Shown: positions 1-62,928 of the stretch, piece after piece
How positions within the stretch are numbered: position 1 is the first letter of the stretch
Layout: every line of letters begins with the position of its first letter
Assembly (NCBI GenBank): GCA_021324435.1
Contig: JAJPIZ010000004.1
Location: forward strand, 1 to 62,928
DNA length: 62,928 nt
Direction of reading: 5' to 3'
Origin: Anaerolineae bacterium
Lineage (GTDB): Bacteria > Chloroflexota > Anaerolineae > Anaerolineales > Villigracilaceae
Translations under genes and position numbers: made by a program
The notes under the pieces: generated by a model
Seen by the model: only the letters and a program-made list of their open reading frames with translations
The model's database searches: none
What the model was told of the DNA's origin: nothing

Positions 1-238
1 CGGTTCGTCCTCATGAAGCGTTGCAGGGCTTGTCGCCCTACCAATTCGCAACACAAAATGCCTGACCTTTTCTACTTTCAATTGGTACTAAAATTGGGAT
101 GTTGACAATATTATTTGGAGCAGGGCACTTCTTCAAAATCAGGTCATATAACGCCTGATGACCTTACGAGCACCCTAAAGGATTGGGTGCATGATATAGG
201 TACACCTGGAATAATTCACAGGGAGTAGACCGAGAAAA

Positions 239-814
239 ATGAACAACCACTCACTTATGAAGACACTTTTTCTATGTATTCTTTCAGGCGCTTTGGCTGG
301 ATGCAGTAGATTTCCTTCCTCGTCCGACAATACAGCCAAAACAAATCTATCCGTGCTTCTCATAACTTTCCAAGATCTCCCTCCTGGATGGACAACCGCG
401 GGGCTCAGTAGCCCAGCGCGTTGGTCTAATTATATGGATGGTGATTCGATGGAGATAGACTTTTATTCTGATATTGTCCCAGACCATAATCCCTTTGCGG
501 AAGAAATTTATCGCTCTTCCGGCTTTCTTCCAACCCTACGATCACAAAACAATTTCAATTATTTGGTCAAAGAATTACACTCCGGTAGCATCCCGCACGA
601 CTGGAACTTCAAGAGTCAATTTGCAGATAATAGCGATTTCTCCTGTTATACCTATTCGAATGTTTCTTATCCGGCTTGTGATTGGATTGCTCGATATGAC
701 CGTGTTGTAATCCACGTTCTCGCGTGGCTGATTCCTGATCGTATGACGCTTTCAGATTTGGAAAATATCATCGGCAAGATTGATGCCAAAGCGGGTAAGG
801 CTAGTGGGCGTTGA
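239..814 (+). CDS. Putative lipoprotein of unknown function
   Basis: A 191-residue reading frame begins with a signal peptide that ends in a lipobox (LAGC, Cys at about residue 22), so the product is probably a lipid-anchored exported protein. The mature part is polar and has no motif I recognise. The ATG at 239 and one at 257 are both possible; the second gives a tighter signal peptide. No strong Shine-Dalgarno lies directly upstream. The frame ends inside an overlapping open frame (780-983), which suggests a rearranged junction at the 3' end, so the C-terminus may not be original. Confidence 0.6.
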   Translation: MNNHSLMKTLFLCILSGALAGCSRFPSSSDNTAKTNLSVLLITFQDLPPGWTTAGLSSPARWSNYMDGDSMEIDFYSDIVPDHNPFAEEIYRSSGFLPTLRSQNNFNYLVKELHSGSIPHDWNFKSQFADNSDFSCYTYSNVSYPACDWIARYDRVVIHVLAWLIPDRMTLSDLENIIGKIDAKAGKASGR

Positions 815-983
815 ATCCGGCGTCGGCGGAGCAGTTGCCGATGTATTCGCTTTAGCCTCGATCACAGGCGGGCCAGTAACCGCCGCGGGGTTTCATATTG
901 CTGCAACTGTTCTGATGGATAACTTAGCCAAGTCTATGAACGAACAATATTTTCCAGAGTTAGGCCTGGGTGAATATCCATAG
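780..983 (+). other. Open-frame fragment, possibly an RHS/effector C-terminal remnant
   Basis: A 67-residue frame overlaps the end of the upstream lipoprotein gene and is rich in Gly and Ala with a hydrophobic centre. It ends in a motif (NEQYFPELGLGEYP) of the kind seen in C-terminal regions of large secreted proteins. There is no clear start signal. It may be the 3' stub of a lost gene. The function is unknown. Confidence 0.25.
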
Positions 984-1106
984 CCTTGTTTGCCCTCATC
1001 TTATTGCTTATTGCGCTTGTCAAACTACTAAGCCTTTAGTTTGCCGATAAGATTTTGAACTTTTCATCTATCTAAGGAATGTGCCAGTTTGAAGCTGGAG
1101 GAGAAC

Positions 1107-1421
1107 ATGTCGAAAAATAGCAAAAAATTAAGTACTAATAACGGAAAAGACAAATCGCTTACCCCCTCCCCAAGCAAGTTAGCGATATTCATTCCGTGGG
1201 TGATCAGTTTAGGCATAATATTCTTAGCACCGAGACCGGTAAACCCTAAGACAATGGCATTCGCTGCTTTTGTTGCAGGGCTTACTGGAGTGATTGTCAT
1301 AGCAAGAAAAGAAATTTTTTCTTACCCTAAAATGATTACCGGCCCTAGAGCAATAGTGCAGGGGATATTGATAACCGGGGTCAGTTGGATTTTGAGTTTC
1401 ATCCTTTTTTTCTATGGGTAG
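1107..1421 (+). CDS. Small membrane protein of unknown function
   Basis: This encodes about 104 residues. The N-terminus is basic and Ser/Asn/Lys-rich (about 35 residues). Three hydrophobic segments follow: one near AIFIPWVISLGIIFLA, one near AFAAFVAGLTGVIVIA, and a C-terminal one near ILITGVSWILSFILFF. The ATG at 1107 is preferred over an upstream TTG at 1089 because GGAGGAG lies at 1097-1103. No family was recognised. It stands alone in the accessory region. Confidence 0.55.
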   Translation: MSKNSKKLSTNNGKDKSLTPSPSKLAIFIPWVISLGIIFLAPRPVNPKTMAFAAFVAGLTGVIVIARKEIFSYPKMITGPRAIVQGILITGVSWILSFILFFYG

Positions 1422-1560
1422 TAGACCACTTGTGCTCGGGGAGGAACTCTGTCCCCGCCGATCGCGAGCGGAGTGGGGTTTTGACCGCAGGTCTCAAAAC
1501 AAAAAGGCTGGGGGATGCGCCGTACCTTGCAGGTGGGCGGCTTCGTTTAATCGGTGTACT

Positions 1561-1624
1561 GCCCTACCCGTCCTCTGGCCACCCTCCCCATTTTCTTTGA
1601 AAATGGGGAGGGCTGGGGTAGGGC
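1561..1624. repeat. Dispersed palindromic repeat, CCCTCCCC type
   Basis: The outer arms are GCCCTACCC (1561-1569) and its complement near 1615-1624. The inner arms CCCTCCCCATTTTC and its complement (about 1582-1611) form a long hairpin. It resembles the CCCTCACC...GGTGAGGG repeats elsewhere in the window. The interval 1422-1645 otherwise shows no gene. It lies 22 bases upstream of the DUF559 gene. Confidence 0.7.
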
Positions 1625-1645
1625 TTAAACGCGTAAAATCAATCC

Positions 1646-2005
1646 ATGCCCAACCCTCCGAGAAGCAACCCGAAAATCCTCCGCCGCGCCGGAGAATTGC
1701 GCCACCAGCCAATTCCTGCCGAGCAAAAACTTTGGGCATATCTTCGCGCTGTGCGTGAGGATGAAGTGCATTTTAGAAGACAACATGCTATCGGCCAGTA
1801 CATCACGGATTTTTGTTCACCGAGAAGGAAACTGATTATTGAATTAGATGGAGGTCAACATATAGAGCAGGCGGGATATGATGAAGAAAGAACAGGATAT
1901 TTGGAATTGCAGGGCTATAAAGTAATTCGCTTCTGGAACAACGAAGTGATGAATGACATCGAGGGTGTGATGCGCGCAATCCTTTCCGCGTTGGAAGACA
2001 AATAA
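1646..2005 (+). CDS. DUF559 (Vsr-like) endonuclease-domain protein
   Basis: This 119-residue protein has the DUF559 layout. An N-terminal helix carries AEQKLWAYLR, followed by an FRRQHAIGQYITDF strand, then IIELDGGQH, and the C-terminal strand GYKVIRFWNNEV. The Asp and Glu in DF...ELDGGQH are the usual PD-(D/E)XK-type active-site residues, so it is likely a small nuclease, although the biological role of the family is not settled. The gene follows a palindromic repeat (1561-1624), and another repeat-like sequence (about 2050-2077) follows it, so the unit looks inserted next to an RHS fragment. No partner methylase is visible. Confidence 0.8.
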   Translation: MPNPPRSNPKILRRAGELRHQPIPAEQKLWAYLRAVREDEVHFRRQHAIGQYITDFCSPRRKLIIELDGGQHIEQAGYDEERTGYLELQGYKVIRFWNNEVMNDIEGVMRAILSALEDK

Positions 2006-2049
2006 ACCCGTTCTGATATCGCACGGCTTCCGACCCGCCTCGCGTGGCA

Positions 2050-2078
2050 CGCTTCGACTACGCTCAGCGCAGGGCGCT
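2050..2078. repeat. Short CTTCGAC...CTCAG-type repeat
   Basis: This contains CGCTTCGACTACGCTCAGCG followed by an AGGGCGCTT tail. It resembles the CTTCGGCCAGCTCAGGGC segment inside purD at about 39306. It marks the boundary between the DUF559 gene and the RHS fragment. Confidence 0.45.
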
Positions 2079-2650
2079 TCCTAACTCGCGATTCCTTCGC
2101 GGGCTATCTGAATCTGCCGCAATCGCAGAATCCGTATGCATATGCGCTGAACAATCCGATTCGATATACCGATCCGAGCGGACATTGTTTCTCTGGTGCA
2201 GTAGTTGATACTGTTTTGTGTCTGGCAGGTGTTGCTGTTGTAGGTGGATCTATCAGCGCCGATGTGGACATTTATTTCCAACTCCAACGAAATGGTGGAA
2301 ATTGGCAATGTATTGATTGGGGTGAAGTTGGTATAGCTTTTGGCGCAGGGGCAGTGGGCGCCTTGGCCTTTGTAATGGCTTGGAAAGCTATCCTGCCCGT
2401 TGCTGAGCTATATGGTCAGGCTTATCTTGCTGGCACGTTCGGCACAGGCATTGCCGAATTCCTGTCTTATGCATTCACGGGAAGTGTAAGCGGAGCCTTG
2501 GCTGGACAATTTAGCCGCATGGAAGCGTATCAACTAAGCGGACAGCAAGATCAAATCGCTTATGGCATGATGCGCCCGGAAGATCTATTAGGCCTCTTGC
2601 ATAAGTGTGCCATAATAGGCGCATGCGTTACGAAACGATCCAACAACTAA
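2072..2650 (+). pseudogene. RHS-family C-terminal fragment with variable tip
   Basis: The frame is open from 2006 but has no start codon of its own. From 2072 it reads the conserved end of an RHS core: GRFLTRDSFAGYL, then NPYAYALNNPIRYTDPSGH. A variable tip of about 150 residues follows, with two or three hydrophobic Gly/Ala-rich stretches and no toxin motif that I recognise. RHS proteins are thousands of bases long, so only the 3' end survives. The 5' side abuts the DUF559 insertion and the 3' side runs into a decayed transposase, so this is a doubly bounded remnant. Confidence 0.7.
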
Positions 2651-3060
2651 AAGATACGGACTTCAAACGGCTGACAGGTGTACGGCGAGAGCCTTTGAAA
2701 GGATGCTGGAAGTAGTCCAAAAAGGCCTGCGCAACTTTGGCAGGCCGCCCAAATTGAGTCGACCCAGTTGTTGCTGACCTTGATGTATTGGGTGAATACC
2801 GAACTGAGTTTCATATTGAATCAACCTATGGCGTCCGTAAAGCAACGGTACACCGAACCATCAAAAAGGTAGAAAACGTACTGATCCAGTCAAAGTAATT
2901 TCGCCTTCCAGGGAAAAAGCCCTGCAGCCCGGTGACACCGTGATTGAAATTGTGCTGGTAGATGCCACCAAATGGCTGATTTAGCGTTCAAAAAAGACGA
3001 CGCAGGCATTACAGCGGTAAAAAGAAGCGTCACACCCAAAAGGTGCTGGCGAATCAGGGT
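2623..3060 (+). pseudogene. Decayed IS5-family transposase
   Basis: Starting at the ATG at 2623, pieces of an IS5-type transposase can be read by switching frames: MRYETIQQLKDTDFKRLTGV, then FERMLEVVQKGLRNFGRPP, then YGVRKATVHRTIKKVENV, then ALQPGDTVIEIVLVDAT, then HYSGKKKRHTQK. The first DDE Asp region (VDAT) is present. There are at least four frameshifts and several stops, and the rest of the catalytic domain is missing. The gene stops where an FmdE-like sequence begins (about 3061), so the element was cut by deletion or recombination. Confidence 0.75.
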
Positions 3061-3551
3061 AGCAAACGTTTACTGGTCATCACTGAAACAGATGGCTGTT
3101 TTGCCGATGGACTCTCCGCCGCTACAAACTACACGGTTGGTCATCGTACCTTGCGCGTGGAGGATTGCGGCAAAGTTGCGGCGGTCTTTGTAGACATGAA
3201 TACAAGCTATCCAGTTCGCATCACGCCCGTTCTGGATATTCGCCAAAAGACAAACACCTACGCCCCCGATGAGCCGCGTCACTACTTCGCCAAATGCAGG
3301 CCTATCAAGTCATGCCCGATGACGATATGTTCACTTTCACGCCTATTGTGTTGAATACACCCATTGAAGCCATCGTTTCCCGCTCTGGCGCGCGCGTCAA
3401 CTGTGATGCGTGTGGGGAGGAGATCATGAACGAGCGCGAGACCCATCAGGCAGGTCTTACCCTGTGCCGCGCCTGCGCGGGGAATTTGTATTATCATGTG
3501 TCCGTCCACGTGCATGCAATTCAAATTGAAGTGCAAGTCATTAATGGATAA
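3061..3551 (+). pseudogene. FmdE-family protein, N-terminally truncated and frameshifted
   Basis: From about 3061 the frame reads KRLLVITETDGCFADGLSAA and TLRVEDCGKVAAVFVD, typical of the FmdE family (named after formylmethanofuran dehydrogenase subunit E, common near molybdenum genes). The second half, in another frame from 3294, has a treble-clef zinc knuckle (CDACGEEIMNE...CRACAG). The first 40-50 residues are replaced by transposase sequence. One extra A in the AAA run at 3292-3294 would join the two frames, so the frameshift may be a sequence error while the N-terminal loss is real. It lies 20 bases upstream of the molybdate transporter gene. Confidence 0.75.
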
Positions 3552-3571
3552 ATTGCTGTCGGAGTCGAATT

Positions 3572-4771
3572 ATGCAAAGGCAACTTACTGGTAATCCTTT
3601 CGTTTTCTCCATCGCCGAATTTTCAGGCTCGCTCGCGGATCTCGGCGTCATGCTCCCGCTCATCCTGGCGCTGATCGCCCTCAACGGCATGGACGCCACC
3701 GCTGTCTTCGTCGGAGTGGGCATCGCTTATATCCTCGTCGCGCTGGTGTACCGTCTGCCCATTCCCGTCCAGCCGCTCAAATCCGTTTCGGCGCTGGCGC
3801 TCGCAATGGGGCTTGCTCCCGTGGTCATCGTCACGGGCGCCATCTGGAACGCGGTCGCCTTTCTCGGCATGGGCCTGGCGGGTCTTGACCGCTGGGTACA
3901 CAAAATCTTTTCCAAGCCGGTGGTGCGCGGCATTCAACTCGGCCTGGCATGGCTGTTATTCAAATCCGCCTGGACATTGATTCAAAAGACCCCCCAAGGC
4001 TGGCAGGGCGGATTCGACTTTTCAGGACAGACCATCAACTGGCTGTGGATTTTGGTCGGCGGCGCGTCCATCTTCCTCTTGCTTTTTCTCTTTTGGAAAC
4101 GCGACCTCGCCGCGCTGGGGGTCGTCATCTTTGGGATCGGCGCATCAGGACTCCGCCTCGGCCTGCCCGCCGTTTCTCTGCATTTGACTCTCCCCAAACT
4201 TCTCCCGCTCATCCCCACCTGGAGTCAACTCTGGCAGGGACTGATCCTGCTCGCCCTGCCGCAAATTCCGCTCAGCCTCGGCAACTCCATCTACGCCACT
4301 GCCGACGCGGCACGCCAATACTTCGGCGAAAAAGCCGCGCATGTCACCGAGCGCAAACTCATGCTCACGATGGGAACCGCCGACGCTGTGACCGCCGTGC
4401 TTGGCGGCGTTCCATTATGTCACGGTTGCGGCGGGCTGACCTCGCATTACCGCCTCGGTGCGCGTTCGGGCGGCGCGCCGCTCATGCTGGGCACCATCTT
4501 CCTTTTACTGGGACTGTTCGGCGGTTCGGCCAGTATGCAAATCTTCGGGCTGATTCCCTTCCCCGTGCTGGGCGTCCTGCTGGCGTATGTCGGTTTTCAA
4601 CACATGCTCCTGGCGAGTGACCTGCGCGGCGCGCAAGCCTGGCTCACCGCCCTGCTTGTGCTCGCCCTGACCCTCTGGACGAACAACCTCGCCATTGGCT
4701 TCGTCAGCGCGGCGGTCTTTTATCACGCGTGGAACCGGCTGGCGGGGAGCAAACTTGCCGATGTTCATTGA
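3572..4771 (+). CDS. MOT1-type molybdate/sulfate permease
   Basis: This is a 399-residue polytopic membrane protein with about ten hydrophobic segments. The two MOT1 signatures are visible: [16 protein letters not shown] (about residue 65) and [18 protein letters not shown] (about residue 280), which characterise this SulP-related family of high-affinity molybdate importers. The length is normal and the frame intact, unlike its neighbours. It follows a broken FmdE gene and its end overlaps the start of a MoaA stub, so the island was once a molybdenum acquisition and cofactor unit. Sulfate as substrate cannot be excluded. Confidence 0.85.
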
Positions 4772-4868
4772 TCCCTTCGGACGCGCCATCACCGATCTGC
4801 ACATCTCGCTCACCGACCGATATAATTTGCGTTGTGTGTACTGTATGCCGAAGGAAGGCTTGCAGTGA
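4761..4868 (+). pseudogene. MoaA N-terminal stub
   Basis: An ATG overlapping the end of the permease gene starts a 35-residue frame, [20 protein letters not shown], then [15 protein letters not shown], then a stop. This is the start of MoaA (GTP 3',8-cyclase, molybdopterin pathway) up to the radical-SAM loop. The first Cys of the CX3CX2C motif has become Tyr, and about 300 residues are missing. It cannot bind the cluster and is a remnant. Confidence 0.8.
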
Positions 4869-4941
4869 TACAACGGTCATGCGAAACTGATTCTAACGAC
4901 CTATCAACGCCCTGCGCCCTTTCAGGAAAAACGATGGCCGA

Positions 4942-5055
4942 TAAGTAGTCGCCTGAAAGTCTTTATAAAAGTTTTGTTGATCGAGCCGCCGCCCTCGGCG
5001 GCGGGGACGCCGCCGAGAGCATCGTTTTGTAAAAATAATTTCGACCGACTACTTA
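4942..5055. mobile_element. MITE-like element with inverted ends
   Basis: TAAGTAGTCG at 4942-4951 is matched exactly by CGACTACTTA at 5046-5055. The similarity continues imperfectly inward for about 35 bases (GAAA.T..TT.TA.AA on both arms). The 114-base unit contains a GC-rich hairpin (CCGCCGCCCTCGGCGGCGG) and no coding frame. Its right end touches a transposase tail in the same orientation. No clear target duplication is visible. The stretch 4869-4941 shows nothing I can assign. Confidence 0.55.
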
Positions 5056-5280
5056 GAAGTCTTCCACAAATCGCTAAAACAAAATGCCGCTTTGGGGAAG
5101 GCGCCTATGCGCCAAGTCGTGACCCAAAACAATCCTGTCTTTGCGGTCTTGTTTGCTTTCTTCGAACTGGAATGCTTGAAGATCAAATGATACATCAATC
5201 ATTTTGCCCTGCGTTCCTATTTGTATCTCAAGGCTACTCGCGTTGCCTATGAAGAACTCCAGGTTCTCAAGGCTGCGTAA
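5044..5280 (+). pseudogene. Transposase C-terminal remnant
   Basis: The frame from 5044 reads VFHKSLKQNAALGKAPMRQV, then FAFFELECLKIK, a TGA stop, then INHFALRSYLYLKATRVAYE, then ELQVLKAA and a final stop. This is the C-terminal end of a DDE transposase of the IS4/IS701-like type. It has one internal stop and no N-terminal part, and it begins at the right end of the MITE-like element. Confidence 0.65.
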
Positions 5281-5289
5281 CATCGGTTC

Positions 5290-6023
5290 TTAAGGTAGCC
5301 GGATCAGCCATATGCTTCCCAAGATTCCCTTTTCGCCATTAAAGTACCACTCCAGGTAGCTGCGGCCATCGTCAGCAAACTCACGGTAGCGGACAAAGCT
5401 ATCAATGGGGTGGTCGGGGTGTTCCCCTAAGTCGATGATCTTCCATTCTCCTGCGACATCGAAGGCTACATAGTTGGTCACCCCGAACAACAGCCGGCCG
5501 TCAGGAGTGAATGACATGAGGGTAGGCTCACTTCTTTCCAGACCGGCTGTGATATCCCGTATCTGCTTGCCGGTCATCAAATCCCAGACGGTCGCTGAGG
5601 AGGGTGGTAGGCCCCTCTTGTCCGCCTCGACAACGACGAGCACAGAAAGGTCAGGAGAGGCAGCCAAATTACAGCGCTTGATGCAAGGGTTCTTGTAGTG
5701 ACTGATCTCACTCCACGTAGATGTGTCGTATAGGAGAAGCGCATTATCGTCGGAACTAGCAGCCTGAGGCCGTCGCGGCTGAACCGGGGCAGTCCCCATC
5801 TCCAAGAGCGCGTCACCCCCAGCCAATATCTGCTTTTCAACAATCGTATAGGCCGCTCCACGGCGACCTCGCCGCTCTCAAGATTTCGGACCTTCGGATT
5901 GCCGACGACAGTATCCAGATTATAGACGGTCGTATTAGCCACCCTGCTCACGTAAAATGGGCCTTTCCCCTGGCGAATGTAGTTTATCTGACGATTCCCA
6001 ATCACCACATGGTAAAATCGCAA
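5290..6023 (-). pseudogene. Beta-propeller (WD40-like) protein, frameshifted
   Basis: Two overlapping minus-strand frames together read as one propeller-like protein. The first half has LDTVVGNPKVRNLESGEV and PRFSRDGLRLLV. The second has DDNALLLYDTSTWSEI, SSATVWDLMTGKQIRDI and MSFTPDGRLLFGV, with the SPD/TPDGR and VWDLMTGK patterns of WD40 repeats. One extra T in the TT run at 5754-5755 (minus strand) would join them. There is no convincing start codon, and a stop lies a few codons upstream of 6023, so the N-terminus is probably missing. The role is unknown. Confidence 0.6.
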
Positions 6024-6145
6024 ATTGCTGGCAGGGGAGACCTAGCTGTCCTGCCTAAAAAACCGCGTATAAGCACAAGAAGCCACTGACTAAATAGCTT
6101 CTGTTTTCATAGCGGAGAGAGAATTGGAGTTCCTGGAGTCTGACT

Positions 6146-7387
6146 GTGATCAAACTCAGTTATAGCACGTTCGGCCTGACCAACCTGGGCTTTTTAGATT
6201 CCATTGAGGCTGTGGATAAAGCAGGCTATCCGGGCATCGAACTTTCATTTCATCGCGACCAGTTCAATCCGTTCAATATCACCGATGACGACCTTGCGGC
6301 GGTCAAGAAGCGGCTGGAAGGGTTGCGAGTAAAAGCCGCCTGCGTTTCAACCGCCTCGCATTTTTTCACCCCGTCCAGGCCGCACGAACCGTCGCTGATG
6401 AGCCCAGATTTGGCGGGCAGAAAGCGCCGCATCAACCTCGTCCGGCGCGGGATTGATGTTGCTCGAAAGCTGGGCGTGTCCCTCGTCACGTTTGGAAGCG
6501 GATTCATCCGCGATGAGCATGTCGCTAATCCATCGGTCAATCCGCGTGAACTGCTGGTGGATAGCATCCATCAATGTTTGAAATCCCTGCGGGATGACGA
6601 TGACATCACTCTGTTGATCGAGCCCGAGCCGGGCATGTACATCGAAACATTGGAGCAGGGCATTAGCCTCGTCAAGGAAGTCGGATCGCCGCGTTTCCAG
6701 CTGCACCTCGATCTGTGTCATAACTATTGTTCGGAAGATCATTATCTTGAGGCCTTGGCAAAAGCCGCGCCGCACGCCAAATTCCTGCACGTCTCCGACG
6801 CGCGCGAGGGCTACAACCTGAAACTCATCAAAATGGCAGATAATTTAAAACTTGATTTAAGTTTTGCCCACTACCTGATTTATTTCCCCGAATACGCAGA
6901 TTACCTTTTGGTGGATCGTGACCATCCGATCTATTTCTACGACGAGGCGCCGGGCGTGCAACAAAAGAAGCGCATCGAATCTATTTTGGGATCGGTGAAC
7001 ATTTCGCGACCGCCCGCCTTCGTTGACTATAACAGTTTGTTCGCAGGCGCCACGCCCTTTGACGACGAAATTTTTACGTATTCGATTTCCGTTCCGGGTC
7101 TGAGTTACGATGTGTTGGAAAGGGCAAGGCCCATTCTTATTTATTTGCGGACGACAAAAGACGCAAGCGGCAAATTGCTGATGGACAAGATGGTAGCGAA
7201 CACACTGACCGGTATCGTCCATTTCCATGAAATTCCCGGCGAAGGGACAATGAACTTTGCCGCCAGTTTCAAAGCATTGACCGACAGCGGCTATTCCGGG
7301 TATGCTTCTGTTGAGTTGTATCATCACGTCGCCTCATGGGAGAAGGCGTTGAAGGATAGTTACAAACATTTGTCGCAATTTGTGTAG
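6146..7387 (+). CDS. TIM-barrel sugar-phosphate isomerase/epimerase-like protein
   Basis: This 413-residue protein of the xylose-isomerase-like AP-endonuclease-2 fold begins at a GTG. Fold landmarks are LSYSTFGLTNLGF at the N-terminus, LLIEPEPGMYIET (about 155), FQLHLDLCHNYCS (about 185), FLHVSDAREG (about 215) and YASVELYHHV near the end, giving the usual Glu, Asp, His and Glu metal ligands. Between about residues 228 and 350 there is an extra segment not usual for the family. It heads a same-strand cluster with LuxS-like, cyclase, methyltransferase and prenyltransferase genes and occupies the place of EboE in Ebo clusters, though its sequence does not begin like EboE. The substrate is unknown. 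Confidence 0.75.
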   Translation: MIKLSYSTFGLTNLGFLDSIEAVDKAGYPGIELSFHRDQFNPFNITDDDLAAVKKRLEGLRVKAACVSTASHFFTPSRPHEPSLMSPDLAGRKRRINLVRRGIDVARKLGVSLVTFGSGFIRDEHVANPSVNPRELLVDSIHQCLKSLRDDDDITLLIEPEPGMYIETLEQGISLVKEVGSPRFQLHLDLCHNYCSEDHYLEALAKAAPHAKFLHVSDAREGYNLKLIKMADNLKLDLSFAHYLIYFPEYADYLLVDRDHPIYFYDEAPGVQQKKRIESILGSVNISRPPAFVDYNSLFAGATPFDDEIFTYSISVPGLSYDVLERARPILIYLRTTKDASGKLLMDKMVANTLTGIVHFHEIPGEGTMNFAASFKALTDSGYSGYASVELYHHVASWEKALKDSYKHLSQFV

Positions 7388-7431
7388 ATATGCCGGAAGA
7401 GCGATTAAGCTTCCAGGATGGTCCAAAGACC

Positions 7432-7501
7432 TAACCATGGAGCACACAGAGAGCATGGAAGACTATTAAAAGGTTTTCTCTGTGGTCTCTGTGGTGAAAG
7501 A
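7432..7501. repeat. Intergenic imperfect inverted repeat
   Basis: CCATGGAGCACACAGAGAGC on the left is followed by TTTTCTCTGTGGTCTCTGTG on the right, an imperfect palindrome of the low-complexity kind found between many genes here. It fills the gap between the isomerase and LuxS-like genes. No promoter stands out. Confidence 0.4.
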
Positions 7502-7521
7502 AACTAATACAGGAGAGAGTT

Positions 7522-8001
7522 ATGATAGATATTGCTCAACTCGGTTGGGAGGCCGGCACAGTTGGGGAGTTGGATCATCGCGCGTTGAAAGCGCCGCACG
7601 TCAAACTCCGCTCGTTCACCCAGGGACCGACAGGCGATGTGGTCTACGCGGTGGATCTGCGAATCAATCGGCCTAATTCCGTCTTTTTGTCTTCCACGGA
7701 AATGCACTCCTTCGAGCATTTCCTTTTGTGGGGTTTTCAAAAATACATGCCACAGAATTTCATTTCCATCGGCTTGATGGGCTGTCAGACCGGTTTTTAC
7801 CTCGTTCTCTTCAATGAAGGACGCGCCCAGACCATTTTTGATGTATATGAAAAAATCCTGAACGACATTCTGACCGCCGGCGAAGTGCCGTATGCCAATA
7901 TCGCGCAATGCGGCAATTACAAGAATCACAGCCTTGAAATGGCGCAGGCTCTTGCCAAAAGAGTCCTGGAAGCGAAGTCCAATTGGCGGCAGATCACTTA
8001 G
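7522..8001 (+). CDS. luxS: LuxS-family S-ribosylhomocysteine lyase-like protein
   Basis: The 159-residue protein has the whole LuxS active site. His62, Glu65 and His66 form the HXXEH metal motif (MHSFEHF), Cys88 sits in MGCQTGFY, the metal-ligand Cys130 in QCGNYKNHSLE, and Arg47 in DLR. LuxS cleaves S-ribosylhomocysteine to homocysteine and DPD, the AI-2 precursor. Overall sequence is divergent (LLWGFQKYMPQN replaces the usual YAGFMRNHLN). GGAGAGAG lies just upstream of the ATG. The cyclase gene starts 7 bases after its stop, so the two are co-transcribed. It may clear methyltransferase by-product for the neighbouring UbiG-like enzyme, or act on a related substrate. Confidence 0.8.
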   Translation: MIDIAQLGWEAGTVGELDHRALKAPHVKLRSFTQGPTGDVVYAVDLRINRPNSVFLSSTEMHSFEHFLLWGFQKYMPQNFISIGLMGCQTGFYLVLFNEGRAQTIFDVYEKILNDILTAGEVPYANIAQCGNYKNHSLEMAQALAKRVLEAKSNWRQIT

Positions 8002-8008
8002 GGATAAA

Positions 8009-9136
8009 ATGAGCACACGACGAGTTACTTTTCAGCACACAATTGAATACGAGGTGGTTAACACCTCCAATCTATTCCAACCGCATAACTGGGCATTGCT
8101 CTCCGCGGGAAGGATCGAGGACTCACGCCGCTTTGTTGTGGTGGATGCCAACGTGGAGAAAATTTATTCCTCCGCGATACGGGATTATTTTGCATACCAC
8201 CATGTGGAGGCGAGGATCGTCGCGTTTCCCGGCGGCGAAGAGAATAAAACCATGGACCATTACCTGTCCATTTTGCGGGAGTTGGATTCGTTTCCGATTC
8301 ACCGTCGCGATGAACCGATCATCGCCATCGGCGGCGGCGTGCTAACCGATGTGGTTGGTTTTGTGGCGGGCAGTTATCGCCGAGGCCTGCCGTACATCAA
8401 GGTCCCGACGACATTGATGGGATACGTAGACGCTTCGATTGGTATCAAGACCGGCGTCAATTTCAACAGAAGCAAGAATCGGCTGGGCGCCTTTCATTCT
8501 CCGCAAAAAGTTTTGCTGGATAAATCCTTCCTGAAGACTCTATCAAGACGTCACCTCCTGAACGGCGTTTGTGAAATCATCAAGCTGGCCGTCATTAAAG
8601 ATGCGGGACTGTTCGATCTGCTTGAAACGCATGGAGCCCAATGCGTTGATTCGCATTTTCAGGATGAGGCAGGTGGCATCATCCTTGACCGCGCCATCGG
8701 CGGAATGCTGGAGGAACTAGAGCCGAATCTGTTTGAAGAAGATTTGGCGCGCAAAGTAGATTTTGGGCACACATTCAGTTACGGTCTGGAAACACGATAC
8801 GAAACGCATCTTTATCATGGCGAGGCAGTTCTGCTCGATATTCTCGTCTCGTCGCTGATCGCGCGCGGGCGAAATCTTTTATCGGATGAAGAGACGGAAC
8901 GCATCTTCCGCCTGACCGACGCGCTGGGGATCGAACTTAACGTCTCGGTCCTTGACCCGAGCCTGCTCTGGGCCTCGCTCACAGAGCGTACCTACCACCG
9001 CAACGGACTGCAACGCGTCCCCATGCCGCGCGGCATAGGCGGATGTGTCTTTTTAAACGATATAAAAGCCAACGAGATCGAACTCGCTGTAAAAAATTTA
9101 GAAGATTGGATTGCCATAAAATATGACCACGTTTGA
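8009..9136 (+). CDS. Sugar-phosphate cyclase of the dehydroquinate synthase superfamily (C7-cyclitol/EboD-like)
   Basis: This 375-residue NAD- and metal-dependent cyclase has PGGEENKT at 74-81, the NAD loop GGGVLTD at 108-114, and metal ligands Glu189 (CEIIK), His254 (DFGHTF) and His270 (YHGEAV). The loop after VPTTL reads VDASIGIKTGVNFNRSKNRLG, where true AroB usually has SSVGGKTGIN. This pattern matches the sedoheptulose-7-phosphate cyclases (2-epi-5-epi-valiolone or desmethyl-4-deoxygadusol type) and EboD-like proteins better than AroB. The ATG at 8009 was chosen over the longer upstream frame because that frame overlaps luxS. Its end overlaps the methyltransferase gene by 14 bases. Confidence 0.75.
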   Translation: MSTRRVTFQHTIEYEVVNTSNLFQPHNWALLSAGRIEDSRRFVVVDANVEKIYSSAIRDYFAYHHVEARIVAFPGGEENKTMDHYLSILRELDSFPIHRRDEPIIAIGGGVLTDVVGFVAGSYRRGLPYIKVPTTLMGYVDASIGIKTGVNFNRSKNRLGAFHSPQKVLLDKSFLKTLSRRHLLNGVCEIIKLAVIKDAGLFDLLETHGAQCVDSHFQDEAGGIILDRAIGGMLEELEPNLFEEDLARKVDFGHTFSYGLETRYETHLYHGEAVLLDILVSSLIARGRNLLSDEETERIFRLTDALGIELNVSVLDPSLLWASLTERTYHRNGLQRVPMPRGIGGCVFLNDIKANEIELAVKNLEDWIAIKYDHV

Positions 9137-9830
9137 AAATGCCGACAACAAAGAAATCGAAAAATTCGACAAGGTCTCTCAAATTTGGTGGGACCTCAAC
9201 GGTGAAATGGGCACGCTTCACGTCATCAACCCATTGCGGACCCATTTCATCATGGAGAAACTCACTGCCCCTAATCCCCGCATCCTCGACGTGGGCTGCG
9301 GAGGCGGAATCCTCTCCGAGGCGCTGGCCAAAGCCGGCGCGCAGGTGACAGGCCTGGACTTGTCCGATGCGTCTCTTCAAGTCGCCCGCCAGCACGCACA
9401 AAGTCAGGGTCTCAAAATTGATTATCGTTACGAGAGTGTGCAGGATCTCGCTGATAAAGAGACAGGCGCCTTCGACGCGATCACCTGCATGGAGATGCTG
9501 GAGCATGTACCAGAGCCGGCGAAGGTGGTAGCGGCTTGTGCCAAAGCATTGAAGCCGGGCGGACATGCCTTCTTTTCTACCATCAATCGCACGCCCAAGG
9601 CTTTCCTGTTCGCCATCATCGGCGGCGAGTACATTTTGCGCCTCCTGCCGCGCGGTACGCACACGTACTCAAAACTAATTCGTCCAATCGAACTGAAGAA
9701 ATGGAACCAAGACGCCAGATTGGACTTTGTTCGTATCGCCAGCCTGATATACAATCCGTTCACGCGCAAGTTTAAAGTCGCGCACAATGTGGAAGACGTA
9801 AACTACATGGCGCACTTCACCAAGAAATAA
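9123..9830 (+). CDS. UbiG-like O-methyltransferase
   Basis: This 235-residue class I SAM methyltransferase has DVGCGGGILSE at about 56-66, VTGLDLSDASL, ITCMEMLEHVPEP, LKPGGHAFFSTINR and the UbiG-specific tail GTHTYSKLIRPIEL...DVNYM. UbiG methylates hydroxyls of ubiquinone precursors, yet nothing else here points to ubiquinone, and a Wood-Ljungdahl Chloroflexota would be expected to use menaquinone. Because it lies between a cyclase gene and a prenyltransferase gene, it more likely methylates the cluster's own product. The start overlaps the cyclase gene. Confidence 0.8.
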   Translation: MTTFENADNKEIEKFDKVSQIWWDLNGEMGTLHVINPLRTHFIMEKLTAPNPRILDVGCGGGILSEALAKAGAQVTGLDLSDASLQVARQHAQSQGLKIDYRYESVQDLADKETGAFDAITCMEMLEHVPEPAKVVAACAKALKPGGHAFFSTINRTPKAFLFAIIGGEYILRLLPRGTHTYSKLIRPIELKKWNQDARLDFVRIASLIYNPFTRKFKVAHNVEDVNYMAHFTKK

Positions 9831-9864
9831 TTGTTATCTCACTGATGGTCATCCGGAGTTTTAT

Positions 9865-10761
9865 ATGAAACGTTTCTTTGCGCTTTCGAGAACTACACAC
9901 GGAGTTTTGGATCTCGCCATGCCCGGCTTTGTTGCTTTGTTGTGGCTGGGCGCTTTTCCGCAATGGCAGACCATTCTTCTTTCCATATTTACTGCCTTTG
10001 CCGCTTATACGGCCATCTATGCCCTCAACGACCTTGTCGGCATCGTTGTGGATAAAGAAAAATTCGTGGGCGGAATCAACGCCGGGTATTCGGTCGAGGC
10101 GTCCAACATGCGCTACCCACTGGCGCAAAATATCCTCCCTTATCGTAGCGGCTGGCTATGGTTCGTGATTTGGTTCGTGCTGGCGCTCATCGGCTCTTAC
10201 ATTCTTAACCCCGTCATTGTTTTCATACTGGCGTCAGCTACGGCGCTCGAAGTAATCTATTGCCTCTTGCTCAAGGTTACCTATCTCCGCACTTTGGTCA
10301 GCGGGTTGGTCAAATCGAGCGGACCCATTGCGGCGATCTTCGTCGTGGACGCCAGCCCCGATCTCGTGAAAGTCCTGCTTGTCCTCGCCTGGATTTTTGT
10401 GTGGGAGATCGGCGGGCAAAACATACCTGCGGATTGGAACGATACCGTGGAGGACAAACGCGTCAACGCCAAGACGATTCCACTGCAACTCGGCACACAG
10501 ACAGCCGGCGTCATCGTTCTTCTCTCGCTCGCGTTGACAGTGAGCATCAGCCTGCTTCTGCCGCGAATTTCGCCTCTCAATCTGGGCTGGCTTTACCTTA
10601 TCGCAAGCGCCGCGGTTGGCATCTTCTTATTGTTGAAACCGGGCTATGAACTTTTTAGAAGGCAAGAGGAGGGGCGCATGGCGGCGAGGCTGTTTGATAG
10701 CGCCAGTTATTATCCGTTGGCACAGTTGGTGATCATTTCTATTTTCGTGCTGGTCAAGTAA
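9865..10761 (+). CDS. UbiA-family prenyltransferase
   Basis: This is a 298-residue membrane protein with about eight or nine hydrophobic helices. The first Asp motif is NDLVGIVVDKEK (Asn55, Asp56, Asp63), with Gly replacing one of the usual Asp residues; the second is DWNDTVEDKRVNAKT. UbiA enzymes join a polyprenyl diphosphate to an aromatic or cyclic acceptor in the membrane. It ends the 6146-10761 cluster, 34 bases after the methyltransferase gene, and corresponds in position to EboC. The acceptor is unknown. Confidence 0.8.
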   Translation: MKRFFALSRTTHGVLDLAMPGFVALLWLGAFPQWQTILLSIFTAFAAYTAIYALNDLVGIVVDKEKFVGGINAGYSVEASNMRYPLAQNILPYRSGWLWFVIWFVLALIGSYILNPVIVFILASATALEVIYCLLLKVTYLRTLVSGLVKSSGPIAAIFVVDASPDLVKVLLVLAWIFVWEIGGQNIPADWNDTVEDKRVNAKTIPLQLGTQTAGVIVLLSLALTVSISLLLPRISPLNLGWLYLIASAAVGIFLLLKPGYELFRRQEEGRMAARLFDSASYYPLAQLVIISIFVLVK

Positions 10762-10847
10762 AAGCCCCTATATCAGTTGCTGGAGGGGGGTGGGCCAACC
10801 TAAATGGGGCTATGGTATACTTACGATTAAGTTTTTCCTTAACCGCT

Positions 10848-11822
10848 ATGCACAAAGTCGAATCGCTTCAGGCTTTTGACCAAATAAAACTGCTCGCTGA
10901 CTCGCGCCGCATGGCGATTCTGCGAATCCTAATGGCCTCGCCTGCCACGCTTACGCATCTGGCGCGGACTCTGGGACGGTCTCCGGCATGGATTCGGCAC
11001 CACATCAAAGCGCTTGAGTCCGCCAAACTCATCGAGATGGCTGAAGTCCGCACCACAGGGACGGTAACGGAAAAATATTACCGTGCCAAGTCCGGCGCGT
11101 TCCTGCTCCAACAGATGATTTTGCCGAAAACCAAAAAGCCTGCGCTGATCTTTTCCGGCAGCCATGATCTGGCGCTGGAATTTGCCGCAGAACATCTCTC
11201 GAAACATTTCCATTTGCTGAGTCTGCCCGTCGGTTCATTGGACGGACTTGTAAATCTTCGTCAAGGGTTATGTCAAATGTCCGGCTCGCATTTGCTGGAT
11301 GAAAATGGTGAATACAACACGTCTTATGTTCGTCATCTTTTCCCCGATCGCGACATGGAAATCATCACTCTGGCAAATCGCACGCAGGGACTTATGCTTG
11401 CGGAGAGTAACCCCAAGCGTGTTAAGAAGATCGCCGACCTGACAAATCGAAATGTGCTCTTTGTGAATCGCAACGCAGGCTCAGGCACGCGCTTGTGGTT
11501 TGATTCCGAATTGCATAAGTTGAAAATCCCGGCTGAAAAGATCAAAGGCTATGACCGCGTCGTGGCGACTCATACCGAGGCCGCGTCTTTGATCAAGAAC
11601 AACAAAGCAGACGCGGCTATCGGTTTGCAAGCCGCCGCCCATCAACATGGACTCGACTTCATCCCGCTCTTTGAAGAACGCTATGATTTGGTTCTGCCGC
11701 GTGAGCAGGAAAAATCCATTTCGCCATTTTTGGATTACATCCAAACCGCGGACTTCCGCCACGCGCTCGGCGCTTTGACTGGTTACAACACCGCACACAG
11801 CGGTGAACAAATTCCACTCTAA
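10848..11822 (+). CDS. wHTH regulator fused to a molybdate/tungstate-binding-like domain
   Basis: The 324-residue protein has an ArsR-like winged helix at residues 1-80 (LADSRRMAILRILM, LARTLGRSPAWIRHHIKALE) and a periplasmic-binding-protein-like domain from about 105 to the end (VNRNAGSGTRLWFD, VVATHTEAASLIKNNKADAA). The second domain is the type found in one-component oxyanion sensors. ATG 10848 is preferred to 10812 because the latter lies over a TATACT hexamer (10816-10821) that may be a -10 box. Its last 20 bases overlap the tupA gene, so it probably controls tungstate uptake. Confidence 0.75.
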   Translation: MHKVESLQAFDQIKLLADSRRMAILRILMASPATLTHLARTLGRSPAWIRHHIKALESAKLIEMAEVRTTGTVTEKYYRAKSGAFLLQQMILPKTKKPALIFSGSHDLALEFAAEHLSKHFHLLSLPVGSLDGLVNLRQGLCQMSGSHLLDENGEYNTSYVRHLFPDRDMEIITLANRTQGLMLAESNPKRVKKIADLTNRNVLFVNRNAGSGTRLWFDSELHKLKIPAEKIKGYDRVVATHTEAASLIKNNKADAAIGLQAAAHQHGLDFIPLFEERYDLVLPREQEKSISPFLDYIQTADFRHALGALTGYNTAHSGEQIPL

Positions 11823-12732
11823 AGGGAAAGAAATAATAAAGAAGATACTGCTCGCATTGTTTTTTGTTTTCTGCTTGACTGTAACAGCGTGCGCTCCTTC
11901 CGCCCCGACGGCGGCTCCTGCAACCGAAGCGCCCACTCCAGGCCCGGCGCCCGTCAATCCCAATCTGATTCTGGCGACAACCACTTCAACGCAAGACTCG
12001 GGTCTGCTCGATGTGTTGATTCCGCTTTTTGAACAGGAGACAGGCTACCGGGTCCAGACAGTAGCGGTGGGGACCGGGCAGGCGCTTCAAATGGGGCAGG
12101 ATGGCAATGCAGACGTTCTCTTGGTCCACGCGCCTTCATCTGAAAAGACTTACATGGATGGCGGCTTTGGCAAGGATCGCGCCCTTGTCATGCACAATGA
12201 TTTCATCATCGTTGGGCCTGCGGACGACCCTGCTGGAATTAAAGGGTTGAGTCCAATAGATGCATTCAAGGCAATCTATGCGTCGGGCGCGGCGTTTGTC
12301 TCACGCGGCGATGACTCGGGCACCAACAAAAAGGAACTTGATTTATGGAAGAAGACCGCGCTTGATCCAAAAACGGAGAAGCCTGCGTGGTACATTGAAA
12401 CGGGGCAGGGTATGGGCGCGACGTTGATTATGGCCTCCGAGAAAAACGCATACACGCTGACGGATCGCGCCACATATCTGGCCAACAAGGTCAACCTGCA
12501 ATTGGAGATTTTGGTTGAGAAAGACAATTCGCTTTTGAATGTGTATCACGTGATCACGGTCAATCCCGATAAATGGCCGAAGGTGAATTATGAAGGCGCG
12601 CTGGCTTTCTATAATTTCCTCATCGCACCCGACGCTCAAAAGGTGATCGGCGAGTTTGGCATGGACAAGTATGGCCAGCAATTGTTCGTCCCGGATGCGG
12701 ACAAGACCGATGCCGATCTTGGGTTGAAATAA
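11803..12732 (+). CDS. tupA: Tungstate-binding lipoprotein of an ABC importer
   Basis: This 309-residue protein starts at a GTG inside the regulator gene. It has a basic and hydrophobic signal, lipobox Cys30 (TVTAC), a Pro/Ala/Thr linker, and the TupA ligand motif ATTTSTQDSGLLD at 58-70. Later landmarks are FVSRGDDSGTNKKE and GQGMGATLIMASE. TupA binds tungstate with very high affinity and feeds the TupBC permease and ATPase. No tupB or tupC follows; a terminator lies 30 bases downstream, so the transport partners must be elsewhere or absent. Tungsten enzymes fit a Wood-Ljungdahl organism. Confidence 0.85.
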   Translation: MNKFHSKGKEIIKKILLALFFVFCLTVTACAPSAPTAAPATEAPTPGPAPVNPNLILATTTSTQDSGLLDVLIPLFEQETGYRVQTVAVGTGQALQMGQDGNADVLLVHAPSSEKTYMDGGFGKDRALVMHNDFIIVGPADDPAGIKGLSPIDAFKAIYASGAAFVSRGDDSGTNKKELDLWKKTALDPKTEKPAWYIETGQGMGATLIMASEKNAYTLTDRATYLANKVNLQLEILVEKDNSLLNVYHVITVNPDKWPKVNYEGALAFYNFLIAPDAQKVIGEFGMDKYGQQLFVPDADKTDADLGLK

Positions 12733-12762
12733 GATTTTGCTTTTTCAGATTTGTCCACGACA

Positions 12763-12805
12763 AAGACGCCCTCCCGGCTATCCGTGGAGGGCGTCTTCCT
12801 GTTTT
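12763..12805. terminator. Bidirectional terminator between tupA and the flavoprotein gene
   Basis: AAGACGCCCTCC (12763-12774) pairs perfectly with GGAGGGCGTCTT (12786-12797), with short T-rich sequence on both sides. It separates two convergent genes. Confidence 0.85.
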
Positions 12806-12819
12806 GAATTGGTCCCCAG

Positions 12820-13725
12820 TTAAAGCATCGGCAATAAATATTCGTACGCGCTCAGCGCGGCTTTGGCTCCTTCACCCACCGAGATCAAAACCTGCTCGGC
12901 GTAACTGTTGGTTACGTCGCCCGCCGCGAAGATGCCAGGCACATTGGTGCGATTGGCACCGTCTACCACGATGCGACCGCGCTCATCGAGTTTCACCAAT
13001 TCTTTGACCATGTCGGAATTCGGCGCGAGCGCCTTTTCGACGAACATGCCGTCTGCTTGGTATTCGATGATCTTTCCTGTTGAATCTTTTAACTTCAACA
13101 CATGAGCATATTCATCGCCTTTGACCTCAATGACCTCACAGCCCTGAAGGACGGTCACGTTCTTGGACGCTTTGATCTTTTTGGTCATGGGTGTTTCGAT
13201 CATCTTGTCCGCGGAGCAGACGAGATAGACTTGTTTTGCCACTGTCGAAAGTTCCGCCGCGGAGCGCTGAGCCAGTTCCGCGTCACCGATTACGATGACG
13301 GTTTTCTCGATGAACAGTGGGGCGTAACTCAGCGCGGAGTAACATAAGCCCTTCATCGTGAATTCTTTTTCGCCCGGCACGCCCATGCGCACCTGACGCG
13401 CGCCGCTGGCGACGATAACGGCTTTGGCTTCCAATTCCGCGCCGCCTGTGGTTGTGACCGCGAAGCCGCCGTTCTTCTTGCTGACTTTCTCTACATTCTC
13501 GATGTGCCGAGCGAAATCAAGATATTCCAACTCGCTTCTGAATTTGTTGACTACTTCCAGCCCGCGAATCACTTGATATTCCTGTACCCATGGGAGAGCG
13601 AGGCGGAAGTTGGTCTTGCCTCCCAGGTCTTTGCTCAGGAGCAGAACATTCAAGCGTTTGCGAATGGCATATGTGGTGGCTGTCAGACCGGCCGGCCCAC
13701 CTCCAATGATGATTAGGTCGTACAT
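12820..13725 (-). CDS. Thioredoxin-reductase-like flavoprotein lacking the redox CxxC
   Basis: This 301-residue protein has an FAD GGGPAG motif at 8-13, an NAD(P) site near VIVIGDAELA (about 143-152) and a C-terminal FAAGDVTNSYAEQ. Where thioredoxin reductases have CATC, this protein has SALS (residues 130-133). It therefore cannot reduce thioredoxin by the usual dithiol route and may instead pass electrons between NAD(P)H and a protein partner. The start is placed at MYDLIII because AGGAG stands 7 bases upstream; the longer frame has none. It is the last gene of the carbonyl-branch transcript, 28 bases after the malic enzyme gene. Confidence 0.75.
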   Translation of the reverse strand: MYDLIIIGGGPAGLTATTYAIRKRLNVLLLSKDLGGKTNFRLALPWVQEYQVIRGLEVVNKFRSELEYLDFARHIENVEKVSKKNGGFAVTTTGGAELEAKAVIVASGARQVRMGVPGEKEFTMKGLCYSALSYAPLFIEKTVIVIGDAELAQRSAAELSTVAKQVYLVCSADKMIETPMTKKIKASKNVTVLQGCEVIEVKGDEYAHVLKLKDSTGKIIEYQADGMFVEKALAPNSDMVKELVKLDERGRIVVDGANRTNVPGIFAAGDVTNSYAEQVLISVGEGAKAALSAYEYLLPML

Positions 13726-13753
13726 GTGATTCTCCTTTCTGCCGATGTCGTTC

Positions 13754-15139
13754 TCAATAGGCAGACTTGATCGTTTCCAAATCCACGTCGTGCTCATCTT
13801 TGTCCAGCGGGGGCGCGGCGATGAAGTTCTTTTCCATCATCATCTTGGTCAGGCCGCGTGAGCGTTTGATGATGTTCGACGCGTTCTCAAATTCCGCTTC
13901 GTAGGTGGTGGGATGACGGGCCAGGCCCTGTTCAACCGCTTTCATGGCGACTGCCGCGGCCTCGCGCGGGAACACTTCCCAATCGTCCATGTCGGGCAGG
14001 ATGTGATCCGCGTCGAGCCGTTTGCCGACGTGATCTGCCAATGCCTGCGCGGCGGCGAAGCACATTTCGTCTGTGATCGTTCTCGCGCGGACGTCGAGCG
14101 TGCCGCGGAAAATTCCAGGGAAGCCCAGCGAATTGTTGACCTGATTCGGGAAATCCGAACGGCCGGTCGCCACCACCGCCGCGCCCGCTTCCTTCGCCTC
14201 CCACGGCCAAATCTCCGGCACAGGGTTGGCGCAGGCAAAGACGATGGCGTCCTTTGCCATGCTCTTGATCCACTCCGGCAGGATCACGCCGGGACCCGAT
14301 TTGGACAGCGCAATTACCACATCCGCGCCTTTGATCGCGTCGGGAATATCGCCTTCGCGCCCCTCAGCATTGGTGATGTTGCACAGTTTCCATTTATCTT
14401 TGTATTCAGCCTTGCGCAGTTCGAGGTCTTTGCGATGTTTGCCGAGGATGCCTTTGGTGTCCACCATGAAGCACCTGGATGGATCCGCGCCCCAGCCGAA
14501 AATGAGGCGTGAGCAGGCAACGTTTGCCGCGCCGGATCCAATGAAGGCGATCTTCACCTCGCTCATCTTCTTGCCGACGACTTTCAAGGCGTTGATCAAT
14601 CCCGCCAATGTGACGGTGGCTGTGCCCTGCTGGTCGTCGTGCCAGACCGGGATGTCGGCTTTCTCTCGCAGAGTATCCAAAATGTAGAAGCATTTCGGTT
14701 GGGAGATGTCTTCAAGATTCACACCACCGACTCCGGGCTGGAGCATCAGCACTGTATTGATGATCGCGTCGGGGTCTTTGGTATCGAGCATGATCGGGAA
14801 TCCATCCACACCGCCCAGATATTTGTAGAGCAGAGCCTTGCCTTCCATCACGGGCAGACCCGCTTTGGGTCCGATGTCGCCCAGACCCAGCACGCGCGTC
14901 CCGTCGCTGACGACGATGACCGTGTTCCATTTGTTGGTGTAGTCGTACACCAAATCTGGATTCGCTTGAATCGCTTTGCATGGCGCGGCGACCCCCGGCG
15001 TGTACCAGATGGCGAAATCTTTGAAGCTGTGCACAGCGCACTTCAATGTGGTTTCGATCTTGCCTCGATAGAATGGATGGAGTTTCATCGCATCTGCCGA
15101 GGGTTTCTTGGCTTTGGCTAGCAGTTCGTCAACGTTCAT
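13754..15139 (-). CDS. maeB: NAD(P)-dependent malic enzyme
   Basis: The 461-residue enzyme decarboxylates malate to pyruvate. Visible motifs are [15 protein letters not shown] near the N-terminus, [39 protein letters not shown] (about 170), the nucleotide site [15 protein letters not shown] and [11 protein letters not shown]. It has no phosphotransacetylase-like C-terminal domain, unlike the long MaeB form. An AAGGA lies before the ATG. It sits in the same orientation as the acetyl-CoA pathway genes, suggesting a link between pyruvate, malate and reductant supply. Confidence 0.88.
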
Positions 15140-15167
15140 AGTGTCCTTCCTCTCCGAAGGGTTGTTT

Positions 15168-15226
15168 CTTGTGTCACTCTGAGGCGCGTTGTTCGGAAAT
15201 TCTTCGCGTCAGAATGACAATCTAAA
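15168..15226. repeat. TGTCACTCTGAGG-type palindromic repeat
   Basis: This has TGTGTCACTCTGAGGCGCG on the left and GCGTCAGAATGACA on the right, separated by a short loop, forming an imperfect hairpin between malic enzyme and the HdrC-like gene. The same family lies in frame inside lysA (53028-53110) and at the right window edge. Confidence 0.65.
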
Positions 15227-15227
15227 G

Positions 15228-15503
15228 TCAAGCGGTTCTGCGTTTGGATTCGGCGCGCAGAGCCAGTATCACGGCGTGCAGGTTGAGTCCGCGTTTGCAG
15301 GCGCCGCGCGAAGCCTCCAAAACGGAATCAGACCATAAGGTCCGCGTGTGAAGCGCTTCTTCATCATCGTGCAACACAAGTTGTATCAGACTGCTCAACG
15401 GAATGTCCATTTCGTTTTGAATCACAAAGTCACAATCGAGGCAGGCCTGACAGAGGGAAACATCCTGACCGGTTAGATTCTTGACGACGCGGCGCAAAGA
15501 CAT
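15228..15503 (-). CDS. HdrC-like protein with one 4Fe-4S site
   Basis: This 91-residue protein has CQACLDC (Cys18, Cys21, Cys24) and a later Cys69 in GACKRGLNLHAVILALR. The arrangement resembles HdrC, where the first three Cys plus the last Cys of the second motif bind one cluster. Here exactly those four remain and the other cluster's Cys are gone (SDSVLEASRGAC). A single-cluster electron carrier is the simplest reading. Its stop is close to the malic enzyme gene, and it follows the GNAT gene by 2 bases. The partner is unknown; metVF is two genes upstream. Confidence 0.55.
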   Translation of the reverse strand: MSLRRVVKNLTGQDVSLCQACLDCDFVIQNEMDIPLSSLIQLVLHDDEEALHTRTLWSDSVLEASRGACKRGLNLHAVILALRAESKRRTA

Positions 15504-15505
15504 AA

Positions 15506-16072
15506 TTAGAATTCGTCTGTCTTCAAACGCAAAGGCATCGTCATCAAGACGACATCGCGCGAGTCGCCATCGGGAAACATAAAATAGTCATCAAGCGTGG
15601 CCTTTATTTTGAAGCCGAGAGTTTCAAAAGCTTTGACCACTTTTGTTTCGTCGGCGACGATTTCGACCATGAGCAGGCCAAGCCCTTGCTTGCGCGCCAG
15701 GTCAATCAAAGTGCGGAGCATCTTCATGCCAAGGCCGCGCTTACGATAATCTTTGGCGAGGAACAAACGCACCTCTCCGATGTGGCGCTTTGGCCCCTCA
15801 CAGAAATGCAGGGTAGCACTTCCAACCACGCGATCTTTTGCGAGCGCGAGGATGGGCAGGACCTTGCTGTAGTCGAGATGTTCGCACCATTCATGGATGA
15901 GGGATGGGTCTTTAACGTAATGACGGAAATAGCGCAGATCGTCTTCGCTGACTGCTGAATAGAATTCCATCAGGCGCGCTTCATCGTCAGCGACCATCGG
16001 ACGCAGAAGCACATAGGTTCCATCTTTCAAGGTGGCCATTTCGCGGAAATTTTTGATTTGTTCAGGAAGCAT
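15506..16072 (-). CDS. GNAT-family N-acetyltransferase
   Basis: The 188-residue protein has the GNAT fold landmarks. VRLFLAKDYRKRGLGMKMLR carries the acetyl-CoA loop (R/Q-X-X-G-X-G/A) at about 105-124. LLMVEIVADETKVVKAFETL follows it, and GFKIKATLDDYFMF is near the end. Similar GNAT proteins act as lysine acetyltransferases on metabolic enzymes, but the substrate cannot be deduced here. It lies between metVF and the HdrC-like gene in the same orientation. Confidence 0.8.
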   Translation of the reverse strand: MLPEQIKNFREMATLKDGTYVLLRPMVADDEARLMEFYSAVSEDDLRYFRHYVKDPSLIHEWCEHLDYSKVLPILALAKDRVVGSATLHFCEGPKRHIGEVRLFLAKDYRKRGLGMKMLRTLIDLARKQGLGLLMVEIVADETKVVKAFETLGFKIKATLDDYFMFPDGDSRDVVLMTMPLRLKTDEF

Positions 16073-16152
16073 GGACCCTCCCAGTTTTGTGTATCAAGTT
16101 TCAAGTGTCAAGCGTTGGTTTCCTTTGGCAGATCAGGATACGCAATAACGAC

Positions 16153-17640
16153 TCAAGTCGTTACAACATTTGGCTGCGGCGCGACGAAATCTCTGGGAAG
16201 GACGCCTCCTTCGGTGACGATGCGCGGGACGATGTCCTCCCAGCCGACCGCCATGATGTGCAGTCCGTTCACGCCCTGACCTCGGAACTTTTTGATTTGC
16301 TCGATGAGTTCGAGCGCAATCTGCACGCCCTCCTCCTGGGCGTTGCCGGCTTTGTCGGCGGCTTCCATGCGCTTCATCAGCGGTTCGGGGATGAAGACGC
16401 CCGGCACCTCGTCGTTCATGTACTTCGCCATCTTGAAGGTCTTGAGCGGCGTGATGCCGATGAGGATATAGACCTTGTCGAGGATGTTCCGCTTGGCGAG
16501 TTCGTTCAGCCAGATTTCCATGTGCGCCACGTCATAGACCAGGTTGGTCTGGAAGAACTGCGCGCCGGCGTTGACCTTCTTGTGTTCGCGCAATGCCTGG
16601 AACTTCGGCTCGGAAGCGAACGGGGAGGCGGCGGCGCCCAGGAAGTAGCGGGGAGGCGTCTTGATTTCGCGCCCGTCCAGATACCTGCCCTCATCCCTCA
16701 TGCGGCGGAGAATCCACAGCATTTGAATCGAGTCGAGGTCAATCACGTCCATTCGTCCGCGCGGGGGAGGCGCCATCTTCATCGAATCGCCGGAGATGCA
16801 CAGGATGTTGCGGATGCCCAAATCCGCCGCGCCCATCACTTCGGACTGCAAGCCGACGCGGGTGCGGTCGCGCGCCGCGATTTGCATGACAGGCTCTGCG
16901 CCGTGTTCGAGCGCCATCTTCGCGCAAGCCCAGGAGGCGGTGCGCGGCGTGGCGGAGGGATTGTCGGTGAAGTTGATCGCCGCGACGTAGGGCTTGATGT
17001 TTTCGATGTGCTGGCACATCTTGTCGGTCTTGCACGAGACGGGCGGCGCGACCTCCGCCGTGACGACGAACTCGCCCGCTTTGAGTCTTCTTTCGAGTTC
17101 GGAAACAGGCTCGCTGTATTTCGGCGGGTGATATTGGTTATCGCCCTGCCACCAGTCGGGTTCGCGCAAAGGACGGAAGATTTCATCCCAAACTTTGTAG
17201 CGGACTTCGGGCGGCTGGAACGCCAGCCCGCGAATCACCTTGCCCGCGCCGATTTCCTTGACGCGGTTCAAAATGCCGCTCCATTGCTCCGTGCCGACCT
17301 TGTCCCAATCCAGCGGCGGCAGGACTTCGAGCAGATGTTCCTCGCGTCCCAGTTTGAACGAGCGCTCGTAAATTTTGTACCAAATGCACGGACGGGTTTC
17401 GTCCACGTAGCAGTGTTCGCGGGTCGAGCCTCCGCACGGACCGTTTCGCTCCCCCTTCGGACATTCCATCGGACAGATGAAGGCGGTCTCCTGCAGGAGG
17501 CAGTTGCCGCACATGCGGCATCCGAACAACGGACCTTTGATTGCCTTTTCGATTGCCGCCAGCACGCGCTTGTTGAACGGCTCGCGCTTGAAGGGCAGAT
17601 AAGGCGGCTGCCAGCGGCGTCCAGGGGTGAAGATGGGCAT
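16153..17640 (-). CDS. metF: MetV-MetF fusion, methylenetetrahydrofolate reductase
   Basis: The 495-residue protein joins two parts of the methyl-branch reductase. Residues 1-95 are a MetV-like zinc or iron-sulfur domain with Cys at about 41, 44, 47, 56, 60, 69, 77 and 85 (CRMCGNC, CPMECPKGERNGPCGG). Residues 190-480 are the MetF TIM barrel (FVVTAEVAPPVSCKTDKM, AAINFTDNPSATPR, ILCISGD, GAQFFQTNLVYD). It reduces methylene-THF to methyl-THF, the substrate of AcsE, whose gene lies just upstream. GGAGG before MPIFTPG decides the start; the longer frame runs through a repeat. In other bacteria metV and metF are usually separate genes. Confidence 0.88.
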   Translation of the reverse strand: MPIFTPGRRWQPPYLPFKREPFNKRVLAAIEKAIKGPLFGCRMCGNCLLQETAFICPMECPKGERNGPCGGSTREHCYVDETRPCIWYKIYERSFKLGREEHLLEVLPPLDWDKVGTEQWSGILNRVKEIGAGKVIRGLAFQPPEVRYKVWDEIFRPLREPDWWQGDNQYHPPKYSEPVSELERRLKAGEFVVTAEVAPPVSCKTDKMCQHIENIKPYVAAINFTDNPSATPRTASWACAKMALEHGAEPVMQIAARDRTRVGLQSEVMGAADLGIRNILCISGDSMKMAPPPRGRMDVIDLDSIQMLWILRRMRDEGRYLDGREIKTPPRYFLGAAASPFASEPKFQALREHKKVNAGAQFFQTNLVYDVAHMEIWLNELAKRNILDKVYILIGITPLKTFKMAKYMNDEVPGVFIPEPLMKRMEAADKAGNAQEEGVQIALELIEQIKKFRGQGVNGLHIMAVGWEDIVPRIVTEGGVLPRDFVAPQPNVVTT

Positions 17641-17648
17641 GGTTCCTC

Positions 17649-17722
17649 CAGTTATCGGTTGACGGTTGGTTGTTGGCAGCCTTGTTGTAACTGTCAACTA
17701 CCAACTACCAACCACCAACTGA
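17649..17722. repeat. GGTTGACGGTTG-type repeat, intergenic copy
   Basis: ATCGGTTGACGGTTGG at about 17654-17669 is followed by CTGTCAACTACCAACTACC at about 17691-17709. This is an imperfect inverted repeat between metVF and acsE. A related copy is in frame in purL (33610-33665). Confidence 0.6.
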
Positions 17723-18645
17723 TTAATTCATCAAATACGAATCCGCGTAAATCACTTTGTTCAGCAGAATCTGCGTCGTCTTCCAGATTGCGGACTGTTC
17801 GGGGTCGCTCATGTCGAAGTCTTCCATCTGCGGCTCTTCGCTGTTGGCGATGCGTTCGGCGATTTTGTTATAGACGCGCGCCAGCGGTGTGGAGGTGTCC
17901 TTCGTCTCGATCCAGCGGATGACATCGTTCTGTTTCTGGTCGAATGGGTTGGCAATCATCATCTGCAAGCCGACGCCCATCAGCATGGCGCAGTAGACGC
18001 GGTTGATGAGCGGACGGTTCTCGTTGGGGACGGCGTTGGAGACGTTGCTCAAGCCGACGGAAATGTTCGGGGCGGGGTCCCAGGCGTATTGCAGAGTCCG
18101 AACCGCTTCGATGAGATGCGGGCAGTATTGCTGGCAGCCCGAAACGGTCAGCACGAGCGGGTCAATGATGAGGTCCTTCATCGGGAAGTCAATCTCCAAC
18201 ATGCGCGGGATCAATATCTCGACCGCGATGTTGACGCGCGCGTCCGCCTCGACGGGGATGCCTCGCTCTTCATCGTCAGCGCGATGAGTTTGGCGTTGTA
18301 CTTCTTCGCCAAGAGCGGGACTTTTTCCAGCCGTTCGGGTTCGGCGGAGGTCGAATTGAGAATCGGCTGAGCCTTGGTGATTTTCTTCAGTGCGGCTTCC
18401 ATGCCGTCCACGTTGGTGGTGTCAATCGAGAGCGGCACGTCCACCACCGCCTCCACCGTCTCGACGATCCACGGGAAGACCTCCGCCCAGTCCTTTTTGC
18501 GCGGACCGAGATTGATGTCAATCGCCTTCGCCCCCGCCTCCACCTGCCGCACCGCCAAATCCATGAAGAACTCGCGGTCGCGGTTGGCTAATGCCTCCTT
18601 CACTTTTTCAGAGATGATGTGGATGTTTTCGCCAATGATGTACAT
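17723..18645 (-). CDS. acsE: Methyl-THF:corrinoid protein methyltransferase, one frameshift
   Basis: The gene encodes the DHPS-fold enzyme that moves the methyl group from methyl-THF to the cobalt of AcsCD. The first frame starts MYIIGENIHIISEKV (GGAGG upstream) and carries AIDINLGPRKKDWAEV and PLSIDTTNVDGMEAALK. The second frame carries DLIIDPLVLTVSGCQQYCP, NISVGLSNVSNAVPNENR and MLMGVGLQMMIANPFDQ. The switch is near 18261, where one extra base in the two-C run (GG on the coding strand) gives MKSEGIPVEADARV and joins them. No domain is missing, so this is probably a sequence error in a working gene. Confidence 0.85.
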
Positions 18646-18661
18646 TTGTGCCTCCGTTTCA

Positions 18662-18709
18662 CCCTCACCCCTTGCCCCTCTCCCAATGGGAGAGGGGTTG
18701 GGGTGAGGG
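18662..18709. repeat. CCCTCACC...GGTGAGGG palindromic repeat, intergenic
   Basis: This 48-base hairpin lies between the corrinoid activator gene and acsE. Arms begin CCCTCACCCC and end GGGGTGAGGG with a CTCTCCC/GGGAGAG inner stem. It is the same family as 20658-20706, 26443-26491 and 35041-35086. Confidence 0.85.
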
Positions 18710-18713
18710 AAGA

Positions 18714-20651
18714 TCATGATTTCTCCAACACCTCCGCCACACTCGGAAACTTGCTCAAATCCGTGTGCGGCAAAAACAATGCGGACGTGAACGCTTCGTA
18801 GAAACTGTTGTCCGCCGAAAGTTCGATATACGTCATGCGTTTCGCAATTTCAGTGATGCGTTCGCGCTTGCGCCAATCGAGCAGAGCCAGATACGCGCCC
18901 TTCACCGACGTGTTACCGAGAAACTCAAAACGCGACCATTCCATGTCGGGCAGGAGACCAATCTGCACCGCCTTCTCGACGTTGATGTATTTTCCAAACG
19001 ACCCGCCGACCAGAACCTTGTCCACGCTTTCGAGCGGGATGCCGACGTTCTCCGCCAGCACCGTGAAGCCCGCGTAGATGGCGGCTTTGGCGCGCAGGAG
19101 GTTGTCAATATCCACGCGCGTCAGGACGATGTCTTCGCCCGACTCGGTTTCCCTGCCCCAGGCGACGACGTACTCCCCTCCATGCGCTCCTTCACGGACC
19201 CTCGGACTGGGCGCGTCCAATTTGACATTGCCTCCCTTGTCAATGACTCCCGTGATGAACGCCTCCGAGAGCAAGGCGATGAGTCCCGATCCACAAATGC
19301 CCTTCGGTTTGCCCCCGCCGATGACGCGGTAGGTCGGTTCGAGCGTGTCGCTGTTGATCCACACTTCCTCGATGGCGCCAGTGGTTGCCCGCATCCCATT
19401 CACCACGCCCGCACCCTCGAAAGCGGGACCCGCCGAGCAGGCGCACGTCACCAGCCAGTCGCGGTTGCCCAGCACGGTTTCGCCGTTCGTGCCGACATCG
19501 AGAAACAGTGTTACATTTTCCGCGCTGTCGAGTCCTGACGCCAACACGCCCGCCGTAATATCCGCGCCGACGTAACTTGCCACGCCGGGCAGGCAATCCA
19601 CTGCCGCTTCGGGGTTGATGTTCAAGCCCACGTCGCGCGCCGTCAGCGCAGGCGGGTGGTTGACCGCAGGGATGAACGGCGAGAGGCGGATGCTCGCCGC
19701 GGGGATGCCGAGGAACAGGTGCATCATCGTGGTGTTGCCCGCGATGGTCGCTTTGACGATTTGGTCGGGGGTCACTTTGCCCTGCGGCAGTTTGACGCGC
19801 TTGCACGCCCTCTCCAGCAGTTCGTTGATGGTCTCCAGCACGCGCTGGCGGAGTTCGTCTCCGCCGCCGTTTTTGCTGGCGTAGATGATGCGCGAAATCA
19901 CGTCCTCGCCGCGCGCAATCTGACCGTTGTATTCGGCAACCTGCGCCTTGACTTGACCCGTCACCAAATCCACCAGCCAGAGCGTGACGGTCGTCGTGCC
20001 GATGTCAATCGCTGCGCCCCAGAGGGGGGAGTATTCGTCTTCGTGACCGGGGAGTAAGTCTATGAGTCGGATAGTCTGATGGTCGGATAGTCGGGAGGTC
20101 TCGATGATGGCGGTGACGTTCCAGTCACCTGCTCGAAGCGTGGAGCCGATTGTTCGGAGCAGGGGCAGGGAACAGGTCACGGCTTCGAAGCGGTGTTGGA
20201 GGCGAAATGCGGTTTGCAGGCGCGCCCAGTCGTCGGTCTGGTCGTCCATGCTGGGCGGCGTCAAAGTGAGATGCACGCGGCGGACCGTCTGCGAAAACGG
20301 GTATTCGTAATCGTCTGGAACCGTGACTTCCGCCACGACGCGGTCGGTGGTGAGGCGGCGTTCGATCTTCTCCTGCGGGGGGACGTAAACCGCCGCGTCA
20401 CCCTCGACGACGGTCTGGCACGCCAACGCATAACCCTGTTCCACATCGGAAGGGGAGAGGCGCAGCGTACTGCGGCGGCGAACCTGTCCCTCCGTCACCT
20501 GCACCGCACAGCGACCACAGCGTCCCTGCCCGCCGCACGGCTGAGCGATGTCAATCCCCGCCAGACGCGCGGCATCCGCCAGCAGGGTGTTCGTGGGAAC
20601 GGTTACGCTGGCTTGCTTGTCGTCGTGGGTGAAGGTGAGGGTGTGGTTCAT
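18714..20651 (-). CDS. acsV: Corrinoid-activating ferredoxin/ASKHA ATPase (RACo type)
   Basis: The 645-residue activator uses ATP to re-reduce Co(II) in the AcsCD corrinoid protein. Residues 1-85 are a 2Fe-2S ferredoxin with Cys39, 45, 48 and 78 (CGGQGRCGRC...AC). The ASKHA ATPase part begins at about 229 with AIDIGTTTVTLWLVD and continues with ATIAGNTTMMHLFLG, LFLDVGTNGETVLGN and VLVGGSFGKYINVEKA. The linker at about residues 186-200 (SRLSDHQTIRLIDL) is encoded by a short tandem CGGATAGTC repeat. A palindromic repeat directly upstream ends in GAGGG six bases from the ATG and seems to supply the ribosome-binding site. Confidence 0.88.
   Translation of the reverse strand: MNHTLTFTHDDKQASVTVPTNTLLADAARLAGIDIAQPCGGQGRCGRCAVQVTEGQVRRRSTLRLSPSDVEQGYALACQTVVEGDAAVYVPPQEKIERRLTTDRVVAEVTVPDDYEYPFSQTVRRVHLTLTPPSMDDQTDDWARLQTAFRLQHRFEAVTCSLPLLRTIGSTLRAGDWNVTAIIETSRLSDHQTIRLIDLLPGHEDEYSPLWGAAIDIGTTTVTLWLVDLVTGQVKAQVAEYNGQIARGEDVISRIIYASKNGGGDELRQRVLETINELLERACKRVKLPQGKVTPDQIVKATIAGNTTMMHLFLGIPAASIRLSPFIPAVNHPPALTARDVGLNINPEAAVDCLPGVASYVGADITAGVLASGLDSAENVTLFLDVGTNGETVLGNRDWLVTCACSAGPAFEGAGVVNGMRATTGAIEEVWINSDTLEPTYRVIGGGKPKGICGSGLIALLSEAFITGVIDKGGNVKLDAPSPRVREGAHGGEYVVAWGRETESGEDIVLTRVDIDNLLRAKAAIYAGFTVLAENVGIPLESVDKVLVGGSFGKYINVEKAVQIGLLPDMEWSRFEFLGNTSVKGAYLALLDWRKRERITEIAKRMTYIELSADNSFYEAFTSALFLPHTDLSKFPSVAEVLEKS
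20065..20094. repeat. In-frame CGGATAGTC tandem repeat inside acsV
   Basis: Two CGGATAGTC copies and a variant (TGATGGTCG) lie in the linker between the ferredoxin and ATPase parts of the activator, keeping the frame. Confidence 0.5.
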
Positions 20652-20657
20652 GGTTTA

Positions 20658-20706
20658 CCCTCACCCCTTGCCCCTCTCCCATGTGGGAGAGGGGTTGGGG
20701 TGAGGG
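20658..20706. repeat. CCCTCACC...GGTGAGGG palindromic repeat, intergenic
   Basis: This 49-base hairpin fills almost the whole 56-base gap between acsC and acsV. On the coding strand its end (GTGAGGG) lies 6 bases before the acsV start, where a Shine-Dalgarno should be. Confidence 0.85.
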
Positions 20707-20707
20707 G

Positions 20708-22027
20708 CTAATTCAACGCCTGTTTCATAAACGCCGGCAGATCCACCGCCTCGCGCGGACCGACGCGCACCTCCCAGCCGGGGAGTTCCTCTTCCACTTC
20801 GCCCGAAAGCACAGCGACATGCCCAGGCAGGACGAGCCGCTTCCTGCTGACCTTGTCTGCGACGTTGAAGCCTTTGATGGCTTTGGCGATTCGTTCCGCG
20901 TCGAATTTGCCCGCCGCCCAAGCCGTCAGCACAGACATGCCCTCCGCGTCGGTGACGACCAGCCACGCGGGCAAGCCGCTGCCTTCCACTTCGTTGGCGA
21001 CGGCAAAGTAGGTGATGCTGAAGTTGGTGGTGACCAGCACGGGGCTTTCGGGTTTCGGCGAGTTGATTTCGTACACGCCGGGCTGAACCTGAATCGGTTT
21101 CTGCGGGTCGGTGTAGAGGTTCTCGCGCAGGACGAGCAGGGGATAAATCATCTCCGGCGCGAAGGTATCAATGACGACGAAGCCCGCATATTTGGCAATC
21201 GCGTGCGCTGCATAGACTGCCTCTTTCTCGACGCCGTTCTGCGCGGCGAAGAAGATGACGGGATACCCCAGCGGACGGAAGTTCTTGAGCGCCAGCCTGC
21301 GGACTTGCGTGGAGCGCATCAGCCAGTCGCCGAGGTTCTTTCCGCCGAGGTCGAGGACCATGTCTTCCGCACCCTTTGCTTGAATCTTTTGCGTCAGGTC
21401 GGCGAGCGCGTCGAGCGTGTCGGCTTTGACGGCGAGGACGGCTTTGTGCTTCTTTGCCACCTCCGCCAGAGATTCGTAGTTGGATTCGCTTGCGGCGTAG
21501 ATCAAAGCCGTTTCACCGGCGAGCAGGCTGAGGCTTGAGTCCAGAGCCGCCGCGTCGTTCGAAATGAGGATGAGCGGACGCTTGGTCACCTCCCGCACGG
21601 CTTTCACGGCTGATGCCAAGTCCCCATCTGCTTCGATGGCGTAGCCGTTGAGGGTGAAGTCCATGCCCACGTAGTTGACCTTGTAGGCGTCGGCTTGCGC
21701 GACCTTTTTGGCGAGGTCGGGGTCGCTGGCGCGGACGCGCAGGAACAGACCAGGCTTGTTGTAGAAGGTCTTTTCGTGGCGGTACATCACCACTTCGTTG
21801 CCGACCTTGACTTCGCTGCCATCCGCTTTGAGCGTGACGAGACGAATTGGCGGCGCGGCGGATTCGGCGAGTTGTTTCTTTGAAGCCTCGCTCACATACG
21901 GACACGCGCCGAGTTCGACCTGCTTGGCGGCGAGTTTCATTGCGAAGGCGAGGCAGGTGGGAAAGCCGCACTCTTTACAGTTGGTTTGAGGGAGGAGTTT
22001 GTAGATTTGGATGCCGCTGAGTGCCAT
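20708..22027 (-). CDS. acsC: Corrinoid iron-sulfur protein, large subunit
   Basis: The 439-residue subunit has an N-terminal 4Fe-4S domain with Cys17, 20, 25 and 42 (CKECGFPTC...ACPY), then a TIM barrel (YVGMDFTLNGYAIEADGDL) and a C-terminal cobamide-binding part (FSITYFAVANEVEGSGLPAW). With AcsD it carries the methyl group from AcsE to acetyl-CoA synthase. GGAG precedes the ATG. It follows acsD by about 100 bases of repeat-like sequence. Length is normal. Confidence 0.92.
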   Translation of the reverse strand: MALSGIQIYKLLPQTNCKECGFPTCLAFAMKLAAKQVELGACPYVSEASKKQLAESAAPPIRLVTLKADGSEVKVGNEVVMYRHEKTFYNKPGLFLRVRASDPDLAKKVAQADAYKVNYVGMDFTLNGYAIEADGDLASAVKAVREVTKRPLILISNDAAALDSSLSLLAGETALIYAASESNYESLAEVAKKHKAVLAVKADTLDALADLTQKIQAKGAEDMVLDLGGKNLGDWLMRSTQVRRLALKNFRPLGYPVIFFAAQNGVEKEAVYAAHAIAKYAGFVVIDTFAPEMIYPLLVLRENLYTDPQKPIQVQPGVYEINSPKPESPVLVTTNFSITYFAVANEVEGSGLPAWLVVTDAEGMSVLTAWAAGKFDAERIAKAIKGFNVADKVSRKRLVLPGHVAVLSGEVEEELPGWEVRVGPREAVDLPAFMKQALN

Positions 22028-22030
22028 GTT

Positions 22031-22118
22031 GTCTCCTTTATGGAACGTGGAAAGTAGAAAGTGGAAAGTGGAAGGTGGAAAGTGAAAGGCGGAAAACTAG
22101 CATCACTCATTACTTTCC
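22031..22118. repeat. GTGGAAAGT low-complexity repeat
   Basis: Purine-rich direct copies of GTGGAAAGT/GAAAGTGGAAAG are followed by ACTTTCCACTTTC, so the segment can fold back. It fills the gap between acsD and acsC. Confidence 0.6.
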
Positions 22119-22123
22119 ACTTT

Positions 22124-23068
22124 CTATGCTGTTATCAATTCCTCAATCGTATCCTTCACTCTTTTCACAGACTCGGGATGCCTCAGCACGAGGATATCCG
22201 CTCCCGATTCGACCAGCGCCAGCGCGGTGAGGGTTTCCCAGTTGACAGCGCGGGCTTTCCAATCGCCCCACGCTTCGGGGACGCCTTCGCCGACTTTGGC
22301 TTCCTTTGTCTTCCACGCTTCGAAGCCGGGCGTGACGATCATCGGGAACTGCGTCATCGCATCGCCTTGCAGCGCGGCGAGACGCAGACGTTCCATCACG
22401 GAGTAGCCGTACTCCATGCCGTAGCCGAGCGCACCCGTCGTTGGGTCCATCAGGATGCGGTCTTTGGGCATGCCCATATCGCTGATGAGGATGTTCAACT
22501 GCTTGGAAAGGTTCACGTCCATCGGCGCGCGCGCCTGCACGAGATGTCCGTTTGCCATGGCGGTGGCGACGATGGTGCGGTAGTTTTTGTCTTCGCAGAT
22601 GCCAAGGACAAGTTTCTCGCCCTTTGTCGCTTCGGAGACGGGGACGAGCAATTCGTTGTCCTTCTCTGCCTGCCCTGGACCCCAGACAATGAGCGGGAGT
22701 CCCGTCGCGCCCAACACGGATTTGACCGCCTTGACTGCATCTTCGGGACTGTCTTCGACGGTCAATGCCAGGACGATGAGGTCGGCGCCCGCCTCTTCAG
22801 CCTTTTTCGCCCATTGAGCGGGATCTGCCATCGCCTCGCCCCAGACCTCCGCCAGTAGCGGTGACCAGTCTGTGGGCTTGCGCGATTTGATTTCGATGGC
22901 GATGGCGGGCTTGTTTGGGGTCGGCGCTTTGAAGTGCAGGTAGGGCATCGTCGTTCCGCCGCCTACGGTGACGGTTTTGGCGCGCGTGCCTCCCTCCGCG
23001 CTCGTTGCGCCGATGGTCACGGTGCGGATGCTGCCAAGCCATTTGTCTTTGGGAATTTCGATGGGCAT
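22124..23068 (-). CDS. acsD: Corrinoid iron-sulfur protein, small subunit
   Basis: The 314-residue TIM-barrel subunit begins MPIEIPKDKWLGSIRTV. Other landmarks are TVTVGGGTTMPYLHFKA near the N-terminus, ADLIVLALTVEDS, LPLIVWGPGQAEKDNE, ILISDMGMPKDRILMDPTTG and GYSVMERLRLAALQGD. It pairs with AcsC to hold the corrinoid. GGAGG lies nine bases before the ATG. The sequence GGAGGCACA before the start is shared with acsB and acsE, indicating a common leader for the pathway genes. Confidence 0.92.
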   Translation of the reverse strand: MPIEIPKDKWLGSIRTVTIGATSAEGGTRAKTVTVGGGTTMPYLHFKAPTPNKPAIAIEIKSRKPTDWSPLLAEVWGEAMADPAQWAKKAEEAGADLIVLALTVEDSPEDAVKAVKSVLGATGLPLIVWGPGQAEKDNELLVPVSEATKGEKLVLGICEDKNYRTIVATAMANGHLVQARAPMDVNLSKQLNILISDMGMPKDRILMDPTTGALGYGMEYGYSVMERLRLAALQGDAMTQFPMIVTPGFEAWKTKEAKVGEGVPEAWGDWKARAVNWETLTALALVESGADILVLRHPESVKRVKDTIEELITA

Positions 23069-23108
23069 GTGTGCCTCCAGTGTCAGGTTTCAAGTTCCGG
23101 GTTTCAGG

Positions 23109-23609
23109 TCAAATGAGACCCGCTTTTTTCCTCGCTTCATCTCGTCTCTCGATAAACTGCTCCAGCGGCGACTTGCGCTCCGCGGCAAGACCCAAATCCT
23201 TCAAGTCGCTTTCGTCCCTCGCCGCGATGTGCCGCAGGATGTGACGATACGAAATGTATGCCGCCGGGTAGATGATGCCCGCCGAATTGTGCATCATGTA
23301 CGCAATGCGGATACCTTTGTCCTTCATCATTTGCGCCGCGGCGGTGAGCGGGAGGTCCGGGTTCAGTTCGGGAACGCCTTCGCTCATGATGTCTTCGGCT
23401 GTGAGCGTGTCGAGGTCCTCTCTTCCATACGCCGCGACCAGTTCCTGTTCGCCCACCACGCCGATGCCGTGACCCTCCGCGTCCAGCACACACATCGCTT
23501 CGACGTGATGCTCCAGCAGGAAGCGCGCGATGTCGCGGATGGGCGAATTCCATTTGCAGGTCGGCACGCCGACGGTCATCAGGTCGCGGACGAGGAGCGG
23601 TTTCATCAT
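23109..23609 (-). CDS. CBS-domain pair protein
   Basis: This protein of about 166 residues has two CBS motifs (LLVRDLMTVGVPTCKWNSPI and LTAEDIMSEGVPELNPDL) and a basic tail of about 40 residues. CBS pairs bind adenine nucleotides and often regulate enzymes or channels. The start at 23609 overlaps the stop of the preceding membrane-protein gene; an AAGGGA lies before it. It stands between the acetyl-CoA synthase gene and the corrinoid-protein genes, so it may sense energy state for the pathway; this is inference. Confidence 0.75.
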   Translation of the reverse strand: MMKPLLVRDLMTVGVPTCKWNSPIRDIARFLLEHHVEAMCVLDAEGHGIGVVGEQELVAAYGREDLDTLTAEDIMSEGVPELNPDLPLTAAAQMMKDKGIRIAYMMHNSAGIIYPAAYISYRHILRHIAARDESDLKDLGLAAERKSPLEQFIERRDEARKKAGLI

Positions 23610-24310
23610 TCCCTTGCCAGTTGAAAAAGTTTTCGGGCAAACAGAATCAACCACACAAACCACGGGATGAGAGAGAGGAGCGAGAAGTAAATGCCTATCG
23701 TCCCGGCTGTGGACGGTATGATCATTAATATGCCCGCCGCGATTCCCAGATACGCGTTCGCTTTGCTAAAGATATTGCTTCGCAACATGACGATCGAGAA
23801 TATCAGCAAGGCAATGGCATTGAGAACGTAATACACATCGAATGCCGTGCCGCTATAAATCGCAAGCATAGATTGCCCAGATGCTAAAAGTGCTGTTCTC
23901 TGTGCTTCTGTTGTTGCTGCCGCGTATTGATTGCTGAGGGATAACATCTCGAAAGCCGTGTTCGATGGAAAGTATGTGGCGATACCGATAAAGCTCAAAG
24001 CCAGCCCAATTGTCATGAACGATTTATTGGTTTGCACTAGCGCCGCATACAGCGCAAGGTAAATCAATATCAAAAAAACGTTATTGATAACAAGCAGAAT
24101 GTCGCGGTCCAGGAGACCCGTAAACCAATTCTTCTGGAATAGTGTAAAGAAATCAATAACCGTGCTCGGAGGCGGATAGGCGATAAAGATGAAAGATTCA
24201 ATTGGGATTATCAGCGCCATGAGCAAAGCCGCGACTCCGCCAATCTTGAAGATAGGTTTCCAAGCGGAGTCTATCGTTTGGGCATCAGTTGCTTGTTTCA
24301 TCGCTTTCAT
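23606..24310 (-). CDS. DUF4386-like membrane protein
   Basis: This 234-residue protein has about six hydrophobic helices. Residues 20-75 read IFKIGGVAALLMALIIPIES then a loop YPPPSTVIDFFTLFQKNW, typical of DUF4386. The later DVYYVLNAIALLIFSIVMLR and TAGTIGIYFSLLSLIPWFVW are membrane segments. An in-frame ATG at 24301 is an alternative start. The function of the family is not known. Its reading frame touches the CBS gene, so they are co-transcribed. Confidence 0.65.
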   Translation of the reverse strand: MKAMKQATDAQTIDSAWKPIFKIGGVAALLMALIIPIESFIFIAYPPPSTVIDFFTLFQKNWFTGLLDRDILLVINNVFLILIYLALYAALVQTNKSFMTIGLALSFIGIATYFPSNTAFEMLSLSNQYAAATTEAQRTALLASGQSMLAIYSGTAFDVYYVLNAIALLIFSIVMLRSNIFSKANAYLGIAAGILMIIPSTAGTIGIYFSLLSLIPWFVWLILFARKLFQLARE

Positions 24311-24390
24311 TTAACTTTCTTTGACATTCAAAGTGTTCGGCACACTGACTTCATTAGGTCACGAACGAGTTTCATCATGAAGGCGTTTAC

Positions 24391-24564
24391 CTATACCTTC
24401 AACTTGCCATATAACCAACCAAGGAAACCAAGAAAGATAATCACAACGATCGCGACAACAGTCAGTGAAATTCCGGGTATTTTTTCAAGTATCCATAATA
24501 AGATAAAGAGAGATGGCGCTCCAATAAGAAATATAATCACCTCTTTTTTCTTCCACTTGTTCAT
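24391..24564 (-). CDS. Small membrane protein, 57 residues
   Basis: A short frame begins MNKWKKKEVIIFLIGAPSLF. Two hydrophobic helices follow, with KIPGIS between them, and the end is LGWLYGKLKV. AAGGAG lies about ten bases upstream of the ATG. Lys-rich ends and two helices suggest a genuine small membrane protein rather than a chance frame. It lies between acsB and the DUF4386 gene in the same orientation. Confidence 0.55.
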   Translation of the reverse strand: MNKWKKKEVIIFLIGAPSLFILLWILEKIPGISLTVVAIVVIIFLGFLGWLYGKLKV

Positions 24565-24581
24565 ATCTTATTTGCTCCTTC

Positions 24582-26894
24582 TTAGAACATCGGCTCCATC
24601 GCCATGGCGGGATGATTGTGTGCCTCCAGCCAGGCGAGCAGTTCTTCGACGGTGGTCACGCTGCGCTCGTCGGCGATCTTGTCGAGCAGGTCGGGGTCGC
24701 CTTCGCGTTCGCAGACCTTTTGGAATTCCTCTTTCATCGTCTCTTTCAGCACGGATGACATCCACACCACGCGCTTGAAGCCGCCGTCTGCGGAGATGAA
24801 TTTGGGGCTGATGAGGTAATACTTGCCGACGCCCATCACGCCCGGGGTTTGCAGTCCGCCGCCAGCAATGCCAGCCAGAGTCGAGAAAGTCATGCCGGCG
24901 GGGGTCATGGACGTGTCCTCGCGCGAGACGACCATCACGCCGTTGGCTTCGGGGATGAGCATGACAATACACTCGAAACAGCCGCACGCGGTCATCGGGT
25001 TTTCCATGATGGAGTACATCGAGACTTCCTGCACCACGCCGTGCGAGCCGATCTTGGCGTAATCGTTCGTCCCCTGCCAGTAGCCTTTCTTTGGGTCGAG
25101 CAGTTTCCCAAGTTTGATGGGCTGGTTGGGACCTGTCGGGTTGATGTTGTAGGAGGCTTTGCAGTCCAGCCAGTTGTACGCGCCGCACAGTCCCAGCCGC
25201 TCAGGCGAGACCACGCAGACGTGATTCGGCGCGAACGACTGACAAAGCGTGCAGGAATAGAACTCGTCCACCTTGTCGTCGGTCAGGTCGGCGAGGCGTT
25301 TGTTGCGGTAGTCGTAGGCGGCGCGCGCCTTTTCCAGCCATTCGGCGTGGAGCGCCGGGTCGGTGATGATCATCACCTCCACCTTGTCCACGATGGCGCC
25401 AAAGTCTTCGTGGAAGCGGGCGTGCAGAATCTTGCCGAAGTGTTCGAGGGTGAAGCCCTTCTCTGCCGCGGCGTTCGAGATGCGGATCCAGGCGATGTCG
25501 CGCTGACCGACGTGCTGAATCCCGCTCGCACCGTTGACGAAGTAATGTACCTGCCGTTCCAGCACCGGCTCGAAGTCCTGCTGCATCTGCCGCCCCGCGA
25601 CTTTGATGACGATGCCCAAGTCCATGTGACCCTGCGGCTCGACCTTCGAGAAATCGGGACCGATGACCTCGATTTTGCCGTCGGTCACTTCGTCCAGCGG
25701 CGCCATGTAGAGATACTCGAAGGCGCGGCTGTACTTGCCTCCAAACTCCACGCGCAAATCCGCCTTGCGGACGACCTCGCCCTCGAAGGCAGAGCCATAC
25801 GGGACGGGAACGTCCACGTGCGAGACCTTGACCTTGACGCCGCGCACTTCGATACATTTCTGAACGAGGCGCTCGGCGCGCTCCAAATCGTCCTTGCCTT
25901 CGATTTGATTGAACGGCATCGAGACGACGTGCTCGTAGGTGGTCACGCCCGTCGGCAGAATTTCGGGGATGACCGTATCGGCGATGACGGGGAAGCCGAA
26001 GTTGATGGCGCCTGCCGCGGCGGCGTACTTCAAATCGTCCACTTCGCCCAGCGCCAGGACGAAAGCGAAGACGCGGTCTTTGTTGTAGAGCAGGATTTCG
26101 CGTGCCTGTCCCGGCTTGAGCCCGCCGAAGGTCAGGGCGGAGCGGGTGGCAAATCCCAGCGCGTAAATCGCGGAGATGGTGTCCGTGCCAAACGGAACGG
26201 TGTAGGTGTCGTAGCCGAGTTCTACGCCCTCTTCGATGAGTTGATGGATGATGCTGCGCCCGTTGACGTTGCCGCTCAGGAAGCACAGGATGTTGCGCCG
26301 CTGGAGTTCGCGCACGATCTTGACCGCGACCTCGTTGGACTTGGCGCAGCCGACAATCGCGGCAAAGCCGGGCATGCGTCCGTCCACGAGTTGAATGCCC
26401 CACGAGCGCAGTTGAATATCGTCAATCGGTCCGTTCAAGTGACCCTCACCCCCTGCCCCCTCTCCCTCTGGGAGAGGGGATGGGGTGAGGGAATTATCAG
26501 GACTCGTAAACGACGTGCCGCCCGCGAGTTTGAATCCGGGCATGGGTTCAGGCTGAAGTCCATAAACGAAGCGGATTGCCTCAATCGCCTCAGCGGCGAG
26601 AAGCGTCGCCATGCCTGAGTCGAGCGTCTCGCCGAGGTAGGGAGTCCATTTCGAGAAGGCGGGAATCGGATGGAGCAAGTCGCGCGCGTACTTCAACACG
26701 GGCTGGAGATCGCCGAGTTTTTCGACCGCCTTGCCCGTCATGCCAAGGATGGTGGGGAGGTAGTAAGCCGTGTTCGGGAACGCGACAGGCGTATCCGCGC
26801 CCTTCTCCTTCAACGCCTTGTTGAGCATGATTTCGGCTTCGGTCACCAGCGCGTTCGCGCCGCGCATGGCTCGGGTGGCAATGTATTTCGACAT
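24582..26894 (-). CDS. acsB: Acetyl-CoA synthase (CODH/ACS beta), with in-frame repeat
   Basis: The 770-residue enzyme joins CO, the corrinoid methyl group and CoA. Landmarks are DDIQLRSWGIQLVDGRMPGF, the A-cluster Cys set CTLCQSFAPNHVC...LCGAYNWLDC (about 548-580) and the CGC motif ACGCFECIV (about 633-640). The start MSKYIATRAMRG is fixed by GGAGG ten bases upstream. Known relatives are near 730 residues; here an extra stretch NSLTPSPLPEGEGAGGEG near residue 140 is encoded exactly by a palindromic repeat (26443-26491). The frame stays open, so the enzyme may be active with the insert on a surface loop. Confidence 0.92.
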   Translation of the reverse strand: MSKYIATRAMRGANALVTEAEIMLNKALKEKGADTPVAFPNTAYYLPTILGMTGKAVEKLGDLQPVLKYARDLLHPIPAFSKWTPYLGETLDSGMATLLAAEAIEAIRFVYGLQPEPMPGFKLAGGTSFTSPDNSLTPSPLPEGEGAGGEGHLNGPIDDIQLRSWGIQLVDGRMPGFAAIVGCAKSNEVAVKIVRELQRRNILCFLSGNVNGRSIIHQLIEEGVELGYDTYTVPFGTDTISAIYALGFATRSALTFGGLKPGQAREILLYNKDRVFAFVLALGEVDDLKYAAAAGAINFGFPVIADTVIPEILPTGVTTYEHVVSMPFNQIEGKDDLERAERLVQKCIEVRGVKVKVSHVDVPVPYGSAFEGEVVRKADLRVEFGGKYSRAFEYLYMAPLDEVTDGKIEVIGPDFSKVEPQGHMDLGIVIKVAGRQMQQDFEPVLERQVHYFVNGASGIQHVGQRDIAWIRISNAAAEKGFTLEHFGKILHARFHEDFGAIVDKVEVMIITDPALHAEWLEKARAAYDYRNKRLADLTDDKVDEFYSCTLCQSFAPNHVCVVSPERLGLCGAYNWLDCKASYNINPTGPNQPIKLGKLLDPKKGYWQGTNDYAKIGSHGVVQEVSMYSIMENPMTACGCFECIVMLIPEANGVMVVSREDTSMTPAGMTFSTLAGIAGGGLQTPGVMGVGKYYLISPKFISADGGFKRVVWMSSVLKETMKEEFQKVCEREGDPDLLDKIADERSVTTVEELLAWLEAHNHPAMAMEPMF
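26443..26491. repeat. CCCTCACC...GGTGAGGG palindromic repeat, in frame in acsB
   Basis: This 49-base hairpin of the same family as 18662-18709 and 20658-20706 is read as LTPSPLPEGEGAGGEG on the minus strand. It lies just before the conserved PIDDIQLRSWGIQ segment of acetyl-CoA synthase. Confidence 0.88.
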
Positions 26895-26907
26895 GTGTGC
26901 CTCCATG

Positions 26908-26948
26908 AAAGAGGAAAGAAGAAAGACAATAATGCTTCTTTCCTCTTT
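26908..26948. repeat. Inverted repeat between acsA and acsB
   Basis: AAAGAGGAAAGAAG (26908-26921) and CTTCTTTCCTCTTT (26935-26948) are exact complements with a 13-base loop. A T-rich run follows on the plus side. It may tune transcript stability between the two genes. Confidence 0.65.
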
Positions 26949-26961
26949 CTTTTTTCTTTTG

Positions 26962-28980
26962 TCAATCCGCCGCCAAACCGTAAATGGCTTCGCGTTTCTT
27001 TTCCAGCGGCAGCGCCTCCAACTCGCGCATTCGCCAATCGCCGCTGCGCCCGAACTTATCCTTCTCCCACGCGGGCAGACCGAGCGCGGCGCGCTTCTTG
27101 TCAATGTGTGCGAGAGTCGCCTCAATCATCTTTTGCGGGTCGGGGATGAATTCCAGTTTGCCGCCGTAGAGTTTCTCCCAGCCCTCGCTGATGAACTTCA
27201 GCACCAGGTCGCTGTCGCTGACCCGATCGGGCATGCCGCTCACGGGCGACGCGCCGCCGAAGATGACGTACGCGCCCGAAGCGACGCAGTACGTGGCAAT
27301 CGCCAGCGCCTTTTCGCTCATCCATTCGGGCGCGAGACCGACGGCGGGGACTTGGTCAATGTCGTCGCCCAAGCCGCCCGTCTCGACCATCTGCGTCAGC
27401 ACGGTCAGGATGCGGGTATTGTCCACGCACGAACCCATGTGGAGGACGGGCGGGATGCCGACCGTTTCGCAGACTTCTCGGAGTCCGCTTCCGACCTCGG
27501 TCAAGCCTGCTTCGCCCAAAAGGAGCCCCAACTTCCCCGCGGCAATCGCGCCGCACCCCGTCTGGACGACGAGTACGTCGTTCTTGAGCAATTCCTTCAC
27601 GACGGTGTTGTGCAGGTAATCCTGCGACGAGCGCGGATTGTTGCAGCCGACAATCGCCGCCACGCCGCGAATGCGTCCCGCCATGATGGCGTCGTTCAAC
27701 GGGCGGAAGGAGGCGCGGTACGAACCGCCGAGCATGTAGTTGATGTACTCATGCGAGAAGCCGGGGATGACATCCTCCTTGATTTGCGGAATGTGGGTCT
27801 TCGAGCGGTCGCGGTTCTTGAAGTTGTCAATCGCCGTTTTCAAAATCTGCTTGGCGATGGTCATTGCCTTGTGTTCGTCGAACTCGATGTGCGTCGCCCC
27901 CGTGATTTTGACCTTCGGCGAGGTGGTGATGATCTGGGTGTGGAAGTTCTGCGCCAGTCCCACCAGCGCCTGCATGATGCACTGCACGTCCACCACCATC
28001 GCTTCGACCGCGCCCGTCAGGATGGCGAGTTCCTGATGCAAGAAGTTCCCCGCCGCAGGGATGCCCTGCCGCATGAGAATTTCGTTTGCCGTACAGCAGA
28101 TGCCCGACAGGTTGACGCCGTTCGCGCCCGCCGCTTTGGCATACTCGATGATTTCGGGGGTCTGCGATGCGGCGACAATCATCTCGCTCAGGCTGGGCTC
28201 GTGTCCGTGCACAACGACGTTGACCATGTCCTCTTTGATTACGCCCAAGTTTGCCTGTCCCAAAATCGGCGCGGGCGTGCCGAAGAGGATGTCCGAGATG
28301 TCGGTGGCGATCATCGAGCCGCCCCAGCCATCTGCCAGCGCCGTGCGGATGGCGTGATTCAAAATATGCTCCGCGTTCTGGTCGTCGCCGATGTGCGTGC
28401 GGTGCAGGCATTCCACCACCTCGCGGTCCACGCCACGGGGCCAGACCTTCTGCTCGCGCCACAACTGCTGGCGTTTCTTCGGCGCGCGTGTCGCAGGGAC
28501 AATCTCGCCTGTCTGCTGACCGAACTGCGAAATGTACAGGTCGGCTAAATCGTTGGCGATTTCCTCGGGGGCGCGTCCCTCGATGGGGATGTTGTACTTC
28601 GACGCGACGATCCGCAGTTTGGCAACGTCGCGGATGGAATATCCCTCCGCTTCGCCTTTGGCGGTGGCTTTGAGCAGGAACGCCATGTCGCGCCCGTGAT
28701 CGGAGTGCGCCGCCGCGCCCGCCGCGATGGCGCGCGTCAGGTTGCGCGCCTGGATGGTGTCCAGCGTTGCGCCGCACACGCCCGTCTCGCCGCTCTTCGT
28801 CAGGCGGCACGGACCCATCCCGCACTGCTTACAGCACATCCCTGCGCCGCCGATGTTGCACGGGACCATCGCGTCGGCGCGCGTAAATGCCGTGCCAATG
28901 CCGAGTTCCTCTGCGCGGAGGAGCATCTCCTGCGCGGCAGGGTCGGTCGAATACTCTTTGATGTCACGTTTCTTTGGCAT
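26962..28980 (-). CDS. acsA: Carbon monoxide dehydrogenase catalytic subunit
   Basis: The 672-residue Ni-Fe-S enzyme reduces CO2 to CO for AcsB. The N-terminal cluster Cys are seen in GGAGMCCKQCGMGPCRLT and ETGVCGATLD. Active-site regions include GVNLSGICCTANEILMRQG, VDVQCIMQ, VAAIVGCNNPRSSQD, VVQTGCGAIAAGKLGL and HMGSCVDNTRIL. Length is normal. AGGAGG stands directly before the ATG, and the start overlaps the end of the HMA-like gene by 17 bases. It belongs to the bacterial CODH/ACS type. Confidence 0.94.
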   Translation of the reverse strand: MPKKRDIKEYSTDPAAQEMLLRAEELGIGTAFTRADAMVPCNIGGAGMCCKQCGMGPCRLTKSGETGVCGATLDTIQARNLTRAIAAGAAAHSDHGRDMAFLLKATAKGEAEGYSIRDVAKLRIVASKYNIPIEGRAPEEIANDLADLYISQFGQQTGEIVPATRAPKKRQQLWREQKVWPRGVDREVVECLHRTHIGDDQNAEHILNHAIRTALADGWGGSMIATDISDILFGTPAPILGQANLGVIKEDMVNVVVHGHEPSLSEMIVAASQTPEIIEYAKAAGANGVNLSGICCTANEILMRQGIPAAGNFLHQELAILTGAVEAMVVDVQCIMQALVGLAQNFHTQIITTSPKVKITGATHIEFDEHKAMTIAKQILKTAIDNFKNRDRSKTHIPQIKEDVIPGFSHEYINYMLGGSYRASFRPLNDAIMAGRIRGVAAIVGCNNPRSSQDYLHNTVVKELLKNDVLVVQTGCGAIAAGKLGLLLGEAGLTEVGSGLREVCETVGIPPVLHMGSCVDNTRILTVLTQMVETGGLGDDIDQVPAVGLAPEWMSEKALAIATYCVASGAYVIFGGASPVSGMPDRVSDSDLVLKFISEGWEKLYGGKLEFIPDPQKMIEATLAHIDKKRAALGLPAWEKDKFGRSGDWRMRELEALPLEKKREAIYGLAAD

Positions 28981-29377
28981 GATCCGCCTCCTCGTCCCGC
29001 GTGACCGAAATGACTCCCATGCCCGGGCATGGCCAGAGCGGACGTCCGCTGTAATTCACGCGCTGGGCAAACGCCACCGTATTCTTCACCGTCTCGTACA
29101 CGGTGGTGTGACGATAAATCCCGTCATCCTCGACTTTGCGGATCGCGCCGCCAGGTTCGGCAGGAATCGGCAATTCGTCCAGATAGCCCGCCTCGTGCAG
29201 ACGCGCCTCGATGGCTCCCTCCTCGATTTTTTCGGGATCAAATGTTACTTGAATGACTTGAAATGCACTGCTGGCATATACGTCGGCAATACCTTCCAAT
29301 GCCAAAAGAATACGCCTGACCTCGGTGACGTGGTGGTCGCCGTATAGGGCAGGCGTATTGAAACTCGAGGTCTTCAT
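28964..29377 (-). CDS. HMA-fold-like protein heading the CODH/ACS operon
   Basis: The 137-residue protein begins with a ferredoxin-like fold (residues 8-70: ALYGDHHVTEVRRILLALEG, VIQVTFDPEKIEEGAIEARL) resembling heavy-metal-associated domains but without the CxxC metal site; YGDHH stands in its place. The C-terminal half has RPLWPCPGMGVISV. It is the first gene of the operon and overlaps acsA, so a role in nickel delivery, maturation or CODH assembly is plausible. Two CooC-like ATPase genes lie divergently next door. I know of no assigned function. Confidence 0.55.
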   Translation of the reverse strand: MKTSSFNTPALYGDHHVTEVRRILLALEGIADVYASSAFQVIQVTFDPEKIEEGAIEARLHEAGYLDELPIPAEPGGAIRKVEDDGIYRHTTVYETVKNTVAFAQRVNYSGRPLWPCPGMGVISVTRDEEADHAKET

Positions 29378-29566
29378 ACGAACCTCCTTCTACATTGTTC
29401 GCCTAAATAGAAAATTGAGGGATTCTCCTCCGTGTTCGTCCCGATGTTCATCCCTCAAAATCATTCTAGCATTTTCGCCTGTGTGGTCATCTGTGCTGAA
29501 TGTCACGCAAAAAGCGGATAAATGTCGCATGTATTATGTGCAATAATGGATTTGGATATTTTCATC

Positions 29567-30349
29567 ATGAAACTTGCAATTACCGGCAAAGGTGGCGTGG
29601 GCAAGACCACATTAACCGCGCTTCTCGCGCAGACGTATGCGGATCGGGGCCGGGACGTTTTGGCGGTGGACGCGGACCCAAGCCCCTGCCTGGCTGGAGC
29701 CTTGGGATTCCCGCCCGAACTGCGCGCCAAACTTCGTCCCATCGCCGAGATGGATGAATTGATAGAAGAACGCACCGGCGCAAAGCCCGGAACGATCGGC
29801 GGCTTCTTCACATTAAACCCACGCGTGGACGACATCCCTGAACGATTCAGCGTTCTCCATCGCGGCGTGCGCCTGCTTGAAATGGGCGCGGTGGATATTG
29901 GCGGTTCGGGTTGTATTTGTCCTGAATCGGCCATGCTCAAAACTCTCTTCACACATCTCATGTTTCGCAAAGACGACATCCTTCTGCTCGACATGTACGC
30001 CGGCGTCGAGCACTTGGGACGCGCTACGGTTGATTTTGTGGATGCCATGCTGGTCGTCGCCGAACCGACGCGGCGCAGTCTCGGCACGGCCGCGCAAATC
30101 AAGAAACTGGCGAACGACATCGGCTTACAGCGGTTGTATCTTGTGGGGAATAAAGTGCGAAACGATGAAGAAGCCAAATTTCTCGAAACCGAAACCCCCG
30201 GACTACCTCTGCTCGGCTGGCTCCCTGCCGATTTGAAAGTGCAGGAAGCGGACAGGCTCGGCGTTCCCGTGTACGACCATGTTCCGTATTTGAAAGAAAG
30301 AGCGGAAATGATTTCGATGCGGCTTGCGGATAAAGTTGGCGGGAAGTAG
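29567..30349 (+). CDS. cooC: CooC/AcsF-type nickel-insertion ATPase, copy 1
   Basis: The 260-residue MinD/ParA-like ATPase has MKLAITGKGGVGKTTL (deviant Walker A), DADPSPCLAGALG and LLDMYAGVEHLG (Walker B region). CooC and AcsF dimerise on ATP and load nickel into CODH or ACS. A GGSGCICPESAML motif near 128 supplies the CxC pair expected at the dimer interface. The start at 29567 was chosen because the longer frame has no homology before MKLAI. It is divergent from acsA. Confidence 0.85.
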   Translation: MKLAITGKGGVGKTTLTALLAQTYADRGRDVLAVDADPSPCLAGALGFPPELRAKLRPIAEMDELIEERTGAKPGTIGGFFTLNPRVDDIPERFSVLHRGVRLLEMGAVDIGGSGCICPESAMLKTLFTHLMFRKDDILLLDMYAGVEHLGRATVDFVDAMLVVAEPTRRSLGTAAQIKKLANDIGLQRLYLVGNKVRNDEEAKFLETETPGLPLLGWLPADLKVQEADRLGVPVYDHVPYLKERAEMISMRLADKVGGK

Positions 30350-30371
30350 AATATTGTTTGTGAGGTGAACT

Positions 30372-30590
30372 ATGACTGAACTGGTATCTCAAATGACAAA
30401 AGAAGAACTTCGCTTGATGATTGACGAAGCGCTCGAACGAAAACTTATTGAACTTTTCGGTGACCCGGATGAGGGGCTGGAACTGCGCGAAACCATCAAG
30501 GAACGCCTCATCAGACAGCGCGATGCCGCTGCGCGCGGCGAGATTGGCAAAGACCTGGGAGATGTCGTCAAAGAACTCGGATTGGAATAG
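30372..30590 (+). CDS. Antitoxin-like protein, RelB type
   Basis: The 72-residue acidic and helical protein (EELRLMIDEALERKLIELFG, RQRDAAARGEIGKDLGDV) has the composition of small antitoxins that wrap a RelE toxin. The toxin start lies one base after its stop, the usual tight coupling. It lies between two cooC-like genes. Confidence 0.6.
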   Translation: MTELVSQMTKEELRLMIDEALERKLIELFGDPDEGLELRETIKERLIRQRDAAARGEIGKDLGDVVKELGLE

Positions 30591-30591
30591 C

Positions 30592-30855
30592 ATGTATCAT
30601 GTCAAACTGCTCGACTCGGCGGTTCGCGACTTGGCTTCCCTTGACAAGGCGACCGCAAAACGCATCGCGAATCGTCTGCAGTGGCTGGCTCAAAACTTTG
30701 AAAACCTACAGCGCGATGCCTTGAAAGGGGAATTCTCTGATTTTTATAAATTTCGAGTTGGGGATTACCGCATTTTGTATAAAGTGCTGGAAGACGAGAA
30801 ATTTCTTCAGATTCATGCCATTGGCCATCGCGGCGAGATTTATCGAGGAAAGTAG
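30592..30855 (+). CDS. RelE/ParE-family toxin
   Basis: The 87-residue protein has the RelE fold order: MYHVKLLDSAVRDLASLDK, RIANRLQWLAQNFE, FSDFYKFRVGDYRILYKV and IHAIGHRGEIYRGK. The FRVGDYRILY and HRGEIYR stretches carry the basic and aromatic residues of ribosome-dependent mRNA cleavage. The start at ATG 30592 gives normal family length. It ends 5 bases before the second cooC gene. Confidence 0.8.
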   Translation: MYHVKLLDSAVRDLASLDKATAKRIANRLQWLAQNFENLQRDALKGEFSDFYKFRVGDYRILYKVLEDEKFLQIHAIGHRGEIYRGK

Positions 30856-30860
30856 ATTCC

Positions 30861-31649
30861 ATGACCACTACCATTGCTCTCGCAGGCAAAGGCGGCGTGG
30901 GCAAGACCACCGTCGCCGCCATAGTCATCAAATACCTTGCCCAGAACCAGCCGGGCAGCATCCTCGCCATTGACGCCGACCCTTCCTCCAACCTGAATAT
31001 GGTGCTTGGCCTCGAACTCGAATGGACCGTCGGCGACATCCGCGAAGATATGCTCGAACAGGTCAAATCGTCGCTGGCGCAGGGCGGCGCGGCCATGGGA
31101 ACCATGCCAGGCGGCGCGAGCAAGCGCGACTACCTTGATTATCACATTCATTCTGCGCTGGCTGAAGGCAGTCGCTTTGATTTGATCGCCATGGGCCGCG
31201 GCGAGGGACCCGGCTGTTACTGCGCAGTCAACCATAATTTGCGCGAGGTGATTGACGGCTTGAGCCGTCACTATGCCTATGTGGTGATTGACAACGAAGC
31301 GGGCATGGAGCATCTCTCGCGCCGCACCACGCGCGACGTTCAGCATTTGCTTATCGTCAGCGACCCCACCCAGCGCGGGCTGGTCGCCGCACAGCGCATT
31401 GCCGATATGCGCAAAGAGCTTGAAATCAACATCGAGAATGCCTATCTAATTGTGAACCGTGTGAATGGGGAATTACCCGCGCCGCTGAAAACTCAAATCG
31501 AAGAGATGGATGTGCCTTTGCTCGGTGTCATTCCTGCCAATGATGATCTGGCTTCTTTTGAGTTTTCAGGTGCACCACTGGTGAACTTGGGCGATGACTC
31601 ACCTGTCTATCGCGCCGTCGAAAGCATGATGCGTCAAATCCTGAAATAA
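30861..31649 (+). CDS. CooC/AcsF-type nickel-insertion ATPase, copy 2
   Basis: The 262-residue ATPase has AGKGGVGKTTVAAIV (Walker A), AIDADPSSNLNMVLG, GRGEGPGCYCAVNHNLRE with the CxC pair, and VVIDNEAGMEHLSRRTT. The GPGCYC motif is the metal and dimer motif of AcsF and CooC. Together with copy 1 it probably serves separate targets, one CODH and one ACS. The toxin-antitoxin genes lie between the two copies and share their orientation. A 154-base gap follows before the purine operon, holding its promoter. Confidence 0.85.
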   Translation: MTTTIALAGKGGVGKTTVAAIVIKYLAQNQPGSILAIDADPSSNLNMVLGLELEWTVGDIREDMLEQVKSSLAQGGAAMGTMPGGASKRDYLDYHIHSALAEGSRFDLIAMGRGEGPGCYCAVNHNLREVIDGLSRHYAYVVIDNEAGMEHLSRRTTRDVQHLLIVSDPTQRGLVAAQRIADMRKELEINIENAYLIVNRVNGELPAPLKTQIEEMDVPLLGVIPANDDLASFEFSGAPLVNLGDDSPVYRAVESMMRQILK

Positions 31650-31750
31650 CGAGCAGTCGGGTTGGGATTTCCGATTCTGGGGGAGCGTGATCTTGGGAAG
31701 TCCGAAACATTTTGACAGAACTCTTCTCAAAAAAAAACCGCATTAACATC

Positions 31751-31779
31751 TTGACTAGACAAATTTCACGATGTACAAT
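31751..31779 (+). promoter_or_regulatory. Sigma-70-type promoter of the purine operon
   Basis: TTGACT at 31751-31756, a 17-base spacer, then TACAAT at 31774-31779. The purL ATG (31804) follows after about 18 bases of leader with GAGG at 31795-31798. Confidence 0.75.
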
Positions 31780-31803
31780 CGCCCCATTCCATCGCGAGGC
31801 CTC

Positions 31804-34707
31804 ATGTCTGTCTATCGTGTTGTCGTTCGTTTTTCCGGTTTCGATCCACGCTCGAAGGGATACTTGTCGGATGCGCGCTCGCTGGGATTCCACAATCTGC
31901 AACGGATCGAATGCCAGGACCTCTACTTTATCGAGGGCCAACTGCCACAAGAGACATGTCAACAGTTGGCCCTCAAACTTTTAACAGACCCTGTGACTCA
32001 AATCGCTGTATGGGATGAGCTATCTTCGAAGGAGTCGCCTCCCATCGCCCTCGAAGCGGACACCGTTATGATCGAAGTGGCTCTTCGCCCCGGCGTGACC
32101 GACCCTGTCGCCGATCAGACTCTACGTGCCGCGCATGAACTTGGCTTCGATGGAATCCGCCGTGCTGCAACCGGCTCGCGCTTTCTGCTCCAATTTGAAT
32201 CGTCCACTTCCATTTGCGAATCTGCTGAAAGACTTGCTCAACAACTCCTGGCAAATAACGTCATCCAGCAATGGACGATTGGAGAAATCATTCCATCTTT
32301 CCCTGAAGAAGTTGAGTCAAGCGGGGTAGTGGAAGTTATTCCGATCCGTGTACTGAATGATGATGAATTATTGGGTCTTTCCAAAGACCGACGCGCTGCC
32401 CTTGACCTGATAGAGATGAAAGCGATTCAGAATTATTTCTGTAAAGAGCAACGCGATCCGACCGACGTCGAATTTGAAACTATTGCTCAAACGTGGAGCG
32501 AGCATTGTGTCCATAAGACCTTCAAAGCCAGAATAGATATTAAGGAGCAGCAAGTAGAAGATGGTGAAAGCTTTCCTCGGCTCTCTACTCTCGACTCTCT
32601 GTTGAAAACTTATCTCAAATCCGCCACAGAAGAAATCAACGCGCCGTGGGTGATCTCTGCTTTCGTTGACAATGCCGGCATTATTGATTTTGATGAAGAA
32701 TATGAAATCTCGTTCAAAGTCGAGACGCACAATCATCCGTCTGCGATCGAGCCGTTTGGCGGAGCGAACACCGGCGTCGGCGGTGTGATCCGTGATGTGC
32801 TGGGCGTCTCTGCCAGGCCTATCGCCGCGACTGACATTTTGTGCTTCGGCCCACAGTCCATTGATCCCGAACTTTTACCCAAAGGCGTTTTGCATCCGCG
32901 CCGCATTCAATCCGGTGTGGTAGCGGGTGTGCAGGATTATGGAAACAAGATTGGCATCCCGACCGTCAACGGTGCGATTCTCTATGACGAAGGTTACATT
33001 TCCAACCCGCTGGTCTTTTGCGGATGCGTAGGCCTCGCGCCAAAAGGAAAACATCGCAGGCAGGCGCAAAAAGGGGATCGGATCATTGTTCTGGGTGGCC
33101 GCACCGGACGCGACGGCTTGCGCGGCGCGACGTTTTCGTCCATGTCCATGGATGCTCAAACCGGGGAAGTCGCTGGAGCTTCTGTGCAAATTGGCGATCC
33201 GATCACCGAAAAAGGGTTAATTGACGTCATCACCCGCGCGCGTGACCTTGGACTTTACAACGCCATCACCGATTGCGGCGCAGGCGGACTTTCCTCCGCG
33301 GTGGGGGAGATGGCTTCCTCCATCGGCGCGGAGGTCGAACTGGCGAACGTGCGACTCAAATATCCGGGCCTGGCTCCGTGGGAGATTTGGCTCTCGGAAG
33401 CGCAAGAGCGAATGGTGTTGGCAGTCCCTCCTGGGAATTTACCTGCTCTACAAGAATTATGCGACACGTTTGATACTGAATTAACCGACATCGGTGAATT
33501 CACTGGTTCCGGGCAACTGGCCGTTGGTCACAAAGATAAAGTCGTGCTTGAGCTGGATAATGAGTTTTTGCATAAGGGCATTCCACAGCGCAGGCTTTCA
33601 GCCGTTGTTGGTAATCGGTTGACGGTTGATAGCACTGTCAACGATCAACCGTCAACTATCAACGTGAGAGATACGCTTTTGAAATTACTCTCTCATCCCA
33701 ATATCGCCACCAAAGCAAGCGTGATTCGCATCTACGATCACGAAGTGCAGGGTGGGACGGTGATCAAACCGCTGACGGGCGTCGAAGCAGATGCGCCCTC
33801 CGATGCCGCGGTCATCAAACCTATCGGCACGAAAGGAACGCGCGGCATCGTGCTTTCGAATGGAATCAACCCTGAATATGGCAAGCGCGATCCGTATCGC
33901 ATGGCGATGGCTGTTGTGGATGAAGCGATTCGCAACGCGGTCGCGGTCGGCGCGGACCCCGAACGGATTGCCATCCTCGACAACTTCTGCTGGGGCGATC
34001 CGCTTCGGGAGGAGACACTGGGCGCGTTGGTGGAAACCGCTCGCGGGTCCCGCGATGCCGCGCTGTTGTTCCGCACGCCATTCATCAGCGGAAAAGATTC
34101 TCTGAATAATGAATACATCGGCGCGGATGGTCAACGTCATGCCATCCCACCGACGCTGTTGATCTCTGCCATCGGAATCATGGATGATGTACATCAAGCG
34201 GTCACGATGGATTTGAAGGAAGCGGGCAACGATATTTATCTGATCGGAAAATTCCAGCCCGTGTTCGGCGGCTCGCATTTTTCTTTGATCACATCTGAAT
34301 TTTCAAATGAACGCATGCCAGATGTGCATGAAGTCACGCCCAATGTTTATCGCGCTTTGCATCGCGCTATCACAATGGGATATGTTCGCTCGGCGCATGA
34401 TCTTTCGGAGGGAGGGCTGGCTGTGGCCGCGTCGGAGATGTGCATCGGTGGAAGACTCGGCATGAAAATCGAAAATAATGGCTGGGACGATCGCGTTCGC
34501 GTTTTGTTTGGCGAATGCACGGGCACGTTGCTGGTCGAAGTACGTAAGCAAGACCGCGATCAATTTTTGACTTTGTTCCATTCACTTCCGCTCGAATGGA
34601 TCGGCGCGGTCCTCGAACAGCCAGCGTTGAAGGTTTTCATTCACGGCTTTTCTGTTTTGGATGCGCCGCTTTCCGACTTGCTCGCGGCCTGGAGCAAAAC
34701 TCCATGA
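31804..34707 (+). CDS. purL: FGAM synthase: tandem PurS-like domains fused to PurL
   Basis: The 967-residue protein has two PurS-like domains at about 1-75 (SVYRVVVRFSGFDPRSKGYL) and 88-165 (TVMIEVALRPGVTDPVADQ), then a PurL ATPase from about 190: TWSEHCVHKTFKA, KVETHNHPSAIEPFGGANTG, GRTGRDGLRGATFSS and the C-terminal HDLSEGGLAVAASEM. It makes FGAM from FGAR using ammonia from PurQ. The tandem PurS part resembles the N-terminal region of large enterobacterial PurL, which mimics a PurS dimer. An in-frame repeat (33610-33665) adds about 18 residues. Its stop overlaps the purQ start (ATGA). Confidence 0.92.
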   Translation: MSVYRVVVRFSGFDPRSKGYLSDARSLGFHNLQRIECQDLYFIEGQLPQETCQQLALKLLTDPVTQIAVWDELSSKESPPIALEADTVMIEVALRPGVTDPVADQTLRAAHELGFDGIRRAATGSRFLLQFESSTSICESAERLAQQLLANNVIQQWTIGEIIPSFPEEVESSGVVEVIPIRVLNDDELLGLSKDRRAALDLIEMKAIQNYFCKEQRDPTDVEFETIAQTWSEHCVHKTFKARIDIKEQQVEDGESFPRLSTLDSLLKTYLKSATEEINAPWVISAFVDNAGIIDFDEEYEISFKVETHNHPSAIEPFGGANTGVGGVIRDVLGVSARPIAATDILCFGPQSIDPELLPKGVLHPRRIQSGVVAGVQDYGNKIGIPTVNGAILYDEGYISNPLVFCGCVGLAPKGKHRRQAQKGDRIIVLGGRTGRDGLRGATFSSMSMDAQTGEVAGASVQIGDPITEKGLIDVITRARDLGLYNAITDCGAGGLSSAVGEMASSIGAEVELANVRLKYPGLAPWEIWLSEAQERMVLAVPPGNLPALQELCDTFDTELTDIGEFTGSGQLAVGHKDKVVLELDNEFLHKGIPQRRLSAVVGNRLTVDSTVNDQPSTINVRDTLLKLLSHPNIATKASVIRIYDHEVQGGTVIKPLTGVEADAPSDAAVIKPIGTKGTRGIVLSNGINPEYGKRDPYRMAMAVVDEAIRNAVAVGADPERIAILDNFCWGDPLREETLGALVETARGSRDAALLFRTPFISGKDSLNNEYIGADGQRHAIPPTLLISAIGIMDDVHQAVTMDLKEAGNDIYLIGKFQPVFGGSHFSLITSEFSNERMPDVHEVTPNVYRALHRAITMGYVRSAHDLSEGGLAVAASEMCIGGRLGMKIENNGWDDRVRVLFGECTGTLLVEVRKQDRDQFLTLFHSLPLEWIGAVLEQPALKVFIHGFSVLDAPLSDLLAAWSKTP
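33610..33665. repeat. GGTTGACGGTTG palindromic repeat, in frame in purL
   Basis: TTGACGGTTGAT (33619-33630) and ATCAACCGTCAA (33644-33655) are exact complements. They are read as GNRLTVDSTVNDQPSTIN within a linker before the conserved LLSHPNIATK segment. A related copy lies between metVF and acsE. Confidence 0.8.
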
Positions 34708-35510
34708 GACCCAAAGCATTGGTCCTTCAGGCCCACGGCACCAATCGCGATTTGGACGTGATGAACGCGCTGACTCTGGCCGGCGCGGACGCGATCGGTG
34801 TGCCGCTTAATCAATTGCGGATTCAGAAACGCCTCTTGCGGGACTTTCAACTGCTCGTGCTCCCCGGCGGCTTTTCCTACGCGGATGCGCTGGGCGCGGG
34901 AAAATTGTTAGCCGTTGACTTGAACACATATTTCATGGAAGAGATTACTGCTTTTGTCGCGGCAGGCAAACCCGTGATCGGAATTTGCAATGGCTTTCAG
35001 GCATTGATTAAGTCCGGGATATTACCGGGAAATCCCTCATCCCTCACCCCTCTCCCAATTTTTGGAGAGGGGGATGGGGGTGAGGGCGCGACACTAACAT
35101 TCAATCAACGTGGACATTTTGAGTGCCGTTGGGTGACCATGAAATCAGTTTCGGAGACCTGCATTTGGACAAAGGGATTGAGCGAAGCGATCACTTGTCC
35201 CGTTGCGCATGGCGAGGGCAACTTTCAAGTTGGTTCCGAATATCGAATATCGAACATCGAACAACATATTGCGCTGACTTACATTCATCCCAACGGATCG
35301 TCTGCAAACGGAGAATATCCATTCAATCCAAACGGATCATTCCTGGATATCGCGGGCATTTGCAACCATCAGGGCAACGTGCTGGGACTGATGCCACACC
35401 CTGAAAATCATATTTTCTCTTATCAACATCCGCGTCACACGCGCGGCGAGACAGGTCAAAGCGGCCTGACGCTCTTTCAAAATGGCGTGAACTATGGAAA
35501 GCAGATGTAG
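34704..35510 (+). CDS. purQ: FGAM synthase glutaminase subunit, with in-frame repeat
   Basis: The 268-residue class I glutamine amidotransferase supplies ammonia to PurL. It has MRPKALVLQAHGTNRDLDVM, LPGGFSYADALGAGKL, the nucleophile elbow VIGICNGFQAL (Cys about 96), ICPVAHGEGNF-like text (TCPVAHGEGNF) and LMPHPENH. Right after the elbow region a palindromic repeat adds NPSSLTPLPIFGEGDGGEG (35041-35086). A second stretch of repeat-like sequence encodes SEYRISNIEQ near residue 180. Ordinary PurQ of this type lacks both. The catalytic Cys, His and Glu remain. Confidence 0.9.
   Translation: MRPKALVLQAHGTNRDLDVMNALTLAGADAIGVPLNQLRIQKRLLRDFQLLVLPGGFSYADALGAGKLLAVDLNTYFMEEITAFVAAGKPVIGICNGFQALIKSGILPGNPSSLTPLPIFGEGDGGEGATLTFNQRGHFECRWVTMKSVSETCIWTKGLSEAITCPVAHGEGNFQVGSEYRISNIEQHIALTYIHPNGSSANGEYPFNPNGSFLDIAGICNHQGNVLGLMPHPENHIFSYQHPRHTRGETGQSGLTLFQNGVNYGKQM
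35041..35086. repeat. CCCTCACC...GGTGAGGG palindromic repeat, in frame in purQ
   Basis: This 46-base hairpin of the same family as in acsB is here on the coding strand and read as LTPLPIFGEGDGGEG. The inner loop differs from other copies. Confidence 0.88.
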
Positions 35511-35531
35511 AACACTTTAGAAAAAGGAGTC

Positions 35532-36506
35532 ATGATGCTTGTACAAAACGATTTGCTTGAATTAATCCCCCGCGCGTTTGACGAATCGAATCTACCGTTG
35601 AGTGGGCGGCAATCCGGCAAAGTGCGCGATTGGTATGACCTGCCGGGCGGTAAAAGACTCATCGCCACCACAGACCGGCTTTCGGCCTTTGACAATATTC
35701 TTGCCAAAGTTCCATACAAGGGACAGGTCTTAAATCAGTTATCAAACTGGTGGTTCGGGCAGACGAGTCATCTGATCTCGAATCATCTAATCTCTTCTCC
35801 TGATCCGAACGCGTCCGTTGTGCGCGTGGCCGAGCCGATCATGGTCGAGGTCATTGTGCGCGGCTACATCACGGGCGTTACCTCCACCGCGTTGTGGTAT
35901 CGCTATTCGCTCGGTGAACGCGAGATTTATGGCTATCGTTTCCCCGAGGGATTGAAAAAGAATTCAGCGCTCCCCGAGCCGATCATCACGCCGACCACGA
36001 AGGGCGGCGCGACGGGTCACGATGAACGCTTGACCTGCGCCGAGGTGGTGAGCAGGGGTTTGCTCGATGCAAAGACGTGGGATCAGATTCAAAGCGCGGC
36101 GCTGGCGATCTTCGAACGCGGACAGGATGTGGCGCGCAGAGCCGGCCTCATTTTGGTGGACACAAAATACGAGTTCGGGCGCGCCGCAGACGGAAGTGTA
36201 ATGCTAATTGACGAAGTCCACACGCCCGATTCGTCCCGCTTCTGGAAAGCGGACACATATCAGGCCCGTTTCGGTGCGGGCGAAGACCCTGAGAATTTTG
36301 ACAAGGAATTCGTTCGGCTGGCGTACGCCGAAAAAGGCTATCGCGGCGATGGGCCGCCGCCTGTCATGCCCATGGAACTGTGGGCGGGAGCCAGCGAACG
36401 ATATATCCGGATTTATGAAATGCTGACGGGCGAAAATTTCGTTCCGGGAAGTTATCCCGTCAACGACAGGCTCGTTGAAAATTTGAAAAAGGCCGGAGTG
36501 TTGTAA
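35532..36506 (+). CDS. purC: SAICAR synthase
   Basis: The 324-residue ATP-dependent ligase joins CAIR and aspartate. Motifs are SGKVRDWYDLPGGKRLIATT with the nucleotide loop, RLSAFDNILAKVPYKGQVLN, VEVIVRGYITG, ILVDTKYEFGRA and LIDEVHTPDSSRFW. It is of the longer, yeast-like form rather than the short 237-residue Bacillus form. AAAAAGGAG directly precedes tandem ATGs at 35532. It is in the operon between purQ and purE. Confidence 0.93.
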   Translation: MMLVQNDLLELIPRAFDESNLPLSGRQSGKVRDWYDLPGGKRLIATTDRLSAFDNILAKVPYKGQVLNQLSNWWFGQTSHLISNHLISSPDPNASVVRVAEPIMVEVIVRGYITGVTSTALWYRYSLGEREIYGYRFPEGLKKNSALPEPIITPTTKGGATGHDERLTCAEVVSRGLLDAKTWDQIQSAALAIFERGQDVARRAGLILVDTKYEFGRAADGSVMLIDEVHTPDSSRFWKADTYQARFGAGEDPENFDKEFVRLAYAEKGYRGDGPPPVMPMELWAGASERYIRIYEMLTGENFVPGSYPVNDRLVENLKKAGVL

Positions 36507-36509
36507 TTT

Positions 36510-36989
36510 ATGTCCAAGCCATTGGTCGTCATCCTCATGGGTTCCAAAGCCGATCTTGACCATTGCAACAAGATCACCGAGGCTTGCAAGGGATATGGAT
36601 TGGAATCGGTTTTGCGCGTTGCGTCAGCCCACAAGACGCCGGAACACGCGCTTGCCGTTTTGAAAGAATATGAAGCGGACGCGCGCCCAAAAGTTTATAT
36701 CACCGTTGCAGGGCGCAGTAACGCGTTGAGCGGATTTGTGGATGGCGCGGTCAGCGCGCCGGTGATCGTCTGCCCGCCGGTCAGTGAGTCGTTTGGTGGG
36801 GCGGATATTTTTTCGTCTCTGCGAATGCCGTCGGGGATCGCGCCGGCGATTGTGTTGGAACCGGTCAATGCCGCGTTGTTGGCGGCGAAGATTTTCGGAC
36901 TTGAGAATGCTGAAATAAGGGAGGTCGTGATCCGGTCCCAAAAGAAGCTGGCGGAAAAAATTCTGGAGGATGATGCGAGTGTCCATTAG
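36510..36989 (+). CDS. purE: Class II AIR carboxylase
   Basis: The 159-residue protein has GSKADLDHCNKI, RVASAHKTPEHAL, VAGRSNALSGFVDGAV, CPPVSESFGGADIFSSLRMP and SGIAPAIVLEPVNAALLAA. The AGRSN motif and SLRMPSG segment mark class II PurE, which carboxylates AIR directly with CO2. Class I has AGGAAHLPG instead and needs PurK. No purK is present in the operon, in agreement. It starts 3 bases after purC. Confidence 0.9.
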   Translation: MSKPLVVILMGSKADLDHCNKITEACKGYGLESVLRVASAHKTPEHALAVLKEYEADARPKVYITVAGRSNALSGFVDGAVSAPVIVCPPVSESFGGADIFSSLRMPSGIAPAIVLEPVNAALLAAKIFGLENAEIREVVIRSQKKLAEKILEDDASVH

Positions 36990-37034
36990 TCAGTGTTCAG
37001 TCAACAGTTATCCGTTTTCAGTGAAGAGCAGGCA

Positions 37035-38477
37035 ATGATGTTTGATTTGCAAGACGATCATCCACGCGAGGAATGCGGCATCATCGGCATCTTTGCCCCA
37101 AATGAAGATGTGGCCAGCATGGCGTTCTTTGGTCTGTTCGCGCTTCAACATCGCGGGCAGGAAGCGGCGGGCATCGCGGTGGCGGATGGGCAGGCGATGT
37201 CCATGTATAAAAATGTCGGTTTGATCTCGCAGGTCTTTGGGCCGCGCACGCTGGATGGGTTGAAGGGACATTACGCCATCGGGCACACGCGCTATTCGAC
37301 CACCGGATCGTCGTCGGTGCGCAACGCACAGCCGTTCATGATCGAGACCTTGAACGGGCCGCTGGCCCTTGGGCATAATGGCAATCTGATAAATTCTGCG
37401 CAATTGCGCCAGAGTCTGCTTGAAGATGGAGTCGGTTTGTCGTCTTCATCGGATACTGAAGTGATGACCATGATGCTGGCGCGCGCCAAAGGTCGAACCT
37501 GGGGCGAACGGATTCAATTCTGCATGAGGGAATGGATCGGCGCGTACTCGGTGGTGATCCTGACCCGCGATTGTGTGTACGCGGCGCGCGACCCGTGGGG
37601 CTTCCGCCCGCTATGTGTGGGAGCCTTGCCCGCTGGCGGACATGCCGCGGCCTCCGAAACCGGCGCATTGCACACGCTGGGCTGTGAGGTGATTCGTGAA
37701 GTGAACCCCGGCGAGGTCGTGACTCTCTCCGACAATGCTTTGGTCGTGCATCAAGCCATCGCGTCGCATGAACCGCTGGCGCGCTGTGTGTTTGAGAATA
37801 TTTATTTTGCGCGGCCGGATCATGTTTGGGACAAGCAGAGCGTTCATCATGTGCGCCAGAGACTCGGTGAAGAACTTGCGCATCAAGCCGGACTTTCAGC
37901 GGGTGAGGCCGACGTGGTCATTCCCGTGCCTGATTCCTCGATTCCCGCCGCGATTGGTTTCGCGCGCGTCAGCAAAATTCCATACAACGATGGATTTGTC
38001 AAAAATCGTTTTGTCGGGCGGACGTTCATCGAGCCGACGGATTCGCTCCGAAAGCGCGGCGTGGGGATGAAGTTCAATGTGGTCAATGAGAACGTGCTCG
38101 ACAAACGCGTTGTGATGATTGACGACAGCATCGTGCGCGGCAACACGACCGGCCCGCTGATCAGGTTGCTTCGCAACGCGGGCGCAAAGGAAGTTCACGT
38201 GGCGATCACCTGCCCGCCGATCAAACATCCGTGTTTTATGGGCGTGGACATGGGCACGTACGAAAATCTGATCGCGCACAAACGTACGGTGGACGAAATC
38301 TGCAAAATCGTGGATGCCGATTCGCTGACCTATCTTTCCGTGGAAGGCATGATGCGGGCTGTAGGTCGCAGTGAAGGATATTGTCAGGCGTGCTTCACGG
38401 GAGAGTATCCGATCCCTGTGGATGTCGAAACCGTCAAGACGGGCTTTGAGAAAAGTTTGAAGCAGGAACCCGTATGA
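37035..38477 (+). CDS. purF: Amidophosphoribosyltransferase
   Basis: The first committed enzyme of the pathway has 480 residues. A short propeptide (MMFDLQDDHPREE) precedes the catalytic Cys in CGIIGIFAP, then FALQHRGQEAAGIAV, GHTRYSTTGSS and the PRPP loop VVMIDDSIVRGNT. C-terminal Cys in GYCQACFTG fit the form with a 4Fe-4S cluster. The start 37035 is preferred to GTG 36993, since the stretch before it is low-complexity repeat (CAGTGTTCAGTCAACAGTTA). Confidence 0.92.
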   Translation: MMFDLQDDHPREECGIIGIFAPNEDVASMAFFGLFALQHRGQEAAGIAVADGQAMSMYKNVGLISQVFGPRTLDGLKGHYAIGHTRYSTTGSSSVRNAQPFMIETLNGPLALGHNGNLINSAQLRQSLLEDGVGLSSSSDTEVMTMMLARAKGRTWGERIQFCMREWIGAYSVVILTRDCVYAARDPWGFRPLCVGALPAGGHAAASETGALHTLGCEVIREVNPGEVVTLSDNALVVHQAIASHEPLARCVFENIYFARPDHVWDKQSVHHVRQRLGEELAHQAGLSAGEADVVIPVPDSSIPAAIGFARVSKIPYNDGFVKNRFVGRTFIEPTDSLRKRGVGMKFNVVNENVLDKRVVMIDDSIVRGNTTGPLIRLLRNAGAKEVHVAITCPPIKHPCFMGVDMGTYENLIAHKRTVDEICKIVDADSLTYLSVEGMMRAVGRSEGYCQACFTGEYPIPVDVETVKTGFEKSLKQEPV

Positions 38478-39754
38478 AAATTTTGATCATCGGTTCGGGC
38501 GGACGCGAACATGCCATGGCGTGGAAGGTCGCGCAGTCGCCGCGCCTGACGAAACTCTACATCGCGCCCGGCAACGCGGGGACGGCTTCATGCGGGGAGA
38601 ACGTCGTTTTGGATTTAGAGGACCATTCTGCAATCATCCGATTTTGCAAAGAGAAACAGATTGACTTGGTTTTGATCGGGCCGGAAGGTCCGCTTGCCGC
38701 GGGGTTGGCAGATTCGTTGTCAGCGGCAGGCATCCGTTGTTTTGGCCCGCGTAAGGCCGCGGCGCAGATCGAAGCGTCGAAAGTCTTCGCCAAAAATTTT
38801 ATGGCGCGGTATCGAATCCCAACCGCGCGCTATGCCACGTTTAATCAATTTGAAAAAGCCGTTCATTATTTGCAATCTATAGATTATCCGATTGTCATTA
38901 AAGCCTCGGGCCTCGCGGCGGGCAAAGGCGTTGTCCTTCCCGAATCATTGGATGAAGCCAAGGCGACCCTCGAATCCATGTTGGTCAATAAAATTTTCGG
39001 CGACGCGGGAGACGAAGTTGTCATCGAAGAGCGGCTGATTGGCGAAGAAGTTTCGCTGATGGCGTTCACGGATGGCGAGACCGTTGTGCCGATGCTCGCA
39101 GCGCAGGATCACAAACGTTTGCTCGACGCCGATTGCGGACCGAACACAGGCGGCATGGGTGCATACGCGCCCGCGCCGATCTTCACTGCGGATTTGATGA
39201 ATGAAGCGATTGAAAAAATTTTGAAGCCTGCCATCAATGGATTGCGCTTCGAGGGCGCGGCGTTCGTCGGCGTTTTGTATGCGGGTCTCATCCTGACCCT
39301 TCGGCCAGCTCAGGGCCGCGCTTCGAACGAACTCCGCGTCTTGGAATTTAACTGCCGCTTCGGCGACCCCGAGACCCAGGCGGTGCTTCCACTGCTCGAA
39401 ACAGACCTGCTTGATATTGCCGAGGCTTGTGTGAACGCTACGTTGAATCAATTTGATATTCGATGGAAAGACGGCGCATCGGTTTGTGTGGTGCTGGCGA
39501 GCAAAGGCTATCCCGAAAAAGCGGAAAGTGGAAAGATCGTGTCATTTGAAGCGTTGCCTGAGGATGTATTCTGCTTTCATGCAGGGACGAAAACGGAGAG
39601 CGGGCGAGTCATTACGGCAGGGGGGCGCGTGTTTGGATTAACTGTCGCGTCAAACAGCATTGAGTCGGCAATTGAGGCGGCGTATTCAAATATAAGAAAT
39701 GTTTCGTTCGAGGGAATGCAATATCGCAGGGATATTGCGCGTCGCGCGCTATAA
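38474..39754 (+). CDS. purD: GAR synthetase
   Basis: The 426-residue ATP-grasp enzyme has MKILIIGSGGREHAMAWK, DLVLIGPEGPLAAGLADS, VIKASGLAAGKGVVLPES, GPNTGGMGAYAPAP and VLEFNCRFGDPETQ. It couples phosphoribosylamine and glycine. The start overlaps the purF stop by four bases. Between YAGLILT and RVLEFNCRF there are extra residues LRPAQGRASNEL where relatives have only a few; the DNA is a CTTCGGCC..CTCAGGGC repeat (about 39297-39336). Confidence 0.93.
   Translation: MKILIIGSGGREHAMAWKVAQSPRLTKLYIAPGNAGTASCGENVVLDLEDHSAIIRFCKEKQIDLVLIGPEGPLAAGLADSLSAAGIRCFGPRKAAAQIEASKVFAKNFMARYRIPTARYATFNQFEKAVHYLQSIDYPIVIKASGLAAGKGVVLPESLDEAKATLESMLVNKIFGDAGDEVVIEERLIGEEVSLMAFTDGETVVPMLAAQDHKRLLDADCGPNTGGMGAYAPAPIFTADLMNEAIEKILKPAINGLRFEGAAFVGVLYAGLILTLRPAQGRASNELRVLEFNCRFGDPETQAVLPLLETDLLDIAEACVNATLNQFDIRWKDGASVCVVLASKGYPEKAESGKIVSFEALPEDVFCFHAGTKTESGRVITAGGRVFGLTVASNSIESAIEAAYSNIRNVSFEGMQYRRDIARRAL
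39297..39336. repeat. Short CTTCGGCCAGCTCAGG-type repeat, in frame in purD
   Basis: Compare GCTTCGACTACGCTCAGCGC at about 2051. Here it encodes LRPAQGRASNEL in a loop before the conserved LEFNCRFGD. The insertion is about eight to ten residues. Confidence 0.5.
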
Positions 39755-39775
39755 CCGAGTTCGGGAACGAATAGA

Positions 39776-40325
39776 TGAAACGGATAAACGGATGATGGAT
39801 GGAGATGATACATAATGGCTAGACCCGGTTTGGTCGAAACGGATTTCGATGCATTGACGTTCAAAGTAAACGGATTGGCGATGCAAGCGCATAACGAACT
39901 CAAGCCCGGCCATGCCGAAAAGTTTTACCAACGCAGACTTGCAGAACTTTGCGCGGATTCCGGTTTCGCTGTCGAAGTGGAAAAACGCGTAGAAGTTTAT
40001 ATTGGGGAAAAACGGATTGGTTATTTGACTTTGGACTTATGGGTGGAGGAATCTTTGGTGGTCGAATGCAAGGCTTTTTCCCATTCGCTGGGAAAGGATG
40101 AGGTGGGTCAGTTATTGACTTATCTCGCAGCGACCGGCACCACAATTGGCATGTTGTATAACTTTGGAAGGAAGAGTCTTGAATTCAAGCGGATTCTGGC
40201 TCCTAAAGCCGTACAGGAATGGCAACAATTTATTTATCGCTACATACACAGAAGTCCCGGCATGAAATTGCCCCCGCTGACGGGGAAAGCCGGTTCCGCT
40301 TCGCCTATTCCTCCAATCCGTTTCA
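39776..40325. other. Possible GxxExxY insertion bounded by inverted repeats
   Basis: TGAAACGGAT at 39776-39785 is matched by ATCCGTTTCA at 40316-40325. The enclosed 550 bases hold the GxxExxY part of the fused frame and end before PurM begins. This looks like a small inserted module, though ten bases could match by chance. Confidence 0.4.
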
Positions 40326-41404
40326 AATCCCTCCGTGGTAAACCGATCTATGTCGAAGTACCGTCTCCATCTGGAGCCGCCATCCGCTTGTCCGTTTCCA
40401 AATCTGCTTATGCCGATTCGGGCGTCTCGATTGACGCGGGCAACCGCGCCGTCAGCCTGATGAAAGACGCGGTCAGATCCACATATAACCCGGCTGTGTT
40501 GGCAGGTATCGGTTCCTTCGGCGGACTTTATGATGTCTCCGGTTTGAAGACGATGAAATCTCCGGTGCTGGTTGCATCCACCGACGGAGTCGGTACGAAA
40601 GTAAAACTGGCCGCGTCGGTGGGACGCTATCGCGGCATCGGTCATGATATCGTCAATCATTGCATCAATGACATTTTGGCGCAGGGCGCGCGTCCGCTTT
40701 TTTTCATGGATTATTTCGCCACCTCCAAACTGAATCCCGAGCAAACTGCCGAAGTGGTGACCGGGATTGCTGAAGCCTGCAAAGAAGCGGGCATGGCTTT
40801 GCTCGGCGGCGAGACCGCCGAAATGCCGGGCGTGTATCAGCAAAACAAATTTGATGTGGCCGGAACAATTGTTGGCGTGGTTGAACGCGAAGATATTTTG
40901 CCGCGCAAAAACATCAAAGCAGGCGACGTTCTCATCGGACTGACTTCGAGCGGGCCTCATACCAACGGTTATTCGCTGATTCGCAAAATTTTTGCAGATA
41001 CATCTCTCGAAACAATTTATCCCGAACTCGGTATTTCTCTTGCAGATGCGCTCCTTGCTCCTCATCATTCTTATTTATCTGCTCTCTATTCTCTGCTCTC
41101 TGACATCAAAGCCCTCGCCCACCTCACGGGCGGTGGATTCATCGAAAACATCCCGCGCGTCCTGCCAGAGAATCTCAACGCTGAAATTTGCCTTGGCTCG
41201 TGGCCCGTTCCTCCATTGTGGAATTTGATTCGGCAAAAAGGAAACATATCCGTTGACGAAATGTACCGCGTCTTCAATATGGGCATTGGCATGGTGGCAA
41301 TTGTGGATCAGTCTCAAGTTGACGGAATTCAAAAGCAAATCCCTCAACCAACTTTTGTCATCGGCAAACTGGTCAAGGGCGAGCGGAAAGTTATCCTCGC
41401 ATAA
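39815..41404 (+). CDS. purM: GxxExxY protein fused in frame to AIR synthetase
   Basis: One open frame of 529 residues has two parts. Residues 1-130 are a GxxExxY-family (PD-(D/E)XK-like) protein: GHAEKFYQRRLAELC, YLTLDLWVEESLVVECKA, and QLLTYLAATGTTIGMLYNFG. Residues from about 195 are complete PurM: SAYADSGVSIDAGNRAV, VASTDGVGTKVKLA, LLGGETAEMPGVY and HLTGGGFIENIPRVL. PurM cyclises FGAM to AIR. A TTG at 40388 with GGAG eleven bases before it could start PurM separately. So this is either a true fusion or an insertion that kept the frame while PurM uses an internal start. Confidence 0.85.
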   Translation: MARPGLVETDFDALTFKVNGLAMQAHNELKPGHAEKFYQRRLAELCADSGFAVEVEKRVEVYIGEKRIGYLTLDLWVEESLVVECKAFSHSLGKDEVGQLLTYLAATGTTIGMLYNFGRKSLEFKRILAPKAVQEWQQFIYRYIHRSPGMKLPPLTGKAGSASPIPPIRFKSLRGKPIYVEVPSPSGAAIRLSVSKSAYADSGVSIDAGNRAVSLMKDAVRSTYNPAVLAGIGSFGGLYDVSGLKTMKSPVLVASTDGVGTKVKLAASVGRYRGIGHDIVNHCINDILAQGARPLFFMDYFATSKLNPEQTAEVVTGIAEACKEAGMALLGGETAEMPGVYQQNKFDVAGTIVGVVEREDILPRKNIKAGDVLIGLTSSGPHTNGYSLIRKIFADTSLETIYPELGISLADALLAPHHSYLSALYSLLSDIKALAHLTGGGFIENIPRVLPENLNAEICLGSWPVPPLWNLIRQKGNISVDEMYRVFNMGIGMVAIVDQSQVDGIQKQIPQPTFVIGKLVKGERKVILA

Positions 41405-41437
41405 AATCTGTGTGATCTGCAGACAAGAAAGGTCTTC

Positions 41438-42613
41438 ATGCCATCATCTTTTTCTCTTCGTTATGGAATCAATCCTCAACAAGCGCCTGCGCGCGTCTTC
41501 ATGAGATCCGATTCGGATTTACCGATCGCGGTTCTGAATGGCTCGCCCGGCTACATCAACCTGCTGGATGCGCTCAACGCCTGGCAACTTGTCCGTGAAC
41601 TCAAGGCCGCGCTCAGTCTGCCCGCCGCGGCTTCGTTCAAGCACGTCAGTCCCGCGGGTGCGGCAGTATCCGTTCCGCTTTCGGACGCGCTCAAGAAAAG
41701 TTATTTCGTGGACGATCTCGAACTCTCGCCGCTTGCCACGGCGTACGCGCGCGCTCGCGGCGCGGACCGTCTGTGCTCTTTCGGCGATTTCATCGCTTTG
41801 TCCGATACAGTAGATATATCCACTGCGAAACTCATCGCCCGCGAAGTTTCGGATGGCGTGATCGCGCCTGCGTATGAACCTGCCGCGCTCGAGATCCTCA
41901 AAAGCAAAAAGCAAGGCAAATATGCGATTATTCAAATTGACCCCGCGTATGAGCCGCCCTTCACAGAAACCCGCGATGTCTTCGGTGTGACGTTTGAACA
42001 ACGCCGCCATGATCGCCTCGTCTCACCCGCGGACTTTGGCAATATTGTCACAAAACGCCGCGATCTTCCGCCGGATGCGATTCGCGATCTGACCCTCGCC
42101 TGGATCACACTCAAGTACACACAATCCAATTCGGTCTGTTTTGTTGCGGATGGTCAAACCATCGGCGTCGGCGCGGGGCAACAGTCCCGCATCCACTGTG
42201 TGCGCCTCGCGGGTCAAAAAGCGGACTTGTGGTGGCTTCGTCAGCATCCGGTCGTTTTGTCGCTTCCCTTCAAGCCGAACATCAAACGACCTGACCGCGA
42301 CAACGCCGTTGACCAGTTTTTGCGCGACGATGTGACTCCCAGCGAAAAAGCAGATTGGCCGGATATCTTCGTTCAGACTCCCCGACAACTGACTCCGGAC
42401 GAAAAGCGTGAATGGCTATCCAAATTGGATTCCGTTACCCTCGGCTCTGACGCCTTCTTCCCATTTTCTGACAGCATCCATCGCGCCGCGATGAGCGGCG
42501 TGAAATATGTCGTCGAACCCGGCGGCTCGACGCGCGACGACTCGGTCATCCAAACCGCGGACGAATACGGCATGACCATGATCTTCAGCGGCGTGCGCCT
42601 CTTCCATCACTAA
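41438..42613 (+). CDS. Stand-alone AICAR transformylase (PurH C-terminal half)
   Basis: The 391-residue protein matches only the formyltransferase half of PurH. It begins SLRYGINPQQAPARVF and has FKHVSPAGAAVS with the catalytic Lys-His, ALARARGADR-like text (AYARARGADRLCSFGDF), LKYTQSNSVCFV, QTIGVGAGQQSRIHC and SDAFFPFSDSI. It adds the formyl group to AICAR. The cyclohydrolase half is a separate gene 672 bases downstream, after purN, so the usual domain order is reversed in the operon. About 34 bases separate it from purM. Confidence 0.9.
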   Translation: MPSSFSLRYGINPQQAPARVFMRSDSDLPIAVLNGSPGYINLLDALNAWQLVRELKAALSLPAAASFKHVSPAGAAVSVPLSDALKKSYFVDDLELSPLATAYARARGADRLCSFGDFIALSDTVDISTAKLIAREVSDGVIAPAYEPAALEILKSKKQGKYAIIQIDPAYEPPFTETRDVFGVTFEQRRHDRLVSPADFGNIVTKRRDLPPDAIRDLTLAWITLKYTQSNSVCFVADGQTIGVGAGQQSRIHCVRLAGQKADLWWLRQHPVVLSLPFKPNIKRPDRDNAVDQFLRDDVTPSEKADWPDIFVQTPRQLTPDEKREWLSKLDSVTLGSDAFFPFSDSIHRAAMSGVKYVVEPGGSTRDDSVIQTADEYGMTMIFSGVRLFHH

Positions 42614-42645
42614 ACCAATCACTGGACACTGGTAACTGATTACTG

Positions 42646-43251
42646 ATGACTGCCCGACTCGTCGTCCTCATCTCCGGCAACGGCTCCAATCTGCAAGCGA
42701 TCCTCGATGCCTGCGCGTCCGGCGAACTGAATGCCTCCGTCGTTTCTGTCATCTCGAACAAGGCTGACGCATATGGGCTTGTGCGTGCCAAAGACGCAGG
42801 GATCGAATCCATTTATTTCCCTAAACTCGAAAACGAATCCCGCCGCGACTACGACACTCGACTAGCCAACTACATAACTATCAAACTACCGGACTACATC
42901 ATCCTGGCTGGCTGGATGCGAATCCTCTCCAATCATTTTTTATCCGTTTTCCCGAATGGCGTCATCAACCTTCATCCCGCCCTGCCCGGGATGTTTCCCG
43001 GCACACACGCCATCCAACGCGCTTTCGCGGCTTATCAGCGCGGTGAGATTGACCATACCGGGGTGATGGTTCACCTCGTCCCCGATGAAGGTGTGGACAA
43101 CGGTCCTGTTCTCGCAACAGAGATCATTCCCATCCATCCAGACGATACTTTAGAATTTCTTGAAGCTCGTGTTCATCAAACAGAACATCAACTTCTTGTC
43201 CACACTCTCAAAAGCTTGTTGCAGACAAAAGCAACACGTATTAGTCGCTAA
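42646..43251 (+). CDS. purN: GAR transformylase (folate-dependent)
   Basis: The 201-residue enzyme has LVVLISGNGSNLQAILDA, YIILAGWMRILSNHFL, the catalytic Asn-His in GVINLHPALPGMFPG, and HTGVMVHLVPDEGVDNGPVL with the catalytic Asp. The stretch RLANYITIKLPDYII is encoded by unusually repetitive sequence (CAACTACATAACTATCAAAC), unlike its surroundings. A low-complexity spacer precedes the ATG. It lies between the two PurH halves. Confidence 0.92.
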   Translation: MTARLVVLISGNGSNLQAILDACASGELNASVVSVISNKADAYGLVRAKDAGIESIYFPKLENESRRDYDTRLANYITIKLPDYIILAGWMRILSNHFLSVFPNGVINLHPALPGMFPGTHAIQRAFAAYQRGEIDHTGVMVHLVPDEGVDNGPVLATEIIPIHPDDTLEFLEARVHQTEHQLLVHTLKSLLQTKATRISR

Positions 43252-43284
43252 TTGCTACTCGCCACTTTCTAAAGGAATTTTCGC

Positions 43285-43860
43285 ATGCCTATCGCCATCC
43301 TCTCCGTTCATGACAAAACTGGAATCACTGAATTCGCTCAGGGTCTTGCATCCCTCGGCTGGACATTGCTTGCCTCCGGCGGCACCGCAAAACTTCTGCG
43401 CGAAAATAAAATCAACGTCACCGAAGTTGCCGATTACACCAAGTCGCCGGAAATTCTCGGCGGCAGAGTCAAGACCCTGCATCCTGCCGTTCACGGGGGG
43501 CTTCTGGCGCGCTCAACAAATGAAGACCATCAGCAGTTGCTCGATCTTGGCTGGGATTACATTGATCTCGTCGTCGTCAATCTTTATCCGTTTGAAGAAA
43601 CGATTGCAAAACCCAATGTCGCTTATGCCGACGTCATCGAAAACATTGACATCGGCGGCGTCACGCTCATTCGCGCCGCGGCGAAAAACCACGAGCGCGT
43701 CACCCTCGTCTGCGACCCCGCCGATTATCGGTCCGTGTTGGACGCGCTCAAAAATGGAAGCATCTCGTCCGAACAGCGCAAAGCCCTCGCCGTCAAAGGC
43801 TTCAAAGTCACCGCCCATTACGATACAATCATCTCGGATTATCTCGCCGACCATGGATGA
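43285..43860 (+). CDS. Stand-alone IMP cyclohydrolase (PurH N-terminal half)
   Basis: The 191-residue MGS-like domain closes the inosine ring. It has AILSVHDKTGITEFAQGL, LASGGTAKLLRENKI, SPEILGGRVKTLHPAVHGGL, VVNLYPFEETIAKPN and IENIDIGGVTLIRAAAKN, all PurH N-terminal signatures. The frame stops at the point where bifunctional PurH continues into the linker and transformylase. AAGGAA lies before the ATG. The last 8 bases overlap the purB start. Confidence 0.92.
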   Translation: MPIAILSVHDKTGITEFAQGLASLGWTLLASGGTAKLLRENKINVTEVADYTKSPEILGGRVKTLHPAVHGGLLARSTNEDHQQLLDLGWDYIDLVVVNLYPFEETIAKPNVAYADVIENIDIGGVTLIRAAAKNHERVTLVCDPADYRSVLDALKNGSISSEQRKALAVKGFKVTAHYDTIISDYLADHG

Positions 43861-45223
43861 TTTGCATGCCCTCTCGCCTTTGGATGGACGCTACGCGGAA
43901 TGGACCGCGCCTTTGAGCGGACATTTCTCTGAATTCGCTTTTCTGCGCGATCGCGTCCGCGTCGAGCTGGACTTTTTGGCGGCGCTTTCCAAAATCGGCC
44001 TTTTCCGCGCCTTGACCGAATCCGAGTCCGCTCAACTTGAATCCATCAAATTTAATTTCTCTTCGTCCGATGCGGAATCCATCCGCGCCCATGAACGTGA
44101 GACGCGCCACGACGTCAAAGCCATCGAATATTATTTACAGGAAAAATTTCAAGACTCATCGCTCAAAGATTTAATCCCCTGGATTCACTTTGGCCTGACT
44201 TCTGAAGATACCAACAGTATCGCGCAGGCCATCGCCTTGCGCGACTCGCGCGACAAGATCATTCTCCCCGCTCTCGATTCTCTGCTCTCTTCTCTTCATG
44301 ACTTCGCCATCCGCTACCGCGCTTTGCCCATGCTGGCGCGCACACATGGGCAATTCGCCGTCCCCACAACTGTAGGAAAAGAGTTTGCGGTTTATTTTGC
44401 GCGTCTCGAGAAAACACGCGGAGAAATTGCGGCACATCGCTTTGAAGCAAAATTAACCGGTGCGGTCGGGAACCTCAACGCGCTACATTCCGCCGCGCCG
44501 CACGTGGACTGGCTTATGTTCAGCCAGGATTTCATTGCTCACTTTGGTCTTGACCCCAATCTTTTTACCACACAAATCCTGCCATACGATAATTGGATTC
44601 GCTACTTCGATTCTTTGCGATTGGCAAATTCCATTTTGATTGACTTTTCTCAAGACATCTGGCGCTACATCAGCGATGGCTATCTCAAGCAGGCTGTTAT
44701 CGAGGGGGAAGTGGGGTCTTCGACCATGCCGCAGAAGGTCAATCCGATTGACTTTGAAAACGCGGAGGGAAATCTCGGTGTGGCGAATTCGCTTTTCACG
44801 CATTACGCTCAGAAGCTGGCCGTCTCGCGCCTGCAACGCGATCTGTCCGATTCAACGGTGCGGCGCACGTTTGGAACCGCGCTCGGCCATACACTCATCG
44901 CGTGGATCAACCTTCAGCGTGGATTGAAAGGCATCGCGCCTGATGAAAAAAAACTGAAAACAGACTTGAATGCGCATTGGGAAGTTGTGGCCGAAGGCGC
45001 GCAGACCATTCTGCGCGCGGCGGGACGGAGCGACGCGTATGAGTCACTCAAACGTCAGACGCGCGGCCGCGTTTTAACGGAAGCCGATTATCGGTCCTGG
45101 TGCGAAGCGATTGATGTAGACGCCGAAACGCGGACTCGTTTGCAAAGTCTCTCGCCCGAATCTTATATCGGGCTGGCCGTCGAATTAGTGGAGCGTTTGA
45201 CGTCCGATCTTCATTCACGCTGA
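43853..45223 (+). CDS. purB: Adenylosuccinate lyase
   Basis: The 456-residue lyase acts in both the SAICAR and adenylosuccinate steps. It has MDDLHALSPLDGRYAEW, ETRHDVKAIEYYL, HFGLTSEDTNSIAQAI, LARTHGQFAVPTTVGKE and the flexible signature GSSTMPQKVNPIDFENAEGN. It is of the E. coli-length type. The true start is ATG 43853, overlapping the cyclohydrolase stop; the longer frame upstream is read-through of other genes. It ends the purine operon. Confidence 0.92.
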   Translation: MDDLHALSPLDGRYAEWTAPLSGHFSEFAFLRDRVRVELDFLAALSKIGLFRALTESESAQLESIKFNFSSSDAESIRAHERETRHDVKAIEYYLQEKFQDSSLKDLIPWIHFGLTSEDTNSIAQAIALRDSRDKIILPALDSLLSSLHDFAIRYRALPMLARTHGQFAVPTTVGKEFAVYFARLEKTRGEIAAHRFEAKLTGAVGNLNALHSAAPHVDWLMFSQDFIAHFGLDPNLFTTQILPYDNWIRYFDSLRLANSILIDFSQDIWRYISDGYLKQAVIEGEVGSSTMPQKVNPIDFENAEGNLGVANSLFTHYAQKLAVSRLQRDLSDSTVRRTFGTALGHTLIAWINLQRGLKGIAPDEKKLKTDLNAHWEVVAEGAQTILRAAGRSDAYESLKRQTRGRVLTEADYRSWCEAIDVDAETRTRLQSLSPESYIGLAVELVERLTSDLHSR

Positions 45224-45260
45224 AAAAATTAATCCGGTAGGCAGAAAATTGGGGAGACGT

Positions 45261-45272
45261 TATACTCGCGGC
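45261..45272 (+). promoter_or_regulatory. -10 element immediately before galK, probable leaderless start
   Basis: TATACT at 45261-45266 is followed by six bases and then the ATG at 45273, where the transcript would be expected to begin. No Shine-Dalgarno can fit. The -35 is not clear. Confidence 0.5.
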
Positions 45273-46445
45273 ATGGATTTGAAAAATAGAGTTCATCAAC
45301 TCTTCATTGAAAAATTTGGTCGCGCTCCTGATTTCGTTGCCTGCGCGCCGGGGCGTGTTAATCTACTTGGCGAACACGTGGACTACAACGATGGATGGGT
45401 CATGCCGGTCGCGATTGACCGCGCAACCTACATTGCCTTCTCGACGACCGCCTCCGATCAGACCGCCCTGTGGGCCGGGGATTTTCACCAACAAGCCTCT
45501 TTCTCCCCTCGAACCTTATCTTCCAAAACTCAATCTGACGATTCTCCTTTGCCCGATTGGGCGCACTATCCCGCCGGGGTGATGTGGTCGCTTCGTGAAT
45601 CTGGTTATGAGACTCCCGCCATGCAAGCCGTCTTTATCTCGGATGTGCCGCGCGGCGCGGGATTGAGTTCTTCGGCCTCTGTTGAACTCGCGTTTGGCGT
45701 CGCATGGATGACCCTCGGCGGGTGGAAGATCGAGCCGATGGATTTGGCTTTGCTCTGTCAGCGCGCCGAGAATCAATATGTCGGCGTCAATTGCGGCATC
45801 ATGGATCAATTTGCATCTGCCTGCGGAGAACGCGATCATCTGCTGGTTCTCGATTGCCGCTCGTTGGAATATCGCTCATTCGCATTGCCGAAAGATGTAG
45901 CCATTGTGGTCGCGGACACGTCTGTGCGGCGCAAGTTGACGGACAGCGCGTACAATGATCGCCGCGCCGCGTGCGAAGAAGCCGTGCGTATTTTGAAACA
46001 GGATTTGCCAAATATCAAATCCCTGCGCGACGTGAACGCCGCGCAGTTCGAGGAACTGTCAGCGAAACTTCCAGTTCAGGTGGAAAAGCGCGCCCGGCAC
46101 GTGGTCGAGGAAATGAAGCGGACCGAACGTGCAGTCTCATTCTTGGAAGCGGGCGACATCGCGGGCTTCGGCGATTTGATGAATCAATGTCACGTCAGCC
46201 TGCGCGATTTGTACGAAGTCTCCTGTCCTGAATTGGATGCGATGGCGCGTATCGCCCAATCCTTGGATGGATGTTACGGCGCGCGTTTAACCGGAGCCGG
46301 TTTTGGTGGATGCACAGTCAATCTGGTGGAGCGAGAAAAAGTCCACGACTTTGAAGAAATTCTTGCCACACGTTACGAGTCCGAGACGGGGCTTCATCCG
46401 GAAATGTATGTGTGCACATCTGCGGACGGAGCGGGCCTGGTGTGA
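45273..46445 (+). CDS. galK: Galactokinase
   Basis: The 390-residue GHMP kinase has CAPGRVNLLGEHVDYNDGWV near the N-terminus, DVPRGAGLSSSASVELA (phosphate loop, about 125), CGIMDQFASACGERDHLLVL and GARLTGAGFGGCTVNL at the C-terminus. It phosphorylates galactose at C1. The start at 45273 is preferred to 45249, where a likely -10 box would lie within the coding region. No other Leloir gene is adjacent. Confidence 0.88.
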   Translation: MDLKNRVHQLFIEKFGRAPDFVACAPGRVNLLGEHVDYNDGWVMPVAIDRATYIAFSTTASDQTALWAGDFHQQASFSPRTLSSKTQSDDSPLPDWAHYPAGVMWSLRESGYETPAMQAVFISDVPRGAGLSSSASVELAFGVAWMTLGGWKIEPMDLALLCQRAENQYVGVNCGIMDQFASACGERDHLLVLDCRSLEYRSFALPKDVAIVVADTSVRRKLTDSAYNDRRAACEEAVRILKQDLPNIKSLRDVNAAQFEELSAKLPVQVEKRARHVVEEMKRTERAVSFLEAGDIAGFGDLMNQCHVSLRDLYEVSCPELDAMARIAQSLDGCYGARLTGAGFGGCTVNLVEREKVHDFEEILATRYESETGLHPEMYVCTSADGAGLV

Positions 46446-46482
46446 TGTATACTTGAAGTCATCTCTTTAAAGGCATGGGTCA

Positions 46483-46605
46483 ATGCGAATTCTTGTTCTG
46501 AATCATGAATTTCCACCGGTGGGCGTGAGCCGTAACCAGGTCTGGGATGAGGCGTTGCGCTCGCGTTATGCCGATTTACCAAATTGTGTTCATTGTTATA
46601 CTTAA
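46483..46605 (+). pseudogene. Glycosyltransferase N-terminal stub
   Basis: MRILVLNHEFPPVGVSRNQV is the typical first strand and loop of a GT4-type glycosyltransferase (usually EFPPVGGG). It is followed by about 20 unrelated residues and a stop. Only 40 residues remain of some 400, so it is a remnant. Confidence 0.55.
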
Positions 46606-46644
46606 TGAAAATCGGCAGAGCCTGTTTGTTCGTGGAGGCCAATC

Positions 46645-47364
46645 ATGTCGGGTGACATGCTCTATCGTGTTCTTGCAGGATTGCTCAACGTCTTCGTCTG
46701 GGGCGGCGAGCTGGTTGACGGGCAGAATTTGCCGGCGGAAGGCCCGGCTGTGTATGTTGCCAACCATGCCCTGGCATTAGGGCCGATTGCCGTGGCGTCC
46801 TCGATGCCGATCCGTTTGTATCCGTGGGTGATCGGCGATATGGTGGATTGGAATAAAGCCGCGGCTTATTTGAATAAGGATTTTGTCGAACCACAATTGC
46901 ACATTCCTCCTCCGATTAGCATGAAAGTATCGCGCTTGATCTCGCAAGCCTCCGTTCGACTTTTGAAAAAGATAGAATGTATTCCCGTCTGGCAGGGTGA
47001 GGACTTGATGGAAACGTATCGCATCAGTGTTGATTTTCTGAAGCGCGGCAGAAGTCTTTTGATCTTTCCCGAGGACCCAGCCCAGCCTTTGGATGATCAA
47101 TGCCGCATGAGTCCGTTCAAGAAGGGCTTTTCTCGATTGGGCGAGATGTATTTCGAAAGCACACAAAAGATTTTGCGATTCTATCCGCTGGTGGTTCATC
47201 CGCGCTTGCGGGAAGTCAAAGTCTGCAAGCCCATTAGTTTCAATCCAAATAATAACCCTGCGAATGAACGCGTTCGTATCAAAAGCGTTCTGGAGTCGAT
47301 TATTCGTAACGCGTATCTTGAAATGACGCTGCAGAGTTACGCAGGAATTCCACTTCCACATTAG
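46645..47364 (+). CDS. PlsC-like acyltransferase, divergent active site
   Basis: The 239-residue protein resembles glycerolipid acyltransferases: VYVANHALALGPIAVASS aligns with the NHxxxxD motif but has Gly where the catalytic Asp is expected, and SLLIFPEDPAQPLDD matches the FPEG box. GGAGG precedes the ATG, and TATACT (46597-46602) may be the -10. Without the Asp it may be inactive or act by a different geometry. It ends 6 bases before azlC. Confidence 0.6.
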   Translation: MSGDMLYRVLAGLLNVFVWGGELVDGQNLPAEGPAVYVANHALALGPIAVASSMPIRLYPWVIGDMVDWNKAAAYLNKDFVEPQLHIPPPISMKVSRLISQASVRLLKKIECIPVWQGEDLMETYRISVDFLKRGRSLLIFPEDPAQPLDDQCRMSPFKKGFSRLGEMYFESTQKILRFYPLVVHPRLREVKVCKPISFNPNNNPANERVRIKSVLESIIRNAYLEMTLQSYAGIPLPH

Positions 47365-47370
47365 GCGATC

Positions 47371-48072
47371 ATGAATCAACGACTGAAATTGTTTTGGGCG
47401 GGGGTTCGCGCCGAGTTCCCGCTTTTGATCGGTGTTTTTCCATTCGGATTAATTTACGGCGCGCTGGCGCTCAGTTCCGGACTTTCAGCGACCGCCGCGC
47501 AAATGATGTCATCCATTGTTTTTGCCGGATCATCCCAATTCGTGACCGCGCAACTGGTGCATGGCGCCGCGCCGGGATTGGTGATCGTGCTGACGATCGC
47601 AGTGGTCAATTTGCGGCATATGTTGTACAGCGCCTCGGTGGCGCCGTATGTCAGAAATCTGTCCATGCGGTGGAAGGCTCTGCTGTCTTATTTTCTCACG
47701 GACGAGGCTTATGCCGCGACCATCATCCATTATGAAGAAGAGGAATTGACGCCTGCCAGTCATTGGTTTTTTCTGGGCGCGGGGCTTTCATTATGGTTTA
47801 CATGGCAAGTCAGCACTGCTTTCGGGATTTTTCTCGGCACGTCCATTCCGGAATCCTGGCCGCTGGATTTTGCTTTGCCGTTGACCTTTATCGCGATGGT
47901 CGTTCCGGTGCTCAAGGATCGGCCAGTGATCGCGGCCGCGCTTTCCGCCGGTTTGGTTGCGCTGTTGGCCTTCAGCCTGCCGTATAAATTGGGATTGATC
48001 CTCGCCGCGTTGACAGGCATCATCGTCGGTATGTTGCTGGAGGGGAAAGAATCCCCGAAGGAGGCGCTGTGA
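47371..48072 (+). CDS. azlC: AzlC-family branched-chain amino-acid exporter subunit
   Basis: The 233-residue membrane protein has about seven helices. FPLLIGVFPFGLIYGALALS, MMSSIVFAGSSQFVTAQLV and VVNLRHMLYSASVAPYV are AzlC signatures. With AzlD it exports branched-chain amino acids or analogues. Its stop overlaps the azlD start by four bases. Confidence 0.9.
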   Translation: MNQRLKLFWAGVRAEFPLLIGVFPFGLIYGALALSSGLSATAAQMMSSIVFAGSSQFVTAQLVHGAAPGLVIVLTIAVVNLRHMLYSASVAPYVRNLSMRWKALLSYFLTDEAYAATIIHYEEEELTPASHWFFLGAGLSLWFTWQVSTAFGIFLGTSIPESWPLDFALPLTFIAMVVPVLKDRPVIAAALSAGLVALLAFSLPYKLGLILAALTGIIVGMLLEGKESPKEAL

Positions 48073-48383
48073 ACATCTGGCTGGTGATGTTGCTCGGCGG
48101 ATTGATCACGTTCGGGATGAGGCTGTCGTTCATTTATTTGCTGGGCCGCTTCGAGGTCCCGGAGACGATGCGTCGCGCGTTGCGCTTTGTCCCGCCTGCG
48201 GTTTTATCTGCGATTGTTTTTCCTGAAGTGTTGATGCCATCCGGTAAGTTTGATTTCGGCCTCGACAATCATCGCTTCCTGGCGGGAATCGTTGCGGTTC
48301 TGGCGGCGTGGTGGACAAAGAACACGTTGCTGACGATTTTGGCAGGGATGGCCGCGTTGCTGATCCTGCAATTGGTCTTGTGA
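48069..48383 (+). CDS. azlD: AzlD-family exporter small subunit
   Basis: The 104-residue protein has three or four helices: VMLLGGLITFGMRLSFIYLL, LRFVPPAVLSAIVFPEVL and AVLAAWWTKNTLLTILAG. It starts with GTG inside azlC. A terminator follows directly. Confidence 0.88.
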   Translation: MNIWLVMLLGGLITFGMRLSFIYLLGRFEVPETMRRALRFVPPAVLSAIVFPEVLMPSGKFDFGLDNHRFLAGIVAVLAAWWTKNTLLTILAGMAALLILQLVL

Positions 48384-48388
48384 GATCA

Positions 48389-48417
48389 AAACCTCCGCAC
48401 ACGCGGAGGTTTTTTTT
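48389..48417. terminator. Rho-independent terminator after azlD
   Basis: ACCTCCGC (48391-48398) and GCGGAGGT (48403-48410) form a hairpin with an ACAC loop, followed by seven T. The slyD stop lies in the T-tract, so the hairpin also serves the convergent gene. Confidence 0.9.
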
Positions 48418-48907
48418 AGTGACTGTGTCCGTGATCGTGAACGTGGCCGTGCGAAATTTCTTCTTCGGTGGCGGGGCGCAAACTCGCGATCTTGACGTCG
48501 AAATGAAGTTCCTTGCCCGCCAGCGGATGGTTCATGTTGAGCCGCACGTTTTCATCGCTGATCGAATCAATGCGGGCGTAAACAGGGTGGTCCGATTGAT
48601 CACGCAGTTCCAGTTCCGTGCCTTTTTGGAGCGGAACAGTTTCCGGAAACGATTCACGCGGGACATCCATGAAGGCCTCCGCGTCTTCCTCGCCGTAACC
48701 GTCTTTCGCCGCGACGACGACCTTCTTGCTGTCACCGATTTTCATTTCATACAACTGATGTTCCAAACCTGGAATGATGTGACCCATGCCTTGAATAAAT
48801 TGCAAAGGTTCCCCGCCTTCGGATGAATCCACAACCTTTCCATCCACATGCAACGTGTAGTGCATGGAAACCACATGCCCATCTTCAACTTTCAAATTAT
48901 CTGCCAT
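48416..48907 (-). CDS. slyD: SlyD-type FKBP peptidyl-prolyl isomerase
   Basis: The 163-residue protein has an FKBP domain (VSMHYTLHVDGKVVDSSEGG, FIQGMGHIIPGLEHQLYEM) split by an insert-in-flap domain (about 72-125: GEEDAEAFMDVPRESFPETV, ARIDSISDENVRLNMNHPL). It ends in a His-rich tail (HGHVHDHGHSH) that binds nickel in SlyD. It is thus a chaperone and possible nickel store, useful to an organism with CODH and ACS. GGAGATAG precedes the ATG. Confidence 0.9.
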   Translation of the reverse strand: MADNLKVEDGHVVSMHYTLHVDGKVVDSSEGGEPLQFIQGMGHIIPGLEHQLYEMKIGDSKKVVVAAKDGYGEEDAEAFMDVPRESFPETVPLQKGTELELRDQSDHPVYARIDSISDENVRLNMNHPLAGKELHFDVKIASLRPATEEEISHGHVHDHGHSH

Positions 48908-48986
48908 TCTATCTCCTGCCTCGGACGTGAATATAGGTCGCCCGAGAATGGGCTGATTTTACCATCCCCGTCTGCTTCCGAAGAGT

Positions 48987-49874
48987 TTAGATGTAAATGA
49001 GATGGACCTGATTCCCGCCTGCTTCTTTGGCGCGGATCATAGCCTGGCGCGCCTGCTCGATCAGCGGCTCGACCTCGGTGGCGGCGCTAATGCGCGAGGC
49101 AGATGCAATCCCTGCGCTGATGGATACATTGACTGTATTGTTATTATAGGTGATGTCGGTGGAGTGGACGCCGCGAATAATGCGTTCAGCGATCTTCTCC
49201 GCGTCCGCGCCGATCACACCGGGCAAGGCGATGACAAACTGGTCTCCCGTCCATCGCCCGATGCAATCGTAAGGCCGGCTTTTTTCTCGAATAGCGTGGG
49301 AGACGATTTTCAAGGCCTCATCTCCTGTTTGAACGCCGTATTTCTCGTTGAGTGATTTGAAGTCGTCAATGTCCAGCGCGATCAAAGTCAGCGGCGATGA
49401 ACTGCGGCGGGCGCGCTCTAACTCACCCTGCGCGGTTCTGAAAAAGGCACTGCGGTTCATTAAACCCGTCAGGCTATCGTATACGGCCAGATTCTCAATC
49501 TGGTCGCGTGCCTGCGATAAACTATCACCGAGCGACATAAATCTCTGTCCGACCATGATCCTTGATCTAAGTTCGGTGATTCCCAGCGGCTTGTGCAGTG
49601 TGTCGTCCGCGTCTGCCAGATCGTTATCGGACGATGAAAGCACGAGAAAATATAACGTTGCTTTCGTGGAGGCGCGTGCGCGGCGGATGAATTCGCTTTT
49701 TTGGATTTCCTCCATGTCTTGGTCCGCGATGATGAACCGCGCCTCGCCTGTTCCGATCATTTGCAGAGCCTGTTCCGTGTTTTCGCTGACCAGCATCTCA
49801 TACCCGCTTTTTTCCAAAGCGTTCTGGATCAAAGAGCGTTCTTTTGTTCCGCGTTCCAGGACAAGGACTTTCAT
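48987..49874 (-). CDS. Receiver-GGDEF protein with degenerate active site
   Basis: The 295-residue protein has a receiver-like domain (1-110, MKVLVLERGTKERSLIQ, FIIADQDM) and a GGDEF domain (about 135-295: LAVYDSLTGLMNRSAFFR, IALDIDDFKSLNEKYG, SAGIAS). The signature GGDEF is TGDQF, so the metal-binding Glu is Gln. It is probably inactive or a c-di-GMP or GTP sensor. The start at 49874 has AAAGGAGAG upstream; a TATAAT (minus strand, 49893-49898) is the likely -10. Confidence 0.75.
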   Translation of the reverse strand: MKVLVLERGTKERSLIQNALEKSGYEMLVSENTEQALQMIGTGEARFIIADQDMEEIQKSEFIRRARASTKATLYFLVLSSSDNDLADADDTLHKPLGITELRSRIMVGQRFMSLGDSLSQARDQIENLAVYDSLTGLMNRSAFFRTAQGELERARRSSSPLTLIALDIDDFKSLNEKYGVQTGDEALKIVSHAIREKSRPYDCIGRWTGDQFVIALPGVIGADAEKIAERIIRGVHSTDITYNNNTVNVSISAGIASASRISAATEVEPLIEQARQAMIRAKEAGGNQVHLIYI

Positions 49875-49967
49875 ACGCTCTCCTTTTGCCAGATTATACC
49901 CCGTGCGCGGTGTGCTGTTGACAATTGCCATGTCCCATAGTAACATTTGCGGCGCTCTTTCCACAAC

Positions 49968-50039
49968 GCCGAGGTAGCTCAGTGGTAGAGCAGGGGACTC
50001 ATAAGCCCTTGGTCGTGAGTTCAAATCTCACCCTCGGCA
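49968..50039 (+). tRNA. tRNA-Met (anticodon CAT)
   Basis: Acceptor arms GCCGAGG (49968-49974) and CCTCGGC (50032-50038) pair fully. D-stem GCTC/GAGC, anticodon loop CTCATAA, T-arm GTGAG TTCAAAT CTCAC and discriminator A follow. The G1-C72 pair argues for elongator Met or the lysidine-modified Ile tRNA rather than initiator. CCA is not encoded. Confidence 0.9.
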
Positions 50040-50075
50040 CTATGACCCGCCAACAAGGCGGGTTTTGATTCGGTT

Positions 50076-50741
50076 ATGCCAATTCAAATTGATAAACTCG
50101 TGCGTAGTAAACGCCGAACGATTGCATTGATCGTCGAACGCGATGGCAGACTGACGGTCCGCGCGCCGATGCGTACGTCACAGCGCGAGATCGAATCCTT
50201 TGTGGCGGAAAAGGCGGATTGGATCGAACGGACGCGTCGGAAGATGAAATCCAACATTCTAACTCCAAAACAATATGTAGATGGCGAAAGGTTTCTGTTC
50301 CTCGGTTCTTCCTTTGACTTGAGACTGGTGAGGCCGCAACGACCCTCTCTCAAATTCGACAACGGATTCTACCTAAGTCGAAGCGCGGAAAAGCGAGGAG
50401 AAGCAGTCTTCACGCGCTGGTACAAAAAACGCGCTCTTGAAATTATTGCCGAACGCGTGAACCAATTTGCGAAACGACACGGTTTTTCCCCAAAACAGGT
50501 CAGGATCACCTCTGCACGGACCCGCTGGGGATCGTGCAGCCCGGATGGGACGTTGAACTTCACGTGGCGGCTGGCGATGGCCCCGCTCGAAGTGATTGAT
50601 TATGTGGTTGTGCATGAATTGGCGCATTTGCGTGTGAAGAATCATTCGAAAAGATTTTGGAGAGCGGTTGAGTCCATTTTGCCGGACTATAAACGCCAGC
50701 GAAAATGGCTGAGCGAACACGGCGAGAAGTTAACTTTATGA
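50076..50741 (+). CDS. YgjP-like (DUF45) metallopeptidase
   Basis: The 221-residue protein has the conserved ITSARTRWGSCSPDGTLNF and the zinc site VVHELAHLRVKNHSKRFW, as in YgjP and SprT-like metallopeptidases. It lies just after the tRNA gene and before the cupin gene. The substrate is unknown. Confidence 0.85.
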   Translation: MPIQIDKLVRSKRRTIALIVERDGRLTVRAPMRTSQREIESFVAEKADWIERTRRKMKSNILTPKQYVDGERFLFLGSSFDLRLVRPQRPSLKFDNGFYLSRSAEKRGEAVFTRWYKKRALEIIAERVNQFAKRHGFSPKQVRITSARTRWGSCSPDGTLNFTWRLAMAPLEVIDYVVVHELAHLRVKNHSKRFWRAVESILPDYKRQRKWLSEHGEKLTL

Positions 50742-50758
50742 ACTTGTTTTGATACAAT
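50730..50758 (+). promoter_or_regulatory. Promoter of the cupin gene, probable leaderless start
   Basis: TTAACT at 50730-50735, a 17-base spacer, TACAAT at 50753-50758, then six bases to the ATG at 50765. The spacing puts the transcript start on the start codon. Confidence 0.6.
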
Positions 50759-50764
50759 CAAAGC

Positions 50765-51196
50765 ATGGCAACTACGCTGTCCGAATCTCTGATCGAAATC
50801 CGCGAATACGATGGCCCGGATTATAAGCCGCTCATTGATTTCCAGTCCTGGCGCGTGGCGTTGATGAATTACACACCCGATCTTTTGCCCGAAAGAATCA
50901 AACGAATGCAGAAACATACCGAGACCGATGAAGTCTTCGTTCTGCTGGCGGGGCGCTGTATTTTATTCTTGGGCGAAGGCGCTGAGGCGGTCACCAACAT
51001 CCATGCGGTGGACATGGAGTTGAACAAGTTATACAACGTGAAAAGGAATTGCTGGCATTCTCATACGTTCAGCCAAGACGCAAAAGTGTTGATCGTCGAG
51101 AATCGCGACACGGTCGAAGAGAATTCACCGTTTGTGAATCTGACCGAAGCTCAAAGCAAAGAAATCACCCGTTTGACAAAAGAACTCTGGCGCTAG
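50765..51196 (+). CDS. Cupin-fold protein
   Basis: This 143-residue single-domain protein with a cupin-like strand order has MQKHTETDEVFVLLAGRCIL, then KLYNVKRNCWHSHTFSQDAK and VLIVENRDT. His and Glu in HTETDEVF and the later His in WHSH are possible metal ligands. Function unknown. Its stop lies in the terminator hairpin. Confidence 0.65.
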   Translation: MATTLSESLIEIREYDGPDYKPLIDFQSWRVALMNYTPDLLPERIKRMQKHTETDEVFVLLAGRCILFLGEGAEAVTNIHAVDMELNKLYNVKRNCWHSHTFSQDAKVLIVENRDTVEENSPFVNLTEAQSKEITRLTKELWR

Positions 51197-51212
51197 CGCC
51201 AGAGTTCTTTTC
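51181..51212. terminator. Terminator between the cupin gene and ctaB
   Basis: AGAACTCTGGCG and CGCCAGAGTTCT form a perfect 12-pair stem around CTAG, followed by TTTTC. The genes on either side converge. Confidence 0.88.
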
Positions 51213-51228
51213 AATTACGCTGAAAAAT

Positions 51229-52119
51229 TTACAACCTGTAGGGGATGATCAGTAGCATTGTGCAAAGCATGTAGATCGAGGCGTATTTGTACAGCCTCAG
51301 ATTTGTTTTATCTGAGGGGTTGAAGACAACAGTTGCCGCCAGAAAGAGAAGCCCGGCGCTCAAGACGATAATCAAAGCGAGAATGCCCTCCGCCACGCCG
51401 ATCCAAACCGAGGCGGTGATCATTGCCAGGCCCGCGGTCATACTCGAAGTCGCGATGGCGAGGCGGGTGAAACTAATGCCATATGTAGATGGAAAGGTCG
51501 GCACGCCTGCGGCTTTGTAATCTTCAAAAAACTTCAGGCTGAACGTCAGTGTATGTGTGGGGATCCAAAATAAAATCGCGGCGGCCAGCAAAATCCCGAT
51601 TGGCTCGATCCGCCCAACGGCCAGCACGCGCCCTGAAAGGATCGGCATTGCGCCTGAAATCCCGCCCCACACAATAGACCAGCACGTGCGGCGCTTCAGC
51701 CACATGCTGTACACGACCACATCGAGGAAAAGTCCGGCAAATACCACAACCCCATAAAAAAGATTTACGAGCAATGCCCATCCGACGCCGATGGTTGAAA
51801 CGATTATCCCCAGCCGCAAGACTTCATTTGCCGTCACTTGTCCTGCCGAGGTGGGGCGCTTGTGTGTGCGCTTCATCTTTGCGTCAACGTCGCGATCCCA
51901 CCACATGTTGAGGATCGTCGAGCCGCTGATTGCAAGGAACAAACTGGGAATCATTTGCAGGAACTCGCCCCAGCGCACTGCCGCGTGCGCGCTCAAATAA
52001 CCCGCGATACCCGTCATGAGCAAAAGCCCTGTTTGCAGGGATTTGATCAGCGCCCAATATAAGCGGATTTTTATTTTCAAAGTGGAGCTGAGAGATGACT
52101 GCCCGGTGAGCAAGGACAT
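51229..52119 (-). CDS. ctaB: Protoheme IX farnesyltransferase (heme O synthase)
   Basis: The 296-residue UbiA-family membrane protein carries NMWWDRDVDAKMKRTHKRP, the CtaB form of the first Asp motif, and PTFPSTYGISFTRLAI at the second. It makes heme O from heme B, needed by heme-copper oxidases. Its presence next to an anaerobic carbon pathway hints at facultative or micro-aerobic respiration. AGGAG seven bases before 52119 decides the start. Confidence 0.88.
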   Translation of the reverse strand: MSLLTGQSSLSSTLKIKIRLYWALIKSLQTGLLLMTGIAGYLSAHAAVRWGEFLQMIPSLFLAISGSTILNMWWDRDVDAKMKRTHKRPTSAGQVTANEVLRLGIIVSTIGVGWALLVNLFYGVVVFAGLFLDVVVYSMWLKRRTCWSIVWGGISGAMPILSGRVLAVGRIEPIGILLAAAILFWIPTHTLTFSLKFFEDYKAAGVPTFPSTYGISFTRLAIATSSMTAGLAMITASVWIGVAEGILALIIVLSAGLLFLAATVVFNPSDKTNLRLYKYASIYMLCTMLLIIPYRL

Positions 52120-52184
52120 AATTACTCCTAAAATCAATGGAGCGGATATCGCGCCTAATTGTACCGCGCTCCCTTCGCGCGAAA

Positions 52185-53531
52185 CTAAGCAATTGATAAG
52201 TCTCGGCGCAACAAATCCTCCACCGTTTCGCGCCGGACGATTAACTTTGCTTTGCCTTCTTCGAGCAGAACCACTGCCGGACGCCGCGCTCCATTGTAAT
52301 TGCTCGACATGCTGAGATGATACGCGCCACTGACCGGCACCGCGATCAAATCACCTTCTTCGATCTTTGGCATCGGCAAATCTTCGATGACGACATCGCC
52401 GGACTCGCAATATGGCCCGGCGATGGAAACACGCTCGCTCATTTCCCGACTTGGACCGGCTACCGTTAAACAGGAATATCTCGCCCCGTACATGGCGTGA
52501 CGCGGATTGTCCGTCATGCCGCCATCGGTGAGAATCCAGGTCCGTTCGCCGCGGCGTTTGATCGCGCCGACGCGATAGACAGCGACTCCCGCGCGCGCCA
52601 CGAGACTACGCCCCGGCTCAAGATGCAAAACCGGCAATTTAAGTCCGCGCGTTTTACAGCCTTTTGTTACGCTCTCCGCGATCCTGCGGACATAATCTCC
52701 GATATCTGGTTGAGGCAATTCGTCCTCGTGATAAGCCGCGCCCCATCCGCCGCCGGGGGAGAAGTGCCACTCTCCTGCAAAGCCGATCTCCTTCGATACA
52801 TCCAGTCCCAACTCGATGGCCGAGATCAGGGGCGAGGGATCGCGAAAGTTCGAACCCTGGTGAAAATGGATTCCTTTCAATGGCAAGTTATGTTCCTTGC
52901 AAAACGACGCGGCCTCCAAAATTTCCTCGCGCGTCATACCGAACTTGCTGTCATGTTGACCGGTCTGTGTGTGGCTGTGATGGGTTGCAACGGCCACACC
53001 TGGGAGGAGACGAAGCCAGACAGATATGTCACTCTGAGCGAAGCGAAGAGTCTCTTCGACAATCAGTGTCACTCTGAGGGAGCGTAGCGACCGAAGAGTG
53101 ACACTGATTCTCTTCAGTTCGGTTAGATTGTCAACGACAATCGTTCCCGCATGTTGAATAGCGGAATTTAAATCCGCAGGCGACTTGTTGACGCCATGCA
53201 CGAGAATCTTTTCGCGCGGCGCGCCGCCTGCGACGGCGATGCCAATTTCGCCCTCGCCCGTGCAATCCACCCATAACTGGTGTTGTTGCGTCCATTCGGC
53301 GATGGCTTTGCAGAGAAAGGCTTTGCCTGCGTAGGTGATTTCTGCTTGCGCGGGATAGTATGTTTGCAATGCGCCTTTGTACGCGGCGACGGAGGCATCC
53401 ATCGTGGCGCGGTCATAAATGTATAACGGAGTCCCGTACTCGTCCGCGAGAGAGGCGAGGGAACGTCCGGCAATGTGGAGTGTGTCGTTTTGAATCGTCG
53501 TTGAATCCGGGAAGAGGCCGAGTCGTTTCAT
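52185..53531 (-). CDS. lysA: Diaminopimelate decarboxylase, with in-frame repeat
   Basis: The 448-residue PLP enzyme of lysine biosynthesis has YGTPLYIYDRATMDA, ITYAGKAFLCKAIAEW with the PLP Lys, GIHFHQGSNF, HFSPGGGWGA, LHLEPGRSLVARAGV and AGPYCESGDVVIEDL. Near residue 145 an extra segment (VTLRSLRSLRVTLIVEETLR, then FAQSDI) replaces the few residues usual before the LLPGVAV strand. It is encoded by two facing copies of a TGTCACTCTGAG repeat (53028-53110). The frame stays open and catalytic residues are intact. Confidence 0.9.
   Translation of the reverse strand: MKRLGLFPDSTTIQNDTLHIAGRSLASLADEYGTPLYIYDRATMDASVAAYKGALQTYYPAQAEITYAGKAFLCKAIAEWTQQHQLWVDCTGEGEIGIAVAGGAPREKILVHGVNKSPADLNSAIQHAGTIVVDNLTELKRISVTLRSLRSLRVTLIVEETLRFAQSDISVWLRLLPGVAVATHHSHTQTGQHDSKFGMTREEILEAASFCKEHNLPLKGIHFHQGSNFRDPSPLISAIELGLDVSKEIGFAGEWHFSPGGGWGAAYHEDELPQPDIGDYVRRIAESVTKGCKTRGLKLPVLHLEPGRSLVARAGVAVYRVGAIKRRGERTWILTDGGMTDNPRHAMYGARYSCLTVAGPSREMSERVSIAGPYCESGDVVIEDLPMPKIEEGDLIAVPVSGAYHLSMSSNYNGARRPAVVLLEEGKAKLIVRRETVEDLLRRDLSIA
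53028..53110. repeat. Paired TGTCACTCTGAG repeats, in frame in lysA
   Basis: TGTCACTCTGAGCGAAGCGA (53028-53047) and TGTCACTCTGAGGGAGCG (from 53068) with CGAAGAGTGACA at the right end can fold together. The same family is at 15168-15226 and 62848-62928, both between genes. Confidence 0.85.
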
Positions 53532-53569
53532 GAATTGTTCTGCTGTAAAGGGATTTCAAACCTGCTGGA

Positions 53570-53677
53570 TCAACGTTCCGATATTTCTTGGATCGTCTCA
53601 GCGATGCGCACGCGGTTTCTGCCGAGTTTCTTTTGTGCCGGAATCATAGCATGAACTTCTCCCCGCTGTCGTTGCAT
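53570..53677 (-). pseudogene. Possible GGDEF-domain C-terminal remnant
   Basis: A 35-residue frame has AMIPAQKKLGRNRVRIAE, like the last helix of GGDEF domains (AKKxGRNRV). There is no upstream domain. It may be a broken 3' end or chance. Confidence 0.3.
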
Positions 53678-53682
53678 TAGCC

Positions 53683-54060
53683 TTACTGGCCGAAGAACAA
53701 TTGCCACCAGATTTGCCAGTTTGGCATGGGGGTGGATGTAGGCGTTGACGGTTCGGATTGAATGGAGGCCGCGCCGGGTTGCCCCACCGGGACCACGGGC
53801 TGGTCGCCGGGCTGGACGTAATGGCCCTCACTGCGCGCCCAATCCTGGACCGCCTGGTCGGATCCCGCGTAAGCGACCTGAGTTTCCAGCGCGGCCTGAG
53901 TCTGCTGAACCTGCGTGGCCTGCACGCTCATGACCTGCGCTTGTTTTTTCAGGCGGTCAAGATTCTCGAGGCGCGCGTTGAAGTCCATGACCATCAGGAT
54001 GAACACGAGGATGCCCGCAAAAACAGCCACGCGACGCGGATTAATCGGCCAGCGATCCAT
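53683..54060 (-). CDS. FtsB/DivIC-like septum-formation protein
   Basis: The 125-residue protein has a short basic start, one membrane helix (VAVFAGILVFILMVMDF), a coiled coil (about 30-65: LENLDRLKKQAQVMSVQATQ) and the WARSEGHYVQPGD motif typical of the family. The tail is Pro, Ser and Thr-rich. It likely acts in the cell-division complex. It is convergent with the lysA side and divergent from rplI. Confidence 0.75.
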   Translation of the reverse strand: MDRWPINPRRVAVFAGILVFILMVMDFNARLENLDRLKKQAQVMSVQATQVQQTQAALETQVAYAGSDQAVQDWARSEGHYVQPGDQPVVPVGQPGAASIQSEPSTPTSTPMPNWQIWWQLFFGQ

Positions 54061-54088
54061 GGCAGAATCTTACTCGTTGTGTGCAAGG

Positions 54089-54117
54089 TTGGCAAGGCGG
54101 TCACTCTCTGGTACAAT
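54089..54117 (+). promoter_or_regulatory. Sigma-70-type promoter of rplI
   Basis: TTGGCA at 54089-54094, 17-base spacer, TACAAT at 54112-54117. A leader of about 65 bases follows, with GAAAGG before the ATG. Confidence 0.72.
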
Positions 54118-54187
54118 GTCCGCCCGTTGAACGTAGTACCCTTCGTTCAACGAAAAATCATCTTCCGTTGGAAAGGGCTTGAACGAA

Positions 54188-54748
54188 ATGAAAGTATTGC
54201 TGATCAAGGACGTTTACAAATTAGGCCGCGCCGGCGACGTGAAAAAAGTCGCTGACGGGTATGGCCGCAACTTCCTGCTAACGCAGGGATTGGCTGTGCT
54301 CGCTACACCCGGCGCGATGAAGACTGCCGAAAAGATTCGCAAGCAGGCCGAGGTCAAGCGCGCGCAACTCAACAGTGAACTCAAAGACCTGGCCGATCAC
54401 ATCAACGGCATCACGCTCACCTTCGCCGCCAAAGCCGGTGAGACCGGCAAACTGTACGGCTCGATCACCACGCAGGATGTAGCCAATGCCATCATGGAAC
54501 AGACCAAGTATGAGGTCAAGCGCCAGCAGATTGACATGCAACCGATCCGTGAAGTGGGTGAGTTCAAGGCCCACGTCCGCTTGACGATTGACTTGATTCC
54601 TGAAATCAAAATCATCGTCCATCGCGAAGGCGAAGCCGCGGAAGCCGAGGCAGAAGCCGAGCCTGAAGTCAAAGAGAAACCCAAGCGTGCGCCGCGCGCT
54701 CGTAAGAAGGCAGAAGAAGCGCCCGCCGAACCTGCAAAAGCTGAATAA
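54188..54748 (+). CDS. rplI: Ribosomal protein L9, acidic C-terminal extension
   Basis: The 186-residue protein has MKVLLIKDVYKLGRAGDVKK, GYGRNFLLTQGLAVLATPG and the C-terminal domain EVGEFKAHVRLTIDLIPEIK. About 35 residues beyond usual L9 are Ala, Glu and Lys-rich (EAEAEAEPEVKEKPKRAPRA). Such tails occur in several phyla. The start is the ATG at 54188. Confidence 0.93.
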   Translation: MKVLLIKDVYKLGRAGDVKKVADGYGRNFLLTQGLAVLATPGAMKTAEKIRKQAEVKRAQLNSELKDLADHINGITLTFAAKAGETGKLYGSITTQDVANAIMEQTKYEVKRQQIDMQPIREVGEFKAHVRLTIDLIPEIKIIVHREGEAAEAEAEAEPEVKEKPKRAPRARKKAEEAPAEPAKAE

Positions 54749-54757
54749 GCTCTCATC

Positions 54758-54806
54758 CATCACCGGCTCAAATGGGCCGGTGATGTTGTGCTACAATATT
54801 TCCCGT
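54758..54806 (+). promoter_or_regulatory. Hairpin plus -10 before the RodZ-like gene
   Basis: ATCACCGGC and GCCGGTGAT (about 54759-54785) form a hairpin that could end the rplI transcript. TACAAT follows at 54792-54797, nine bases before the ATG at 54807, so the new transcript would be almost leaderless. No clear -35. Confidence 0.45.
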
Positions 54807-56725
54807 ATGTCTGAAACAATCGGCGATAAACTCAAACGGGCGCGTGAAGCGCGTCAACTCACGCTCGAGCAGGTCGCGCAGACCACGCGCATTCGCCCGC
54901 GTTACCTCGAGGCGCTTGAGCGCGGCGATCTTTCCGCGATCCCATCCAACGCGCAGGCGCGCGGCTTCTTGCGAATCTATGCGGAGTTCCTCGGCCTGGA
55001 CTCAAACTCGCTCGTGCCTGTTCGACCAGCTGAACCTGAGCCCGCTTCATCTCTTGACGTTGAGCCGCCCTCCGCGCCAGAGACCGTTTCTCCGCCTGCG
55101 CCGTCGCGTCCCGGCCTGCTGAAGAGTTTGCGCGAGCGCTTTACGCGCCGCGCCGAACCGAAGCAAGACGCGCCGGTTGAGGAATCCAAACCTGTCGCCG
55201 AAACTCAATCTCCCGCGCCGGAGCTGGAACCATTTGTCCCCCTGCGTTACACGGAAGAACTGCCCGCCGAACCCGCGCCCGCCGTTCAAGAATCCGCTCC
55301 GCCGCAAGAACCGGCACCCGCGACATCTCCCCGCAAAACAAACGCGCGCAAAAACGGAACGAAAAGAGTCAAACTGCTCGATTCAAGCGAGGGTGAGAAT
55401 GTTGATGAAGTAAAAAAAAAGTTAGCCGCCGCGCTTCCGAACCGGTCTCGCATGAAGCGCGTGTAATCGCCGCGCAGGCCGAATTTCTTTCGTCCGCGCC
55501 GCCCATTGATGAGGGTCAGGAAGCGACGCATGAACAAACGCATATTGAAGATGCGCGCGGTGTGGAAGAACCCCAGCAGGAAACGACAACCGAAATTCCA
55601 TCTCAGCCCATGGAACAGGATGGGATTTGGCCGCGTTTGCGCGGCTGGCTGACCGGATTGGTCAAAGTCAAATCAACGGCGGCCCGGCCAAAGGTCGAGG
55701 AAGAAGCGGAAGCCATCACGCTGGAAACCAGCGCGCGTGATTTCAATCCCATTCCTGCTGAACCTGACTCGGCCAAATCCTCCGATGAAATTTTCGCGGA
55801 GGTCGGCAAGCAGTTGCGTGAACGACGTGAGATGTTGAGTCTCACGTACGCTGAAGTGGAGCGTCATACGCGCGTGCGCGCCGCGTATTTGAAAGCGCTG
55901 GAAGAGGGCCTACTGGATCAATTGCCCTCGCCCGTGCAGTCGCGCGGCATCCTCGCTAATTACGCGGGTTTCCTCGATTTGGATGTGGACGCGATCCTTT
56001 TGCATTTTGCGGATGGAATCCAAGCGCGCTACCGCGAGCGCCAATCGGAAAAGCCGAAGCGTTCGCGCTCGCACATGACCGTGAACACAAGCCTGCCGCC
56101 TTTACGAACTTTCATTGCCAGCGACTTGGTCTTCGGCGGCGGAATGGCGATCATGCTTTTGTTGTTTGCCATTTGGGGCATCAGCCGCGTGGCGGTGATC
56201 CGCTCGAACTCACATCCACAGCCGACGGCTCCGTCCATCTCGGATATCTTGGCAGAGACAGCCGCGCCGACTCTCGTGCAGGAAGTGACTCTTATCCCCG
56301 CGCAGAATACGGCGCAGGCGCCATTAGAATTAACGGCCACGCTTGAATTTCAAACGTTAGGCCCGAACATCAAAGTTCAACTGGCCATCGTATCAGTGGA
56401 ACGAACGTACATGCGCGTGACGGTGGATGGCAAAGTCCAGTTCGATGGACGCACCTCGCCGGGCATCACGTATTCGTATGATGCAAATGATCAGATTGAA
56501 GTGCTGGTTGGAAATGCCTCGGCGGTCCGCATCACGTTCAATGGCCGTGATCTTGGAATCATGGGCGGCTTCGGCGAAGTGGTTGACCGCGTATACTCGG
56601 TGCAAGGCGTGGTCACGCCCACATCCACTCAACCGCCAACGCCAACCATCACAGCCACTCCAACCATCACGCAAACACCGACGCGCACGCCAACTGTCAC
56701 TCCCACTCCCAAACCCGGAGGATAA
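54807..56725 (+). CDS. RodZ-like protein with two HTH domains, joined by a -1 frameshift
   Basis: Two frames read as one protein of about 640 residues. Frame one (54807-55466) has a Cro/RodZ-type HTH (IGDKLKRAREARQLTLEQVA, RPRYLEALERGDLSAIPSN) and a Pro/Ala/Glu-rich linker. Frame two (to 56725) has a second HTH (KQLRERREMLSLTYAEVERH), a membrane helix (GGGMAIMLLLFAIWGISRVA) and a DUF4115-like domain (VDGKVQFDGRTSPGITYSYD) with a Thr/Pro-rich tail. RodZ links the cytoskeleton to cell shape. They meet at an A9G run (55412-55421). This may be a sequence error or a real frameshift; unshifted translation would give a 219-residue soluble protein. Confidence 0.8.
55412..55461 (+). promoter_or_regulatory. 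Candidate -1 frameshift signal
   Basis: Nine A then G put the heptamer A AAA AAG in the zero frame, as in dnaX. A perfect stem CGCGCTTC (55430-55437) with GAAGCGCG (55454-55461) starts nine bases later. A homopolymer deletion gives the same picture. Confidence 0.4.
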
Positions 56726-56727
56726 TT

Positions 56728-58128
56728 TTGACTTCCAATACGTTTCACCTCGTTTCGCTTGGCTGTGCCAAGAATACCGTTGATTCGGATTCCATGGCGC
56801 AACTTTTATTGCGCGATGGCTATCGCGCTGTGGATGACCCGGCCAAAGCGAATGTGCTGATCGTCAACACCTGCGGATTTATCGGTCCGGCCAAACAAGA
56901 ATCTATTGATGTCTTGCGCGAACTTTCCGGGAGCAAACGCAACGACCAACTGCTGATCGCGGCGGGATGTTTGACGCAGCGTTATGGCGCGGACGTCGCT
57001 GAACAAGTTCCCGGCATTGATGGCATTCTCGGCACGCGTCGCTGGATGGACATCGTGCAGGTTGTGCGTGAACTCCGCAAAGGACCGCATCCTGAGCCGC
57101 TGTATCATCTTCCCACAGAAGCCGCAACCGTCGGGACCGATGAGGCGGATACCGTTCGAGCGAGTGTGGCGGGCGCCTCAGCCTATCTCAAGATCGCGGA
57201 CGGCTGTCGCCGCCCCTGTGCGTTCTGCGCGATACCGCTGATCAAAGGCACCGCGGTCAGCCGCCCCATCGAATCGATTCTGCGCGAAGCGCGCCGACTG
57301 CGCGATAGCGGCGTGCGCGAATTGGTTTTGATCGCACAAGACACCACCGATTACGGTCACGATCTTGGAATCAAAGATGGCCTGGCGGTTTTGCTCGAAA
57401 GGCTTTGTGAGGAAGTTGCGGCTCCCCTCAACCCCTCTCCCGACGGGAAAGGGACAAAAGGCGAGGGGATAGATTGGATTCGCATCATGTACGCGTATCC
57501 GGGCTACGTGACCGACCGCCTGATCGAGGTCATGGCGGCGCGCAAACAAGTCCTGCCATACCTTGACATGCCGCTTCAGCACGCGCATCCGAAAACGCTT
57601 TATCGCATGAGACGGCCATCGAACATTGACTGGGTACATAAAACACTTGGCAAGATGCGCGCCGCGATTCCCAACCTTGCCATCCGCACCACATTCATCG
57701 TCGGCTATCCCGGCGAGACCGAAGAAGAGTTTCAGGCTTTGCTCGATTTCGTGAACGAGATTCGTTTCGACCGCGTTGGCACATTCCAATTCTCGTTCGA
57801 GCCGGGCACGACCTCCGAGCCGCTTGGCGATCCGATCCCCGCACAGGTCAAGCAGGAACGCTACGAACGCGTCATGGAACTTCAACAGAATATTTCGCTT
57901 CAGATCAATCAATCCTATGTCGGCAAGACACTGGATGTTTTGATCGAAGGATATGACAATGGCATTTCCATTGGCCGCTCGTACCGCGATGCTCCGGAGA
58001 TTGACGGCATGGTCTTCGTGGAGGGCAGGGCGAAGATCGGCGACATCGTTCCTGTGAAGATTACCGGCGCGATGGCGTATGATTTGACGGGCGTTCCAGT
58101 TACGGAATCTCTGTTCCATATTGCATAA
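56728..58128 (+). CDS. rimO: Ribosomal protein S12 methylthiotransferase, with in-frame repeat
   Basis: The 466-residue radical-SAM enzyme has the UPF0004 domain (VSLGCAKNTVDSDSMAQLL, VNTCGFIGPAKQESID), the SAM cluster loop DGCRRPCAFCAIPLIKG, DMPLQHAHPKTLYRM, TFIVGYPGETEEEFQ and a TRAM domain. The start is TTG with GGAGGA six bases upstream. Between CEEVA and IDWIRIMYAYPG an extra APLNPSPDGKGTKGEG is encoded by a worn palindromic repeat (57424-57468). Confidence 0.92.
   Translation: MTSNTFHLVSLGCAKNTVDSDSMAQLLLRDGYRAVDDPAKANVLIVNTCGFIGPAKQESIDVLRELSGSKRNDQLLIAAGCLTQRYGADVAEQVPGIDGILGTRRWMDIVQVVRELRKGPHPEPLYHLPTEAATVGTDEADTVRASVAGASAYLKIADGCRRPCAFCAIPLIKGTAVSRPIESILREARRLRDSGVRELVLIAQDTTDYGHDLGIKDGLAVLLERLCEEVAAPLNPSPDGKGTKGEGIDWIRIMYAYPGYVTDRLIEVMAARKQVLPYLDMPLQHAHPKTLYRMRRPSNIDWVHKTLGKMRAAIPNLAIRTTFIVGYPGETEEEFQALLDFVNEIRFDRVGTFQFSFEPGTTSEPLGDPIPAQVKQERYERVMELQQNISLQINQSYVGKTLDVLIEGYDNGISIGRSYRDAPEIDGMVFVEGRAKIGDIVPVKITGAMAYDLTGVPVTESLFHIA
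57424..57468. repeat. Degenerate CCCCTCAACCC palindromic repeat, in frame in rimO
   Basis: CCCCTCAACCCCTCTCCC and GGGAAAGGGACAAAAGGCGA with GGGG at the end form an imperfect hairpin of the same family as in acsB and purQ. It is read as PLNPSPDGKGTKGEG. Confidence 0.75.
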
Positions 58129-58146
58129 TGCGTATTACATAATTGC

Positions 58147-59640
58147 ATGATGTCGCGCGCCAACTTCATTGCCATTCTGCTTAGCCTGGTCGCGGTTGCG
58201 GCATCTTATCTAGTCGCCGATAAAGTCTACGAGCAAATGCCGCACATTGAAGACGAGATGGCTTATGTGTGGCAGGCGCAGGCTCTCGCGCATGGAAAAG
58301 TGACTCTGCCTTCTCCACCTGATCCCAAAAGCTTCCTTGTCCCATTTGTAGTGGATTACAACGGTCAACGGTTTGGCAAGTATCCGCTGGGCTGGCCCAT
58401 TGTTTTGGCGCTCGGCGTCTTACTCAACGCGCGCGCCGGGGTCAATTCCTTTCTCGCTGGCGCGGCGGTCTGGCTCACCTATCGCCTCGGCCAAAAACTT
58501 TTCGACGACCGCGTCGCCTTGCTGGCCGCGTCGCTCACGGTCACATCGCCATTCTTTTTGCTCAACTCAGGTTCTTTGCTTTCGCATCCGTGGTCGCTGT
58601 TTTTGAGTCTGGCCTTCGCGGTGGCTTGGCTGGATGCGTTTGACGCCGCGCAGAAGCTTCCAGCGTGGCTAACAGTCACGGTTGCGGGACTCAGCCTCGG
58701 GGTCCTGGCCATGACGCGCCCATGGACCGCGCTCGGAGTCGCGTTGCCATTCTTCGTTCACGGAATCATCCTCTTGATCCGCGGTGACAGATCTATCCGC
58801 ATCAAAGTCTTGACGATTGGCCTGCTCGCAGCGTTTGTCGCGGGCTTGGTTCCGCTGTGGCAGTTTGCCGTGACGGGCGATTCGCTGTTGAATCCATACA
58901 CGTTGTGGTGGAAGTATGACAAGATTGGATTTGGCGAGGGGTTCGGTCGTCAGAAGGGCGGACACAGTTTGTATTGGGCGTGGGTGAATCTCAAGGTCAG
59001 TTTCGACGCGGGTTGGCGCGATTTTTTCGGGTGGGGGAACGCGTCGTGGTTGTTCCTTCCATTCGGCCTCGCCGCGCTGGGACGCAATGTACGCGCATGG
59101 ATGATTGCCGCTGTGTTTCCGTCCATTGTGTTGCTGTATACCGCGTATTGGATCGGCTCCAATTTATATGGTCCGCGCTATTATTATGAAGGCTTTTATA
59201 GTTTGACTCTTCTCAGTGCGGCGGGAATGTTCTGGCTGGCGGAAAATATTTTCAAACAAGGACGCGCGCGCAGAGCGATACAAATCGCGACAGCCGTACT
59301 TTGTGCTTTTCTAGTCGGATATAACTTGTTTGTTTATCTGCCAAAGCGCTTGACCAAAATGACCGGCCTGTACGGAATCACGCGCTCGATGCTTGCGCCG
59401 TTCAAGACTCAACAAGCAGAAACACTGACGCCTGCGCTGGTCATCGTTCACTTCCAGAAACAATGGACGGAATATGGCGGTTTGCTCGAATTGGAAAACG
59501 CAGAGCTGACCACGCCATTCATCTTTGCGCTTTCGCGCGGCTCCGTCGCCGATTCTTCGCTGGCGGACGATTATCCCGACCGCCGCGTGATCTATTACTA
59601 CACTGACGAGCCAGATCGGTTTTACGAATCCGGCAGGTAA
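58147..59640 (+). CDS. GT39-like membrane glycosyltransferase
   Basis: The 497-residue protein has about ten helices. The first periplasmic loop HIEDEMAYVWQAQALAHGKV carries acidic residues in the position of the catalytic Asp/Glu of PMT and ArnT enzymes. KYPLGWPIVLALGVLL and the later GPRYYYEGFYSLTLLSA fit the family. It likely moves a sugar from a lipid carrier to an extracytoplasmic acceptor. The gap before it (58129-58146) has a small ATTGCATAAT repeat. A terminator follows. Confidence 0.7.
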   Translation: MMSRANFIAILLSLVAVAASYLVADKVYEQMPHIEDEMAYVWQAQALAHGKVTLPSPPDPKSFLVPFVVDYNGQRFGKYPLGWPIVLALGVLLNARAGVNSFLAGAAVWLTYRLGQKLFDDRVALLAASLTVTSPFFLLNSGSLLSHPWSLFLSLAFAVAWLDAFDAAQKLPAWLTVTVAGLSLGVLAMTRPWTALGVALPFFVHGIILLIRGDRSIRIKVLTIGLLAAFVAGLVPLWQFAVTGDSLLNPYTLWWKYDKIGFGEGFGRQKGGHSLYWAWVNLKVSFDAGWRDFFGWGNASWLFLPFGLAALGRNVRAWMIAAVFPSIVLLYTAYWIGSNLYGPRYYYEGFYSLTLLSAAGMFWLAENIFKQGRARRAIQIATAVLCAFLVGYNLFVYLPKRLTKMTGLYGITRSMLAPFKTQQAETLTPALVIVHFQKQWTEYGGLLELENAELTTPFIFALSRGSVADSSLADDYPDRRVIYYYTDEPDRFYESGR

Positions 59641-59686
59641 AAACGCCACGAATTTGCTCGTCGAGTACGATGCCGCGAATAACACG

Positions 59687-59725
59687 AAAATTCCCGACCT
59701 TTATCTCGGGCGGGAATTTTCTTTC
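59687..59725. terminator. Terminator after the GT39-like gene
   Basis: AAAATTCCCG (59687-59696) and CGGGAATTTT (59711-59720) form a stem followed by CTTTC. The genes on either side converge. Confidence 0.75.
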
Positions 59726-59777
59726 GGCGTGTTTATGGAATTTGCGTTGATTCGCGGCTAAATCTTCAAATGTGGGT

Positions 59778-60284
59778 TTATGATGCTCTCATAAAGGCCG
59801 TCGCCAGTAAAATGAAGATGGCCAGAATCAAATTGGCTCGCAGGAGGATGATCTCGCGGCGGTGTAGTTTTTCCAACTCTTCAGGCCTGGCTTTTTCTTT
59901 TCTCATCAATGCGCGGCGGATAGCAGGCAGGACTTCCCATGTTTGCATGGCAGTGACCGCGATCATGATGACCACCAATGTGTGTTTGATCAAAATGGAT
60001 ATGGACCACTGGTTGCTTGTGGAAAGAAAGCCGTTGTAGTGTACATTGACGCTCATCTGAAACAGACCCGTCGCGACCAGCAGGCTCAGGCTGAACCATG
60101 CGACAGGTTCGAGACGGGATTGCATGGCAGAGATCAAAGCCAATTGGTCGGCAGGTTTGAGAGTCCGTGTTGCGCTGGGCAAAACGAGAAACGATGTCGC
60201 CGCAAGACTGCCGACCCACGTGACAGTGGCGAGCAGGTGAAGCCAGAATGTCAGCGCCAGCATCCATGAGGGAACGGGCGGCAT
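59778..60284 (-). CDS. CopD-like membrane protein
   Basis: The 168-residue protein has four helices: LTFWLHLLATVTWVGSLAAT, EPVAWFSLSLLVATGLFQMS, ILIKHTLVVIMIAVTAMQTW and ILLRANLILAIFILLATAFM. His residues in the first and third helices match the CopD domain of copper-handling proteins. The gene ends 4 bases from the TPR gene. Confidence 0.65.
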   Translation of the reverse strand: MPPVPSWMLALTFWLHLLATVTWVGSLAATSFLVLPSATRTLKPADQLALISAMQSRLEPVAWFSLSLLVATGLFQMSVNVHYNGFLSTSNQWSISILIKHTLVVIMIAVTAMQTWEVLPAIRRALMRKEKARPEELEKLHRREIILLRANLILAIFILLATAFMRAS

Positions 60285-60287
60285 AGT

Positions 60288-61298
60288 TTATGGTGTGGGT
60301 GAAATAATGTCAAATTCCGAAGTCGGCGTTTCGGTTGGGGGGTAACATTCTTGGTAGGCTTGGTTGAAGTTCTTGGCCGCCTGCTGATCGAGATTGCCGA
60401 GGCTCTGAGCGGTCTGATATTGCTCCACTGCGTCGCAATATCTCTTCTGACCGAACAGTACATCTCCGTAACGCATCAAGGAAAATTGATAGCGTTGAGA
60501 CGCAGTCATCGTGCCATCCCATAAAGAGGGCCAGGCACTGGCAACCTGTGAAAACAAATAGGTTGATCGTTGCCAATTGGTTCCATATTCACTGGAGGCA
60601 TTGATATATGCTCGTGCGCCCTCGCGCAGTCCGGCCGCGTCGCGGTCGAGCGGAGCGAAACGCTCGGCCAGAGTCAATTCGTAGATGCCGCCCTCGAGGT
60701 TGCCTTGTTTCAAGATCAAGTCCACGCCGTAATTGCGCAGGGCAAAATAATACATTCCGTCCACTTGGGAGGTCTTGTAAGCCGGATCGCGCTTGCGGAG
60801 TTGATCGAGTTCGGTCAGCGCGTTTTGCCAGTCTCCCGCGGTGATCAATTGCTGGATGGTGGCGAACATGGCATCCTCGCCGCGTAGATCGGGCGTGGGA
60901 GTTAACGTCGGCGTTGGGGTGGAAGTTGGAATGGTCATCTTCACAAGAACGTTTGCTAGTTCAGTTTGCGCGCCGGGGAAGGACGGGTCATTCTTGATGA
61001 TATATTCCAATCGTTGTCGGGCCGAATCATAGCGGCCAAATTGTTCATCCACCAACGCGTATTGGAATTGCTCCATTAACTGTGAATTGATTTGTTTCCT
61101 TTGTTCATCCACGCGGATGGCAATGCCTCTTTGATAGCCGCCCAATCCACCGAGTCCCAGCAGAATGACAACACCGACTATGCTCAAAAGGATCGAACGC
61201 CAGCGGGGCGCTCTCTTTACCGGCTTCAACGGCTGGGTATCGTCCTCTTTGATGGGTTGTACAGGTTGTGTGTTGCCAGTGTGTTCAGAAATAGACAT
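60288..61298 (-). CDS. Membrane-anchored TPR-like protein
   Basis: The 336-residue protein has a cytoplasmic Pro/Lys/Arg-rich start, one membrane helix (SILLSIVGVVILLGLGGLGG, about 35-55) and a helical-repeat exterior (FQYALVDEQFGRYDSARQRL, ITAGDWQNALTELDQLRKRD, KRYCDAVEQYQTAQSLGNLD). A Pro/Thr-rich linker divides the repeats. It is likely a scaffold. A TATAAT (minus strand, 61306-61311) lies seven bases before the ATG, implying a leaderless message. Confidence 0.7.
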   Translation of the reverse strand: MSISEHTGNTQPVQPIKEDDTQPLKPVKRAPRWRSILLSIVGVVILLGLGGLGGYQRGIAIRVDEQRKQINSQLMEQFQYALVDEQFGRYDSARQRLEYIIKNDPSFPGAQTELANVLVKMTIPTSTPTPTLTPTPDLRGEDAMFATIQQLITAGDWQNALTELDQLRKRDPAYKTSQVDGMYYFALRNYGVDLILKQGNLEGGIYELTLAERFAPLDRDAAGLREGARAYINASSEYGTNWQRSTYLFSQVASAWPSLWDGTMTASQRYQFSLMRYGDVLFGQKRYCDAVEQYQTAQSLGNLDQQAAKNFNQAYQECYPPTETPTSEFDIISPTP

Positions 61299-61319
61299 GG
61301 CCGCAATTATACCGCTTCG

Positions 61320-62819
61320 TTATAAGTTGAAAAGCAGGCGGACTTCGCGCTGGACAATGGCCAATGCAACCCCTGTGCCGACGATCATTCCGATCAACGC
61401 AGTCAACACCGCGGAGCCGGGCACGATCAGGGCCAGGACGTAGGCCGTGCCTCCGCCAAACAAAGCCGCCACCAGCCCTTTGAGCAGCGCGCCGTTAACT
61501 TTCAACGGCTCGTGCATTTTCCTGCTCAACCAGAAAAACATCAGGGCGGCTTCTACCGTCAGTGACAGTTCGGCAAATGCGATGGCCGGCGCGCCGACGG
61601 AACGGAACATGGTCAACGCGATCGCACCGACAGGAATATAAAGCGCCATGCGCACCGCGACTCCGAAGAAAGGATACCACGCTTCCTTGCGCGCATAAAA
61701 CGAACGCGCCGCGACTTCCTGGATGGCGTAGCCGCAAAGAGTCAACATATAAATGCGCGCGGTGGTTGTCAACAAATTCGTTCCAACTTCATCGAAGCCG
61801 AACGCGGCGCGCACCAGCGGATGAAGCCCGGCCGCGATGACGGCCGCGGCGGGCAGGGTTAACGCGATCAAAACCTGGAGCGCCCTCTCGATGGTTTGGC
61901 GGAAGCCGCTCCAGTCCCCGCGTGCCGCGAGCTGAGAAAGAGTCGGCAAAAGCGCAGTTGCAATCGCGGTGCCCATCAAAGTTTCGGGGACTTGCATGAT
62001 CATCCATCCATATGTGAGCGATGAGATCGCGCCGACTTGATTTAGGCGCGAAGCAAAGTTATCGCGCGCGATGAACATGGATTGGATGAAGAACATGGTC
62101 AGCAAGCGCGGGCCGACGACTTTGAGCGCTTCGATCACTGCCGGGTCGAGTTTCAACGAAGGTGTCCAGCGAAATTGATATTTGATCAGCGCCGGGATTT
62201 GAATCCCAAGATGTAACACTGCGCCGATGATGACGCCGTAAACGAGGCCGTGTACACCGAAGCGCGGGGCCAGTACCAGCGCGCCGAAGATTTGGCCGAC
62301 GTTATATAGCGTGGGCGCCAGCGCGGGGAACAGAAAATGCTGGTTGGCTTGCAGGCTGGCCATCACGAGGCCGCTGATCGAGAAGATGACGGTCGCGATC
62401 AGGTTGAGCCGCATCAGGTCCGCGATGATGCGTTGTTGGTCCGCGCCGAAACCGGGCGCGATGCCAATCTGTGCGCGGACCAATTGCGTCGCAAAGATGG
62501 CGATGATAACGGCCACAGAGCCTGTGACGACAAACGCCAGATTGGCGACACGCGAGAACAAATCCCAGGCGGCCTGCCGGCCCTGGAGGGTCAGAATTTC
62601 AGTGAGCACCGGGATGAACGCCATCGCCAGCGCACCGCCGGAGATCAGCGCGAACAAAAGATCAGGCAGGTTGTTGGCAACATTGAAAGCATCCAGTTCA
62701 AAGGAAAGACTGAATGTGCGCGCGATGATGATCGAACGCACGAAGGCCAATATTTTATCGAGCGTGAAGAAGAATCCAAGCAGGAGCGAGGTGCGCGTGA
62801 GGAAGGAAAGTTTTTTCAT
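61320..62819 (-). CDS. murJ: Lipid II flippase
   Basis: The 499-residue MATE/MOP-like membrane protein has about 14 helices. The N-terminal RTSLLLGFFFTLDKILAFVR, NVANNLPDLLFALISGGALA, FSRVANLAFVVTGSVAVIIA and RLNQVGAISSLTYGWMIMQV are MurJ landmarks. It moves lipid II across the membrane for peptidoglycan synthesis. The gene ends 21 bases from the TPR gene start. Confidence 0.9.
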   Translation of the reverse strand: MKKLSFLTRTSLLLGFFFTLDKILAFVRSIIIARTFSLSFELDAFNVANNLPDLLFALISGGALAMAFIPVLTEILTLQGRQAAWDLFSRVANLAFVVTGSVAVIIAIFATQLVRAQIGIAPGFGADQQRIIADLMRLNLIATVIFSISGLVMASLQANQHFLFPALAPTLYNVGQIFGALVLAPRFGVHGLVYGVIIGAVLHLGIQIPALIKYQFRWTPSLKLDPAVIEALKVVGPRLLTMFFIQSMFIARDNFASRLNQVGAISSLTYGWMIMQVPETLMGTAIATALLPTLSQLAARGDWSGFRQTIERALQVLIALTLPAAAVIAAGLHPLVRAAFGFDEVGTNLLTTTARIYMLTLCGYAIQEVAARSFYARKEAWYPFFGVAVRMALYIPVGAIALTMFRSVGAPAIAFAELSLTVEAALMFFWLSRKMHEPLKVNGALLKGLVAALFGGGTAYVLALIVPGSAVLTALIGMIVGTGVALAIVQREVRLLFNL

Positions 62820-62847
62820 TTTTAGAGTGTGTATGCAAAATCAATTT

Positions 62848-62928
62848 CATGTGTCATTCTGAGGAGCGAAGCGACGAAGAATCTCAAATTTTGAACGAAA
62901 AAAACGAGATTCTTCGCTCCCGTTGGTC
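62848..62928. repeat. TGTCATTCTGAGG palindromic repeat at window edge
   Basis: TGTGTCATTCTGAGGAGCGA, then GAAGCGACGAAGAATCTC, and facing GAGATTCTTCGCTCCCG form a long hairpin. It is the same family as 15168-15226 and the lysA insert. The sequence is cut at the window end. Confidence 0.8.

Follow-up and report, generated by a model that had tools for sequence, protein, structure and literature searches.

A conserved five-gene operon with a sedoheptulose-7-phosphate-type cyclase and a LuxS-like protein, a candidate for an undescribed cyclitol pathway

A precedent for joining an EEVS with UbiA-type chemistry is BE-40644, which derives from an EEVS product and whose prenylation is attributed, tentatively, to a member of the UbiA family; the cyclase of the ebo cluster is also suspected to use sedoheptulose 7-phosphate (both PMC5133447, in excerpt). 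Here we describe a locus in which a cyclase of this type and a UbiA-family protein are joined by a LuxS-like protein, a TIM barrel and a UbiG-type methyltransferase. The only published trace of this five-gene set that we found is a table of nirS neighbourhoods (Table A1 of PMC8756737), where the five genes of SURF MAG 42 are listed in identical order; it gives annotations only, and in the main text of that paper “LuxS” and “EEVS” appear once each, within the table. Our literature search returned no described pathway for the set, in agreement with an earlier reading made from the DNA sequence alone (hereafter the sequence-only reading).

A strict five-gene module

The window, i.e. the whole stretch of 62,928 nucleotides analysed from an Anaerolineae bacterium (GCA_021324435.1, contig JAJPIZ010000004.1), carries the five genes on the plus strand at positions 6146-10761. 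The gene for the xylose-isomerase-like TIM barrel (6146..7387, 413 aa; PF01261, 127 bits) is followed after 134 bases by that for the LuxS-family protein (7522..8001, 159 aa; PF02664, 116 bits vs a cut-off of 27), and 7 bases further on begins the sugar phosphate cyclase gene (8009..9136, 375 aa; PF01761/PF24621). The latter overlaps by 14 bases with the gene for a UbiG-type SAM-dependent O-methyltransferase (9123..9830, 235 aa; TIGR01983, 265 bits vs a cut-off of 103), which is separated by 34 bases from the gene for a UbiA-family integral membrane protein (9865..10761, 298 aa; PF01040, 79 bits vs 34).

This arrangement is a strict module and not a matter of chance, because 78 of the 80 loci retrieved by the cyclase alone (the best 80 of 103) hold all five genes in one order, on one strand and within 7 kb. 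The two exceptions are a locus without ubiG between cyclase and ubiA (L087) and one whose contig stops within ubiG (L119), while UbiA was seen at every locus (n=80, best of 103) where the contig extends far enough. Loci were retrieved via the peptide patterns PTTLMGY[VI] or DFGHTFSY and are the best 80 of 103 confirmed ones, so that selection accounts for part of the conservation of Y258, but not for the linkage to the other four genes. Sixty family-level relatives were searched, and the same five-gene order was present in 13/13 of those with a close cyclase. Moreover, the pairwise distances of the five proteins correlate at 0.80-0.87 (73 loci), i.e. they diverge in step. Counts out of 81 given below refer to the 80 loci plus the window; the family alignments comprise 78 TIM-barrel, 81 LuxS, 81 cyclase, 79 UbiG and 76 UbiA sequences after removal of sequences with less than 75% coverage and of an unrelated methyltransferase match at L087. 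The claim of the sequence-only reading that the five same-strand genes belong together is thus borne out, both in their coordinates and in their linkage among relatives.

Hosts of the cluster include Anaerolineales, many Proteobacteria, three Mycobacterium species and one Eremiobacterota, and record titles place some of them in groundwater metagenomes. Such strict retention over several phyla means that the operon almost certainly makes something useful. Its surroundings vary: an all-against-all BLAST of ORFs of at least 90 aa from the 80 loci and the window gave 18 flanking families present in 5 to 14 loci each and none in more than 14 of 81, the four largest being a sensor kinase, an ABC ATPase, a GGDEF/EAL protein and alanyl-tRNA synthetase. 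We saw no quinone gene, dehydrogenase or transporter recurring beside the cluster in the 81 loci. Five of the 81 loci have a polyprenyl synthetase gene close by (PF00348, Pfam having been run on three of the five), a possible prenyl supply: three are the loci of the related Mycobacterium species, where it adjoins ubiA on the opposite strand, and the other two are L135 and L136. No plasmid record at least 60% identical to the cyclase or the LuxS-like protein was found. As part of our best explanation, we regard it as fairly probable that the five genes constitute a single horizontally mobile biosynthetic operon. A link to respiration did not reach significance, a heme-copper oxidase match occurring in 14/14 cluster genomes vs 17/23 others (family f1; Fisher two-sided p = 0.065). 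An anti-phage role was rejected, the sole match being a generic methyltransferase one, for UbiG.

Class of the cyclase

Among PDB structures, the cyclase profile best matched ValA/EEVS (4p53, 392 bits), then DDGS (5tpr, 322 bits), with 177 bits for the best AroB. A 47-row tree with 27 of the 81 family members places them in a 100/100 clade of their own within the EEVS/DDGS (SH7P-cyclase) group, where a fork with 99/95 support unites this clade with ValA, the S. clavuligerus and A. vitis sequences, L056 and two DDGS, the latter forming a separate 100/100 clade. At three positions which separate EEVS from DDGS and AroB in our alignment and which we take to be ValA L267, D281 and H360, the family is EEVS-like (L237 in 80/81, D251 and H330 each in 81/81 cyclases). 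The Ala and Thr of DDGS at the positions of ValA D281 and H360 are therefore replaced by Asp and His in every member, which speaks against a DDGS. Profile, tree and fingerprint thus uphold the sequence-only reading, which had assigned the enzyme to the sedoheptulose-7-phosphate cyclases and not to AroB. Two conserved EEVS positions nevertheless depart from the pattern, so substrate or product may differ: the Pro that follows the metal-ligand His motif in EEVS and DDGS is Tyr in 73, His in seven and Gln in one of the 81 cyclases (the retrieval pattern DFGHTFSY favours Tyr), and EEVS Tyr192 (4p53 chain numbering) is Phe in 81/81. EboD and AroB possess His and Phe at these positions.

The sequence-only reading had seen a danger in a cyclase that falls into the AroB clade of a genome with no other aroB. 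The first part did not come true, as the cyclase lies outside that clade, while the second turned out as feared: no other aroB, and no chorismate synthase or shikimate dehydrogenase, was found in the own assembly. These absences would suit a cyclase recruited as the host's dehydroquinate synthase after loss of AroB, an explanation we consider exceedingly improbable. However, the shikimate genes of a same-genus relative lie together in a single operon, and one gap or deletion thus accounts for all three absences. A 19-kb query from a same-genus relative yielded just 13 short, scattered matches in the own genome, compatible with either loss or an assembly gap. Further, the cyclase scores 225.5 bits with TIGR01357 (aroB) vs a cut-off of 305, which the AroKB of the same-genus relative passes with 359, and the Asn of dehydroquinate synthases is replaced by Asp in 81/81 cyclases. 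All 13 other cyclase-holding relatives (13/13) have a second, AroB-like match with 29-36% identity, confirmed as AroKB by the family model in G002 only. On the TIGR01357 score, the tree, the fingerprint residues and this second match, we reject an identity as AroB.

The partner enzymes

The LuxS-like protein retains the LuxS fold (predicted model with pLDDT 93.5, closest in fold to H. pylori LuxS at an rmsd of 1.1) and, in a comparison of 81 family members with six canonical LuxS, the equivalents of H54, E57, H58, C84 and C126 (B. subtilis numbering) as well as of R39 and H11 in 81/81 sequences. Around the substrate, the residues differ. The Asp78 position, Asp in 6/6 canonical LuxS, is Ser in 69, Gly in seven and Cys in five of the 81 proteins; Ser80 is replaced by Gly or Ala in 81/81, Phe7 by Gly in 81/81 (a comparison based on two canonical LuxS only), and Pro81 in 73/81. 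According to excerpts of PMC2656534, Asp78 is important for substrate binding, and the Phe is conserved in the LuxS proteins studied. The equivalent of Arg65 is ambiguous, being K74 in MAFFT (Arg in 39 and Lys in 38 of 81) vs Q73 in HMMER alignments, and because of this ambiguity and the eight of 81 proteins that keep Pro81, the homocysteine pocket can be called changed only in part. As judged from these alignments, the catalytic residues are intact and the substrate pocket is altered.

An ordinary LuxS, acting in AI-2 formation or the methyl cycle and recycling the SAH released by the operon's own methyltransferase, would be consistent with the intact catalytic residues, the presence of a SAM methyltransferase and a nucleosidase able to make S-ribosylhomocysteine, which is above the cut-off in four of 16 tested cluster genomes. 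However, the nucleosidase remained below the cut-off in the other 12 and SAH hydrolase is present in 16/16. These genomes, in all of which the cluster protein is the sole LuxS, were hand-picked (eight of 14 Chloroflexota plus eight named genomes). The window protein also misses all ten listed NCBIfam LuxS equivalog cut-offs (best 124.2 vs 208 and 114.6 vs 158), whereas the E. coli (349 vs 197) and A. oris (189 vs 158) proteins each pass one model. Given these scores, the pocket residues and the SAH hydrolase and nucleosidase counts, we rejected an ordinary LuxS as the most likely function and think it quite unlikely. Our best reading is instead a predicted metal-dependent enolising enzyme, recruited as a cyclitol isomerase or dehydratase.

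The TIM-barrel protein may work on the same ring. PF01261 was found in 32/32 scanned members, and IolI, ketose 3-epimerases and AsbF are among its nearest matches by fold and profile. Its AlphaFold model (pLDDT 92.7) matched the ketose 3-epimerase TM_0416 with a Z of 29.8 in VIA-align, with Art22, UlaE, YcjR and IolI also among the matches listed (50 rows); in these, 251-274 of its 413 residues were aligned, leaving about 140-160 residues beyond the epimerase barrel. E159, E161, H187, D189, H215 and E390 are at least 97% conserved in 78 sequences, and we predict a metal-dependent sugar or cyclitol epimerase, isomerase or dehydratase.

UbiG methylates prenylated phenols. Compared with the separate UbiG-family copies found in two gammaproteobacteria, the 79 cluster copies show 42-57% identity. 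While four of five tested gammaproteobacterial genomes have a second UbiG copy elsewhere, the search at 1e-40 gave no UbiG-family match besides that of the cluster in 8/8 Chloroflexota, 3/3 mycobacteria and HdN1. The sequence-only reading had found UbiG surprising in a likely menaquinone organism, and a UbiG-type enzyme does occur here in phyla that use menaquinone. The UbiA-family membrane protein is probably a prenyltransferase. Its N55, D56, G59 and D63 as well as D190, D193 and D197 are at least 97% conserved in 76 sequences, but the first aspartate motif reads NDxxGxxxD (D56-x-x-G59-x-x-x-D63) vs DxxDxxxD as described for E. coli UbiA, which could mean a modified or missing prenyl step; four EboC proteins retain the middle Asp. 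The protein had no match at 0.001 among PDB sequences and scored 60 bits vs 180.8 with TIGR01475.

The altered motif would also fit a gadusol- or mycosporine-like product, a small C7 cyclitol soluble in water and serving as antioxidant or osmolyte. UbiG would then methylate the cyclitol itself, with the UbiA-like protein acting as an exporter or being a degenerate transferase. The logic of gadusol synthesis, an EEVS-type cyclase plus a methyltransferase (PMC4426668, in excerpt), and a Nostoc locus in which cyclase and O-methyltransferase genes are adjacent are in line with such a product. We nevertheless deem it unlikely, given the UbiG type of the methyltransferase with its identity to the two UbiG-family copies, the constant presence of UbiA and the hosts from groundwater, where a sunscreen makes little sense.

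Candidate pathway and related systems

We favour, as the likelier explanation overall, an undescribed pathway that would dehydrate, methylate and prenylate a C7 cyclitol and use LuxS as cyclitol isomerase or dehydratase, substrate and product being inferred. First, the cyclase would convert sedoheptulose 7-phosphate by ring closure to 2-epi-5-epi-valiolone or a closely related isomer, in any case a C7 cyclitol ketone, as suggested by its clade and active-site residues. The TIM barrel and the LuxS-like enzyme might then epimerise the ring ketone or shift its carbonyl and remove water, with the kind of proton transfers and beta-elimination known from the action of LuxS on S-ribosylhomocysteine. 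An enone or a polyhydroxy aromatic ring would result. Finally, the UbiA-like protein would add an isoprenoid and the UbiG-type enzyme O-methylate a ring hydroxyl, as expected from their families, which would yield a membrane lipid with a methylated and prenylated C7 ring. More tentatively, the operon could possibly make a respiratory or protective quinone independently of chorismate, with the aromatic nucleus coming from sedoheptulose 7-phosphate, LuxS dehydrating the cyclitol and aromatising it, and the UbiA and UbiG homologues prenylating and methylating it. Since the ring oxygens would stem from the sugar, no oxygen-dependent ring hydroxylase would be needed. Such a quinone would be drawn from the pentose phosphate pathway instead of chorismate and, if true, would be a new isoprenoid quinone common to Chloroflexota, Proteobacteria and some mycobacteria. 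In either case LuxS, whose established roles are in AI-2 formation and the methyl cycle, would be tied to cyclitol chemistry. This would be a new reaction for its fold and a warning not to name such organisms AI-2 producers on the strength of a luxS match alone.

With the ebo cluster (eboA-F), the locus shares a sugar phosphate cyclase, a UbiA-family protein and a xylose-isomerase-like TIM barrel in one operon. A divergent Ebo pathway, in which these do the job of eboC/D/E and LuxS and UbiG stand in place of eboA, eboB and eboF, could draw on this likeness, on the suspected substrate of the Ebo cyclase and on EboD having two of the three fingerprint residues (Asp and His, with Ile in place of Leu), yet it is very unlikely. 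The four EboD sequences branch apart from the SH7P-cyclase group in a 100/100 clade, and the TIM and UbiA profiles gave no match below E = 1 to four EboE and four EboC. The curated models NF035939, NF035940 and NF004852 match one true Ebo protein each (404, 343 and 571 bits), but at 0.001 no window protein is listed for the first two, and the window cyclase reaches 205 with the third vs a cut-off of 333. With the true Ebo proteins as positive controls, orthology to Ebo is rejected, and the “Ebo-like” label of the sequence-only reading shrinks to a common superfamily list, three common classes without orthology. Four fetched ebo loci carry no LuxS or UbiG annotation, and the BLAST families flanking the 81 loci, at most 14 loci each, show no recurrent candidate for EboA, EboB or EboF.

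Fold and catalytic residues are shared with LuxS (S-ribosylhomocysteine lyase), from which the cluster protein differs in its replaced pocket residues, a conserved N-terminal LGW, the fixed position in a cyclitol operon and the SAH hydrolase of its hosts. The UbiG and UbiA steps of ubiquinone synthesis have their counterparts in a UbiG-type enzyme above the equivalog cut-off and a member of the UbiA superfamily, although the cluster UbiA is related at superfamily level only, with its altered aspartate motif, and the ring source would be a sugar-phosphate cyclase and not chorismate. Comparable as well are the SH7P cyclases and BE-40644 of Actinoplanes, given the common cyclase group, the EEVS-type fingerprint and the combination of EEVS with a UbiA-family prenyltransferase (PMC5133447, in excerpt). 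In contrast to these, the cluster has its own cyclase clade with two active-site departures, and its fixed five-gene operon, spread over phyla, also encodes LuxS-like, TIM-barrel and UbiG-type enzymes.

Distribution and apparent transfer of the cluster

The window is contig C10 of its own assembly (3.1 Mb, 97% complete). Gene calls and family models place five genes on its forward strand: a xylose-isomerase-like TIM barrel gene (6146-7387), a LuxS-family gene (7522-8001), a sugar-phosphate cyclase gene (8009-9136), a UbiG-type methyltransferase gene (9123-9830) and a UbiA-like membrane protein gene (9865-10761). The sequence-only reading had proposed these genes at 6146-10761, and its positions, gene order and families were all correct. 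The gap between the TIM barrel and luxS genes contains an imperfect palindrome-like stretch (7430-7500) with the words CACAGAG and CTCTGTGG, which resembles a dispersed repeat.

The cluster is real and conserved. A close cyclase (at least 63% identity) was found in 14 of 61 genomes (60 relatives and the own genome, the latter counted), and all 14 carry the five genes in one shared order. Among 400 genomes drawn from the phylum there were 11 close cyclase matches, all within the own family, while two further, distant Chloroflexota matches (loci L056 and L057) scored 232 and 207 bits. A cyclase-only scan of 84,980 species genomes yielded 103 confirmed loci, the best 80 of which were taken. Of these 80, 78 possess all five genes in fixed order on one strand, with identities to the window proteins of 50-89%. 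The exceptions are L087 (9498-12026), where the cyclase gene is directly followed by ubiA without ubiG in between, and L119, where the cluster is cut off by the contig end. Hosts among the best 80 of 103 loci comprise Anaerolineales and Chloroflexi MAGs, one Eremiobacterota, Mycobacterium szulgai, M. angelicum and M. simulans, and proteobacteria (several Rhodanobacter, Lysobacter, Thermomonas, Luteimonas, Dokdonella, others, and gamma proteobacterium HdN1).

The operon appears to travel as one unit, given that pairwise distances of the five proteins correlate (0.80-0.87, 73 loci) and that the cyclases of the three Mycobacterium species (L078, L082, L088) nest within the Chloroflexota clade (fork 100/97), the latter pointing to horizontal transfer. 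No flanking gene family occurred in more than 14 of the 81 loci compared. The flanks of the window cluster, i.e. a molybdate transporter (MFS_MOT1, 3572-4771), an HTH and PBP-like regulator (10812-11822) and a TupA-like tungstate-binding protein scoring below the model cut-off (11803-12732), are not among the named recurrent families. In the open-licence papers searched, the set is undescribed as a unit save for one table: Table A1 of PMC8756737 lists the same five genes, without comment there, as nirS neighbours in SURF MAG 42.

Cyclase affiliation and shikimate genes

The cyclase profile matches the EEVS reference ValA (392 bits) ahead of Anabaena DDGS (322) and the best AroB (177). In a 47-row tree including 27 of the 81 family members, the family forms a 100/100 clade within a 99/95 group that also holds ValA, two other sedoheptulose 7-phosphate (SH7P) cyclases, two DDGS and the distant Chloroflexota sequence L056, whose long branch lies next to the SH7P-cyclase group. 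L057 groups with AroB. AroB and EboD fall outside the 99/95 group, their mutual branching being weak (75/37) and some branches long.

At the alignment columns of ValA L267, D281 and H360, which we take to be fingerprint positions, the family has L (80/81), D (81/81) and H (81/81), two DDGS have E, A and T, eight AroB have I or V, N (8/8) and K (4/8), and four EboD have I, D and H. Two of the three residues therefore do not separate the family from EboD. That such cyclases have fingerprint sites is stated in an eLife paper (PMC4426668). The family departs from EEVS at two sites: following the metal-ligand motif, Pro is replaced by Tyr in 73/81 and by His in 7/81, and the Tyr common to EEVS and DDGS is Phe in 81/81, like in EboD and AroB. 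We therefore class the cyclase as being of SH7P-cyclase type, in a clade to itself, and not as EEVS proper.

No other AroB, chorismate synthase or shikimate dehydrogenase was detected in the own assembly; a second, AroB-like match is present in all 13 relatives that carry the cyclase. In a same-genus relative, DAHP synthase, prephenate dehydrogenase, aroA, aroE, aroC and aroKB form one operon, so a single gap or a single deletion would take out all of them, and in another same-genus genome aroQ directly follows aroKB. The missing genes may thus reflect either an assembly gap or real loss.

LuxS-like protein and proposed pathway

The LuxS-like protein looks to have kept its chemistry and changed its substrate, a reading based on invariant catalytic residues, replaced pocket residues, failed equivalog models and SAH hydrolase in the same genomes. 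Metal ligands and the equivalents of Glu57, Cys84, Arg39 and His11 are invariant (81/81). Asp78, reported as important in substrate binding (PMC2656534), is replaced by Ser, Gly or Cys in 81/81, Ser80 by Gly or Ala across the 81 aligned sequences, Pro81 by Leu, Ile or Val in 73/81 (still Pro in 8/81), and Phe7 by Gly in 81/81 (compared with two canonical sequences), while Arg65 has two possible equivalents depending on alignment. The protein remained under the cut-off of all ten LuxS equivalog models listed, with two canonical LuxS controls each exceeding one cut-off, and its predicted structure adopts the LuxS fold, with an rmsd of 1.1 to the H. pylori enzyme. It is the sole LuxS-family protein in 16/16 cluster genomes tested, all of which encode SAH hydrolase; MTA/SAH nucleosidase exceeded the cut-off in four (three mycobacteria and one Chloroflexota). 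The LuxS reaction includes a beta-elimination step. On the known substrate, the carbonyl migrates before a stable thioether is cleaved (PMC3907816). On a hydroxy-ketone ring, such chemistry would result in isomerisation and water loss.

By fold, the TIM barrel resembles ketose 3-epimerases as well as IolI (Z 27.6-29.8). Some 140-160 of its residues lie beyond the aligned barrel, and AsbF, a dehydroshikimate dehydratase, is also among the matches of its profile. The UbiG-type protein exceeds its equivalog cut-off. It is the only UbiG-family match at 1e-40 in the eight Chloroflexota and three mycobacteria tested, and a second copy exists elsewhere in the genome of 4/5 gammaproteobacteria tested; in HdN1 (L136) the cluster copy is the only such gene at 1e-40 and may have to serve ubiquinone synthesis also. 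In favour of prenylation, all three Mycobacterium loci have a polyprenyl synthetase gene that runs on the opposite strand and ends against ubiA, and in L135 and L136 such a gene is located close to the cluster (5/81 loci in total). In outline, the cluster probably encodes a pathway for a methylated lipid built on a C7 cyclitol, in which LuxS has been repurposed; that the product is a true quinone is less likely than not.

Comparison with Ebo and UbiA proteins

Ebo was considered and rejected as a match: EboE and EboC were not found below E = 1 with the TIM barrel and UbiA profiles of the cluster, each curated Ebo model picks out one Ebo protein and none of the window proteins, and EboD forms a clade separate from the cluster cyclase in the 47-row tree. 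The chief doubt over prenylation comes from the altered first aspartate motif of the UbiA-like protein. While its second aspartate motif is kept, the first reads NDxxGxxxD, differing both from that of four EboC proteins and from that of E. coli UbiA, described as DxxDxxxD (PMC9235831).
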